This document shows positions 1-41,941 of a stretch of 41,941 nucleotides of DNA, piece after piece; the first letter of the stretch is position 1; every line of letters begins with the position of its first letter. Under the pieces are notes generated by a model, which saw only the letters and a program-made list of their open reading frames with translations, had not been told where the DNA came from and did no database searches. Position numbers and translations under genes: made by a program. Source of the stretch: a virus; IMG/VR virus record IMGVR_UViG_3300031718_000020, positions 1 to 41,941 of that record. One strand, 5' to 3'.

Positions 1-228
1 GCGGCCGGAATCGGCTCCCAAGCGTTCGTGGCCGGGTTCAAGTGGTAATGTCCGTCATCGGACTTGCGCCACCCGGAGGAATCGGCCGGCGGGGGCGGAG
101 GCGGCGCGGCCGGCAGGGGAGGGGGCGGCGGGGGAGCGGCCGGAATCGGCTCCCAAGCGTTCGTGGCCGGGTTCAAGTGGTAATGTCCGTCATCGGACTT
201 GCGCCACCCGGAGGAATCGGCCGGCGGG
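1..228. repeat. 135-bp tandem direct repeat encoding the WW-like module and Pro-rich linker
   Basis: Bases 1-93 recur identically at 136-228, a period of 135 bp or 45 codons, so the frame is kept. Part of the unit also recurs at the right window end (about 41858-41941). The repeat lies inside the nuclease C-terminus. The assembly may have broken here because of it, so the true number of modules is uncertain. Confidence 0.85.
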
Positions 229-1067
229 TTGACGTCGGAGCCCGCGCCCCCCATCTTTTCCGCAAGCTTCCTCTTGAGCGCTTCCCGCTGTTCGTCGGAG
301 ATCGATCCCATGATTGAGGCCATCCGTTCTTGCGGAGTCAAGTTGCAATGTGCTTGATAGGCGCATCCGCCGAACGCCTCGCAAGCTCCGGCGTTATACG
401 GGAGATCCTTCGCCCGCAAACCCGAAAGTCTGATTAGGTGCATCGTTTCGGCTAGGTCTCTAATCCTAGCCAACGTGGGAGTAATCGTGTCCCGCGTTAC
501 CGTTAGGCGCACCGTTGGGCCGGCCTTGTAAGGCGGCTTGGACTTAACGTAATTCCAAACGAGGTTACAGGAATTCGCGCCCGTGGAGGCCATCGTATGA
601 GCCGCGTAAAGACCGGCTTGGAGATTCTCTAGGAGCGTCTCCGGCGAATGGGCCCAACGCTTGGGATCACCCGTGGTCTTATGATCCCATACCTCCGGGA
701 TTCCTAGGTCCGTTTCGGCGTTCGGGCCGTCCACAAGCTCAATATCCTTGTATCCGAAAAAGGTAAGGCCCCAAGCTTTTAGGATAAAAGACTTTTCAAC
801 CCTCATGCCGGGCGTTCCCGGCTTGGGAAGCAAGTGGAGACACGCTAGGGCGCATTCCCCGGCCTCCGTGGTTAGGTCAAATGGCGTCCCGTGGATTAGC
901 CATCGCTCAATTTGCGCGTGGACACTGGAACCGAAAGCCGCGCTAGGAGAGGAAGGGACCTTCACACCGTCAAGTTTTCTCCACGCCCATTTGCGAGGAC
1001 AGAGATCGAACGCCTCTAGCGCGGAGGCGGAGATCGATCCCTCGGGTGCGGAGTCGTCCCTAGGCAT
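1..1067 (-). CDS. Cas4/RecB-like PD-(D/E)XK exonuclease, N-terminal part (gene continues at 41683..41941)
   Basis: I translated this by hand from ATG at 1067-1065. It fits a RecB/Cas4-type nuclease: GYKDIEL (motif II-like), VWDHKTT (the D-x-K catalytic motif) and QAGLY (QxxxY motif). One Cys near the N-terminus (FDLCPRKW) plus three spaced as GACEAFGGCAYQAHC could hold an Fe-S cluster, as in Cas4 and AddB. Such enzymes resect DNA ends during phage recombination. The C-terminus has two copies of a WW-like module (GWRKSDDGHYHLNPATNAW) separated by polyproline, then crosses the window ends in frame. The start overlaps the upstream gene by 8 bases, and the helicase gene follows. Total length is 428 aa if the window ends overlap, 441 aa if not. 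Confidence 0.82.
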   Translation of the reverse strand, partial: MPRDDSAPEGSISASALEAFDLCPRKWAWRKLDGVKVPSSPSAAFGSSVHAQIERWLIHGTPFDLTTEAGECALACLHLLPKPGTPGMRVEKSFILKAWGLTFFGYKDIELVDGPNAETDLGIPEVWDHKTTGDPKRWAHSPETLLENLQAGLYAAHTMASTGANSCNLVWNYVKSKPPYKAGPTVRLTVTRDTITPTLARIRDLAETMHLIRLSGLRAKDLPYNAGACEAFGGCAYQAHCNLTPQERMASIMGSISDEQREALKRKLAEKMGGAGSDVNPPADSSGWRKSDDGHYHLNPATNAWEPIPAAPPPPPPLPAAPPPPPPADSSGWRKSDDGHYHLNPATNAWEPIPA

Positions 1068-1245
1068 AGTCGGCGGGATCCACTCTAATCCAACCTGCGT
1101 CAGTAAGCACGAAATAAACGGCCTCGCAAACCGGGCAACAATCCACGATCTCACCCTCGCCGGCCGCGTAAATCCTTTCCTCAAAAGGCACGCCATGACA
1201 CGGCGTCAAAGCGTTATCATTTGCCGTGTATAGGGACCTAATCAT
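1060..1245 (-). CDS. Small Cys-rich protein, possible zinc binding
   Basis: This 61-aa protein starts at ATG 1245-1243, which overlaps the stop of the upstream gene as ATGA, indicating translational coupling. A CxxC with an extra Cys (VDCCPVCEAVYF) and an upstream CH pair suggest a small zinc ribbon. It sits between another small Cys protein and the Cas4-like nuclease, whose start overlaps its end, so a role in DNA processing or early takeover is plausible. No family was recognised. Confidence 0.7.
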   Translation of the reverse strand: MIRSLYTANDNALTPCHGVPFEERIYAAGEGEIVDCCPVCEAVYFVLTDAGWIRVDPADYA

Positions 1246-1484
1246 GCGATCCGCCGGACGTCCAGGGGCGGACGTCGAACCTTGACCGGCCCCGGCTTTG
1301 GCTCCGCGGCCGGCGCGCTGGGCAAGCCGCATTTGTAGCACCTCTCCGGGTGCTCCGGATTCGGCACATGGGCGCAAGTGGCTTGGAATGCTTGGATCTC
1401 CAACGTCAAGCGTTGGCGTTCGGCCTCGGTTCCGGCTAGTCCGAGGTCCCGCGCAAGCTCCCAAATGTGGGCGCCCGGGTGCAT
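1242..1484 (-). CDS. Small Zn-knuckle-like protein
   Basis: This is an 80-aa protein. A helical N-terminal half (IWELARDLGLAGTEAERQ) is followed by a Cys/His cluster (CAHVPNPEHPERCYKCG) that looks like a zinc knuckle, then a Pro/Arg-rich basic tail. It begins one base after the exonuclease stop and ends in an ATGA overlap with the next gene, so it lies in the replication operon. Function is unknown. The metal-binding cluster is the only functional hint. Confidence 0.7.
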   Translation of the reverse strand: MHPGAHIWELARDLGLAGTEAERQRLTLEIQAFQATCAHVPNPEHPERCYKCGLPSAPAAEPKPGPVKVRRPPLDVRRIA

Positions 1485-1485
1485 A

Positions 1486-2052
1486 TCAGTATCCCGGCAA
1501 AGCGTCCGGTTGCGCTCCCATGATCTTTGAAAACACGCGGATCGTATCCCTGACGTCGCCCATTGCCCGGTGTGATTGCTCCCCCTGGCATCCGGCCCAA
1601 ACGCGCGTGGTTTTCAGGCCCACGCCTCCAACCTCGCCGCGGACGAGATAGGGAAGCATCATGCTTGCGACGTCGAAAACGTGGTAATCCACTTCCGGCT
1701 TGTGCGGCCACGGGACGCCGCATGAACGGGCGGCGGGCCTGAGCATGCCGCGATCGAAATCGGGGTTTTGACCGATCCACGCGCCGCCGGACTCCCGCCA
1801 ACGCCGGAAGAGGCCCGCCACGGCCAGATCCAGATCCAGCGCGTTCCCGAAATTCACCTTGGAGAACGTGGCGGCCGTGAGGTCCCCATAGGGGCGAGAG
1901 TGGCGGACGAGGGTAGACCATTCTCCCGAAACGCGCCACGTTTCGACGTCCAGGATCGCGCAAGCGATCTCAATGATCTCCGCCTCCGGATCGTTGTCCG
2001 GGAGATCCGTCGTTTCGCAATCACAGAAAAACAGTTTGCCGATCTTGCTCAT
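1486..2052 (-). CDS. DnaQ-like (DEDDh) 3'-5' exonuclease
   Basis: This 188-aa protein carries the DEDDh exonuclease motifs in order: FCDCETTDLP (Exo I, D and E), IGQNPDFDRGML (Exo II) and SHRAMGDVRDT (Exo III, with the H and D five residues apart). The start at 2052 is chosen for the SD GGGAGG four bases upstream; a longer reading from further upstream runs through an intergenic hairpin. It probably degrades single-stranded 3' ends or RNA during replication or recombination. The polymerase of this phage also has its own exonuclease domain. Confidence 0.85.
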   Translation of the reverse strand: MSKIGKLFFCDCETTDLPDNDPEAEIIEIACAILDVETWRVSGEWSTLVRHSRPYGDLTAATFSKVNFGNALDLDLAVAGLFRRWRESGGAWIGQNPDFDRGMLRPAARSCGVPWPHKPEVDYHVFDVASMMLPYLVRGEVGGVGLKTTRVWAGCQGEQSHRAMGDVRDTIRVFSKIMGAQPDALPGY

Positions 2053-2124
2053 GGTGCCTCCCGGTTGGCGGAGGGAAGGGGCGAACGATTCCGGGCAGGA
2101 TCGCACCGTGCGCACCTTTCCTCC

Positions 2125-2141
2125 GCCGGCCGATGGCCGGC
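2125..2141 (-). terminator. GC-rich hairpin after the ParB-like gene
   Basis: A perfect 7-bp stem, GCCGGCC-GAT-GGCCGGC, lies a few bases past the stop of the ParB-like gene and before the exonuclease gene. It lacks a U-run, so it may act as an mRNA-stabilising or pausing hairpin, not a strong intrinsic terminator. Confidence 0.4.
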
Positions 2142-2147
2142 CCGCCG

Positions 2148-3245
2148 TCACGTGGCGGAACGGAGGTAGCGGAGGTAGCGCTTGACGTGCTTGTAGACGG
2201 AGGGGAAATCCCGGAGACCCTCCCCGGACGGGTCGTCCCCCACGATCGCGGCGAGCAAGGCACCTGTGATCTTCTGATAGTCCCCGTCCACGTATTCCCG
2301 CGAGGGGACCAAGGGGCCGTCCTTGACCGCGCGGAGCTTGTCCGTAAACGGTTCTTCCTCGTCCGCCTCGAAAGTCTTGGCCATTTCCCGGAGCACCTCC
2401 GGGGACAACTTGGCGGACTTCGCACGCTTGCCGCCGCCGGAGCCCTCGTCCGCCTCGCCGGAGCCCTCGTCCGTCTCCCCGGAGGATTCCGCCGCCTCCG
2501 AAGCGTTGCGCCGGCCGGCCTTGCCCTTGAGGGTCCCGCCCTCCGCTTCGATCTTGGCCAGCGCGTCCAACTGTTTCGCGGTCTTGTCCTCCGCGCTCAT
2601 GTCCTTGTCGTTGTAACCGATCTTGCCGATCTCATAGAGGACGGTGATAGCGATCTCCCCCGCCTCGCAACGGGCCTGGATAGCGGGGCAGCAATTCGCC
2701 GCGCGCTTCCAATTGATCAAGGTCATCTTGGTAATATTCTTGGCGCCGTCCGTGGAGAAGGCGGACAGGATCTCCGCTTCCTTGTATCCCTGACGCGCGA
2801 GGCGGGCCGCGTGATTCGCCTTTTCCAGGGGCGTCCGCACCTTGCGAAACTCGTTCTCCCGCGTGACGTCCAGCGCGTCCGAGGTCTCTTGAACGAAGTA
2901 AAACACCTTGATCGCCGTCTTGTCCGTGTCCGCCACGATGCGGGCGCTCATGGTCCGTTGGCGGCCCTTGGCCACGATGAGGGCGCCCAAGGTGTTCCGG
3001 ATGACGCACACCGGATCGCACCCGTGCTCCCGGAACATGGCCACGGCGTCATCGCTGGGCCGCCCGATCCGGTCCGCCTCGTAAAGCTCCGCGTTGAACC
3101 CGGACTCCCCCTCCCGGTATCCCGGGTCCAGGCCCACGATCCGGAGGTCATGCGGATCGGCCTCGCCCCATCGGGCCGCCTTGCTCGCCTTGCCCTTGGG
3201 GGCCTTGGTCTCCGTCTCCGCCGTCTTGCTCGCCGCCTTGGTCAT
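2148..3245 (-). CDS. ParB/Srx-domain-like DNA-binding protein
   Basis: This is a 365-aa protein. After a Lys-rich N-terminus come a ParB-type N-terminal domain (RNTLGALIVAKGRQRTMSAR resembles the region before the ParB GERR-like box) and an HTH-like stretch (TPLEKANHAARLARQGYKE, then ITKMTLINWKRA). The C-terminal third is acidic and coiled, with Ser/Glu/Gly-rich repeats (SGETDEGSGEADEGSGG). ParB-family proteins bind palindromic DNA; in phages they serve in partition, regulation or nicking. An operator-like dyad lies 18 bases before the start (3263-3278). The SD GGAGG is about 10 bases upstream. Confidence 0.72.
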   Translation of the reverse strand: MTKAASKTAETETKAPKGKASKAARWGEADPHDLRIVGLDPGYREGESGFNAELYEADRIGRPSDDAVAMFREHGCDPVCVIRNTLGALIVAKGRQRTMSARIVADTDKTAIKVFYFVQETSDALDVTRENEFRKVRTPLEKANHAARLARQGYKEAEILSAFSTDGAKNITKMTLINWKRAANCCPAIQARCEAGEIAITVLYEIGKIGYNDKDMSAEDKTAKQLDALAKIEAEGGTLKGKAGRRNASEAAESSGETDEGSGEADEGSGGGKRAKSAKLSPEVLREMAKTFEADEEEPFTDKLRAVKDGPLVPSREYVDGDYQKITGALLAAIVGDDPSGEGLRDFPSVYKHVKRYLRYLRSAT

Positions 3246-3262
3246 GTTCGTCTAGCCTCCGT

Positions 3263-3278
3263 GCGTCACGTTCGACGC
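3263..3278. promoter_or_regulatory. Operator-like dyad related to the GCGCCACGT operator family
   Basis: GCGTCACGTTCGACGC has arms GCGTC/GACGC. With flanks it matches the 10488 and 13258 operators at about 15 of 20 positions. Unlike the others it has no obvious TTGAC -35 nearby. It lies just upstream of the ParB-like gene, so autoregulation is possible. Confidence 0.45.
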
Positions 3279-3348
3279 TGGGCCTTGGAGCACGATTCAT
3301 GCCAGGGCCCTAAAACCGTTTTTTCGCGGGAACCGGCCTGCAAAAAGT

Positions 3349-3855
3349 TTACGTTTTCTTGAGCAACTCCGCCCACTCCGCGGGACATTCCCAACCATTC
3401 CCGTAACTTGCGGAGGTATGATCTTGACGTCGCGGTCCGGAAAAAAGGTCAAGGTAGGCCGTCGGGTGCGAGGCGAAGATCCGGATCGCGCGGAAAGCGG
3501 CGTCATGCGTCGCAAAGATCCGGTGCGCTAGCAGCGCAAAGATCCTGGACTCGCGGAGGGCATGGGGGCCGGAGGCGATAACCGGCTTTCCTCGGATGAG
3601 GGCCGCGCCAAGCTCCACGGCGCTCCCTTCGGACTTTGCCTCCGGGGCGACATACCAAACGAGATCGGCGTTTGCGACGCCTTGGAGGTCAAGCAAGGCT
3701 TGCTCTTTTACCTCCGCGGGCGTCAGGGGCCGATCATAACCAGGAGAGCGGGTCCAATCATAGGTTACGATCAAACCGCAATCCTTCGCCTCGGTAATGA
3801 GCGGCCGGACAACGGTTAGCCGTTCGTCCGAGCCTCCCGCGATATAGAGTTGCAT
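3349..3855 (-). CDS. Nucleoside 2-deoxyribosyltransferase-like protein
   Basis: This 168-aa protein is typical of the nucleoside 2-deoxyribosyltransferase/DUF4406-like fold: N-terminal YIAGGSDERL, then LDLQGVANADLVWYVAP and EGSAVELGAALIRGKPVI, the family's D..WY and G-E/V-E-G-A signature. Such enzymes exchange or hydrolyse nucleobases and often occur in phages with altered nucleotide pools. The ATG at 3855 is 3 bases after the 3' end of tRNA-Ile; reading further upstream would only translate the tRNA. There is no SD, so after tRNA 3' processing the mRNA would be nearly leaderless. Confidence 0.75.
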   Translation of the reverse strand: MQLYIAGGSDERLTVVRPLITEAKDCGLIVTYDWTRSPGYDRPLTPAEVKEQALLDLQGVANADLVWYVAPEAKSEGSAVELGAALIRGKPVIASGPHALRESRIFALLAHRIFATHDAAFRAIRIFASHPTAYLDLFSGPRRQDHTSASYGNGWECPAEWAELLKKT

Positions 3856-3857
3856 CG

Positions 3858-3929
3858 TGGCCCGTGCCGGAATCGAACCGGCAACCTCCGCCGTATTAGG
3901 GCGGCGCTTCTCCAAGTAGCTAACGGGCC
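3858..3929 (-). tRNA. tRNA-Ile (anticodon AAT, unusual)
   Basis: The full cloverleaf is visible: 7-bp acceptor GGCCCGT/ACGGGCC, a D arm with a 3-bp stem, anticodon stem CCGCC/GGCGG with loop CTAATAC (anticodon AAT), and T stem GCCGG/CCGGC with loop TTCGATT. The discriminator is A and CCA is not encoded. Bacterial isoleucine tRNAs normally carry GAT, so A34 is odd and would need modification to inosine or 4-way wobble. Confidence 0.85.
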
Positions 3930-4019
3930 GTGACCACGACTCCCAAACAGAGCCGGGCCGGATGCCCGGTGTTTGCCCCTCTTATACAAGGATATCGGGG
4001 AAAAACGCCGGACTCTTAG

Positions 4020-4090
4020 TAGAGCGTCAAGGAATCGAACCTTGATTAGGGGATTCAAAGTCCCCCGTCCTGCCCTTGGACGAACGCTCC
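4020..4090 (-). tRNA. tRNA-Gln (anticodon TTG)
   Basis: The acceptor is GGAGCGT/ACGCTCT with a G1-U72 wobble; tRNA-Gln commonly has a weak 1-72 pair. The D stem is GTCC/GGAC, the anticodon stem GGGGA/TCCCC with loop CTTTGAA, and the T arm CAAGG-TTCGATT-CCTTG. The discriminator is A and CCA is not encoded. It reads CAA, and CAG by wobble. Confidence 0.9.
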
Positions 4091-4302
4091 ACGTCCCCGG
4101 CGGATGAGGCTCCGGGTCCGTTCGTTTCGGGAGCTAGCGGTTTTCGGTCATGACCTCCCTTCTGAATTGGGCCCCGATCGCCCATTAGGACTCACTACTA
4201 ATCCCGATTCGCTCGGGGCAACACTTCACGGGATACCGGCTTTCCGTACGCCCACAACCGGCGAGCGTCCTTTTCTAGAGCAACCATTTATGCTCTTACG
4301 GG

Positions 4303-4384
4303 TGGGCGCGAAGGGGATTGAACCCTCATGCCTTGCGGCGCCGGAACCTAAATCCGGTGCGTATGCCGATTCCGCCACGCGCCC
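4303..4384 (-). tRNA. tRNA-Leu (anticodon TAG)
   Basis: A class II tRNA with a long variable arm. The acceptor is GGGCGCG/CGCGCCC, the anticodon stem CCGGA/TCCGG with loop TTTAGGT (anticodon TAG, reading CUA/CUN), the variable stem-loop CGCCGCAAGGCA, and the T loop TTCAATC. CCA is not encoded. Confidence 0.92.
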
Positions 4385-4411
4385 TGGTGGGCCCGCCCTG
4401 CTTCGGGCCCA
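4385..4411 (-). other. CCA-ended minihelix or terminator-like hairpin upstream of tRNA-Leu
   Basis: On the minus strand TGGGCCC pairs with GGGCCCA around a short loop and is followed directly by CCA, then tRNA-Leu. It looks like an isolated acceptor stem. It is too short for a tRNA, so it is either a GC hairpin or a tRNA remnant. Two more hairpins (GCCGG/CCGGC near 4413-4427 and GTCTC-GCAA-GAGAC near 4445-4458) follow; 4412-4566 holds no gene that I can see. Confidence 0.35.
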
Positions 4412-4566
4412 TGCCGGTTCAACCGGCTAACCTAGTGTGCGCAGTCTCTTGCGAGACATAAGCACCTCCGATCCCCTTTCTCCGCGGCCCGGGTAAAAGT
4501 ATTTTCGCGGTCCCCGGGCCGGCCACACCGGGAGCGCCCGCTAGCCATTACGGCGCCCGCACCGGG

Positions 4567-4683
4567 CTAGCGCCTCCGCGCCGGCCCCTGCTCCACGTCC
4601 GGTGACAGGAAAACCGCGGGCGATCGGAAGAACGCCAACCATCGGGCAATGATCGCAAAATACGGGTCCCTGAGCGCACGCAT
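4567..4683 (-). CDS. Small hydrophobic protein (38 aa)
   Basis: The ATG at 4683-4681 has a good SD (GGAGG, 7 bases upstream). The 38-aa product has an amphipathic or hydrophobic middle (FAIIARWLAFFRSPAVFL) and a basic end. It follows another small membrane protein in the early operon, so a membrane-acting peptide is possible, for example a holin-like or host-takeover peptide. No family was recognised. Confidence 0.55.
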   Translation of the reverse strand: MRALRDPYFAIIARWLAFFRSPAVFLSPDVEQGPARRR

Positions 4684-4745
4684 CGATCGGCCTCCGTCCG
4701 TGGGATGACTAGAACGTATCCGGATCCAGGCTTGCCGGTCAAGCC

Positions 4746-5018
4746 TTATTTCGCGTGGATCCGCGTCGATCCACGGGACGTCACGGCCGGGCCGACCAAC
4801 GCCCCAACGAGGACCACGGACCAAATCAAGAGGGCCACGGCAAACGCCTCCGCCCCGGTCCAGGGCCGCCGGAACATGGGCGCCCGGTCCCGTAGCTCCG
4901 GGAACGTGACCACGTACCCGGCAAGGCGGCGAGCGGCGGCCCATGCCTCGCGCCGCGGGAGGCGACGCACGCGCCGGAAAAAGCGATACCCCCAAAACGT
5001 GTCAATCAAGCCTTGCAT
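4746..5018 (-). CDS. Small membrane protein with one C-terminal TM helix
   Basis: This is a 90-aa product from ATG 5018-5016, chosen for SD GGAGG 8 bases upstream; it overlaps the primase end by 13 bases. A strongly basic N-terminal half (FFRRVRRLPRREAWAAARR) precedes a single TM segment (FAVALLIWSVVLVGALVG). Candidates are a holin or spanin-like protein or a membrane anchor for replication; the sequence does not decide. It is co-transcribed with the primase-helicase. Confidence 0.68.
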   Translation of the reverse strand: MQGLIDTFWGYRFFRRVRRLPRREAWAAARRLAGYVVTFPELRDRAPMFRRPWTGAEAFAVALLIWSVVLVGALVGPAVTSRGSTRIHAK

Positions 5019-7408
5019 ACCCGATCCTCCGTATCGACGGCCAAAGCCGCCTTGATTTCTTCCAAGGTAGCGAATTCGGTTTCTTGGGCCCACGCCACGA
5101 TATGATCCGTGTCAATGTGGCGGTAATTCAATGCGCCCTTGCTCCCGGGGATATTGAGGTGCGGCCGGTCCTCCCGGGATAGTCCGGCGATAGCCTGAGC
5201 AAGGCGGCCCGTTGACGGAGTGGCCTCGTTGGGCACGTAAAGTTGCCAGTTATCCAAAATGACGCGCGTGGTTACGAGCAAACGGTTTTTTGAGATCCGG
5301 GCCTGATAAGTCTTGCCGATATCCACCCGGCGCGGATCACGGAGATAACCGACTAGCCATTGACAAACCGAGGACCGGATCCCGGTCTTGGTAGTCAAGG
5401 CGCGGTAAAAGGTCCGGTCGGGTTGACGGATGAGGAATCGACCCTCCCGGCGGATCCGGTAATTGTCCCTCAGCCAAAGCGCATGGCGGGCGATCCTGTC
5501 CTCCACGACAAACCCCGGAGCGTCCACGGCCGCGAGGAATTCCGCCGCCTCCGGCCGGACTTTGACATGGTAGAAACGGTCCCCGATGGCCTCGATATCG
5601 TTGACGGACAGGTTTTCAACGATGGCTAGGATATCCTCGTTATTGGCGGCAATCACAAGCCGGGTACAACCGAGGATCACCGTCTCCGGATAGAATTTCT
5701 TTTTGAAGGGGCGGGACCGGGCCGCGATCAATTCCCGTAGCTCCGCGGTCCGGCCGTAGCCTCGGAAATCCTTGGGGAGTTGCTCATCCGCGAACAGTAG
5801 GGGGCAACGTGCAAGGGCATCGTTAAAGTCCCCCATGGCGGAAGTCAGGGGCACCGGGCCGGAGGTCCGCCAAAGCCGGGCCATGCCATGGGCGAAAAGA
5901 CTTTTACCCGTGCCTTTTGCGCCCGTGAGCATTAGCGCCGCGCACGTTTCGTCAAGGAACGTGGTTAGGGCCATCCAATTAAGGACGTCCTCCGTTTTCT
6001 TGCCGCAAAGGATCTCTAGCCATACCGCGACGTCGGGATCATAGGCGGGCGTCAGGGGGCGGATAGGGCAAGGCGCTTCGATGAAAAGCCGGTGTGACTG
6101 TTCGTAGGTCGCCTCTTGCGCCCGGAGGTCCAAAAGATAGTTAGTCGCAACGGAGCCATATTCCGACATCAATTGCGAGAGGCCCTTACGGACATTCCCC
6201 GTATCGGTCTCCAACCATAGGGCTACTCCCGCCGAGCATGCCGGCGCGAGGTCCCGGAGCACGGCGTTACCGATGTCCTTGTCCGTATAAGCCTCTCCGT
6301 AAATGGCTCCGGGTCCCAAAACGTAGAATAGGTTTCCGCGCTGGATTAGCCAACGCTTGGCCATTTCGTCTAGTGCCACGCCCAATTTGTGAGCCATGGC
6401 CGCGATCTCGTCCTCGGTATAGGGCCAATCCCGGGTAGGATCGACATGGGCGAAAGCTTGGCGGATGCGGAGTTTCTGTTCCGTGCGTTTGGCCTCGTCC
6501 TCGTCCTCCGCCTCTTGCGCCCGTTCGGCTAGCGCACGCTCTAGCTTTTGGGCCACCCGTTCGACGGTGTATTCCCCTTTCCACGCCATGACTTGGAGCG
6601 ATTGCGCGAAATGCTCCGCAATGCTCATCGCCTCCGCGTTGGGAAATGCCTCCGCGAGGTCTTGGCACAGTTGGAAAACGGTATTGTCAATGTTGCCCTG
6701 TTCCGCGAACGGCTCGCCTTTGCAGAGCCGGGACAGGGCCTCCCCCATCGTGGCGCGCCATTCGTCCTTTGCGCGTTTCCAACGCTGGGCCAACCTATCG
6801 AGGCGATCCCGGGTAATCTTTTGGGTCCCCTGGACCACGCGGGGGACGTCCGTGGATTTGAGGGAATCGACGTCAAACGCTTTGCCGCGGAAAGTGACGT
6901 ATTCCGCGTCATGCTCGGACCCGGGAGGGGCAAAGGCGCCGAAATAGGGGCGGGAGGCGTCTTTACATTTCGGATCCGCGACCATTCCGAAGTAAGCGAC
7001 GAATTTAGGCCAGAATTTGCGCCATTCCCGCGCCTCTACTGGCCGCGTGAATTCTACACAAACCCTAGCCGACCATAGCCCTTTTTCGTGGAGATTCTTG
7101 GAGTGACTCCACGTCGTATAAAGGACCGCGTTAAATGGCTCAACCTTACGGATAACCTCCAAGAGTTGCCCGGCCGAAACATGGTCAACGTCCAGGACTC
7201 CGAAGGCTACGGAGACCACGTTCTCCAAGCGCCGGGGCTTGCCCGGGGGATAGCGCGCCGGGGAGAACATGGGCAACGCCCCGGCGTCTTTCGCGTCGTG
7301 CGCGAAATCGAATCTATGCGGCCCCACGGAGGCCACGAACGCCTCCCATGAGAGGTCAACCTCTTTGGGTTGATTGTCGTGGGCCGTCTTGAACGTGGAA
7401 ATGATCAC
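5006..7408 (-). CDS. Primase-polymerase / SF3-like helicase fusion
   Basis: This is an 800-aa replication initiator. The N-terminal 200 residues look like an AEP-type primase: FGVLDVDHVS (D-x-D), TTWSHS (the s-x-H motif) and ARVCVEFTRP. The C-terminal half is a D5/VirE-type helicase: Walker A LTGAKGTGKS, Walker B PLLFADEQLP and sensor-like RLVIAANNEDIL. It would unwind and prime the origin. The GTG start at 7408 overlaps the TGA of the upstream HTH ORF (GTGA), suggesting coupling. It is the first large gene leftward of the AT-rich hub, the usual place for an origin-acting protein. Confidence 0.88.
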   Translation of the reverse strand: MIISTFKTAHDNQPKEVDLSWEAFVASVGPHRFDFAHDAKDAGALPMFSPARYPPGKPRRLENVVSVAFGVLDVDHVSAGQLLEVIRKVEPFNAVLYTTWSHSKNLHEKGLWSARVCVEFTRPVEAREWRKFWPKFVAYFGMVADPKCKDASRPYFGAFAPPGSEHDAEYVTFRGKAFDVDSLKSTDVPRVVQGTQKITRDRLDRLAQRWKRAKDEWRATMGEALSRLCKGEPFAEQGNIDNTVFQLCQDLAEAFPNAEAMSIAEHFAQSLQVMAWKGEYTVERVAQKLERALAERAQEAEDEDEAKRTEQKLRIRQAFAHVDPTRDWPYTEDEIAAMAHKLGVALDEMAKRWLIQRGNLFYVLGPGAIYGEAYTDKDIGNAVLRDLAPACSAGVALWLETDTGNVRKGLSQLMSEYGSVATNYLLDLRAQEATYEQSHRLFIEAPCPIRPLTPAYDPDVAVWLEILCGKKTEDVLNWMALTTFLDETCAALMLTGAKGTGKSLFAHGMARLWRTSGPVPLTSAMGDFNDALARCPLLFADEQLPKDFRGYGRTAELRELIAARSRPFKKKFYPETVILGCTRLVIAANNEDILAIVENLSVNDIEAIGDRFYHVKVRPEAAEFLAAVDAPGFVVEDRIARHALWLRDNYRIRREGRFLIRQPDRTFYRALTTKTGIRSSVCQWLVGYLRDPRRVDIGKTYQARISKNRLLVTTRVILDNWQLYVPNEATPSTGRLAQAIAGLSREDRPHLNIPGSKGALNYRHIDTDHIVAWAQETEFATLEEIKAALAVDTEDRVCKA

Positions 7409-7617
7409 GCCGCTAGCCCTAGGACGTCGTTAGGAGTCGTGCCATAGAGGGCACAAAGGGCTTTCAAGGCGCGCAGGGGGATCGCCGTCTTGCCGTTCTC
7501 CCATAGGGCTTGACCCTAAAGGACGCTGCCCTCGTTTGCTCCGTTTCGGAATCCTGCGTTAGCCTTGGCGCGGCGCGCCTCCCGGAGTCGTGCCCCGGCC
7601 TCGGTATCTCCCGTCAT
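7405..7617 (-). pseudogene. XRE-type HTH repressor-like gene interrupted by an in-frame TAG
   Basis: The 71-codon frame from ATG 7617 starts like an XRE regulator (ARLREARRAK) and ends like one (WENGKTAIPLRALKALCALY), but codon 34 (7518-7516) is TAG. Another frame between the two parts reads LTQ, the usual start of XRE helix 2, so a pair of small indels could also explain the break. TAG ends many genes here, so recoding is unlikely. The last codons still overlap the primase start as GTGA. It has its own promoter and operator. It could be a decayed repressor, a sequencing error, or two short products. Confidence 0.6.
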
Positions 7618-7653
7618 GGTCGGAGCGTAAGCCGACCCTTGAGGCCGTGTCAA
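7618..7653 (-). promoter_or_regulatory. Leftward promoter with inverted repeat around the -10
   Basis: Read on the minus strand: TTGACA (7653-7648), a 17-base spacer, TTACGC (7630-7625), then 7 bases and the ATG. GGTCGG (7637-7632) and CCGACC (7623-7618) form a 6-bp inverted repeat whose loop contains the -10 and whose right arm touches the ATG. There is no SD, so the mRNA is probably leaderless. This is probably the main leftward early promoter. Confidence 0.6.
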
Positions 7654-7739
7654 GGCACAAGCGGAGTATCGGTGCGCCTAGCGTGCCAGGCCGCTCAGTA
7701 CCGTGCTCAGGGCAGCGCTCAGGGCTATTTTGTGACCCC

Positions 7740-8030
7740 TTTTTCAAATCATTGCTTGCTTGTCTACATCATCCTACACGGAACATTTTTCTAACTTCCT
7801 CATGCCTCCTAGTGAGTAACTGAGGGCGTGAGAGGAATCGATCTATTTATTAAGGGTTCCGCGAGGTTACGGCCTCTCACTTGCCTCTCTTTTAGGATAT
7901 TAAATGAGCACGCAAAATATTGACCCTCGTCCGGGCTTTTGGATATTCAAACGAGGCAAGATCCAGCAATATCCGTGTGGGTAGATGTAGGGAAAACTTA
8001 TCTTGGAATATCCGTATTTGTCCGAGCGGT
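7740..8030. other. AT-rich noncoding hub between divergent arrays, origin candidate
   Basis: Bases 7618-8082 hold no convincing gene. The stretch 7740-8030 is clearly richer in A+T than the rest. It contains an 8-bp inverted repeat (GTGAGAGG 7828-7835, CCTCTCAC 7873-7880), four GGATATT elements, and a possible plus-strand promoter, TTGACC near 7919 with ATATTC 17 bases on. It separates the leftward replication/structural array from the rightward accessory array, which fits a replication origin or master control region. Confidence 0.55.
7895..8013. repeat. Four iteron-like GGATATT elements in inverted pairs
   Basis: GGATATT occurs at 7895-7901 and 7941-7947 on the plus strand, and as AATATCC at 7968-7974 and 8007-8013. 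The first two are preceded by TTTA or TTTT. The last two share AATATCCGT. The pairs are 46 and 39 bases apart. They look like binding sites for an initiator or regulator. Confidence 0.6.
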
Positions 8031-8055
8031 AAAAGTGTTTGCGCCGCTTTCGGAC
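8020..8055. promoter_or_regulatory. Long imperfect hairpin
   Basis: GTCCGAGCGG (8020-8029) pairs with CCGCTTTCGGAC (8044-8055), apart from two unpaired T. The loop contains AAAAGTGTTT. It lies between the iteron-like repeats and the first rightward gene, so it could be a terminator/attenuator or a protein site. Confidence 0.45.
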
Positions 8056-8082
8056 GGGCCCGGCCGGCTCTAGTCTCCGCGC

Positions 8083-8190
8083 ATGAGCCGGTTTGCGATG
8101 GGACCTCCGGAGCTAGATTGGGGTCGTGTGGCGTGGACGCTTTGGGCGCTTGCGCTCATGGCGGGAGCCCTGCTATTGTCCAGGGCATGA
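8083..8190 (+). CDS. Small single-TM protein (35 aa)
   Basis: ATG 8083 to TGA 8190 gives a peptide with one hydrophobic helix (VAWTLWALALMAGALLLSRA). There is no SD; a -10-like TAGTCT (8071-8076) sits 6 bases before the ATG, so the message could be leaderless. Its stop overlaps the next start (ATGA). Being a short ORF, it rests on the coupling and the clean TM segment. No function is recognised. Confidence 0.5.
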   Translation: MSRFAMGPPELDWGRVAWTLWALALMAGALLLSRA

Positions 8191-8447
8191 GCCAAGCCAA
8201 GACGCCGGGACAAGAGGGATACGAGGCATATTACGCCCACGGAAAGCCGGGCCTCACGTTCGACGATAGGCCCATGCCCACTTGGGACATGCTGGGCCAA
8301 TCTCCCGGCGGGCGCATGACTCAAGAGAGATGGGAGGTTGCGGCCCAAGCAATCTTGGCGCGCGCACGGACGCGCTTGCTCCGTGCTATTCGGGAGGGGA
8401 TTCAAACGGAGCCGGACGCCGCGCCGGACCTCCCGGAGAGCCGTTAA
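8187..8447 (+). CDS. Hypothetical 86-aa accessory protein
   Basis: The start at 8187 overlaps the previous stop (ATGA). The open frame continues upstream but would cross the hub. The product has an acidic or aromatic N-terminal part (EGYEAYYAHGKPGLTFDD) and a helical C-terminal half (RWEVAAQAILARARTRLL), and looks like the small soluble proteins common in phage early regions. It is followed by the promoter of the small terminase gene. Function is unknown. Confidence 0.65.
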   Translation: MSQAKTPGQEGYEAYYAHGKPGLTFDDRPMPTWDMLGQSPGGRMTQERWEVAAQAILARARTRLLRAIREGIQTEPDAAPDLPESR

Positions 8448-8453
8448 AAGGCT

Positions 8454-8487
8454 TTGCCTTGACCGTCGCCCGCTCGCATAATGCGAG
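8454..8487 (+). promoter_or_regulatory. Promoter of the small terminase gene with dyad centred on the -10
   Basis: TTGCCT (8454-8459), a 17-base spacer and CATAAT (8477-8482). A perfect 7-bp inverted repeat, CTCGCAT-A-ATGCGAG (8473-8487), covers the -10. The ATG at 8490 lies 7 bases after the -10, the expected transcription start, so the mRNA would be leaderless. Confidence 0.6.
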
Positions 8488-8489
8488 AC

Positions 8490-9029
8490 ATGAGCGCGAC
8501 GGAATACGACCTTGAGCGGCCGTGGGCGCGCCAACCATGGGACAGTGACCTAGGGTGGGCACTGTTCCAGGACTACCTAGCACTTGACCAACCGAGGACT
8601 CTAAATCGCCTCCGCGCTCCGGTTTCATGGGCGCGCCTAGAGGCGATGGCCGCGGAATGCTATTGGTCCGCCCGCGCCCGGTTTTGGGACGAGCACCTAT
8701 CCGAAATCCGCACGGCAACCTTTGAGCGCGTGACGGAGGAATCCGCGGAGCAAGTGGCCAAGCGTCAATTGACCTTGTGCCGGGACCTCCAAGAACTATC
8801 GAGGCTCGAAATCGGCGCCTTGGTCAAGGTGGCCAAGACCGCGCAAGGCTTTCCGGGCGCCGTCACTCCGCGGGAGGCCATTCGCGCCGGCATGGTTGGA
8901 ATCCGCCTCGAAAGGCTGATTATGGGCGAGGCATTGGATAGGGTAGAGGTTGGACCGGACCTATCCGCCCTGAGCGCGGAGGACTTGCGCACGGTGCGAG
9001 CGCTACAGGCAAAGGCAGGGGTGAGGTAG
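8490..9029 (+). CDS. Terminase small subunit-like protein
   Basis: This is a 179-aa product. The N-terminal pattern WALFQDYLALDQPRTLNRL, then SWARLEAMAAECYWSARARF and WDEHL, is typical of small terminase subunits that pair an HTH with a W..R...WD motif; a long helical C-terminal part follows. It would recognise phage DNA for packaging with the large subunit at 33981..35642. Unusually it lies about 17 kb from the large subunit on the circle and on the other strand. ATG 8490 is preferred over 8481 because of the promoter position. Confidence 0.72.
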   Translation: MSATEYDLERPWARQPWDSDLGWALFQDYLALDQPRTLNRLRAPVSWARLEAMAAECYWSARARFWDEHLSEIRTATFERVTEESAEQVAKRQLTLCRDLQELSRLEIGALVKVAKTAQGFPGAVTPREAIRAGMVGIRLERLIMGEALDRVEVGPDLSALSAEDLRTVRALQAKAGVR

Positions 9030-9103
9030 TGGACGCTCCCGAGATCGGACATTGGCAACTGGCCCGGGAGCTAGCTGCGGAGATCGCGCGGAGCCGGCGC
9101 TAG
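9029..9103 (+). CDS. Possible 24-aa coupled peptide
   Basis: The GTG start overlaps the small terminase stop by one base (TAGTG). The product (IGHWQLARELAAEIARS in its core) is helical. Its 3' end overlaps the convergent minus-strand gene 9071..9241 by 33 bases, and there is no independent support. Listed as tentative. Confidence 0.3.
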   Translation: MDAPEIGHWQLARELAAEIARSRR

Positions 9104-9241
9104 AATCCGTTCCGCGGCAACGTGCTCCGTGAAACGGCGCCGGTCCTTGCGAGGCGTGAGGTAGTGGGCCGTCCAGGAATCCGGGAACGGTCCCCGGAAC
9201 GGGTAGCGCGGATCCGGGGACTTGTGCTTGGCCGGGTTCAC
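9071..9241 (-). CDS. Hypothetical 56-aa protein
   Basis: The GTG start overlaps the stop of the upstream gene as GTGA, which argues that it is translated. The product is Pro/Arg-rich and hydrophilic (SPDPRYPFRGPFPDSWTAHY then a basic stretch). No domain was recognised. It is the last gene of a three-gene minus-strand island and ends convergent with the small terminase gene. Confidence 0.55.
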   Translation of the reverse strand: MNPAKHKSPDPRYPFRGPFPDSWTAHYLTPRKDRRRFTEHVAAERILAPAPRDLRS

Positions 9242-9729
9242 ACGGCCGCCTTTCCGCACCGGCCACAATAGCCGGACGGCAAACCGTTTTCCGGACCCGG
9301 GAGCGGAGTCAAGCACCGGCAACGATCGTCCTCGTCCCCGGTCGGGATCGGCGTGGGCCGACTGTCCGGATCCGGGAGCGTGGAGACCTCGTAACGCCGG
9401 ACCCGTTGCAGGGTGCCGACCGGATCGATCGTGGGCCGGTCCCCGCGCTCCGGGACAGGTTCTCCGCCGGGGGACGGCTCCGGTTCCGGTGCCTGGACGT
9501 GCCGCGCCGGGTGCAGAGACGCGGCAACATCGGAGCCCCGGAGTTTGGTTGCGTCCGGGGGAGGATTGAGCCGGACCCAATCGAAAACGGTGCGCTTTCT
9601 ATTGCCGCGGTAGGGCCACGGTTTCGGGTTACCCGCTTCCTCGCGTCGGGCCGTGATCCTGACGTCGCAAATCTTCCCATTGATGCGCGTGCGGTAAACA
9701 CCGTCGATCTTGATCTCGTCCTGTTTCAT
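9238..9729 (-). CDS. Hypothetical protein with Cys-rich C-terminus
   Basis: This is a 163-aa product. The N-terminal 60 residues look like a small beta-barrel domain seen in phage proteins (KIDGVYRTRINGKICDVRIT and RKRTVFDWVRLNP). A disordered Pro/Glu-rich linker follows. The end has four Cys in CRCLTPLPG and YCGRCG spacing, a likely zinc-binding tail. It has its own promoter/operator of the GCGCCACGT family, with the start 7 bases after the -10. It is probably an early accessory or regulatory protein. Confidence 0.65.
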   Translation of the reverse strand: MKQDEIKIDGVYRTRINGKICDVRITARREEAGNPKPWPYRGNRKRTVFDWVRLNPPPDATKLRGSDVAASLHPARHVQAPEPEPSPGGEPVPERGDRPTIDPVGTLQRVRRYEVSTLPDPDSRPTPIPTGDEDDRCRCLTPLPGPENGLPSGYCGRCGKAAV

Positions 9730-9736
9730 GTTCTCA

Positions 9737-9765
9737 CCTTAGCGCCGGACGTGGCGCATTGTCAA
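9737..9765 (-). promoter_or_regulatory. Minus-strand promoter with 16-bp operator (GCGCCACGTCCGGCGC)
   Basis: Minus strand: TTGACA (9765-9760), 17 bases, CTAAGG (9742-9737), 7 bases, ATG. The spacer holds the dyad GCGCCACGTCCGGCGC (9757-9742), identical to the site at 13837-13852. The bases after it (AAGGTGAGAACATG) closely match the later site (AAGGTGAAAGCATG). AAGGTG may also serve as SD, so leaderless or SD-led starts are both possible. Confidence 0.65.
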
Positions 9766-9894
9766 GCCGAAAAAGAACCGGCGCCGCTATAACCCGTCCG
9801 GGACTCGCCGCGCGCCGGCTCCTAACTCGAAAGGCTCCGGGCCCCGGTTGTCCGGGACCGCGGAGCCCTCGCCCCCGCCGCGCCGCAGTTGCCG

Positions 9895-10245
9895 CTACTC
9901 GTTGTCCTCGTCGGAGAGGTCCGTCACCTTGACCGCGTAGAACGGGAACGGCTTGGCGCCCTCCGGGAGCTTGCCGTCCGCGCCGGGCTTGACGGGCGCG
10001 CCGTCCTTGTCGCCCATGTACTCCCCTTCCTTGCGGAACGTGTAGAGGGCCACGGAATCGGGCCCGAGGCGGATCTTGTGCGGCCCCGGGTCCTCCGCGT
10101 CTTTGATGAGGCGCGCCACGGCCATGGCCGCCGCGATCTTCGCCTCCAAGAGCATGTCCTCCATTGCGAGGACGGTCCGGAGCCCGTCCCGGAGCGCATC
10201 CTTCGCCGCCTTGATCTTCGCCTTCTGAGCCTGCGTCTGAGCCAT
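9895..10245 (-). CDS. Hypothetical 116-aa structural-type protein
   Basis: ATG 10245 has a strong SD (GGGAGG, 7 bases upstream). The N-terminal half is a long Ala/Lys helix (AQKAKIKAAKDALRDGLRT and EAKIAAAMAVARLIKDAED); the C-terminal half is polar and Gly/Pro-rich, ending acidic (DLSDEDNE). No family was recognised. It forms the upstream end of the minus-strand island. A possible promoter (TTGCGC, 17 bases, TACCAT) lies in the divergent gap 10246-10531. Confidence 0.62.
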   Translation of the reverse strand: MAQTQAQKAKIKAAKDALRDGLRTVLAMEDMLLEAKIAAAMAVARLIKDAEDPGPHKIRLGPDSVALYTFRKEGEYMGDKDGAPVKPGADGKLPEGAKPFPFYAVKVTDLSDEDNE

Positions 10246-10447
10246 GATGTAGCCTCCCGGCGGGTTTCGCCTTGGTGTTAGAATGGTAGGGCGCGTCCCG
10301 AATGTGCGCAAGGTCTTTTTTCTGTCGACCGTCGTTTTTCTCCCGAGGCGGATCTAGAGCATCGGGCGCGCGAGGCACAACGATCGGCCGGGCGTCAAGA
10401 GAAAAAACGCTTTGACGGAGCCCCGGCCCCGGGGCGAAACGCCCGGC

Positions 10448-10508
10448 GGAGGAAATCGACCGGCCGCTAACTTTTCCTCTTGACCGTGCGCCACGTGTGA
10501 CGCATAGT
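10448..10508 (+). promoter_or_regulatory. Promoter/operator copy 1 (GCGCCACGTGTGACGC)
   Basis: TTGACC (10480-10485), 17 bases, CATAGT (10503-10508). The dyad GCGCCACGTGTGACGC (10488-10503) sits between the boxes. CTCTTGACCGTGCGCCACGT and the following 10 bases recur exactly at 13247-13276, and the similarity (ATCGACCGG) extends upstream for about 60 bp in all. It drives 10532..10810. An AAACGCTTT word lies at 10405-10413. Confidence 0.7.
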
Positions 10509-10531
10509 GGAGGGCAAGAAAGGCGGAACGA

Positions 10532-10810
10532 ATGAACCTTCATATCCGCATCACGCTCGAATCGGAGTCGATCCCGGACAGTCGTTACGATCATGTCAGG
10601 GACAAGGATCGCGCAACGTGGTCCCTCGGGATCCGGGATAACGTCACGGGCGACTGGAAGGAAACGGCGTTCCTGACTTGGTTTCCGCGCCGGGACAACC
10701 TGAGCGCGGAGGACGTCCGGGAGGCGATCCGGTTGTGCGCCTCGCGCCCCAATACGAAGGTTTCCGGGGACCGTGCGGCCGTTACGGCGTTCGGTGTCTC
10801 GTCGCGGTAG
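10532..10810 (+). CDS. Hypothetical 92-aa protein
   Basis: It lies 24 bases after the -10 of operator promoter 1, with a weak AAAGGCGG SD. The soluble mixed alpha/beta product starts LHIRITLESESIPDSRYDHV and has LSAEDVREAIRLCASRPN near its end. No family was recognised. As the first gene behind the repeated promoter, it is probably expressed with the rest of that regulon. Confidence 0.6.
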   Translation: MNLHIRITLESESIPDSRYDHVRDKDRATWSLGIRDNVTGDWKETAFLTWFPRRDNLSAEDVREAIRLCASRPNTKVSGDRAAVTAFGVSSR

Positions 10811-10814
10811 CGCC

Positions 10815-10910
10815 ATGGCCACCAAGCGAACGAAATACCGCGTCCTCCCTCATCGTGGCCGCGCCGGCAAGATCGTCACGGGCGACGGGAAGGCCGATAA
10901 GGCGAAGTAG
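10815..10910 (+). CDS. Small basic protein (31 aa)
   Basis: ATG 10815 to TAG 10910. The product is very basic (9 Lys, 5 Arg in 31 residues; MATKRTKYRVLPHRGRAGK) and could bind nucleic acid. It starts 4 bases after the previous stop and is followed by a strong hairpin. Evidence is limited to spacing and composition. Confidence 0.45.
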   Translation: MATKRTKYRVLPHRGRAGKIVTGDGKADKAK

Positions 10911-10915
10911 CTCCG

Positions 10916-10963
10916 GCCCAAAGGCAACCGGCCCGCACCTCATCCGAGGCCGGGCCTTTGGGC
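10916..10963 (+). terminator. 16-bp bulged hairpin
   Basis: GCCCAAAGGC (10916-10925) pairs with GCCTTTGGGC (10954-10963), and CCGGCC (10928-10933) with GGCCGG (10948-10953). An AA bulge and a 14-base loop complete it. There is no U-run. It sits between a small ORF and the SD of the next gene, as an attenuator or intercistronic hairpin. Confidence 0.55.
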
Positions 10964-10979
10964 GTTGGAGGGTCGAACA

Positions 10980-11363
10980 ATGAAACTCACGGCCGAAATG
11001 TTGCCGATCGTCAACTTCTGTCTTTCTCAGGATCCCGCGCTCGCAAAGACGTTGGAGGATTCGATCAAGATCGCTCAGGGATACATCGGGAATCTTGGGG
11101 CCGCGGCGGAAATCGCGTTGCGCGGTGAACCGACGACGCCCCCCACGCCCAAGCGGCCCGTTGAGGCGGAGCCGGATCCGAACGTGGCCAAGATCGTCAA
11201 GGTGCTCCGTTCCCTCGCTTCGGAGGCGACCAAGGAAACTGTGAGGAGCGGCGCGAGTCTCGCGGCCCCGGACTTCGATCGGGCATGGGCCTCCGGGCTT
11301 AAGTCCGGCCAGATCAAGCACAACGGCAAGCGCGGCGCGGGCGCCCGCTACTCCGCGGCATGA
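10980..11363 (+). CDS. Hypothetical 127-aa protein
   Basis: ATG 10980 has SD GGAGGG 7 bases upstream. The product has a helical N-terminal half (FCLSQDPALAKTLEDSIKIA), a Pro-rich linker (PTTPPTPKRPVEAEPDP), and a second helical part ending in a basic Gly-rich tail (HNGKRGAGARYSAA). No domain was recognised. It precedes the fibre-like gene; a role in virion accessory structure or host interaction is only a guess. Confidence 0.6.
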   Translation: MKLTAEMLPIVNFCLSQDPALAKTLEDSIKIAQGYIGNLGAAAEIALRGEPTTPPTPKRPVEAEPDPNVAKIVKVLRSLASEATKETVRSGASLAAPDFDRAWASGLKSGQIKHNGKRGAGARYSAA

Positions 11364-11370
11364 AAACCAT

Positions 11371-11413
11371 TTGACGGCGCCGCACCTCCGGCCGAACATA
11401 GGGCCGGAGGTGC
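11371..11413 (+). promoter_or_regulatory. Promoter inside a 12-bp perfect inverted repeat that covers the SD
   Basis: TTGACG (11371-11376), 17 bases, GAACAT (11394-11399). GCACCTCCGGCC (11382-11393) and GGCCGGAGGTGC (11402-11413) form a perfect 12-bp inverted repeat with the -10 in its 8-base loop. The right arm contains GGAGGT, the SD for ATG 11418. A transcript read from upstream would hide this SD; one started here would expose it. Confidence 0.6.
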
Positions 11414-11417
11414 CACG

Positions 11418-11720
11418 ATGGCCCGTCAATTCTGGCAAGAGGAAGTGGCCGGGGGATCGATGCCCCTGGATCTCACGGTCGATCCGGTCAACGCCGGGAA
11501 CGCCCAATATCCCGCCGATTGGGTGATGCGTCCGCGGCAAGCTCCGCCTCCGCGGCGGCGGCAAGCGCGACGTCCGCCGGGACCTCCGCCACGAATGCGG
11601 CCACGTCCGCCACGTCCGCCGCTACCAGCGCGACGGCGGCGGCAACCTCCGCCACGAATGCGGCCACGTCCGCAACTGCGGCGGCGGCGAGCGCTACCTC
11701 GGCAACGGGCTATGCCCTGA
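11418..11720 (+). CDS. Fibre-like protein, N-terminal frame (probably continues by -1 shift)
   Basis: The start has a strong SD (GGAGGT, 6 bases). The first 35 residues (MARQFWQEEVAGGSMPLDLT and VNAGNAQYPADWV) look like a phage attachment N-terminus. After about 11520 this frame becomes an Arg/Pro-rich stretch that is the shadow of the Ala/Ser/Thr frame at 11519..12010. One extra base in TTGGGTG (about 11519-11525), or a -1 ribosomal shift, would join the parts into one about 197-aa protein. So the real product is probably the joined one. Confidence 0.5.
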   Translation: MARQFWQEEVAGGSMPLDLTVDPVNAGNAQYPADWVMRPRQAPPPRRRQARRPPGPPPRMRPRPPRPPLPARRRRQPPPRMRPRPQLRRRRALPRQRAMP

Positions 11721-12010
11721 GCCTTTCGGCCGTGATCACGGCCGACCCGGCGCCCGCGGTCATCGGGACGGAGTATCCGTGCGACTCCCACGCGGGAGCG
11801 TTTTCCGTTACGTTGCCGGCCATCGGCGCCGGGAATCACGGCAAGCGGATCGGTTTCACGGTGACCACTACCTCCGCCAACGCCGTCACTCCGGTCCCGG
11901 CCGGCTCCGATACGCTCGGGGGAGGCGTGACCACGGTCTCCGGCGCTTACGGCCGCCTGATCCTCATGGCGGACAATTCCGTATCCCCCAAGGTGTGGCG
12001 GCCCGTCTAG
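11519..12010 (+). CDS. Ala/Ser/Thr-rich fibre body (C-terminal frame)
   Basis: It starts with about 55 residues of A/S/T repeats (SATSAGTSATNAATSAT and similar), typical of coiled or collagen-like shafts of phage head or tail fibres. A globular end follows, with Gly-rich beta motifs (TLPAIGAGNHGKRIGFTV and GAYGRLILMAD), a pattern common in fibre C-terminal domains. The frame has no convincing start or SD of its own, so it is most likely fused to 11418 through a -1 shift. The ORF coordinate begins at a TTG. Confidence 0.6.
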   Translation: MGDASAASSASAAAASATSAGTSATNAATSATSAATSATAAATSATNAATSATAAAASATSATGYALSLSAVITADPAPAVIGTEYPCDSHAGAFSVTLPAIGAGNHGKRIGFTVTTTSANAVTPVPAGSDTLGGGVTTVSGAYGRLILMADNSVSPKVWRPV

Positions 12011-12012
12011 CG

Positions 12013-12055
12013 AAAACGCTTTGACACCCATGCAAGAGGATCATACGATCCTTAT
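12013..12055 (+). promoter_or_regulatory. Near-consensus promoter for 12056, leaderless type
   Basis: AAAACGCTTT overlaps TTGACA (12021-12026), followed by 17 bases and TACGAT (12044-12049). AGGATC (12037-12042) and GATCCT (12047-12052) form an inverted repeat around the -10. The GTG at 12056 is 6 bases after the -10, at the expected transcription start, with no SD. Confidence 0.65.
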
Positions 12056-12412
12056 GTGGGAAACCGTCAAAGCGTAACGTCGGGCCAAGTTCTCGTTTCC
12101 AGTCTGCTCCTATCCGGGCGGCCGGGAGATCACTTCTCCACGCATGTAACCCTCGACGCGACGGCGCCCACGGGTACCTACTACGTCCAGCTATTGCAGG
12201 GATCGGCAACGGTTCCGGCGAACGGCTCGGTAACCTTTCTCCACGAACCGAGGACCGTGGAGCATACGTCCGGGATTCCGGACGAGATCGTTTTCGATGA
12301 CGAACCGGGAGGCGTCGGTTTCAGGGTAGGTCTTTCGATCGTTCTTTCGACGTCGCAATTTCCGAAAACGGAGGCGGGCCCGTATATGCTCGTTGACGGG
12401 AGTATCCAATGA
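12056..12412 (+). CDS. Beta-rich surface-type protein
   Basis: A GTG start, probably leaderless, encodes 118 aa. The product is beta-rich (HVTLDATAPTGTYYVQLLQG, GLSIVLSTSQFP) and resembles an accessory virion or decoration domain. Its stop overlaps the next start as ATGA, so it forms a pair with 12409..13182. No family was recognised. The location behind the fibre-like gene suggests an external virion or host-interaction role. Confidence 0.55.
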   Translation: MGNRQSVTSGQVLVSSLLLSGRPGDHFSTHVTLDATAPTGTYYVQLLQGSATVPANGSVTFLHEPRTVEHTSGIPDEIVFDDEPGGVGFRVGLSIVLSTSQFPKTEAGPYMLVDGSIQ

Positions 12413-13182
12413 AGGGTGACGTTACCTCCGGCCCGGATCGTCTGTTCCTGGCCTGCTTCAAGATCGACGTTTCGGACCTCGCCGGGGCCGGATCCGTCTA
12501 CTCAACGGCGCCGCAAACCATGCCGCCCGGGGCCTACTACCGCGGGAGCGTCGTGGGGGCCGCGGCATCGATCGGGGGCGCGAACGTCGGGGCCGCCTAC
12601 GAAAACCCCGTGGCGTTCCTGTCCCCGGCCGGGCACGTGATCACGGCCTCGATCGTCCTCACGCAACCCGGGGGATCGCCGGTCAACCTCGCAACGGAGG
12701 CCGTGGGCCAAACGCTCGCCGGGCAAAACGTGGACGATTCCGCGCAGGGCCCGATCGGTGCGGCATCCGTGGTCCTCACCCTGAGCAACGCGGCCGTCCC
12801 GACGCAAGCGATTGCGGACTCGTCCGCTTTCACGCCCTCCGCCGTGGCTGGCCTCACGCTCAACGTTCAGAGCAACGATTCCCCGGCCTACTCCGTGACG
12901 TTCGGCACGCCCGCCACGATCTCGGACGTCATCGCGGAGATCGTGGCCGTCACGGAGGGCGGATCGCCGTCCCTCGCGGCAGACAACGGCCGGGACCCGG
13001 CGAAGGTTTCGATCTACTCGGACCAAAGCGGCGCCGGGGCAACCCTGACCATTTCCGGCTCCGCGGCGGCCGTCATGGGCTACGCGCCGACCTATACCGG
13101 GTCCGACGGAACGGAAGCGCTCGCCGCCTGTACGGCCGGCCACGTGGAGGCGTTCGTCGCGTACGATCGCCTCCCCATCTAG
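12409..13182 (+). CDS. Large beta-rich virion-type protein
   Basis: A 257-aa product coupled to the previous gene (ATGA). Ala/Gly/Ser/Thr-rich beta segments (GAYYRGSVVGAAASIGGANV, AASVVLTLSNAAVPTQ, GATLTISGSAAAVMGY) look like immunoglobulin-like or decoration modules. There is no signal peptide. It is probably a capsid or fibre accessory protein. This is the largest gene of the rightward accessory array. Confidence 0.6.
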   Translation: MKGDVTSGPDRLFLACFKIDVSDLAGAGSVYSTAPQTMPPGAYYRGSVVGAAASIGGANVGAAYENPVAFLSPAGHVITASIVLTQPGGSPVNLATEAVGQTLAGQNVDDSAQGPIGAASVVLTLSNAAVPTQAIADSSAFTPSAVAGLTLNVQSNDSPAYSVTFGTPATISDVIAEIVAVTEGGSPSLAADNGRDPAKVSIYSDQSGAGATLTISGSAAAVMGYAPTYTGSDGTEALAACTAGHVEAFVAYDRLPI

Positions 13183-13216
13183 CCAAATCCCCGAAGTAAA
13201 AGCGTTTTCCTGGGCC

Positions 13217-13278
13217 CGGAAGAATCGACCGGGGACGCGATTTTTTCTCTTGACCGTGCGCCACGTGTGACGCATACT
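13217..13278 (+). promoter_or_regulatory. Promoter/operator copy 2 (GCGCCACGTGTGACGC)
   Basis: TTGACC (13250-13255), 17 bases, CATACT (13273-13278), with the operator at 13258-13273 identical to copy 1. An ATG at 13286 is 7 bases beyond the -10, which again suggests a leaderless mRNA. AAAAGCGTTTT lies just upstream at 13198-13208. Confidence 0.7.
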
Positions 13279-13285
13279 CTCCGGC

Positions 13286-13348
13286 ATGGCAACCCCCCGC
13301 ACCGATTGTCACCGGCCCGGCGCTATCGTCCCCGCTGATTATGCGTAG
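13286..13348 (+). CDS. Leaderless 20-aa ORF, probable 5' part of a split gene
   Basis: ATG 13286 sits exactly at the expected start of transcript from promoter copy 2. The frame (MATPRTDCHRPGAIVPADYA) ends at TAG 13348. A -1 shift before the stop would join it to the frame at 13390, giving about 61 aa, so it may be one gene broken by a single-base deletion, a recoded gene, or an error. Confidence 0.4.
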   Translation: MATPRTDCHRPGAIVPADYA

Positions 13349-13389
13349 GAGAGCGCGACGGCCGCCCGCAAACGGTCTTGTCCCGCGTC

Positions 13390-13470
13390 GTGGTCAAGTG
13401 GCCGGCCGGCCTCCCTCAGACATGGGATGAGTGGACGGCGGAGCGTCAAGCGGCCCGGAGGGCTAGCTAG
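13390..13470 (+). CDS. Small ORF, probable 3' part of split gene
   Basis: The GTG-start frame VVKWPAGLPQTWDEWTAERQ continues to TAG 13470; the same frame is open back to about 13340. Codon use and composition look coding (DEWTAERQAARRA). It has no SD of its own, which favours fusion with 13286..13348. The next gene starts 2 bases later. Confidence 0.4.
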   Translation: MVKWPAGLPQTWDEWTAERQAARRAS

Positions 13471-13472
13471 CC

Positions 13473-13619
13473 ATGGCCGATCCCCTGGAACGGGTCCGGG
13501 CGCTCTTGGCGCGCGCGGCGGACGAGGCAGCTACCGAGGAAGAATCCCGGACCTCCGCCGTTCTCGCGGCGCGCCTCATGAAAAAGCACGGTTTCAAAGT
13601 GAATGGGGGGGGGGATTGA
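13473..13619 (+). CDS. DUF2786-like small protein ending in a G10 tract
   Basis: A 48-aa product, too short for most gene finders. LERVRALLARAADEAATEEE then SAVLAARLMKKHGF matches the N-terminal pattern of DUF2786 phage proteins (xLLA.A....EEA...A..LM.KHG). It ends within a run of ten G (13605-13614). Loss of one G would fuse it to the coiled-coil protein 13603..13827 and restore a DUF2786-plus-C-terminal layout. Confidence 0.62.
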   Translation: MADPLERVRALLARAADEAATEEESRTSAVLAARLMKKHGFKVNGGGD

Positions 13620-13827
13620 GCCGGGCCCGTTTTCGTTCCACATTAACACCGATGGCCTTTGGAAGGATGCGGCCAAGAAATACAAGGCGGAGGCGGATGA
13701 ATGGCGGAGACGGGCCGAACGTGCGGAGGCCCAAGTCAGGGCGGCGGACCCTAATGCGGAGGTCCGGAGCACGTTCCACGAAACCGCGCGCCCCGGAAGG
13801 CGAGGCCCCAAGAGGCCGATCGATTGA
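13603..13827 (+). CDS. Coiled-coil protein overlapping the G10 tract
   Basis: An ATG immediately before the G run begins a 74-aa frame with a charged coiled coil (KKYKAEADEWRRRAERAEAQ) and a basic tail (RPGRRGPKRPID). The start overlaps the end of the DUF2786-like gene in another frame. It could be translated from this ATG by coupling or as a slippage fusion with the upstream gene. Confidence 0.55.
   Translation: MGGGIEPGPFSFHINTDGLWKDAAKKYKAEADEWRRRAERAEAQVRAADPNAEVRSTFHETARPGRRGPKRPID
13605..13614 (+). repeat. G10 homopolymer at a gene junction
   Basis: Ten consecutive G at the overlap of two ORFs. Such tracts slip in polymerases and ribosomes and are a common site of length error in assemblies. 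Confidence 0.85.
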
Positions 13828-13828
13828 G

Positions 13829-13857
13829 TTGACGGCGCGCCACGTCCGGCGCAAGGT
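13829..13857 (+). promoter_or_regulatory. Promoter/operator copy 3 (GCGCCACGTCCGGCGC)
   Basis: TTGACG (13829-13834), 17 bases, CAAGGT (13852-13857). The operator GCGCCACGTCCGGCGC (13837-13852) equals the one at 9742-9757. ATG 13864 is 6 bases past the -10. AAGGTG could also serve as SD. Confidence 0.55.
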
Positions 13858-13863
13858 GAAAGC

Positions 13864-14118
13864 ATGCCTAGACCGAAAGCCACGGCCACGGGGAAAGTTA
13901 CCGCGTTTCGTCGCAACCTCGACACGTGGAGGGAGGAAGATCGGGCCCGGTTCGATTCGGAGATCGAACGGGTAAAAGAGATTTACCGGCGCCGGAAAAC
14001 GATTACTTACACGGCGCAAGAATTGAAGATCGGCAAGCGCACCTTGGAGCGTGCGATCAATGATATCGCGGAGCTTGGAAAAGCGATTGATTCGGTCCGT
14101 GCCCTCTTGGGCCGGTGA
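13864..14118 (+). CDS. HTH-type DNA-binding protein
   Basis: An 84-aa basic protein. The end of the sequence (ITYTAQELKIGKRTLERAIN) is a clear helix-turn-helix of the Fis/resolvase type, preceded by a basic N-terminal segment (MPRPKATATGKVTAFRR). It is controlled by a copy of the repeated operator, so it is a candidate binder of that operator family. The stop overlaps a GTG in front of the lipoprotein gene. Confidence 0.65.
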   Translation: MPRPKATATGKVTAFRRNLDTWREEDRARFDSEIERVKEIYRRRKTITYTAQELKIGKRTLERAINDIAELGKAIDSVRALLGR

Positions 14119-14129
14119 AAGGGGAGAAC

Positions 14130-14465
14130 ATGAAACGCGCGTTTTGGATCGTGGGCCTCGCTTTGACCTTGGCCGCTCAGGCATGCGGAGGCTTGGAGAC
14201 CTCCGGAACCGGCGGCGGAGGCATGGGCGGGGAGGGTCCCGTGTGTCAATACGAGGACGGAGGCCCGATCGTGCCTTGCCTCGCTTGTCCTACACTCTTG
14301 ACCGCTTGGGTTTGTTCGGAGGCGTGCGGGACTCCGGCGGCGCAATTTGCGCGGACGCCGCAGTATGACGCCGTTTGCCAGAAAGACTTTTCTCCGGCGG
14401 ACGCTGGGCCCGGTTTTTACGGGCCGGTCATGGTCGGAGAGGTCTCCGTTTGGTGCGTTTGCTAG
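14130..14465 (+). CDS. Cys-rich lipoprotein, moron-type
   Basis: ATG 14130 has an SD-like GGGGAG just upstream. MKRAFWIVGLALTLAAQAC is a lipoprotein signal peptide with the lipidated Cys at 19. The mature part has a Gly linker (TSGTGGGGMGGEGP) and nine or more further Cys, likely in disulfides. It could block superinfection or alter the host surface. It is not an Rz1 spanin by composition. It ends in a shared CTAG with the convergent tail-fibre gene. Confidence 0.72.
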   Translation: MKRAFWIVGLALTLAAQACGGLETSGTGGGGMGGEGPVCQYEDGGPIVPCLACPTLLTAWVCSEACGTPAAQFARTPQYDAVCQKDFSPADAGPGFYGPVMVGEVSVWCVC

Positions 14466-16240
14466 GCCGCTTGCCGGCCCACGACACCAAAAAAGACGGT
14501 GAATTGAGGCGGCGCAAACTGCGAAAACGTATTAGTTAGATCGCAGATAAACGGATCGGTCGATCCGGCCTCCGCCGTGACCCAAGTAAAGAAGAACAGA
14601 TCAAACCCGTTCGCGGTTTGGTTGGCAACCTGATAGCGGACCGGGTTGTAAATCGCCCCGGCATTCAAGCCGGCCGTGAAACTGTACGGACCGAAAGCGA
14701 GCATGAGGCCCGTAACGGTCTCCGACGTCGGTTGGACGATATCCACGTCCACTTTATAGTTTGCCGAAAACATCGGCCGGGCGAACGTGACGCGGAGGCA
14801 ATTTAGCAAGCCTACGCCCAAGAAAAGCCACGTAATGCCGTTGTCGTTTACCGTCGTGGTCCCCGGCGTTGGACCTCCGGTAAACGGATTCGAGCCTCCC
14901 GAGGTCCCGGAGTTTTGAGCGGACCAGATCCCGGATCCGGACGTCGTTTCATAGACCTCCGTGGACACGGTGTAGGCATGGCCGTTGGCCCACGAATTGA
15001 TCGTAAACGAATGCACGGCCGCGGAAAGGGCGTAATTGTCCAAGAGGGAGATCGCCGTCCCCGTCCAGGAATAGAGGCCCCAAGCCTTATAGCCGGTCAA
15101 AGCGTTTTGTGAATCGTTGTGCCCGGGATCCGTGCCAGGGGTGAAACGGGTTCCGGAGTAAACGATTTGTCCGTTTTGCAGGATTGCGAGGCCGGTTCCG
15201 TTGACGGGCGGGTTTGCTTGCATGGCGGGCCCGGTCCCCGTGGACGTGTCCCCCTGGACGCCGGGACCGCTTCCTCCGAAACTAACGCCCGCAAGGCCGG
15301 CCCCGGTCCCGGTCCCGATTCCGATACATCCGATCCCGTTGCCGCCGCCGGAGGAACATTGCGCGCCGTTGCCGCCACCTAGACCTCCAAGATACTCGCC
15401 GCCGTTGGCCTCTAGTCCCGTTCCCCCGGTTCCGGCCGCGCCGTTTGCTTGGACGCCGCAACCCGTCCCGCCGCCGGTCGGGGCCGCGCCGCCCCAACAA
15501 GTAGCGCCATTGGCCCCGAGTCCACCCGTGGAATAGAGGCCGTCCGCGCCGGCCACGCTCCCGGAACCGGGCGCGCCCGTGAAAAGGCCACCTTGACCAA
15601 CGCCGGAGCCGTAGCCCTGGACGCCCGCCGCCCCGAGTCCTCCGGAGCCCGCGCCGCCTCGTCCAACGAGGCCGGGGCCTGGATTCGTGATCCCGGAGCC
15701 CGCGCCGCCCGTGGCATCGATCCCGGTCGTCCCTGTGCCTCCCGCCGTGACCTTGACGGCCGGTCCGAGGGTATCGGCACCTCCGGTGAATTCGTGGCGC
15801 GCCGTCCACGGACCAACGCCGTTCGTACCCGTGGACGAAAAGAGTTGATTGGGGAGGTTGAGAACCCAAAGGATCCATTGATACGTCCAGAAATGGATCC
15901 AGTTAAACCATTGCGCGGGAGGTTGGGTATTGGGAAGCCAACCGGAATCCTTGGTGATAGGGGTTGCCGTGACAAACCCCCAAACCACTTGGTTTGCCCC
16001 GGGGTTGTCCGTCGTGGTCCCCGTCCCCGTCGGGCCGGTCGTGGAGGTCCCCGTCCCCGCGATCGAAAGGACGATATACTCGTTGCCGGCCCTCACTACG
16101 GTATCGGCAACGGCATAAGGTCCGGCGGCCCATGCCGGAATTGAGGACGAATGCTCCGGAGGTTGGACGACGTTGGTTGGAGTATTGGTCCCCCCATCGG
16201 CCCAACGCGGGACACTGGACGGAAACGCCGTTGCAGGCAT
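14462..16240 (-). CDS. Tail fibre / receptor-binding protein with Gly-rich middle
   Basis: 592 aa, last gene of the leftward array. The N-terminal domain binds the baseplate and contains WVLNLPNQLFSSTGTNGVGP. Residues about 165-355 are extremely Gly-rich (GAGSGITNPGPGLVGRGG, GGLGGGNGAQCSSGGGNGIG), as in polyglycine-II tip domains. The C-terminal part (about 400-592) is a mixed beta domain (ANYKVDVDIVQPTSETVTGL). It probably sets host range. Confidence 0.75.
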   Translation of the reverse strand: MPATAFPSSVPRWADGGTNTPTNVVQPPEHSSSIPAWAAGPYAVADTVVRAGNEYIVLSIAGTGTSTTGPTGTGTTTDNPGANQVVWGFVTATPITKDSGWLPNTQPPAQWFNWIHFWTYQWILWVLNLPNQLFSSTGTNGVGPWTARHEFTGGADTLGPAVKVTAGGTGTTGIDATGGAGSGITNPGPGLVGRGGAGSGGLGAAGVQGYGSGVGQGGLFTGAPGSGSVAGADGLYSTGGLGANGATCWGGAAPTGGGTGCGVQANGAAGTGGTGLEANGGEYLGGLGGGNGAQCSSGGGNGIGCIGIGTGTGAGLAGVSFGGSGPGVQGDTSTGTGPAMQANPPVNGTGLAILQNGQIVYSGTRFTPGTDPGHNDSQNALTGYKAWGLYSWTGTAISLLDNYALSAAVHSFTINSWANGHAYTVSTEVYETTSGSGIWSAQNSGTSGGSNPFTGGPTPGTTTVNDNGITWLFLGVGLLNCLRVTFARPMFSANYKVDVDIVQPTSETVTGLMLAFGPYSFTAGLNAGAIYNPVRYQVANQTANGFDLFFFTWVTAEAGSTDPFICDLTNTFSQFAPPQFTVFFGVVGRQAA

Positions 16241-16252
16241 GGGAAAACCCTT

Positions 16253-16882
16253 TTACGTCGAAAGGGACCCGGCGAAAAAGCCGCCCGTCCCTGGATTGTA
16301 GAAATCGGAAAACCCTTGAGTCGTGGAGGCGACCGGACCGGCGATAGGGGAGAACGTGAAAGAGTCTGCCGGGAGCGCCGTAAGATAGTTGAGCATGAGC
16401 TTAACGCCTCCCGGCTTAGACCGGACGAGGCTTTGGAAAAGCAAGGCGATATTAACCGAGGTCTCCACGGTAATCAAAAAGAAAAGAGCAACGGCGGGAT
16501 AAGCCTCGGAATACGTGAAAACGTCGCCCGGAGGCAAAGAGAGGGTGGCGATATTGATCATTTGGTCGGGAGTCCCATCCGACCTATTGATCGCAATCTC
16601 CGCTTGGATCGCTAGGACATAGTTGGAATCGTTGAGGGATCCTCGTCCACGGCCAACGATCTTGCCAAGTTTGTCTAGCTGGATCCCGCTCGCGTTCGGG
16701 AGCAAGCGGTAAAGGATAACCTCCCAAAGGGCGTTTTCGAGGTCTTGAATACGGTTGAGATAGGAAGTAAGCAGGCCCCGAAGATAAGGCGAGGATTGAT
16801 ATTGTTGGAGTAGGCGCGCCAATCCCCGGACAACGTGATCCGTGCTCTTGGAGGCCGTGTAAAGAGGATCGTGCGCGCCCAC
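16253..16882 (-). CDS. Baseplate wedge / tail protein (DUF2612-like)
   Basis: 209 aa. SYLNRIQDLENALWEVILYR, then QLDKLGKIVGRGRGSLND and an RSKPGGVKLML-like stretch match the DUF2612/gp6-like baseplate family. It links the J protein to the fibre. It lies between an unknown protein and the tail fibre, the usual baseplate-distal order, and is separated from the fibre gene by 12 bases. Confidence 0.75.
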   Translation of the reverse strand: MGAHDPLYTASKSTDHVVRGLARLLQQYQSSPYLRGLLTSYLNRIQDLENALWEVILYRLLPNASGIQLDKLGKIVGRGRGSLNDSNYVLAIQAEIAINRSDGTPDQMINIATLSLPPGDVFTYSEAYPAVALFFLITVETSVNIALLFQSLVRSKPGGVKLMLNYLTALPADSFTFSPIAGPVASTTQGFSDFYNPGTGGFFAGSLST

Positions 16883-16885
16883 GTT

Positions 16886-17548
16886 CTAGCCCTTGAGGTG
16901 CTCCACGGGCGGGACCGGCCGCGGCATGGCCGGAGACTTCGGGCCGAATGCCGCGGCCAAAAGGCGATTGATCCGCGCCGTGGGAGATTCTCCCTCCGGG
17001 CCGTTGGCGGGAGCTTGGGAGCCTCCCAAAACGGCGGAAAGGGATTTGTCCCCGCCGCGGAGGTCCGTCAAGAGGCGGAGGCCCGTCTTGTTGGCGGCCC
17101 GTTCCGCCAAGTGGATCCAAAGGGAAAGGGAATACTCATTCGCCGGAAACGAGTCCCCGAAAAACGCCGCGCCGCAAACCGTGATCGTTTGATTCGCGAT
17201 GAAACACGAAAAAACGGTTTGCACGCCCGCGCCGTTCCCGATGAGCAAAAGAGGGACCTCCGCATGCGCGCCGATGGCCCGGCGAGCGGCGGGGAGGTCC
17301 GGGACCCGGGGCGCTCCCGCCGCGAGGACGAGGCCCCACCCGGGCACCTCCACGCCCTCCGGGAGGCCCCATCCGATGGCCAACCCGCGGGAGCCCGGAG
17401 GCATGGGCGCGGCCACGGTGTAGCCCTGGACGGGCGTGGCTGAGGCCGGCGGAGACCGGCGGATCTCCACAACGGCCGGCCGGCGGGCGGGAACGGAGGG
17501 ACGGGGCGCGCGCGGAGTCGTGGCAAAAAAACGTTTTTGAGCGGCCAT
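16886..17548 (-). CDS. Hypothetical baseplate-region protein
   Basis: 220 aa. A basic, Pro-rich N-terminus (RPSVPARRPAVVEIRRS) is followed by a mixed globular part (IGNGAGVQTVFSCFIANQTI) and a C-terminal disordered tail. It lies within the baseplate cluster between J and the DUF2612-like protein and shares their transcription. Baseplate function is by location only. Confidence 0.6.
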   Translation of the reverse strand: MAAQKRFFATTPRAPRPSVPARRPAVVEIRRSPPASATPVQGYTVAAPMPPGSRGLAIGWGLPEGVEVPGWGLVLAAGAPRVPDLPAARRAIGAHAEVPLLLIGNGAGVQTVFSCFIANQTITVCGAAFFGDSFPANEYSLSLWIHLAERAANKTGLRLLTDLRGGDKSLSAVLGGSQAPANGPEGESPTARINRLLAAAFGPKSPAMPRPVPPVEHLKG

Positions 17549-17550
17549 GG

Positions 17551-18840
17551 TCAGGGATTCCCCGGAGTGGAGGTTAGAGCAATGTTGCTAGTGTCGAGGG
17601 TGGCCATTTGGCGGATCGAAAGTTGAAGGTTGGTCCCGGAGGCCGGGTAAGAGTTGCCCACGAAAGCGATTTGAATATTCGTCACGTCCAGGACTCCGGG
17701 CACGTTTTGAGAAACGCTACCGTCCGAATTCTGAACGGAGCCCATGAGGGCCGTAACATAATCGTTGCACCGAATCAAGCCGCCTTGATTGACCTTTTCT
17801 TGAAAGTAATTGATAAGCTCAGTCAATGCGGCTTGGTCTCCGGCGTAGGTAACCGAATTGACCGAAATAGAAATAGACATCTTGACGGCCATAATAGTAG
17901 GCCGCGAAAACGGGACGGTTTTTTGCGCGCCGGTCGCGTCAACGGCTTGGCCGGAGGTATTGCCGATCAATTGAATACCGGCCGGCTTGGCGCCCCAAAT
18001 GACTTGAGCGATCGTATTGTTCGGACAACCCGGGACGATACCGTCAAAGACAAGACACTCCACGGACTTCCCGGGATTGCCGGTAATCGGATCCGTGGTC
18101 AATTCCTCGTTTTCAAACGTGGTCACGTTCAAGATCGGTTCCGTCCCATCGGAGAGAACGATCGCAAAGATTCGGGCGCGGAGACTGTCCAGCGTTCCGG
18201 CGCCGCTCGCACGGAGGTCATTTTCCCGCCGTTGGCGCAATTGCTGATTATTGTCCTCGTTGGTCCCTAGTGCCACGTCCGTTGGATTGTTGACGCTCAA
18301 TAGGCCGGTGACGGGAGTAACGATCACCGTCAAAGTATTTGCGTTACAGTTGACGGGCCCGGTTACGGTGCAAGTGGCGTCTCCGTAATAAACGCCCGCG
18401 GACGTGGAGGTAACGTCCGTGTCGAGGGTAAAGCGGACGCTCGGATTTCCGTTGACGGAAAAGACGGTCCCGGCACCCGGCACACCGTCCGATCCGGGGA
18501 CGGTCGTGTTTGCATTGAGCGTCAAAGCGATTTGACGGGTTGCCGTAAACCGGGAGGGCGTAGCAGGCGCCCTGGTCGTCCCCGTGAGGGCGCAAAGGGA
18601 ATCAAGGGTGAAGTCCTCCGCGGCGTCAGGATCAAAACCGTTATATGCGATCCCGGCAACCTCCCAAACCTCGCGGAGGTGCGATTCAAAGATCCCGTTT
18701 AGCTGTCCCGTAGGAGAGTCCGGATCCGTGTCGAGGTTGGGATCGATAAGCGCGCGTTGGTCCGCCACGATCAAAGCGTCGAGGTCCGAGATCGTGGGAG
18801 GTTGAAAGCCGGCCTCGGTAACGTATTGTCCAGTGGTCAT
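17551..18840 (-). CDS. Baseplate J-like protein
   Basis: 429 aa. The architecture is that of baseplate J/gp6-type wedge proteins: an N-terminal segment IVADQRALIDPNLDTDPDSP with GQLNGIF, a middle beta part containing GVPGAGTVFSVNGNPS, a REND block (RRENDLRASG) typical of the family, and a C-terminal domain. It assembles the wedge with the gp25-like protein encoded just upstream. Confidence 0.9.
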   Translation of the reverse strand: MTTGQYVTEAGFQPPTISDLDALIVADQRALIDPNLDTDPDSPTGQLNGIFESHLREVWEVAGIAYNGFDPDAAEDFTLDSLCALTGTTRAPATPSRFTATRQIALTLNANTTVPGSDGVPGAGTVFSVNGNPSVRFTLDTDVTSTSAGVYYGDATCTVTGPVNCNANTLTVIVTPVTGLLSVNNPTDVALGTNEDNNQQLRQRRENDLRASGAGTLDSLRARIFAIVLSDGTEPILNVTTFENEELTTDPITGNPGKSVECLVFDGIVPGCPNNTIAQVIWGAKPAGIQLIGNTSGQAVDATGAQKTVPFSRPTIMAVKMSISISVNSVTYAGDQAALTELINYFQEKVNQGGLIRCNDYVTALMGSVQNSDGSVSQNVPGVLDVTNIQIAFVGNSYPASGTNLQLSIRQMATLDTSNIALTSTPGNP

Positions 18841-18841
18841 A

Positions 18842-19345
18842 TTATCCGGGGCTTTGTTGCGAGGATTGCGCCGCGATCCCGATAATGAAAGGCTCCGCCT
18901 GAGCTACTACTTGTGAGCCGTCAACCAAAGGGGCCACGAAATCGACGGTAAGAGTACGGGAGGGGCGATCGAGGGAGCTACTAAACGAGGTCACGGAGGC
19001 AACGCCGGGCGTCCCTGCTAGGACTTGTTGGAAAATGGCGTTCACCAAGAGTTGACTAGGGCTCTTGATAAAGATGGCTTGGAGAAACGGGATCCCTAGG
19101 CGTTGGTCAAGAAACCACTCCCCTTTGAAAAACCGGAACCGTTGGCGGACTTTTTGGATCACGGCCGGAGGCCCTTGGAGGATTTGAACCGGGAGCAGAA
19201 TATCCCACGTCACCGGGTCAAGAGCAAGCTCCGAAAAAGAGATCGTGGGAGTAGGGACGCCGCTAAAGGGTGACGTCAAGCTAGGGACTCCGGAGGGACC
19301 CAAACCTCCGCCGTTCGGGACGAGGTTGTAACCGAACGTGATCAC
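18842..19345 (-). CDS. gp25-like baseplate wedge protein (W-type)
   Basis: 167 aa. FFKGEWFLDQRLGIPFLQ and the following FIKSPSQLLVNAIF carry the gp25/DUF2634-like signature, including GEWFLD and the GIP block; VLAGTPGVASV follows. It nucleates sheath assembly at the baseplate. The GTG start overlaps the upstream stop (GTGA). Confidence 0.82.
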   Translation of the reverse strand: MITFGYNLVPNGGGLGPSGVPSLTSPFSGVPTPTISFSELALDPVTWDILLPVQILQGPPAVIQKVRQRFRFFKGEWFLDQRLGIPFLQAIFIKSPSQLLVNAIFQQVLAGTPGVASVTSFSSSLDRPSRTLTVDFVAPLVDGSQVVAQAEPFIIGIAAQSSQQSPG

Positions 19346-20022
19346 GGGCTAAGAGTCTCCGGAGCAAAGGTCAGATCCAACGCCCTAACGTAGAACGTCG
19401 GAGCGATTTGCCAACCTCCCGCCCGCGCGATGTTGAATTGATACCCTCCGGGAATTGCGATTTGAGAGGACCCGTTATAGGGCCAAGGGAAAATGTTTCC
19501 GTCAAAAACTACCTCCCGGCTCTTTTGGTCAACTTGGACCTCTACCACGCCAATAGGGAGGGAATCCGTAACGGTGAATTGGATCACGGTTTGCGGCGTA
19601 ATTACGGAGCCCTTAGCAGGGACGAGGCCGTAAACGGTTGCGCCGTCAATCGCTTTGGGCGTGACGGAATAAGTATAGGTTTGGCTCGTAATTTGTCCGG
19701 AGGTATTCACGGCCACGACATAAAGCGTAAAATTGGCGTCCCATCCGGCGCCAATCCTGGAAATGTTCGCGCTAACACTAATGAGGCCGGGGCCTCCCAA
19801 GGTTAGGCTACCAGGAAAGAAAAAACGGCTACCAACGCTTTCCGGCGGATACGCCCAAACGCATTCCGTGACAGGAAAGCCGCTCGGTGCACTAGGCGTT
19901 CCGCTCTCCACGTAGGTAATAGAGACGAAAGGCAACCCGGACGAGTCCGAGATCGTCAAAGCAAGTGCATCGCTCCCGGTGATAGTACCGGAGCCGGGGA
20001 CGACGCTTACCGAGGGAGGCAT
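19342..20022 (-). CDS. Hypothetical baseplate-associated beta-rich protein
   Basis: 226 aa, beginning directly after the spike stop (TAAATG). The sequence is beta-rich with several Ig-like stretches (GLISVSANISRIGAGWDANF, TVIQFTVTDSLPIGVVEVQV). It lies between spike and gp25. No specific family was recognised. It is probably part of the baseplate or an accessory sensor domain. Confidence 0.65.
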   Translation of the reverse strand: MPPSVSVVPGSGTITGSDALALTISDSSGLPFVSITYVESGTPSAPSGFPVTECVWAYPPESVGSRFFFPGSLTLGGPGLISVSANISRIGAGWDANFTLYVVAVNTSGQITSQTYTYSVTPKAIDGATVYGLVPAKGSVITPQTVIQFTVTDSLPIGVVEVQVDQKSREVVFDGNIFPWPYNGSSQIAIPGGYQFNIARAGGWQIAPTFYVRALDLTFAPETLSP

Positions 20023-20679
20023 TTACTTGATCTTGACGCTTTGAGAGGCCGTGGGATCAAAGGTAAGCGCGCTCAGGATTGCCGCCTTGAGGGCCGCACC
20101 TCCGTCCATGGGTACGGGCGTTGCATTGGTGATAGCATTCTTGATCTTGGCGAAGTTGCCGTCAACCAATCTCGCAACGGCGGCATAGTCCGTCGTATTA
20201 GGGTCCCCAAGCACGATAAGCGGACCGGCAACGATAAAAGCGTTTTGGCTTGCCTGAGCGTTCGGAATTGCGTTGCCGTCCGTTGCAAGCATGGGAATTG
20301 CCAGCGCGGAGCCGATATGGTGAATCCGGAGATCGCCCGGCTCCACGGTTTGGCCGTTGTCGCCTTGCCTCCACTCCGTCAAGGAATAAGTGGACACTAC
20401 CAAGATCACGGAGTCCCCATTTACCAGGGGCCAAGAGATTTGGAACGGACCTCCGCGAGGGAAGCAAACCTTGACGTTGGGAACGATCGGCAAATCCTCG
20501 TAAAGGATATCGTCCTCAGTCGTGCCAATCGCTCGCTTGATGGCCGGGAGCACGTCCGCGGTTTGGGTGCTCGGATCGTATGCTTGGACGATTCCAGGGA
20601 GCGCGGTATAAATGTCCCCGACGCGCGACTCTAGCGCCCGCGCAATCAATTCCGCTTGCGTAGGAGGAACGCCGGCCAT
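20023..20679 (-). CDS. Gp138-type membrane-puncturing spike
   Basis: 218 aa. LPGIVQAYDPSTQTADVLPA, then LPIVPNVKVCFPRGGPFQIS and GDSVILVV form the N-terminal OB-fold of the phiKZ-like gp138/P2 V spike family. The C-terminal portion would form the beta-helix needle. ATG 20679 overlaps the stop of the upstream gene (TAATG). The spike pierces the outer membrane. Confidence 0.85.
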   Translation of the reverse strand: MAGVPPTQAELIARALESRVGDIYTALPGIVQAYDPSTQTADVLPAIKRAIGTTEDDILYEDLPIVPNVKVCFPRGGPFQISWPLVNGDSVILVVSTYSLTEWRQGDNGQTVEPGDLRIHHIGSALAIPMLATDGNAIPNAQASQNAFIVAGPLIVLGDPNTTDYAAVARLVDGNFAKIKNAITNATPVPMDGGAALKAAILSALTFDPTASQSVKIK

Positions 20680-21539
20680 TAGTACCTTTTTCCTTTGACG
20701 TCGTGGTACCAATCGGTCCCCGCCGTGTCCCCGGTCGTGGTCACTTCCTCAATCCTATATTGGCCCTGTAGGCGATCGGATTGGATAACGATTTTACGGC
20801 CCGGGATAACGTCCGGCATCATGAGCATTTTAACGCTCATTAGCCCGTCATTGTCCACGGTCGGAGATCCAACCATGCCGGTTTTCGGCGTCAACATAAT
20901 CGCCGTCCCGTCCAGGAATTGACGGAGGGGCAGCAATTGCAAGGCGCCGTTTTGAATTGACCATGTAAGACCGGACGATCGGCAAACGTTGGTCATTTCC
21001 CGGGACGCGGAGCCCGTTAGGACCGTGCCAACGGTGAATAGATTAGCAAATCCCGCGGAGGTCAATTTAGAGACGGCCGCGTTAAGGTTACCTTGCCCTA
21101 CGCCTAGGGCCGCCGCAATCGCGCGGAGGACGTCCGCCGTTTTGGAACCTTTTTTGACGGAGACAGAGATCCGTGCCGTGCGGATAGCCTTTTCTCCGTC
21201 ACCCGAGGAAAGCGCCGTTGAGACCGTGGGCCCGTCCCATACTGATAGGGACGTCCGGAGGTCTCCGTTAAAGATCACGGAGGTCCCGTTTTCGTAACCG
21301 GCCTCAACTTGGACCTTTGCGGTTTTCAATTGCTCAATCTGCGAACGGTGCGCCGCGTTGAGGTTGAAAACCGTTAGGTCGCACGTATTAGGTTGCGGTT
21401 TGAGATTTCGTTTGACGGAAAACTTGAGGTCAAGACCTCCCGCGCCCGTGGAGTCGCCTCCGTTCGCACCCTGGATTTGGAGGGTTTGAATCGTGACAAT
21501 CGCCTTTCGGGCGTATAGAGGGAGGCCGGTGTTACTCAT
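20679..21539 (-). CDS. Baseplate hub protein
   Basis: 286 aa. The sequence (LYARKAIVTIQTLQ, LDLKFSVKRNLKPQPNTCDL, VQVEAGYENGTSVIFNGDLR) is that of the hub/gp44-gp27-like family, with SRMT-like regions near the middle (GSASREMTNVCRSSGLTWSI). The start at 21539 overlaps the previous stop as ATGA. It joins the spike to the tube. Confidence 0.8.
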   Translation of the reverse strand: MSNTGLPLYARKAIVTIQTLQIQGANGGDSTGAGGLDLKFSVKRNLKPQPNTCDLTVFNLNAAHRSQIEQLKTAKVQVEAGYENGTSVIFNGDLRTSLSVWDGPTVSTALSSGDGEKAIRTARISVSVKKGSKTADVLRAIAAALGVGQGNLNAAVSKLTSAGFANLFTVGTVLTGSASREMTNVCRSSGLTWSIQNGALQLLPLRQFLDGTAIMLTPKTGMVGSPTVDNDGLMSVKMLMMPDVIPGRKIVIQSDRLQGQYRIEEVTTTGDTAGTDWYHDVKGKRY

Positions 21540-21895
21540 GCGGACGTCACCGGATAGTAATATAGCAGAACCCGGCGCCCTAGGTCCGGGAGGCCGGGAG
21601 GCTCGCCGCCTAGATTGGAGAAATCGATCGCAATGAGGTCCCCGGGAGGCATCCGCGGATCCACTTGCCTCCGGGTTAGAGGCCAATTGCAAACGATTTT
21701 AAGCCCCGTTACGATCCAATTCTCGTCAACGTCCCCGATGTCAAAATACCAACGACCTTCGCGGCCGTTCCAATCAAAGCGGAAAGTGTATTCCGAGCCG
21801 TCGAGGGTGACACGCTCAGTATAGGAGGGCGTACCCAACGATACCGGGACCACAACCGGATTGATGGTATCGGGATTTCGACGGGCGCCGCTCAT
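21536..21895 (-). CDS. Baseplate plug protein (DUF6983-like)
   Basis: 119 aa. VTLDGSEYTFRFDWNGREGR and WYFDIGDVDENWIVTGLKIV match the small baseplate plug family found with DUF3383-type sheath phages. It starts and ends in ATGA overlaps with its neighbours, so translation of this baseplate block is coupled. Confidence 0.8.
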   Translation of the reverse strand: MSGARRNPDTINPVVVPVSLGTPSYTERVTLDGSEYTFRFDWNGREGRWYFDIGDVDENWIVTGLKIVCNWPLTRRQVDPRMPPGDLIAIDFSNLGGEPPGLPDLGRRVLLYYYPVTSA

Positions 21896-22605
21896 AGTCC
21901 CATCGCTCCCTTAGCGCCGTCCAGTAGCTTAGACGCCAACGATTTCGCGGCATCGGTCCCCGGGGCGGAGGTTGCTTGGGAGCCTTTTTTGACGGGAGGT
22001 GCTCCTCTAGGTTCTGCCGGGGCGGGAGCGGCAACGGTTGACGTGGTAACGATCCGGACTTGCTTAAAGCCAAGCTCGAAAGATCCGGACCCGGCCTCCG
22101 TCTTTTCGTAATCGACCTTTTCAAGAATCATGTTCGGGTAATTCATCGTGGAGGTTACCACGGTGCTAGAGAGGCCCGAACGTTCCAAGGCCGTAAGCGC
22201 AATGTGCGTATCTTGTACCTTGTCAAATTCATCCTGGAACAAAAGGACGTTGACCACGGGCGGAGGCACCGGCCCAAGGATGGCCCCTTTGATTGCCTGG
22301 AACAATTGATCGATTGGATTGGCCGGCGGAGGCACGGGCGGCAATTGGAGTTGCACCTTGCCGAATCCGCCGCCGTAAGCGTCTTGCTCCTCAATGGGAG
22401 CATTGGTGACCCATACTTTTAGGCTAAGCTCAATTGGATCGTGCTTGACGTGATCGGTAACGTCCGAATCCTTTTCGACCGGGTGCTCCGTCAATTCGGA
22501 GGCGTTGGTATGCGTCTCCGATTCGATTAGGTCAAAATCGATCTCCTGCCCGGTCGCATTGCCGTCGACGTCATTGGGCAGGATATAAGCAAGTCCGCCG
22601 CTCAT
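21892..22605 (-). CDS. Dit-like distal tail protein
   Basis: 237 aa. A central segment (ELTEHPVEKDSDVTDHVKHD, PIELSLKVWVTNAP) is typical of Dit/baseplate proteins that follow the tape measure. The C-terminal part is Pro/Ala-rich and disordered. Overlaps with both neighbours are ATGA. It joins the tube to the baseplate hub. Confidence 0.72.
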   Translation of the reverse strand: MSGGLAYILPNDVDGNATGQEIDFDLIESETHTNASELTEHPVEKDSDVTDHVKHDPIELSLKVWVTNAPIEEQDAYGGGFGKVQLQLPPVPPPANPIDQLFQAIKGAILGPVPPPVVNVLLFQDEFDKVQDTHIALTALERSGLSSTVVTSTMNYPNMILEKVDYEKTEAGSGSFELGFKQVRIVTTSTVAAPAPAEPRGAPPVKKGSQATSAPGTDAAKSLASKLLDGAKGAMGL

Positions 22606-24302
22606 GAGTTATCCGCCAACGTTTCCAGCGCGGCCAAGGTGGCGCGCCGGTCATCGTTTAGGGGTTGCGGTAGAGCATCGCGCACACCGGAGGCGATATC
22701 CCGTGCGCCGTTGCCTTGAACCCGGATATCGATCTTGTGAGACGATTGGACGGTGTTATGGTTGGTCACGCCTCCGCCTCGCGCGCCCGAAACCGTGATC
22801 GTGGGAGCATATTGAGCGGAAGGCAGCAAAGCGTTTGCGTAAGTCTTTTGTGCTTGCCTTTCGATGTCCTCGGAAGCGTCCGCCAAGCCCTCCACGACTC
22901 CCCCGCCGATGATGACCCGAGTATCCGCTTTCAAGATCCGGGAGGGGGAATGCGCATCAAATACTTTTTTGAAGGTATCGCGGATCCCATTCCCGAGATT
23001 TTCGACGGCGCCTTTAAGCGCATTCCAACCGGAACCTAGGCCCTCAATAATGCCGTCAACGATATCCGTACCGGCGCGCACGGCCTTAGCGCGCATTTCG
23101 TCATACCAAAGGATAAAGTCTCCAACGGTCTTGGAGATCCAATTGACAATCCCGGAAGTCCAATACTCAAAAGCGTCGGAAATTGCCGCCGTCCAAGTAG
23201 TGTCCCCCACGGCCGCAAGGAAGGCGTCCCAAGTGGCTTGATTTTGTTCGGCCGTGGCTTGACCTCCGGCGAGCCATTCAAGCCAAGTCTTGCCGCCGCG
23301 CTTGATTACGGAGTCCCCGCCTTGGAACGTCGTAATAAGATCGTCAATAAGCAGGATGAGGCCGGCAACCGTGAGGACGACCGGAGCATAGGCAAGCGCG
23401 GTCTTGGCGCCCGCTAGGAGGGCCTCCCGGCCTTGCCACGCCATTGCCGCGCCGATGACGAGGACGGCCGCCTTTAGGGCGTTCGTTCCCTTGAGCGTTT
23501 TCCCTACCCAAGTAATAAGCTTTGCGTGGACTTGGATTTGCCGGGTAAACCAAGGGACCACTTGCTCCGCCACGGCGGACTTGAGGCTAAGCATTGCGAG
23601 GTTTAGGGACTTTTGCGCCTTGCCCTGTTCCTTGAGCTTTGCAATAGCCTCGTCCGAGATACCGCCCCCCAATTCCTCAAATTGAGCGGCTAGCGCGTCC
23701 ACTTCCTCCGCGCCTTTGGCAAAAAACGGGAGCAGGGCTTGACCCTGACGCCCGAAAACCTTTAGGACCGTTGCCGTTCGGGTGCTCGGATCCTGGATTC
23801 CGGCGATAGCGTGCGCCGCCTCTTGGAATACTTCGATCGGTTTCTTGGTCTCCCCGGAGGCGTTCTTGATATCGATCCCGAGGCCCTTAAAAGTCTTTGC
23901 GGCGTCCCCGGAATTGAGGACGCCTTCCATGCTATCCCCAAGCGTGGTCATGTCCCCGGCCGCTCCCTTGGCGGAGCCTCCGGCGGCGGCAATGTTCTTT
24001 TGGAGGACGCGGAACGTAGTGGAGAGCGTTTCGGCGGAGGCTCCCGACACGTATTGGAGTTTTTGGAATTCTTGGCTAGTGATCCCAAGTTGCCCGGCCG
24101 TGGCGCGGATCTCACCGGCCTTTTCCTGCAACTCTCCGATCATTTCCTTTAGGGAGCCGAGCACCTCCCCGCCGGCAAACTTCTCCGCGAGGCCAACGAC
24201 TTTGGCTGTAAAGTCATCGGTCTTTTTAATAGCCGCGGACAGTTTGCTGTCCTCGATATCAAAACCGAATTTTGCGAGGACTTCGCGGAGGGCGGAGGCC
24301 AT
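22602..24302 (-). CDS. Tape measure protein
   Basis: 566 aa. Helical N-terminal part with tape-measure motifs (KMIGELQEKAGEIRATA-like, LGITSQEFQKLQYVSGASAE), a hydrophobic central segment (AYAPVVLTVAGLILLIDDLI), and a C-terminal YGRMDAHSPSRIL-like end (FDAHSPSRIL). At about 1.5 angstrom per residue this predicts a tail near 85 nm. It is short for a myovirus. It follows the frameshifted chaperones as usual. Confidence 0.88.
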   Translation of the reverse strand: MASALREVLAKFGFDIEDSKLSAAIKKTDDFTAKVVGLAEKFAGGEVLGSLKEMIGELQEKAGEIRATAGQLGITSQEFQKLQYVSGASAETLSTTFRVLQKNIAAAGGSAKGAAGDMTTLGDSMEGVLNSGDAAKTFKGLGIDIKNASGETKKPIEVFQEAAHAIAGIQDPSTRTATVLKVFGRQGQALLPFFAKGAEEVDALAAQFEELGGGISDEAIAKLKEQGKAQKSLNLAMLSLKSAVAEQVVPWFTRQIQVHAKLITWVGKTLKGTNALKAAVLVIGAAMAWQGREALLAGAKTALAYAPVVLTVAGLILLIDDLITTFQGGDSVIKRGGKTWLEWLAGGQATAEQNQATWDAFLAAVGDTTWTAAISDAFEYWTSGIVNWISKTVGDFILWYDEMRAKAVRAGTDIVDGIIEGLGSGWNALKGAVENLGNGIRDTFKKVFDAHSPSRILKADTRVIIGGGVVEGLADASEDIERQAQKTYANALLPSAQYAPTITVSGARGGGVTNHNTVQSSHKIDIRVQGNGARDIASGVRDALPQPLNDDRRATLAALETLADNS

Positions 24303-24305
24303 GGG

Positions 24306-24499
24306 TTACTTTCGGAGCCTTTCGGCTTCCTGTTCTGCCTTTTCCCGCGCCGCCTCGATTGCGTCAAGGACTAGATGCGCGTCAAGTAGATCGTCAAGCG
24401 TCCAATAGGTTTCAATCTCCCGGAGTGAATCCTTGTTGACGTCCGAGATATAGACGCGCCATAGAAACCAATCGACGCCCGGAGGTGCCTCTACTCGGA
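24306..24499 (-). CDS. Tail chaperone extension (T part, made by -1 frameshift)
   Basis: This frame lacks its own credible start. It encodes VRVEAPPGVDWFLWRVYISD, then a helical end (EAAREKAEQEAERLRK). It is entered by -1 slippage from the upstream chaperone frame at GCG-GAA-AAG (24508-24500), as in lambda G/GT. It stops 3 bases before the tape measure ATG. Confidence 0.75.
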
Positions 24500-24952
24500 C
24501 TTTTCCGCCGCCTCCCCCGCGACGAACCTTGCCGCGATTTCGGGCGCGCCGCTCGAAATCTCGGGAAAAAAAGAGGCGAAATTGACCTCCACGGCAAAGG
24601 CCAACCAAAGCACCATGTCCCCGTAATGACCGCGGAAATGTTCGTCAAACACTTTTGCAAGGTCGACCTTGATTTCCTTGGCGCCCGTGGCCGTGATCGG
24701 TTTCTTGACCGTCGTGGAGGCGGCGAATTGATCGCACAAGTAAGCGAAATCGTCCTCTCTTGCGGTCTCCGCGAAAGCCTGGATCGCCGTCCCGATGGCC
24801 GCGCCGGAGAAACCGCCCTTGACGAGGCCACCCAATGCCGGCCCAAGAATCTTGGTAAGCCGGAAAAGCACGGTCCGGCCGACCTTGGCGCCGAATTGGG
24901 TTACCACGTAGGTATTGCCCCCGATCTCTTTCTCTTGTTGAACGTGTCCCAT
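24491..24952 (-). CDS. Tail assembly chaperone (G part)
   Basis: 153 aa. It lies between tube and tape measure and carries no enzyme motifs; the DUF-type chaperone layout is seen (EIGGNTYVVTQFGAKVGRTV). The last codons GCG GAA AAG TCC GAG TAG contain an AAAAG slippage site; the -1 frame continues to 24306. G and GT load the tape measure for assembly. SD GGGAGGCATC lies before the ATG. Confidence 0.8.
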   Translation of the reverse strand: MGHVQQEKEIGGNTYVVTQFGAKVGRTVLFRLTKILGPALGGLVKGGFSGAAIGTAIQAFAETAREDDFAYLCDQFAASTTVKKPITATGAKEIKVDLAKVFDEHFRGHYGDMVLWLAFAVEVNFASFFPEISSGAPEIAARFVAGEAAEKSE

Positions 24953-24971
24953 GATGCCTCCCGGTGAAAAC

Positions 24972-25048
24972 GCATGCGCCCTAGAGGGTGCTCCGTGATC
25001 CGAGCCGGGAGGCTTCTAGGACCGCGGAGCACCCTCTAGGGCGCATGC
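24972..25048 (-). other. Perfect 24-bp inverted repeat between tube and chaperone genes
   Basis: Arms at 24972-24995 (starting GCATGCGCCCTAGAGGGTG) and 25025-25048 are perfect reverse complements. The loop is 29 bases. The second arm begins 3 bases past the tube-gene stop. There is no U-run. It is probably an mRNA-stabilising or partial terminator hairpin that reduces expression downstream of the abundant tube. Confidence 0.8.
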
Positions 25049-25051
25049 CGG

Positions 25052-25489
25052 TCAGTTGCCGCCCCAAAACGCGGAGCCGTTGGCCGCGTAGATCACCCAT
25101 TCGACGTTTGACGCCTCTTGGTTGAGATCCAGCGGAGGGATCGTTTCGATCCCGGATTGAGGAGACGCGAAAAGCGTTGCCCCTTGGAGGTCCGCCACCA
25201 AGAGCGGCCCTACGCCCGCGCCGTTGGGGTTGTCCTCGTCCAGTTGCGCGATTGCCGATAGGACGGCGTTGGCGCCGGACGTGGAAAGGTAGGTCAAGGT
25301 CACCTTGTAGAGCTTGCTCCCGGTCTTGCTCCGGGCGGCGGACCCGTCCGCGCCCTCTTTCCACTTGGTAGTGGGAGTGACCTTTTCGATCTTGATCGCG
25401 GCCCCCTCTCCGTAGCCTTGGGAAATGTCCGTCCCGAGGAACGAAACGGCCACTTGGTCAAGATCAAAAATCTTGGGATCTTCCGCCAT
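25052..25489 (-). CDS. Tail tube protein (DUF3277-like)
   Basis: 145 aa. QVAVSFLGTDISQGYGEGAA, then GADGSAARSKTGSKLYKVTL and LTYLSTSGANAVLSAI, match the DUF3277/KPP10-type tube family, including the GaDGevaRs motif. It is one copy per tube ring subunit and abundant. It follows the sheath gene and precedes the 24-bp inverted repeat. Confidence 0.88.
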   Translation of the reverse strand: MAEDPKIFDLDQVAVSFLGTDISQGYGEGAAIKIEKVTPTTKWKEGADGSAARSKTGSKLYKVTLTYLSTSGANAVLSAIAQLDEDNPNGAGVGPLLVADLQGATLFASPQSGIETIPPLDLNQEASNVEWVIYAANGSAFWGGN

Positions 25490-25511
25490 GACGCCACCCT
25501 AGAGAAAACGG

Positions 25512-26864
25512 TTATACGGAGATCGTCCCGCCGATGACCGTGGAACGAATCGCGCCCGCATACTCCGCGGAGAAATTCAGATCCGGGAGGTTGCGGTTTT
25601 GCTTGTCCGTCGGATCGACGTCCGCCACGGCGGGAGCCGTCACGGTGTAGGACTTCGGGACGAGTAGCTTGTAAGCGTTGGAGGCGGCTTGATCCAGTTG
25701 GGCGCGGACGAGGCCCACCATGATTTGGACGCCCTTGTCCGTGAAATCGATCTTGCTCCCGGATTGGCTCGCCGCCTGTAGCGCGCCGATGACCCGGAAT
25801 TGCATCGAAGATTGCAGCCAATCGGTTCCGATCACGATATCGATCCACTCCCCGGCGGCAACCTGTCCTTGGTCCGTGGAGCCCGCGCCGGCCAAGGTGA
25901 CGTAAACGTTTCCGTTCTTGTTTTCAATATTCGTGATCTGTCCGTCCTTGAGGGCGTCTTGCGGGATTCCCGCCAACGCCACGAAAAACCAAACGGTCCG
26001 CCCCGGGTTGGACGTCACGCGCGATCCCACCCATGCCGCGGCGGAATAGGACAGGATCCCGGCGAGCGTGAAAAGCGTTGCCGTCCGCCCATAATCGGCG
26101 TTTTTCAAAACGGACATGACGTCCGTAGTGATCGAATTGTCGGCGCAATCCGAATCCGACGTATTGACCACCAAAAGCTTTCGGGTGGCCTCCACCCATG
26201 CCGCCGCGGCCGTGATCTCCGCCTCGGAGGACGAGTCCAAAAGGATTGCGTACCAGTCCAAGGAATCCAGCGCATAGACGGCGGCGAGGTCCGCCGCGAT
26301 TCCGGGATCGGTGCTCGCGTTGAAAACGTGGAGGTCATCCGGGTTGGGGAGCCCGGCCACGTTGAAAAGGTTTCCCGCGGCCGTCGAGGTCAGGGTAAAG
26401 GACGTCACCGGAGATCCGACAGTGGCGGCCGTGATATCGGTAAGACCTCCCAAAAGGGCAACCAGGGCCGTCGAAATGCTGGCAACCGACGGGCTAGACG
26501 GGACCGTATAGGAGATCGCCGTTTGGTGGCCCAAGTAATCGATCACGGTGAAAGTGTAGGTAAAGCCGACCGTGAGGTTTCGCGGGATGAATTGCAAAAC
26601 CATCGTGGTCCCGTTGAAGCGCTTTCCAACGTAGATTTTCGGGGGCGCCGGGTTCTGCGAAAAGATGGCTTGCGCCATGAGGTAAACCGGATGGGTCAGG
26701 GGAAACCCATCGTCCACCAAGCTTTGCGGGCTCCCGTATTCCGCCAAGTGTTTCGACGTCACCGTATGATATGCCATGAGCAACGGGACACCGAATCCCA
26801 CCCGTTGGGTAGTGGCGGAGGTCTTGGTAATGTTGACGGTAACGACGCTATCTAGCAGGCTCAT
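25512..26864 (-). CDS. Contractile tail sheath protein (DUF3383)
   Basis: 450 aa. The N-terminus (VVTVNITKTSATTQRVGFGV, LAEYGSPQSLVDDGFPLTHP) and AAAWVEATRKLLVVNTSDSD with PGRTVWFFVALAG are the hallmark of DUF3383 sheaths. It shows that the tail is contractile. Tube and chaperone follow. Confidence 0.92.
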   Translation of the reverse strand: MSLLDSVVTVNITKTSATTQRVGFGVPLLMAYHTVTSKHLAEYGSPQSLVDDGFPLTHPVYLMAQAIFSQNPAPPKIYVGKRFNGTTMVLQFIPRNLTVGFTYTFTVIDYLGHQTAISYTVPSSPSVASISTALVALLGGLTDITAATVGSPVTSFTLTSTAAGNLFNVAGLPNPDDLHVFNASTDPGIAADLAAVYALDSLDWYAILLDSSSEAEITAAAAWVEATRKLLVVNTSDSDCADNSITTDVMSVLKNADYGRTATLFTLAGILSYSAAAWVGSRVTSNPGRTVWFFVALAGIPQDALKDGQITNIENKNGNVYVTLAGAGSTDQGQVAAGEWIDIVIGTDWLQSSMQFRVIGALQAASQSGSKIDFTDKGVQIMVGLVRAQLDQAASNAYKLLVPKSYTVTAPAVADVDPTDKQNRNLPDLNFSAEYAGAIRSTVIGGTISV

Positions 26865-26902
26865 ACGGGGACCTCGGTGTTACGGTAGCGCGCAATGGGG
26901 CC

Positions 26903-27457
26903 CTAGGTCAAGGTCCCATGAGGATCACTAACGGTCGCGATATAGCCGGTCCGGTTGGGATCGGCCTCGTTGGTACGGGTGGCTAGGCGAATGTCGAGGT
27001 TTGCAATCGAGGCGGCCCGATTGTCGACCGTCTTGGAGAGGTCTTGGATATCCTCGCACCGGACCAAGGCGACATTGACGGCGTTCAAGGCGCTCCGGGA
27101 GCTAGTCCAACGGAGGCGCGTGCGGAGCGTCTCTAGGTAATTGAAAGCCGTTGCGCCGTCGGTTTGGTCGGCACATTCGCAAAGCACCTTGAGGGTAAAG
27201 AGTCGATATCCCGTGATCGACTCTTGCATTTCTTGCCCGGCGGGTTGATTCGGATCGTAAGACCAACGGGCCTCGTCATCGGCCCCCTTGGAGGACAACG
27301 GCCCAAGTGAAAGCTTGAAAAGCGTTTTAGTGCCCGGAGGCGTATAGGGATTCGGTTGGTCTTTCCAAATCGCCACGCAATCCCCTTGCGTGCCCATGAT
27401 TCGATTTACCAGGGTGAGGATCCCGGGGCGAATCGAGGTGTAAAGCATCGTGGTCAT
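26903..27457 (-). CDS. Neck/tail completion protein (LIC_12616-like)
   Basis: 184 aa. The end of the protein (LNAVNVALVRCEDIQDLSKT, NRAASIANLDIRLATRTNEA) matches the phage LIC_12616 neck family seen between HK97-gp10-like proteins and DUF3383 sheath. The start overlaps the upstream stop (ATGA). It closes the head-tail joint. Confidence 0.8.
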   Translation of the reverse strand: MTTMLYTSIRPGILTLVNRIMGTQGDCVAIWKDQPNPYTPPGTKTLFKLSLGPLSSKGADDEARWSYDPNQPAGQEMQESITGYRLFTLKVLCECADQTDGATAFNYLETLRTRLRWTSSRSALNAVNVALVRCEDIQDLSKTVDNRAASIANLDIRLATRTNEADPNRTGYIATVSDPHGTLT

Positions 27458-27912
27458 AGCCTCTCAACCCTCCAAAGGATAGAGGACCGGAGTTGACCCG
27501 TATCAATAAGAGGCGTGGACGACCCTTTCCGCGCGATCGTACTGGCCGCGTTGGGCGGAGGAATGCCGCCGGAGATCCGGGCTTGGATCTGCCCCTGGAA
27601 TAGGGCTCCAAGGCGACCTAGGCCAGCCTCGGGAGTGTATTCCCCGCGGAGCACGGCCGCCGCTACCTTGGAGAGGTTGGCCCGGTTCGTGGCCTCGTTG
27701 GTATCGTACCAATCCCGGATAAAGGACCGCTCCGGGACGCCTAGGCCAAACTCGTTGATAGTGGCAATCTCCGCCACGGTCATCCGGCCTTGCGTCGCCT
27801 CGCCTTCGGAAGCGTGGACGCCAACCGTCAAGGTAAGGCCCTTGCCAAACGCTTTTAGCCGTTTGGTCAACGCCCCGAGGCCGTTGTCCCGAATCGTGAC
27901 ACGGGTGGCCAC
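27454..27912 (-). CDS. HK97 gp10-like tail completion protein
   Basis: 152 aa. MTVAEIATINEFGLGVPERS followed by FIRDWYDTN is the typical EIA-NEFG-xPxRSF motif of gp10-like proteins. A frame upstream of 27912 runs into the connector gene; GTG 27912 is one base after that stop, so it is preferred. It joins the tail to the connector. Confidence 0.78.
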   Translation of the reverse strand: MATRVTIRDNGLGALTKRLKAFGKGLTLTVGVHASEGEATQGRMTVAEIATINEFGLGVPERSFIRDWYDTNEATNRANLSKVAAAVLRGEYTPEAGLGRLGALFQGQIQARISGGIPPPNAASTIARKGSSTPLIDTGQLRSSILWRVERL

Positions 27913-27913
27913 G

Positions 27914-28204
27914 TCAAAAAGTCCGAATGCAAGAGGATACTTGGACCAAAAGCCGTTGATATTCGGCTCCGTAGGTCGACTCCGCCTTATCCGTATCGAG
28001 GCGGGAAAAGACGCCGTTAGGCGCAATTTGGAGGAGGTGCGCCGTCAAGAGGCCGTGACCCTTGTCTAGGTAGATCCCCCAAATGAACGTGTCTAGCCGT
28101 TCCGCGGCATCGTTCAAAAAGAGGGTAACTAGGGCGTCTTGAGCCGTCGAAAACTCCGGGTATTTAGCCCGGAAATCCGCGAGGGAAAGCAGAACGGCCG
28201 CCAC
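27914..28204 (-). CDS. Head-tail connector (DUF4054)
   Basis: 96 aa. LADFRAKYPEFSTAQDALVT, LFLNDAAERLDTFIWG and HLLQIAPNG match DUF4054 head-tail connector proteins (FR..yPeF ... A..HlL). GTG start with GAGGG upstream. The usual position is after the major capsid. Confidence 0.85.
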   Translation of the reverse strand: MAAVLLSLADFRAKYPEFSTAQDALVTLFLNDAAERLDTFIWGIYLDKGHGLLTAHLLQIAPNGVFSRLDTDKAESTYGAEYQRLLVQVSSCIRTF

Positions 28205-28219
28205 GTTCCCTCACGGAGG

Positions 28220-28597
28220 CTAGAGCGCCCGGACCCGCTCTTGTAGCGCGGCCACGATCTCCGGCCGTTTCTCCGCGTCGATCCACGCGGTCAAAACGGA
28301 CACGTCGTCCTCCACGGCGATCAATTTCCTCGCCTTGGAAAGATCGAGCTTGGAGATATCGATCGGCGTGGAGGGAGGGAGAACCGGCTTTCCCTCCACG
28401 AGGATCCCGCCGCGGAAAACGGCGGACTTCCGGACGGCCGCCACGTGCTCCGGAGGGATCTCCACGGATTGGCCGGGCCCGATTCGATGGATCGAAATCT
28501 CCACGAGACGGGGCTTGACGTTGGTCACGATGAAAGGTGCTCCCTCGCCCGGAGGGGGCGGAGGGGGCGGAGGTGCTTTGCTGTTCTCGCCGGGCAT
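28220..28597 (-). CDS. Hypothetical protein with N-terminal polyproline
   Basis: 125 aa from ATG 28597 with a strong SD GGGAGG 7 bases upstream. An N-terminal run of eight Pro (KAPPPPPPPPGEGAPF) is followed by a small beta-domain (RLVEISIHRIGPGQSVEIPP) and a helical C-terminus (AEKRPEIVAALQERVRAL). It lies between major capsid and connector, which suggests a head-completion or capsid-accessory role. No family was recognised. Confidence 0.7.
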   Translation of the reverse strand: MPGENSKAPPPPPPPPGEGAPFIVTNVKPRLVEISIHRIGPGQSVEIPPEHVAAVRKSAVFRGGILVEGKPVLPPSTPIDISKLDLSKARKLIAVEDDVSVLTAWIDAEKRPEIVAALQERVRAL

Positions 28598-28680
28598 TGG
28601 ATGGCCTCCCGTTCTAGCCCAAAGGCCCCGGGAAAGCGGTTTGCGCTCTCTACCGGGGCGGGCGCCCGCCGGAACCGGGA

Positions 28681-29664
28681 TTAGATCCCGTCCACGTATT
28701 CCCCACCGAGCGGGTAATGCCACATGACGCCCGCGAAACGCATGTGACACGCGATGAGGAAAGCGAGGTTGCGCGCTTGCGGCGGCAATTGCTCGAATTC
28801 CTGGGGGATCATAAGCTCCACGATCTCCGGATCCCGCTTGTAGACGATCGCCCGCGGCCCGGTACCCGCGGCATCCGCGGAGTTGAGGAAGGCCCATTGA
28901 TCGACATTGCGGATATACGGAGAGTTTTCCAGGAACCGGCGGAGGACCGTCGTGGAGTCGATATCGGACATCGCGAGCGTGGAAACCAGCGAAAACCGAT
29001 TCGTCGGGAGCAGGATGGTATCCGGCCGGAAAACCTCGTTCGTATTGACCACCATGGCGTTTGCCATGGCGTTCAAATCGTTGTAGATTTGAACAGGCGT
29101 TGCCGTGAGCCAATTCCCCGTGAGGGGCCCCGGCGCGGACAGGATGGGGATATTCCCATTGTTGATGAACCCGGGGAGGCCGGCCGCCGCGTTGCCCAGC
29201 GCGGCCAATTGCTCCACGGTGTTTTCCATGACGCGACGGACGGCAAACGCCTTTTTTACGTCCAGTTGCGTCCCCGCCATGGCGGAGGCTCGCATTTCCT
29301 GGATCGAATAGGTGTACCCGTCACCGAGGGACTTGATTAGTTGCGTGATCTCCGCCGCGATCACGTCCACCATGGGGAGGTCATCGGCGAAGTTGGAAAT
29401 GATCTTCGCCATGCCGGCGAGATCGAAGGAACGATTGACGAACGACTCCGCACCCGGCGAAATCTCGTTGTTCACCGGAATGAAACGCCGGGCCTTTAGC
29501 TCCGGGTATTTCCGGTCGAACGTCCGGGTAAAGATGTACGTCAGTTGCCGCAGAAACGCGGCCGTCTCGCCGGAGTCCGCCGTATAGCGCTTCCCGTTGC
29601 GCGTACGGAGGCCGATCCCGTTGAGAGCCGCGGCCACGTCCGCGGTATCGATCCGATAGTACAT
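28681..29664 (-). CDS. Major capsid protein (DUF2184)
   Basis: 327 aa. RQLTYIFTRTFDRKYPELKA, RRFIPVNNEISPGAESF and the final part (FAGVMWHYPLGGEYVDG) correspond to DUF2184 major capsid proteins. MYYRIDTADVAA is the start. It follows the decoration gene and precedes connectors. Confidence 0.9.
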   Translation of the reverse strand: MYYRIDTADVAAALNGIGLRTRNGKRYTADSGETAAFLRQLTYIFTRTFDRKYPELKARRFIPVNNEISPGAESFVNRSFDLAGMAKIISNFADDLPMVDVIAAEITQLIKSLGDGYTYSIQEMRASAMAGTQLDVKKAFAVRRVMENTVEQLAALGNAAAGLPGFINNGNIPILSAPGPLTGNWLTATPVQIYNDLNAMANAMVVNTNEVFRPDTILLPTNRFSLVSTLAMSDIDSTTVLRRFLENSPYIRNVDQWAFLNSADAAGTGPRAIVYKRDPEIVELMIPQEFEQLPPQARNLAFLIACHMRFAGVMWHYPLGGEYVDGI

Positions 29665-29680
29665 GACCGCTCCCTTTCCC

Positions 29681-30190
29681 TTACGGGAGGTTGACCTCTA
29701 CCAGAGACATTCCGCCGGCCGCGGAGCCCTGACGCACGGTCGCCCGGGTCAACTGCAACGCGGCATTCCCGCCGGACCCGGCGTCCCCGCGGAGTTGACC
29801 GGCGTTGGCGCCGGAATAGATGATGAAAACGGGCCCGTTGTCCACGGTGATCCCTTGCGCCGTGATCCAGATCCGGCCCTTGCGGAGAATGTCCACGGCC
29901 ACGAACGGGAGGAACCGGGGGATCGAAGGCTCCCTCATGGCCTCGTAAAGCGAGAAACCGATCACGGAGGCGATGTCTCCCGAGGCGGCCGGGAGGCGGC
30001 CGTAACCGTATCCTCCGGCGCCGAGGACGATCGCAAGCCCGACGTCGAAACCCGGGCTTTCCGCGACGGCCGTCGTGATGTCATGGTGGCCCGTATCCGC
30101 AAGTTGACCGTTGAGGCCAACGTTCGGGAAATAGTTGACCGTGGTTTGCGGAAACTGCGGCGGAGTGTAGAGATTCGCGGGATTGGGCAT
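29681..30190 (-). CDS. Capsid decoration/stabilising protein
   Basis: 169 aa. A Gly- and Pro-rich soluble protein (ANLYTPPQFPQTTVNYFPN, VVLGAGGYGYGRLPAAS-like middle part) located between DUF2213 and the DUF2184 capsid, the usual position of a decoration or cement protein. The SD is weak and 16 bases separate it from the capsid gene. Confidence 0.7.
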   Translation of the reverse strand: MPNPANLYTPPQFPQTTVNYFPNVGLNGQLADTGHHDITTAVAESPGFDVGLAIVLGAGGYGYGRLPAASGDIASVIGFSLYEAMREPSIPRFLPFVAVDILRKGRIWITAQGITVDNGPVFIIYSGANAGQLRGDAGSGGNAALQLTRATVRQGSAAGGMSLVEVNLP

Positions 30191-30220
30191 GATCCGGTCC
30201 TCGGGAAAAGGGTTTGACCT

Positions 30221-31612
30221 CTACTTGCCGCCGCGAGGCGTGTCCTTGGAGAGCATGAGAGGCTCTTGCCATGCGTCTTGGTGGCCCTTGCGCATGCGCT
30301 GTTCCGCCGCCTCCGGCGAATCCGCGCGCACCTTGCGCCCGCCGCCCGGCTCCCGGAAAACGGCCTCTCCGTTGCCGTCCTCGCGCGAGGCCACCCGACG
30401 CGCCCCGAAGATCCCGAGCAAGGATCCGGCGCCGTCCCGCCGCCTCCGCGAGTCCGAGCGGCCCGGGGCGGCCGGCGGGACGACTCCCCCGGAAACTTCC
30501 TGCTCCCGTTCGCCTCCCGGGGCCTCCGTGTCCTCGTTCGTCTCGTCCTCGTTGTCCTCGCCCGCTTGGAGCAGGGCCGCGATCCGGCCCATGGCGTACC
30601 CGTGGATCTTGTCGGGCGACATGCCGGCCGGGTTGAAGTCCGGGTCAATCATCTTGACGATCCGGAGCATCATGGCTCCCTCGTCCTCGCCTTCCGCCTG
30701 TTCCTCGTCCGCGTCGTCGAAACGGGAGCCGGTTGCCTTTGCGACGCGCCGACATAGATCCAGCATGTCCACGCGGCGGCGGATGACCTCCGCGAGAACC
30801 TTCGGATCGCTGGCCTTGTCGGCGCGCGCCTTCTCGTCCTTGGCGGTTTGCTCCGCCTTGTCGGCGCGCGCCTTCTCGTCCTTGGCGGTTTGCTCCGCCT
30901 TGTCGGCGCGCGAGGATTGCGAGGCCAACGCCTCCGCGGACTTGGCCAACGCGCGATCGACGGCTTGGGTATGGGTCACGGAACCCGCCTCATATTCGAT
31001 CCCGTCGATTCGATGCATGGTCGGCATTGGCTTATCCTCGGGAGGGCAAACGCTTTTATCGGAGTCTACTTGCACGGCCCCGGTAGAGTCAAGACGCATC
31101 GACACGCTAGGACCTCCGCGCGCCGCACCCGGAGGAAGGATCGCAAGATGGTTGTAACGGATATTGGTTTGTTGGGCGTCGTAAGGTTGTCCCTCCCAAA
31201 CGCCTCCCTCTTGGATTAGGTCGCAATCGTAACCGCAAGAAAGCTCCCGGCGTTCCTTGTTTTCGATCTTTGTGATTGCGGGCGCATGCTGAATAAGCAA
31301 CGGCGCCGCAAGGTGGAATCCGTCGCGCTGGACGTTCTCTCCGACATGGCCAACCGTGAGGGCTTGCCAGTTGTCAGGGTTGACCGGGGAGGTTGGATGT
31401 AGATCCGTGATCGGAGCGTTCCGCAACGAGGCCATGCTTTCGGGAGCAAAAACCTCGTCCGGGTGACGTAGCTCCCGGCGATCGGTGCCGTCCGAATTCC
31501 GGTAAGAAAAAACGCCCGCGCGCGTTGGGTAACTAGGGACGACAAGTCCCCCTTGCGGCGTCCGTTGGATCTCGCGGATTGACCCTACGTCGAAACGTGC
31601 AACCCGGCTCAC
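30221..31612 (-). CDS. DUF2213 head-maturation protease/scaffold
   Basis: 463 aa. The N-terminal domain (IREIQRTPQGGLVVPSYPTR, SMASLRNAPITDLHP, ELSCGYDCDLI) is DUF2213. A coiled-coil scaffold follows, with an exact tandem 14-aa repeat (ADKAEQTAKDEKAR, twice). An acidic disordered region (AEGEDEGAMM, EDETNEDTEAPG) completes it. It probably combines protease and scaffold, with cleavage between. GTG start. Confidence 0.85.
   Translation of the reverse strand: MSRVARFDVGSIREIQRTPQGGLVVPSYPTRAGVFSYRNSDGTDRRELRHPDEVFAPESMASLRNAPITDLHPTSPVNPDNWQALTVGHVGENVQRDGFHLAAPLLIQHAPAITKIENKERRELSCGYDCDLIQEGGVWEGQPYDAQQTNIRYNHLAILPPGAARGGPSVSMRLDSTGAVQVDSDKSVCPPEDKPMPTMHRIDGIEYEAGSVTHTQAVDRALAKSAEALASQSSRADKAEQTAKDEKARADKAEQTAKDEKARADKASDPKVLAEVIRRRVDMLDLCRRVAKATGSRFDDADEEQAEGEDEGAMMLRIVKMIDPDFNPAGMSPDKIHGYAMGRIAALLQAGEDNEDETNEDTEAPGGEREQEVSGGVVPPAAPGRSDSRRRRDGAGSLLGIFGARRVASREDGNGEAVFREPGGGRKVRADSPEAAEQRMRKGHQDAWQEPLMLSKDTPRGGK
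30813..30905 (-). repeat. 42-bp tandem repeat in the scaffold coding region
   Basis: Two identical 42-bp units start at 30813 and 30855 and a third begins at 30897; they encode ADKAEQTAKDEKAR, two heptads of a coiled coil. This is copy-number variable DNA within one gene. Confidence 0.85.
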
Positions 31613-31621
31613 CCTTAGATG

Positions 31622-32500
31622 CTACTCCGTGGCCTCGGTACCGTCAACGGCCGGAGGTCCCTCGTCCTCTAGCTCCGGAAGCACGGGGTAAGCAATGCAC
31701 CGGCATTGATAATCTTGGCCCGGATGACCTCGGCGCCCGTCAAGCGCACAAATCGGAGGATTGTTCCAATCGTGTACGGTACCGTCAAGATCGTAGTGGA
31801 GGCCCTTGGGCCATTTTCCGCCCGGTGTCCCTCGCACCCTTTCATCGCCCGCCGTGGTCCAAATGTATCGAGTAATCCCAACGGCCATTTGCCGCGTTTG
31901 CGTCAAATCCCCGTTAAGTTTTAGGACTTGATCCCGTGCCAAAAGATCGGCCTTGCTCTTGTTGACGCCGAAACGGTCTTGGAGTTGCTTGCGGATATCC
32001 TCCACGCGGAGGGCGTTTACCTCCGCATTAGCAAGGATCTCCGTAATCTCGTCCAATTGAGTCCCGACTAGGGACTTGATAAGCGCAACGTTTTTATCCC
32101 TGAAAACGTCTAGGGCCGCGCCAACGCCTAGATCCTTGCGCGGGGAGATCCCAACGAGGCGGCGGAATTCGACGTCACCCTTTTTATTGACCCGGGCCGC
32201 GAGGACCCGGATATCCCTGGACAGGGGAGAGCCCGGCGCAAAAGCTTCCTCTAGGATGACCTCCGCTTGCCCTAGACGCTTCCGGACGAACGAGGAACCC
32301 GGAGGCGTCTTAGCGTCCGTGCGCGGTACCTCCCCGGAGAAGTGGATCGGATTCTGCTCCCATCCGGACAAAAAGAGGTCCTCTAGGTGGACGTCGAACG
32401 CATTTAGCCAACGGCGCAAAAGCGTTTGATATGCCGCAACCGTGGCAAGCGGAGGTTTGGGAGAGTGGAGCCTCCGCCGTTGATAGGAAGGAATCCTCAC
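31622..32500 (-). CDS. Mu gpF-like head morphogenesis protein
   Basis: 292 aa from GTG 32500, which overlaps the portal stop (GTGA). ARDQVLKLNGDLTQTRQMAV, then TRYIWTTAGDERVRGTPGGK and HPGQDYQCRCIAYPVLPEL, are the C-terminal gpF/minor head motifs including the R..H..L.G..f....PPG..p.C RC block. A longer upstream reading overlaps the portal in another frame and is a shadow. Confidence 0.88.
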   Translation of the reverse strand: MRIPSYQRRRLHSPKPPLATVAAYQTLLRRWLNAFDVHLEDLFLSGWEQNPIHFSGEVPRTDAKTPPGSSFVRKRLGQAEVILEEAFAPGSPLSRDIRVLAARVNKKGDVEFRRLVGISPRKDLGVGAALDVFRDKNVALIKSLVGTQLDEITEILANAEVNALRVEDIRKQLQDRFGVNKSKADLLARDQVLKLNGDLTQTRQMAVGITRYIWTTAGDERVRGTPGGKWPKGLHYDLDGTVHDWNNPPICALDGRRGHPGQDYQCRCIAYPVLPELEDEGPPAVDGTEATE

Positions 32501-33984
32501 GGAGGGGAACCCTTGGGATTGTCCACGGCGGGACGTCCTCCGGGTTGGTCCGCCGCGGGGGATTGCGTGGGGCCCGTCGGAGGCGTCCCCGGAGGTGCGG
32601 GCGTGAGCCTCGCGGCGGGGAGGGCAGGGGGCGCCTTGGGTCCCGGGACTTGCGGCGCACCTCCCGGAGACTTGGGAGGGAGCATGGTCCCTAGCCGGTC
32701 CTCCGGGTCGATCCGGATCTCCCGGTCCGGTTCCTCGCCGCCACGAACGGCCGCCACTTCCTCCGGAGTGAAAACCTCGTTTTGGAGGTAAACGGCGTCC
32801 GTATCCGCTTGAACCTTCCGGCGATCGATCTTTTCCTTGGGAGTCTCTTGCCAAAGCGGCTTGGCTTCGATCTTGTATCGTTGCCCCGCTTGATATCCGA
32901 GGGAATATCCGATCAAACGATAGATCCGGCGGAGGTGCGGGATAACCGTTTTCTTTTGTTGGGAGTGGATCGAATCATACCACGTCCGGATCGACGCATC
33001 CGCCGCGCCGGCCGCCCCGAGGCCCGCCGGACTCTCCCCCATGAGGATCATAACCGGGATCCTCGTTGCCGCCGCTAGCCTCTTGGCGGCTTGTTGCAAT
33101 TGGTCCGCCACTCCGGCGAATTGCGTAGCTACCTTTTCAAAGCGCTCGCCGCCGTCCGCGTCGAGGAATACGGACCGGGCCACGCTCCGCCCCATGTCCA
33201 GCATTGCGGCCCGCGTTTCCAATTGTTGGCGCATGCCTCCCGCGATCATGCCCATTAGCCCTTTCATGGTAAAGACGCCTTGGGAGGCGTCCGTCATCAT
33301 GAGCCGGGCCGCTTGGTAAACCTCGTTAAAGGCTTGGATGGCCTCATAAGGATTTTGGAGGACGGAGAAATCCCAATTATTGAGCATCCGCCGGGTATAG
33401 TCGTCCGTATGGGCTCCACGGAAAACGACCAAGCGCGTTGCGTGGACATAGGCAATCCCGCCCGTGAGGGATTGGAGCGCGTAAATGTCCGGTTGCCCAA
33501 ATTGGGGGTGCCTAGGATCTTGGTAATACCTCCACGGCCAAGCCCTCCGGCGATCGAAGATATCGAGGAAATCGACGGTCCGGACACGTTCCGGGACAAG
33601 CGGAGTATCCGCGGAGCCTCCGTCATCGGCCCCAATCATCATGACGCCTCCGCCATAAAGGCGGCCCCATCGGATCCCGTCCGCAAATCGGGTATCGAGG
33701 TCCAAGAGGTTTGCGCGCTCCGTCACGGCCTCCGCGCAATCGGGATCCTCCGTGGTCAGGGTGAAACCCTCGCGGAACATTTCATCCGGCACGATCGACA
33801 CCACAAGCCGCGCGATGTCATCGTAATTGAAAAGGTCCGTAAGTAGCATGTCCGGGAGGCGCACCTCTCCCGAAAAGAGATTGTGGGAGGTCTTATCCCT
33901 TCCGGTTCCGAACGCCGTAAAAGGGTTGTACCAAGCGTCAAGATTCGTGAGACGCTGGCCAACCATCTTTAGGAATTCGATCAT
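32497..33984 (-). CDS. Portal protein (DUF1073)
   Basis: 495 aa. ATRIPVMILMGESPAGLGAA, then DASIRTWYDSIHSQQ, is the DUF1073 portal motif; the N-terminal part (DMLLTDLFNYDDIARLVVSI) fits. A Pro-rich C-terminal tail follows (GAPQVPGPKAPPALPAAR). Start near the terminase stop (overlap of 4 bases) is ATGA. Confidence 0.9.
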   Translation of the reverse strand: MIEFLKMVGQRLTNLDAWYNPFTAFGTGRDKTSHNLFSGEVRLPDMLLTDLFNYDDIARLVVSIVPDEMFREGFTLTTEDPDCAEAVTERANLLDLDTRFADGIRWGRLYGGGVMMIGADDGGSADTPLVPERVRTVDFLDIFDRRRAWPWRYYQDPRHPQFGQPDIYALQSLTGGIAYVHATRLVVFRGAHTDDYTRRMLNNWDFSVLQNPYEAIQAFNEVYQAARLMMTDASQGVFTMKGLMGMIAGGMRQQLETRAAMLDMGRSVARSVFLDADGGERFEKVATQFAGVADQLQQAAKRLAAATRIPVMILMGESPAGLGAAGAADASIRTWYDSIHSQQKKTVIPHLRRIYRLIGYSLGYQAGQRYKIEAKPLWQETPKEKIDRRKVQADTDAVYLQNEVFTPEEVAAVRGGEEPDREIRIDPEDRLGTMLPPKSPGGAPQVPGPKAPPALPAARLTPAPPGTPPTGPTQSPAADQPGGRPAVDNPKGSPP

Positions 33985-35642
33985 TTGTCGCCTCGGATCT
34001 TGGCCATGGCCGCGGAGAATGCGTCCCCGTACTGTCGCAATCTTAGCAGGGCTTGCGAGGCTTGATCTACTAGATCGTCGTTGACGTCCTTTGGGAAAGC
34101 CTCATGCTGGGCCATATAATGCCAGATCAAGGGGCAAATGTCCGGGTGAGGCAAAAAGACCTTTTCCTCCGCATAGAGCGGGGAGGTAGCATTAGCGCGC
34201 GCCTCTTTTCCTCCTAGCGCCTTGACGAGGGTAATTCCGGGGATATCATGCTTCAATTCATCCGCGATGGCCGGACCATTCGCGGCGTCCTCAATTAGCT
34301 TATCGTAGGCGGAGGGCCACTTAGCGGCCCATTGGATGACGCGGATCTTTGCGTCAGTGAAAAAAAGCCGCTCGTTGAGGACGTCAACGAGATAGAACCG
34401 GCCTCCGTACGCGCGCCACAATCCGGCCGCCACATAATCGGAATCCGCCGTTTTCTTAAAAGTCATGTCCCATGACTGACAATCCAGGCCCGCCGCCGGG
34501 AGTAGGACGGACTTGCGGCCGGAGACATGGGAAGGATCCCGGAACGCCGGATCAATCTGAGCGCGCTTAAAACACTTTTCGCAAAGACAGGGCTCCGGGT
34601 AATCCTCTTGAGGGTGCCAGAAACGCCACACGGAGCGCTTAAAGATTCCGCCTCCCTCCACGTCCGGCCTTTGCTGGAATTGGGCGGATGCCACGGCCGG
34701 CCCCATTTTGGCCTCGGTACGTTTGACCTCCGCCTCCGGCCAACGGGAGGGGAACAATAGCTCACCCTCGACGGTGCGCCGGTCTCCGCCCCATTTCGTC
34801 CGACACTTGAGATCGGAAATAAAGCGCATGGGGAAACATAGGTGGACGTAATCCCCGGTGCGGAGCATTTCCCCGGCAAGGTCTCCGTTGTGGAGGCGTT
34901 GCATAATGATAAGGTTTCGATGCGTGGCCGGGTCGGCTTGCCGGGTTGACATGGTGTTAGCGTTCCAATCGGACACCATGCGCAACTCCGCCCGTTCGAT
35001 CGTGCCTCCCCCAAGCACATTGACCGGCTTTACGATGTCATCAAAGACGGTGATATTTCCGTGACGGCCGGTGCCTTTCCCTCGCGGCGAGGTTGAGAAC
35101 CGGAAACCTCCGCCGACGATATCGAAGTTTGACGCGCTGGGGTTAGTCTCCGTTAGCAGGTTCCCCCATCGGGACCGAAACCACACGGAGGCCAAAAGAT
35201 TGATAAGCTTCCCTCCGTCCCGCCGGCCGACTAGCGTGGAGTCATAGGACGCGAAGATCCATTTAGTGGCGGCGCGGAGAATCCACTCCCAAGCCGGCCA
35301 AAGGACGTTTACGATTAGACTCTTAGTGCAACCCGGAGGCTCATTGATAACGAGGTTTCGGATCTCGCAATAGGACATCGCCTCCAAGTGGGCGCATACT
35401 TCCTCAATATGCCAACTATCTTGGAACCGGGCCGGCTCAACCTCTTGCCAAGCCATCTTGACGAAATCGTAAAGGGTCCCGCGCCCCGTGGCGATTAGCG
35501 CCCGGTCCGTGCGGATTGAAGCGGCTTGGGTTAGCAAGCTCATGTCGGCAAGCCACGGCGGGCCGTAATGCTCGTTTGATGCCGCGGACAGTTGAACGGC
35601 CCGGCTCACGTTTTGGGCGCCTCCGGAGGCCCATTGGGCCAA
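33981..35642 (-). CDS. terL: Terminase large subunit
   Basis: 553 aa. ATPase: EPPGCTKS (Walker A, residues 101-108) and ITVFDD (Walker B, 197-202). Nuclease: GLDCQSWDMTF, LIEDAANGPAIADEL and DVNDDLVDQASQAL (catalytic acids). It packages DNA with the small subunit at 8490..9029. TTG start at 35642, 10 bases after the upstream stop, preceded by GAGG; a start further downstream at GTG is possible. Confidence 0.9.
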   Translation of the reverse strand: MAQWASGGAQNVSRAVQLSAASNEHYGPPWLADMSLLTQAASIRTDRALIATGRGTLYDFVKMAWQEVEPARFQDSWHIEEVCAHLEAMSYCEIRNLVINEPPGCTKSLIVNVLWPAWEWILRAATKWIFASYDSTLVGRRDGGKLINLLASVWFRSRWGNLLTETNPSASNFDIVGGGFRFSTSPRGKGTGRHGNITVFDDIVKPVNVLGGGTIERAELRMVSDWNANTMSTRQADPATHRNLIIMQRLHNGDLAGEMLRTGDYVHLCFPMRFISDLKCRTKWGGDRRTVEGELLFPSRWPEAEVKRTEAKMGPAVASAQFQQRPDVEGGGIFKRSVWRFWHPQEDYPEPCLCEKCFKRAQIDPAFRDPSHVSGRKSVLLPAAGLDCQSWDMTFKKTADSDYVAAGLWRAYGGRFYLVDVLNERLFFTDAKIRVIQWAAKWPSAYDKLIEDAANGPAIADELKHDIPGITLVKALGGKEARANATSPLYAEEKVFLPHPDICPLIWHYMAQHEAFPKDVNDDLVDQASQALLRLRQYGDAFSAAMAKIRGDK

Positions 35643-35652
35643 AGCGCGCGCC

Positions 35653-36240
35653 TCACTTGCCGGTCCTCACGGTGACATCGGTCTTGAGCCGGAACCGGAG
35701 GCCCGGGATCGGCCGGGGAGGCGTTTGCGGAGTATCCGCGTACCAAATAGCCCGTTCGATCTTCGCCGGGTCAGGGGAGCACAATTCCCGAGGGACGAGA
35801 TCGGCGTCCTCTACCTCCGCCACCCAATAGGACCGGCCCACGGAGACGCCCTTGACCTCCGCAACCTCCACGATCGCGGCCGTAGGAGTTTCTCCGGCCA
35901 CGAATTGAGCCGCGGAGGCGTGCATAGCCTCCACTTGCGCGGCGCGCTGGGCCTCCGTGTATGCCGCGATCTTTTCTTTCAAGAGGCGTTGGATCTCTTT
36001 CAACGAGTCCAGCGCGGGCTTAAAGAGATCGTCCACGCGCCGTTTTGCGGCGAGCATGGGTTGCGTGATCTCCGTCCGGCGCGCCTCTAGCGTTTTCCAA
36101 CTGGACGCCGCATCCTTGAGCAACCCTCCGACAAACTCGAAATCCGAATCGTCGGAGATAGTCAAGCTCCGGACCGTTTCCAGGGTCGAAAGATACCGCG
36201 TTGCGGCGTTCGTGGCCTCATGCTGGATAGCGTCGCCCAT
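35653..36240 (-). CDS. Phage recombination-associated conserved protein
   Basis: 195 aa. The coiled N-terminal half (WKTLEARRTEITQPMLAAKR, RVDDLFKPALDSLKEIQRLL, KEKIAAYTEAQRAA) and a C-terminal GVSVGRSYWVAEVEDADLVP segment resemble phage conserved proteins often found with recombinases. No enzyme motif was recognised. It is located between small regulators and the terminase. Confidence 0.62.
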   Translation of the reverse strand: MGDAIQHEATNAATRYLSTLETVRSLTISDDSDFEFVGGLLKDAASSWKTLEARRTEITQPMLAAKRRVDDLFKPALDSLKEIQRLLKEKIAAYTEAQRAAQVEAMHASAAQFVAGETPTAAIVEVAEVKGVSVGRSYWVAEVEDADLVPRELCSPDPAKIERAIWYADTPQTPPRPIPGLRFRLKTDVTVRTGK

Positions 36241-36241
36241 G

Positions 36242-36487
36242 TCACCCTACCTTGTGAAGCGGGGCAATTGCCTCCGCACCTACGGTCCAACCCATGGTGA
36301 AACGTGCCCGGTCATCCGGGTCCGCATACCCTCGGACGTCAAGAGGTTTGCCGGCCAATCCCGCATGATGTCCCGCCCACCAAATCATTTTATTTCGGTG
36401 TTTGGTAGGCCAACCGATGGGACAAAGTTTTCCGTGCCCGGCTCCGTCAAGGTACTGGCAAAAGAAACACCGGACCTCGGCGCTCAT
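36242..36487 (-). CDS. Small Cys/Trp-rich protein
   Basis: 81 aa with ATGA overlap at the start. CFFCQYLDGAGHGKLC is a possible zinc site; the rest has many Trp (KMIWWAGHHAGLAGKPLDV). No family was recognised. Translationally coupled to the HTH protein upstream and followed by 35653..36240 after one base. Confidence 0.58.
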   Translation of the reverse strand: MSAEVRCFFCQYLDGAGHGKLCPIGWPTKHRNKMIWWAGHHAGLAGKPLDVRGYADPDDRARFTMGWTVGAEAIAPLHKVG

Positions 36488-36714
36488 TCGCACAACTCCG
36501 CCACGGTAACGGCGCCCTTGGTAGCGTCTTGAATGGCCTTTGCCTTGGGGTATTTCTTGATCCTCATGCCTCCGGCCGCGGATTCGATCGTCAGGGCGGA
36601 GACCGTTTCTCCCCCGGTCGTTTTCGTGGCCGCGGACAGTTTCTTACAAGCGTCTTTCTTCCCGGAGGCCCTCCCCTCCGCAATCTCCGCCGCGATCCAT
36701 GCGTCCAGTTTCAT
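36484..36714 (-). CDS. YdaS/Cro-like HTH regulator
   Basis: 76 aa from ATG 36714 with ATGA overlap to the RuvC-like gene. The start KLDAWIAAEIAEGRAS and the end YPKAKAIQDATKGAVTVAEL resemble the phage YdaS/Cro family, whose C-terminal motif is AI..aT.GaVT..eL. It may repress early genes or switch to the late block, since it lies right before the terminase. Confidence 0.6.
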   Translation of the reverse strand: MKLDAWIAAEIAEGRASGKKDACKKLSAATKTTGGETVSALTIESAAGGMRIKKYPKAKAIQDATKGAVTVAELCE

Positions 36715-37178
36715 CGCTTGATCCTCCAAAGCCCTAGGCAAACCGCGTCTTTGACGTCGTGCCGTTTCCCGTTCGGGACTTCCGCTAGGGCGGTTTGCAA
36801 AACTCTTTTCTCTCGGGCGTCCAGTTTAGGGAGGTGCCTATCATGGCAAATATTCTTTGGGAGTTGTCCTTTCCACTCCCGAGGAAAAACCCGAGCACAA
36901 GTAAAGGTCCGGCTCATAAGATGATGATAAGCCGTAAAAACTCCAACGATGGCCCCAACCTTGTATCCGAGGCTAATAAGATCGTTGGGGTCAACTTGCC
37001 GGTTGGATGAGTAGTCTTGGGGCACCTCCACGATCAAATCATCAATCGGGAGGCCGGCCCTAAAAGGTAGCTCCGGATAGTCCTTGACGTGACAAAGGCC
37101 ACACCCAACGAGGCGGGCGCTATCCCATGAGGCCCACCCGGTATCATGTCCGGGATCGATAGATACTAGGCGGCCCAC
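36711..37178 (-). CDS. RuvC-like Holliday junction resolvase
   Basis: 155 aa. MGRLVSIDPGHDTGWASWDS (first D), LIVEVPQDY (second acid) and the end HDVKDAVCLGLW (D and the DA..lG block) show the RuvC/RNase H fold. It would resolve branched DNA before packaging. Start overlaps the polymerase stop by 13 bases. Confidence 0.85.
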   Translation of the reverse strand: MGRLVSIDPGHDTGWASWDSARLVGCGLCHVKDYPELPFRAGLPIDDLIVEVPQDYSSNRQVDPNDLISLGYKVGAIVGVFTAYHHLMSRTFTCARVFPREWKGQLPKNICHDRHLPKLDAREKRVLQTALAEVPNGKRHDVKDAVCLGLWRIKR

Positions 37179-39154
37179 GGGATTAGCCTCCCGTTCTCAT
37201 ACTTGGGCCCGGCCTCTTTCGAGTATCGCTGCATTAGCGCCGGCTCCACGTCAATCCGGACGTCGGGTAGCCATGGCTTGGCGGCGGCGAGCATGAGCCG
37301 GCGGACCTCGAAAGCGCATTCATGCGCCACGGGCGCGAAACTCTCCCCTACGAATTCGTCATGAACGAAGTTACAAACCCGGCTCCCATAAAGCACGGAG
37401 TCCCGTGACGGGTCGTAACAAGCGCGGAGCACCTCCCAACCGGCCGCCTTTGCGATGTCTGCCCCGAGTCCTTGGGGAAAAGTGTTTGCCGCCTCCGTGA
37501 AACGGACGCCTCCGCGGAACCTATTGGAAAACAGTTGCTTGATTTGAGGGAAAGGCTTGTCCGTGTGACTGGAAATCCACGTGAAGTATTCACGCATTTC
37601 CGGCCACGTTTCAAACCAAACCCTTTTAAGGGCGCGCGCCTCGTCCTCGGTAAGGTGGACGTCATAGTTATTGAGGGCAAAGAATACCAGGGCCGCCGCT
37701 CCTAGTCCGCCCATAAAGCCGAAGTTGGCCACCTTGCCGGTTTGCCGGGCATTGATGACCGTGCAATAATCACACTTACAAGAATCCCCGAAGCGGGCGC
37801 GACAGTCGGGACGAGCACCGGCTTTCTTGACGGCCTTTAGCTCCCGATAGTCACGGCGGAGGATTTGAGCCGCGATCATGAGGTGCGGATCAAACTCGTT
37901 ATTGAGCGCCTCCGCGAGGCGGGACTTTTCAAGGACCGTCAAGCACGTTTGCGCCAATGCGCAAAGCTCCAAGCCGCCAAAATCGCAACTCCACATAAGA
38001 GTTAGCGGCGCCCCGCACCGGCACGCTAGATCGTTGTCATTGGCAACCCTGGAACAGCGGAGGCACCGAGGGACGAAACACTCCCGGATCCCGCCCGTGC
38101 GTTTGGTATTCTGGACGTTGGGATCGCTAGAGCCCGTGCGCCCGGTCTCTTTCATGTCCTCAAAGGTAGAATGGATCGGCGTAATGATCCCTCCACGGAG
38201 CAAGGGGACGTCCGTGGACAAAACCTTTTTAAGGGACGAAAGCGCCGCGTATTCAATGAGGACAGGATCGCCGGATTCCTCGCACGTTACCTTATCGGTA
38301 CAAGGCACCCGGATCCCGCGCTTGCCTCCGTCCGTAAGGGGGACCTCGCGTCCCTGACGCGCATACGCGGCGGCAACCCTGGCATGGGCCGCCTTGAGGT
38401 TTCGGGAGCCATCCTTAACCGTCCCGTCGCGCTTGGCATGGTCGGGCCTGAGCAATCCGACGGCGCGGAGGTCCGCCGCGATCCGGTCATATTCTCGCTT
38501 GGTCCTCGTTGCGAGCGCATTGATTCCGGCCTCGTCCGTGCGGAGGCCCCAAGCGGCCATAAGTTTTAGCCAAAAGGACGCCCGCGCTTGGCGGTATTGG
38601 TCCTCAAGATAATACGCGGATTTTTCCTGCGCGGCCCACACGTCCACGGCCGCCCGGACGTCCTCTTGAACGTAGCGTTTTGCCCCCTCCGGCCATTGCG
38701 GCAACGGCACCGGGATTAGCTCCCCATATCGGAACCTCCACGTATTCTTATCCAAGATCCGCCGGAGGTGCCGGAAGGCTAGATCCTCTAGGGCATAATT
38801 TAGCTTGGTTGCCTTGCCGTCGATATCCTCAAAGCCCCGATACGTGCCTTGCGCGATGTCCAAGAGTTTTTGGCGGCAAAGAACGCAAGAAACCCGGTCG
38901 GCTTCGTAAGCATCAAAAACAAGTGGGAAAAGCTCCGGTGCCTCGTTGCAGAGTACCGAAAAGTCAAAGGCGATATAATGCCCGATAAAGAGGACGTCGG
39001 AATCCTCTAGGAGGGAGGCCACGTTTTCTACCCAATCGGTATGGTGGAAAACGGTTTGCCATTCGGCGGACCCGATTGCGACGCACGCCAAAGGCGGAGC
39101 CTGTAGCCCCGGCCGGATAAGCGCGGTTTCGCAATCGAGTCCAACCGGAAGCAT
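37166..39154 (-). CDS. Family-A DNA polymerase with 3'-5' exonuclease and two Cys-rich insertions
   Basis: 662 aa. Exonuclease: LDCET (residues 6-10), HYIAFDFSVL (59-68) and YVQEDVRAAVDVW (161-173). Polymerase: motif A DFGGLELC (391-398), motif B RQTGKVANFGFMGG (470-483) and motif C VHDE (597-600). The usual motif A Arg is Cys398, and the O-helix Tyr position is Gly482. C359/364/367/378/380 and C451/459/461/464 form two possible zinc sites within palm/fingers. It replicates the phage genome. Confidence 0.92.
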   Translation of the reverse strand: MLPVGLDCETALIRPGLQAPPLACVAIGSAEWQTVFHHTDWVENVASLLEDSDVLFIGHYIAFDFSVLCNEAPELFPLVFDAYEADRVSCVLCRQKLLDIAQGTYRGFEDIDGKATKLNYALEDLAFRHLRRILDKNTWRFRYGELIPVPLPQWPEGAKRYVQEDVRAAVDVWAAQEKSAYYLEDQYRQARASFWLKLMAAWGLRTDEAGINALATRTKREYDRIAADLRAVGLLRPDHAKRDGTVKDGSRNLKAAHARVAAAYARQGREVPLTDGGKRGIRVPCTDKVTCEESGDPVLIEYAALSSLKKVLSTDVPLLRGGIITPIHSTFEDMKETGRTGSSDPNVQNTKRTGGIRECFVPRCLRCSRVANDNDLACRCGAPLTLMWSCDFGGLELCALAQTCLTVLEKSRLAEALNNEFDPHLMIAAQILRRDYRELKAVKKAGARPDCRARFGDSCKCDYCTVINARQTGKVANFGFMGGLGAAALVFFALNNYDVHLTEDEARALKRVWFETWPEMREYFTWISSHTDKPFPQIKQLFSNRFRGGVRFTEAANTFPQGLGADIAKAAGWEVLRACYDPSRDSVLYGSRVCNFVHDEFVGESFAPVAHECAFEVRRLMLAAAKPWLPDVRIDVEPALMQRYSKEAGPKYENGRLIPWAA

Positions 39155-39157
39155 GGG

Positions 39158-39940
39158 TCACCGGCCCGGGATCGGGCACCAAACCTGCGTCCCGGGGACG
39201 CAATACCAACGCCGGTCGTCCGAGATATGCACGCCCGGCACCTCCCACGGGTTGGGGCCTCGGGACGGCGGGGGAGGGGGAGGGGGCGGCATGCGAACGG
39301 AGACGGGCTCCCATGCGTTCGTGGCCGGGTTGAGGACGTGCAAGCCGTCCGCGGTCCGTTGCCACGCGGCGGAGGCCGTGGGCGGGGGAGGTGCGCCGTA
39401 ACCGGCCGGCGGGAGCGCCCGCGTATGGTCGGCCCACTTGGGAGGTTGGAGATCGATTCCGAGCCTCCGCGCTTCCTCGAAATCGAACGGGGACCAATTG
39501 TGACGGGTGAAATCCTCCCCCTTTTCGCGCGTCTTGATCAAGTTGGTCTCCAAATGGATAACAAACCCGGAGAGGACGTTCTCCGGACCCGTAACCCGAG
39601 GCATGAGCCGTTGCAGGAACGGGAAGAAATCGGTTTTCCGGGAGCTATTGTTCTCCAACCCGAAAAGGGCCAAGAGGAACCCGGCCACGGCCCCTTGCCC
39701 GATTTTCTTGTTTTTCATGCTCTGAAACCACGTCCGCCGGGAGCCCGCGGGATCTTCCGGTTGCGTCGAGGTCAAGACCTCCGTCTCCACGATGAACGCG
39801 AGGCCCGATCGTTGCGTGTCCTTTTCAACACACCGGACGATCTCCACGTCGTAAATCCCTTCCTTGTTGGAGAAATAGATCCCGGTCTCAAAAACCTCCG
39901 CGTCGTTGAGGCCGTCCCAAAGTCCCGCCGTGCTAGTCAT
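39158..39940 (-). CDS. SSB-like (DUF669-type) protein with WW-like Pro-rich tail
   Basis: 260 aa from ATG 39940 (ATGA with helicase; SD AGGTGG). The N-terminal half (WDGLNDAEVFETGIYFSNKE, GIYDVEIVRCVEKDTQRSGL) resembles phage DUF669 single-strand-binding proteins. The C-terminus carries WQRTADGLHVLNPATNAWEP, polyproline, then a second half-similar unit (HISDDRRWYCVPGTQVWCP), as in the nuclease at the window ends. Confidence 0.72.
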   Translation of the reverse strand: MTSTAGLWDGLNDAEVFETGIYFSNKEGIYDVEIVRCVEKDTQRSGLAFIVETEVLTSTQPEDPAGSRRTWFQSMKNKKIGQGAVAGFLLALFGLENNSSRKTDFFPFLQRLMPRVTGPENVLSGFVIHLETNLIKTREKGEDFTRHNWSPFDFEEARRLGIDLQPPKWADHTRALPPAGYGAPPPPTASAAWQRTADGLHVLNPATNAWEPVSVRMPPPPPPPPSRGPNPWEVPGVHISDDRRWYCVPGTQVWCPIPGR

Positions 39941-41676
39941 TTGATCCACCTATGTCCCGGCCGGGTTCTAACGTCGTCCGGCTCCGGGATTAGCCGATCG
40001 GCGTACAATAGTTTTTGCGCTTGCCCCGTGGACGCCTCGATATACGCGGCATCCTTTAGGGCTTGTTGGAAAGCGTCGATATGCGCGATCGACGTACATA
40101 CCACGTCAAAAATAACCTCGTCCGCCTCTTGGTTGTCGCGATGGGTTCTCCCTAGCATTTGCTCCCATCGGAGGCCGTTAGGAGGACATGACGTCACAAG
40201 ATTACGCCACCATTTTTGGAGGTTTCGGCCCTCCGCATTCGACGCCACGGAGGCGATTAGGGACTCGTCCGCCGGGTGATCTTCGATGCTCCGGCCTCGG
40301 GAGTCTTGACCACGCTTGCCATAGTATACAAGCCTAGCATGCTTGGCAAGCGCCTCCGCGACGGCTTGGTGCTCCGTCCACACGATGCCCGGGGCAATCT
40401 TGGCCCATAGCGCCGCCGCTCGGATTACCGAGTCATCCAACCAAACCGGGACCGAATTAGGCTCGAAAGAATCCCTAACCCGGCGCCATTCGGCTAGAGC
40501 GGGCTCAGCCAAAGGATAGAACCCATCGGAGACCGCGTTAGTAACCTGCAATTCCGAGTCAAGATTGCGTCGGTTATTCGTGAGGATCTCCCGGCACCAT
40601 TTCGCCCATTCCCGGCGAGCGGCCATCCAAGGATCCGGAGGCCGTGGCCTCCACTCATAATAAAACCCTTGGCTAAGCTCCCGGGCGACGCGCCAAACGC
40701 TCATGGGATCCATAAGGGGCCACCCATCGGGCGCGCACCATTCCTTACGGAGCTTTGCGAAAGCCTCGTCAATGACCGGAGAAAGCTTGATCTCACGGTC
40801 TCCCCATAGGGCCTCAATGGTCAGGGACGACCCTTCAAAGCCCTCCGTGGTAGCCACTACGGAGGGCGTCTCAACGAGGCGGCGGCGATAGGCTTGTCGG
40901 GCGGCCGTCAATTCGTCCGCCGCTTCCCGTTCCTCGCGGCTCATGAATAGCGTTAGTGCCCCGAGGCCGATCCGCTTGTCCGTCGTGGTTTTCTCGTCAA
41001 GCGCATCCGCCCAATCTTCTAGCTCCGTGAACGAAAGAGGGACAGGGGCCTCCAAAGGTCCCAATGCGCGCGCCACCAAATGGGCATAATTCTTGATCGA
41101 TCGCTTGACGATCGTTCCTGACATCGCAACGAGTTTGCACGTTGGATGAGTGGCCAAATACCGCAAAAGGCGCTTAGTACAGGCGGCCTTTTTATTGCCG
41201 GCCTTGTGCGCCTCGTCCAAAATGATCACGTCCGGTTGGTATTGATCCAAAAGGGCTTGGGCCTGGACACGCCCCAAAAGCTCGTAAGACACAAGCCGGA
41301 TAAAGTTAGGGATTGGCCAATGCTGGGCCAAAATGCGAAACTCCCTCTTGGTCTTTTCGATTAGTTTGGCAGGAAGAAAGAGCACCGGCCGCCGCGAGTC
41401 CAAGACAAACGGGACGAGGCCGGACAAAAGCGTTTTACCTCCGCCAACGCGGATCGGGCAAAAGCCTCCGCCGTTGACCCCAATCTCCAAGAGGGCTTGG
41501 GCCTGGATAGGGCGTAGTACCATCGTGCCTCCGGGTTTCCGGAGCACGGAGGTAAATTCTTGCGCTACTTCGGAGGCGGATTCCTGCGTCCACACCCGGC
41601 GCGGCAACGAAACGATCCGCGCTACCTCCCGGGTATGTTGAACGGCGCGAATGACGCCGGGCGTGGACGAGGGCAC
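39937..41676 (-). CDS. SF2 DNA helicase (SNF2/DEAH type)
   Basis: 579 aa. Walker A RVGGGKTLLSG (77-86; Lys81), DEAH at 154-157 (LDEAHKAG), SGT at 186-188, and the C-terminal RWEQMLGRTHRDNQ (motif VI). It would unwind DNA for replication or recombination. GTG start at 41676, six bases after the nuclease stop. It is flanked by the two proteins that share the WW-like module. Confidence 0.9.
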   Translation of the reverse strand: MPSSTPGVIRAVQHTREVARIVSLPRRVWTQESASEVAQEFTSVLRKPGGTMVLRPIQAQALLEIGVNGGGFCPIRVGGGKTLLSGLVPFVLDSRRPVLFLPAKLIEKTKREFRILAQHWPIPNFIRLVSYELLGRVQAQALLDQYQPDVIILDEAHKAGNKKAACTKRLLRYLATHPTCKLVAMSGTIVKRSIKNYAHLVARALGPLEAPVPLSFTELEDWADALDEKTTTDKRIGLGALTLFMSREEREAADELTAARQAYRRRLVETPSVVATTEGFEGSSLTIEALWGDREIKLSPVIDEAFAKLRKEWCAPDGWPLMDPMSVWRVARELSQGFYYEWRPRPPDPWMAARREWAKWCREILTNNRRNLDSELQVTNAVSDGFYPLAEPALAEWRRVRDSFEPNSVPVWLDDSVIRAAALWAKIAPGIVWTEHQAVAEALAKHARLVYYGKRGQDSRGRSIEDHPADESLIASVASNAEGRNLQKWWRNLVTSCPPNGLRWEQMLGRTHRDNQEADEVIFDVVCTSIAHIDAFQQALKDAAYIEASTGQAQKLLYADRLIPEPDDVRTRPGHRWIK

Positions 41677-41682
41677 GGAAGG

Positions 41683-41941
41683 CTATTCCGTATCGTCGAA
41701 CATGAGGGAGGCCAGCGCGTCCCCGATGAAATCCCACACGGCCCGGAAAACGGCCTCCGTGACCTTGATCTCCGCCTCGCCGGACTTCGGCTTGTTGCGG
41801 GATCCGGCCGGCCGGCCGGGGCCGCGCTTGGGGGCCTCCGCGGGCGGCGGAGGGGGCGGAGGCGGAGGCGGCGCGGCCGGCAGGGGAGGGGGCGGCGGGG
41901 GAGCGGCCGGAATCGGCTCCCCAGCGTTCGTGGCCGGGTTC
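41683..41941 (-). CDS. C-terminal part of the Cas4/RecB-like nuclease (continues from 1..1067)
   Basis: Reading on the minus strand from the right window end, the frame goes on as NPATNAGEPIPAAPPPPPPL, then polyproline, a basic linker (APKRGPGRPAGSRNKPKSG) and a helical end (AEIKVTEAVFRAVWDFIGDA), stopping at TAG 41685-41683. The single difference to the module at 1-45 (Trp to Gly) may be an end error. Confidence 0.8.
   Translation of the reverse strand, partial: NPATNAGEPIPAAPPPPPPLPAAPPPPPPPPPPAEAPKRGPGRPAGSRNKPKSGEAEIKVTEAVFRAVWDFIGDALASLMFDDTE
41903..41941. repeat. 39-bp terminal overlap with bases 1-39
   Basis: Identical to bases 1-39 except for one position (41922 region, C for A). 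In-frame continuation of the nuclease gene across the join argues for a circular map, as in a headful-packaging or circularly permuted phage. Confidence 0.8.

Follow-up and report, generated by a model that had tools for sequence, protein, structure and literature searches.

A tryptophan module and proline-rich tails shared by the nuclease and the single-stranded DNA-binding protein of a metagenomic phage

Introduction

The tails of single-stranded DNA-binding proteins (SSBs) are known interaction hubs, and their partners normally bind them in a pocket. The locus described here raises the question of what happens when the partner enzyme bears the same kind of tail as the SSB, and when both tails vary together across phages. 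The locus belongs to virus record IMGVR_UViG_3300031718_000020, which was analyzed as a whole (41,941 bases, hereafter the window). From the sequence alone, it had been predicted that a WW-like module next to polyproline is common to a nuclease and an SSB-like protein encoded on either side of a helicase gene, and that the phage may thereby tie all three into one recombination complex. No paper connecting a phage SSB with a nuclease through polyproline or WW elements came up in the literature library searched.

Replication cassette and nuclease tail

The replication cassette is encoded on the minus strand with the gene order nuclease, helicase, SSB, and family A DNA polymerase. The SF2/SNF2-type helicase (39937..41676, minus) matches phrog_62 DNA helicase at 1e-17 and, weakly, SNF2-rel_dom/DEAD profiles; its gene lies between those of the nuclease and the SSB, which are ~2 kb apart. 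The polymerase (37166..39154, minus) matches Pfam DNA_pol_A (8e-16) and phrog_17 (4e-43). Three tRNA genes, Ile(aat), Gln(ttg), and Leu(tag), are located at 3857-4384 on the same strand.

The nuclease ORF spans the contig ends, with its start at 1067, a first stretch down to base 1, and the remainder from 41941 to 41683. The first part (1..1067, minus) comprises the N-terminal domain and the first tail modules; the second (41683..41941, minus) encodes polyproline, an AT-hook-like KRGPGRP, and a terminal helix-like segment. Matches to Pfam PDDEXK_1 (3e-12) and phrog_69 exonuclease (5e-12), together with Foldseek matches of the model to Cas4, RecE, and AdnA and catalytic residues (E, D, D-x-K, Q) that are invariant among 20 relatives, identify the protein as a PD-(D/E)XK nuclease of Cas4/RecE-like type. 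One N-terminal cysteine (C25) and three C-terminal ones (C231, C237, C243) are invariant or nearly so in 20 relatives, which fits the four-Cys pattern of Cas4/AddB-like Fe-S nucleases and points to a putative Fe-S cluster.

The nuclease tail consists of tandem repeats. Window positions 1-93 and 136-228 (minus) are 93-nt repeats of 100% identity encoding ...ADSSGWRKSDDGHYHLNPATNAWEPIPA; the repeat unit measures 135 nt, of which these 93 nt are identical in both copies, and each copy encodes SSGWRKSDDGHYHLNPATNAWEPIPA followed by proline runs. Copy 1 of the Trp module, GWRKSDDGHYHLNPATNAWEP, is found at 147..209 and copy 2, with the same sequence, at 12..74, separated by a polyproline spacer (84..146; all minus). 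Across the contig end there is a partial module, NPATNAGEP, in which the Trp is replaced by Gly (41914..41940), then a polyproline spacer after the last module (41836..41913) and the AT-hook-like KRGPGRP (41809..41829; all minus), which recurs in most related nucleases. The first 39 bases of the window (1-39) and its last 39 (41903-41941) are in frame with each other and match at all but one position (38 of 39); the break between the contig ends therefore falls within the tandem repeat, and at least two copies exist. The partial module at 41914-41940 and positions 12-38 probably belong to one and the same copy, copy 2. The contig of a second phage (G003:C1:1-1237, L163) likewise starts inside a nuclease tail repeat, here of PAPPPPPVAP units, indicating that short-read assembly underestimates the copy numbers of these repeats.

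Single-stranded DNA-binding protein and other proline-rich proteins

The SSB (39158..39940, minus) is an OB-fold protein of the DUF669 type with a confidently modeled core (AlphaFold2 pLDDT >90). Foldseek matched the model to PrgE (1.9e-4) and to many DUF669 proteins (3.5e-6), and hhalign related it to the DUF669 protein of another metagenomic phage, G002, with a probability of 97.7%. The window SSB has no significant match of its own in Pfam or PHROG, including DUF669, which the G002 protein does match in Pfam (5e-8).

The tail of the SSB carries one Trp module, WQRTADGLHVLNPATNAWEP (39305..39364, minus), recognized in the translation and by profile, and a run of eight prolines (39266..39289, minus). 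Translations, repeat comparison, and profile searches thus bear out that a module and polyproline are common to the two proteins whose genes flank the SF2 helicase gene. A degenerate second copy in the SSB, VHISDDRRWYCVPGTQVWCPIPGR, had also been proposed, but the module profile does not recognize it (E ~100). The corresponding C-terminal segment (residues 231-260, PWEVPGVHISDDRRWYCVPGTQVWCPIPGR; 39161..39250, minus) is a different, small beta element that is confidently folded in the model (pLDDT ~90; strands 238-239, 245-247, and 254-256). The closest resemblance is to SPDRRWWRYPGQQWQQVP, the C-terminal element of the L020 ortholog, and this is weak when taken alone (leave-one-out E 5.2). 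None of the SSB C-termini (...CPIPGR, ...WELDT, ...WELDAK, ...WKPRT) ends in the acidic ...PF tip of the bacterial SSB-Ct.

Among the real proteins of the scanned 12-18 kb cassettes, proline-rich tails were confined to the nuclease and the SSB, all other matches being out-of-frame ORFs. The original prediction had further pointed to a capsid-region ORF at 28220; its Pro8 is present, but the ORF is without the Trp module and does not resemble the tails. A portal-region protein (32500-34101, minus) has a proline-rich C-terminus, again lacking the Trp module. The proline-rich segments of both proteins are unlike the tails (z -1.6 to 1.2 vs 14.5). Other repeats in the window include an exact 42-bp tandem repeat of 2.4 copies (30813-30912) inside ORF 30221-31612, which lies upstream of the capsid genes and encodes a coiled-coil-like protein with AKDEKARADKAEQT repeats, and 21/63-nt repeats (ATSAT...) in an Ala/Ser/Thr-rich ORF (11519-12010, plus) that is probably a fiber-like structural protein.

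Relation of the module to WW domains

The module and the WW domain (PF00397) have in common two Trp residues, short length, adjoining proline runs, and a similar order of turns. However, no module matched PF00397 at E values up to 10, whereas three known WW domains used as controls matched at 1e-10 to 5e-17. An hhalign comparison of module and WW gave a probability of 0.9%, and the WW profile scored the modules no higher than shuffled modules. The two Trp are 15 residues apart in L030, G001, and G002 and 17 in the window, shorter than the 20-22 in aligned WW sequences and the WW criterion of 20-23. By every one of these tests, the module falls outside the WW family.

Structure prediction with AlphaFold2 left the module mostly disordered: the SSB module and nuclease copy 1, two of the three modeled copies, have a pLDDT <50, and copy 2 forms a weak two-stranded hairpin (335-337/343-345, pLDDT ~55-74). 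Could the module still act as a WW-like reader, folding into a miniature three-stranded sheet of WW type with affinity for the polyproline of the partner tail? Its features follow one another (W, turn DG, Y/H.L, turn NP.TN, W-E) as in a shortened WW, which leaves room for a functional resemblance; the weak hairpin of copy 2 pairs WRK with YHL, and module and polyproline are both present in both proteins. Set against the failed profile comparisons, the short Trp spacing, and the low confidence of most copies, we consider such a reader very doubtful. Caution towards a proline-binding model is also advisable because the claims that E. coli SSB binds its partners through proline PxxP motifs are contested (PMC7145534, PMC10164576).

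Two other likenesses were rejected. Kelch_4 matched LNPxTNxW at E values of 0.01-0.0002, covering just one hairpin at the end of a Kelch blade, and a choline-binding protein in the PDB matched at 0.065 over only a piece of one repeat. Lying near or below the cut-off, these are probably convergent, generic beta-hairpins.

Distribution and conservation of the module

Searched against 13,033 ORFs, leave-one-out profiles recovered each of the six module sequences (E 1.6e-7 to 4.8e-15), so their similarity is not due to chance. The module does occur beyond this phage, since profile searches and ORF scans placed it in three other metagenomic phages: on both nuclease and SSB in L030, at the C-terminus of the SSB and on no other protein in G001, and in G002 on the DUF669 SSB, whose gene neighbors that of a Sak4-like AAA_24 protein. 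All six sequences share LNPxTNxWE without exception. The modules of G002 and G001 are identical at 17 of 20 residues, yet use different codons at 11 of these 17; codons have drifted under a conserved amino acid sequence, which argues that the peptide is under selection. When the two proteins of a single genome are compared, 7-9 module residues are different, and 4-6 of the 13 shared residues use other codons; nuclease and SSB modules are therefore not fresh copies of each other.

Relatives of the polymerase comprised 42 loci from an IMG/VR scan, to which a further scan added several. The module was not detected in bacterial genomes (genome_contigs), INPHARED phages, or plasmids (PLSDB), and searches for relatives by helicase or nuclease pattern yielded nothing beyond G001. 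MW202816 has the same cassette without the module. Most of the 80 listed matches of the LNPxTNxWE DNA pattern in viral contigs were unrelated structural proteins. A similar C-terminal hairpin without the first Trp ends unrelated short viral ORFs in L059, L094, and L116 (VSL.G.HYLNP.TNTWER.R or ...LNPxTNTWERxR). Two polymerase relatives (L169, L170) are located on contigs of Labilithrix (Myxococcota) MAGs, a hint at the hosts of the wider group.

Tail matching within genomes

Apart from L031, a separate case, the phages with proline-rich nuclease and SSB tails group together in the polymerase tree as a well-supported clade of eight (100/97). The type of tail differs between genomes. NPATNAWEP characterizes the window and L030; in L011, a different Trp element, SPDG.H.WDG..W.P, is common to nuclease and SSB (1132-2298 and 3970-4680), in L010 both proteins carry GYGQPPP/NYG/PPGW repeats, and still other types exist elsewhere. 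The GYGQPPP/NYGQPP repeats on the nuclease and SSB tails of L010, L020, and L173 resemble the aromatic-rich low-complexity tails of condensate-forming proteins.

Nuclease and SSB tails were compared across 11 genomes with prolines masked. Tails from the same genome had a mean z of 6.1-6.4 compared to 1.4-1.5 in permuted pairs (p ~1e-4). The match was strong in four genomes, moderate in two, and absent in five (G001, L017, L027, L171, L192). It persisted when the window, L030, or L011 was omitted singly (p 1.5e-4 to 2.5e-4) and when the three genomes with this module were omitted together (p 0.002), and became marginal without the four strongest genomes (p 0.02-0.05). The permutation test ignores phylogeny, a bias that should be conservative because relatives sharing a tail raise the off-diagonal values. 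Within-genome matching is thus real but not universal, in contrast to the variation of tail type between related phages. In roughly every second genome examined, the nuclease tail and the SSB tail are closer to each other than to those of related phages, a pattern suggesting that nuclease and SSB are brought together on DNA by their tails.

Possible functions of the tails

In this phage group, the nuclease and the SSB would both end in disordered, proline-rich tails with short aromatic (Trp/Tyr) elements, which in the window take the form of the W...DG...LNPATNAWEP module. Our tentative reading, to which we give somewhat less than an even chance, is that the tails are shared adhesive or docking segments that co-recruit the nuclease and the SSB on ssDNA, the contact probably being from tail to tail. 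Where the SSB coats ssDNA, its many tails would concentrate modules and polyproline locally. The nuclease tail would contribute segments of this kind as well, in a tandem array of two or more, and the AT-hook-like motif would anchor it to dsDNA. Multivalent contacts between tails could then co-recruit the nuclease to SSB-coated ssDNA, placing it where it would resect DNA and pass ssDNA to the SSB, and both proteins would be kept at the resected ends. We infer the tail-to-tail contact and co-recruitment, as well as the contacting residues, the partner, and any Trp-Pro binding. For the single recombination complex originally envisaged, the coupling of nuclease and SSB fits shared tails restricted to these two proteins, while the helicase is implicated by gene order alone. 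Counting against adhesive tails are the five of 11 genomes in which the match is absent and the module copies themselves, most of which AlphaFold2 models with low confidence. Even without selection, tandem GC-rich repeats can also be copied from one gene to its neighbor.

The main rival to tail-to-tail contact is a common docking site: a third protein (helicase, polymerase, or host factor) would recognize, at a single site, a peptide that both tails have in common, and the proline runs would be spacers. The bacterial SSB C-terminal tip acts in this way, and the module or another Trp element is placed at or near the extreme SSB C-terminus, the position of the SSB-Ct, in G001, L030, L011, L020, and L192. 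In phage HK620, the last six residues of the DUF669 SSB bind the Sak4 annealase (PMC5928155), and it is on a DUF669 SSB adjoining a Sak4-like gene that G002 has its module. The variation of tail type among related phages of one polymerase clade is, however, not what a conserved partner site would favor, and the module is not acidic, unlike the tips DDDIPF and NDYPPF. On balance, docking to a third protein appears possible but rather unlikely. The tails might also have no binding function, if low-complexity GC-rich repeats had spread between neighboring genes by slippage and intragenomic recombination and left matched tails as a by-product. The identity of the two nuclease copies at the DNA level, the short distance between the nuclease and SSB genes, and the breakage of both the window and G003 contigs in nuclease tail repeats are in line with such spreading. 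The divergence of the modules within one genome in residues and codons speaks against it, as do the protein-level core kept between genomes despite synonymous change and the other proline-rich genes of the window, which did not receive the module. We regard this explanation as improbable.

If the tails are adhesive, they could constitute a matching code, in which the same self-associating Pro/Trp tail on nuclease and SSB holds both in one assembly and the type turns over between phages while remaining matched within each genome. Such a code, which we consider unlikely, would imply that co-infecting relatives do not mix their recombination machinery.

Comparison with known systems

The cassette resembles the duf2800-gp2.5-polA phage replication module (PMC8093625) in combining a PD-(D/E)XK nuclease, an SSB, and PolA. 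In contrast to that module, the window SSB is close to DUF669/PrgE and is not DUF2815 by Pfam; tails shared by nuclease and SSB do not feature in the paper that describes it (PMC8093625). Like bacterial SSBs, the phage SSB has an OB-fold core, a long disordered linker, and a conserved short C-terminal element. The bacterial tip is the acidic DDDIPF, whereas the phage SSB carries a Trp module and shares its kind of tail with a nuclease. The closer parallel by fold, according to Foldseek and hhalign, is the DUF669 SSB of HK620, the C-terminal residues of which also recruit a recombination protein; its tip, NDYPPF, is unrelated to the module in sequence, and no shared tail has been reported on the HK620 partner (PMC5928155).

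A precedent for matched tails comes from E. coli, where the composition of the SSB linker governs co-assembly: SSB variants co-condense well only with matching disordered linkers, and the W136D exchange in the linker inhibits condensation (PMC12143593). Engineered linkers of E. coli SSB currently serve to study the compatibility of disordered tails. If the phage proteins do assemble like with like, their tails, matched in some combinations and mismatched in others, would be a natural resource for testing whether such compatibility controls entry into ssDNA assemblies.
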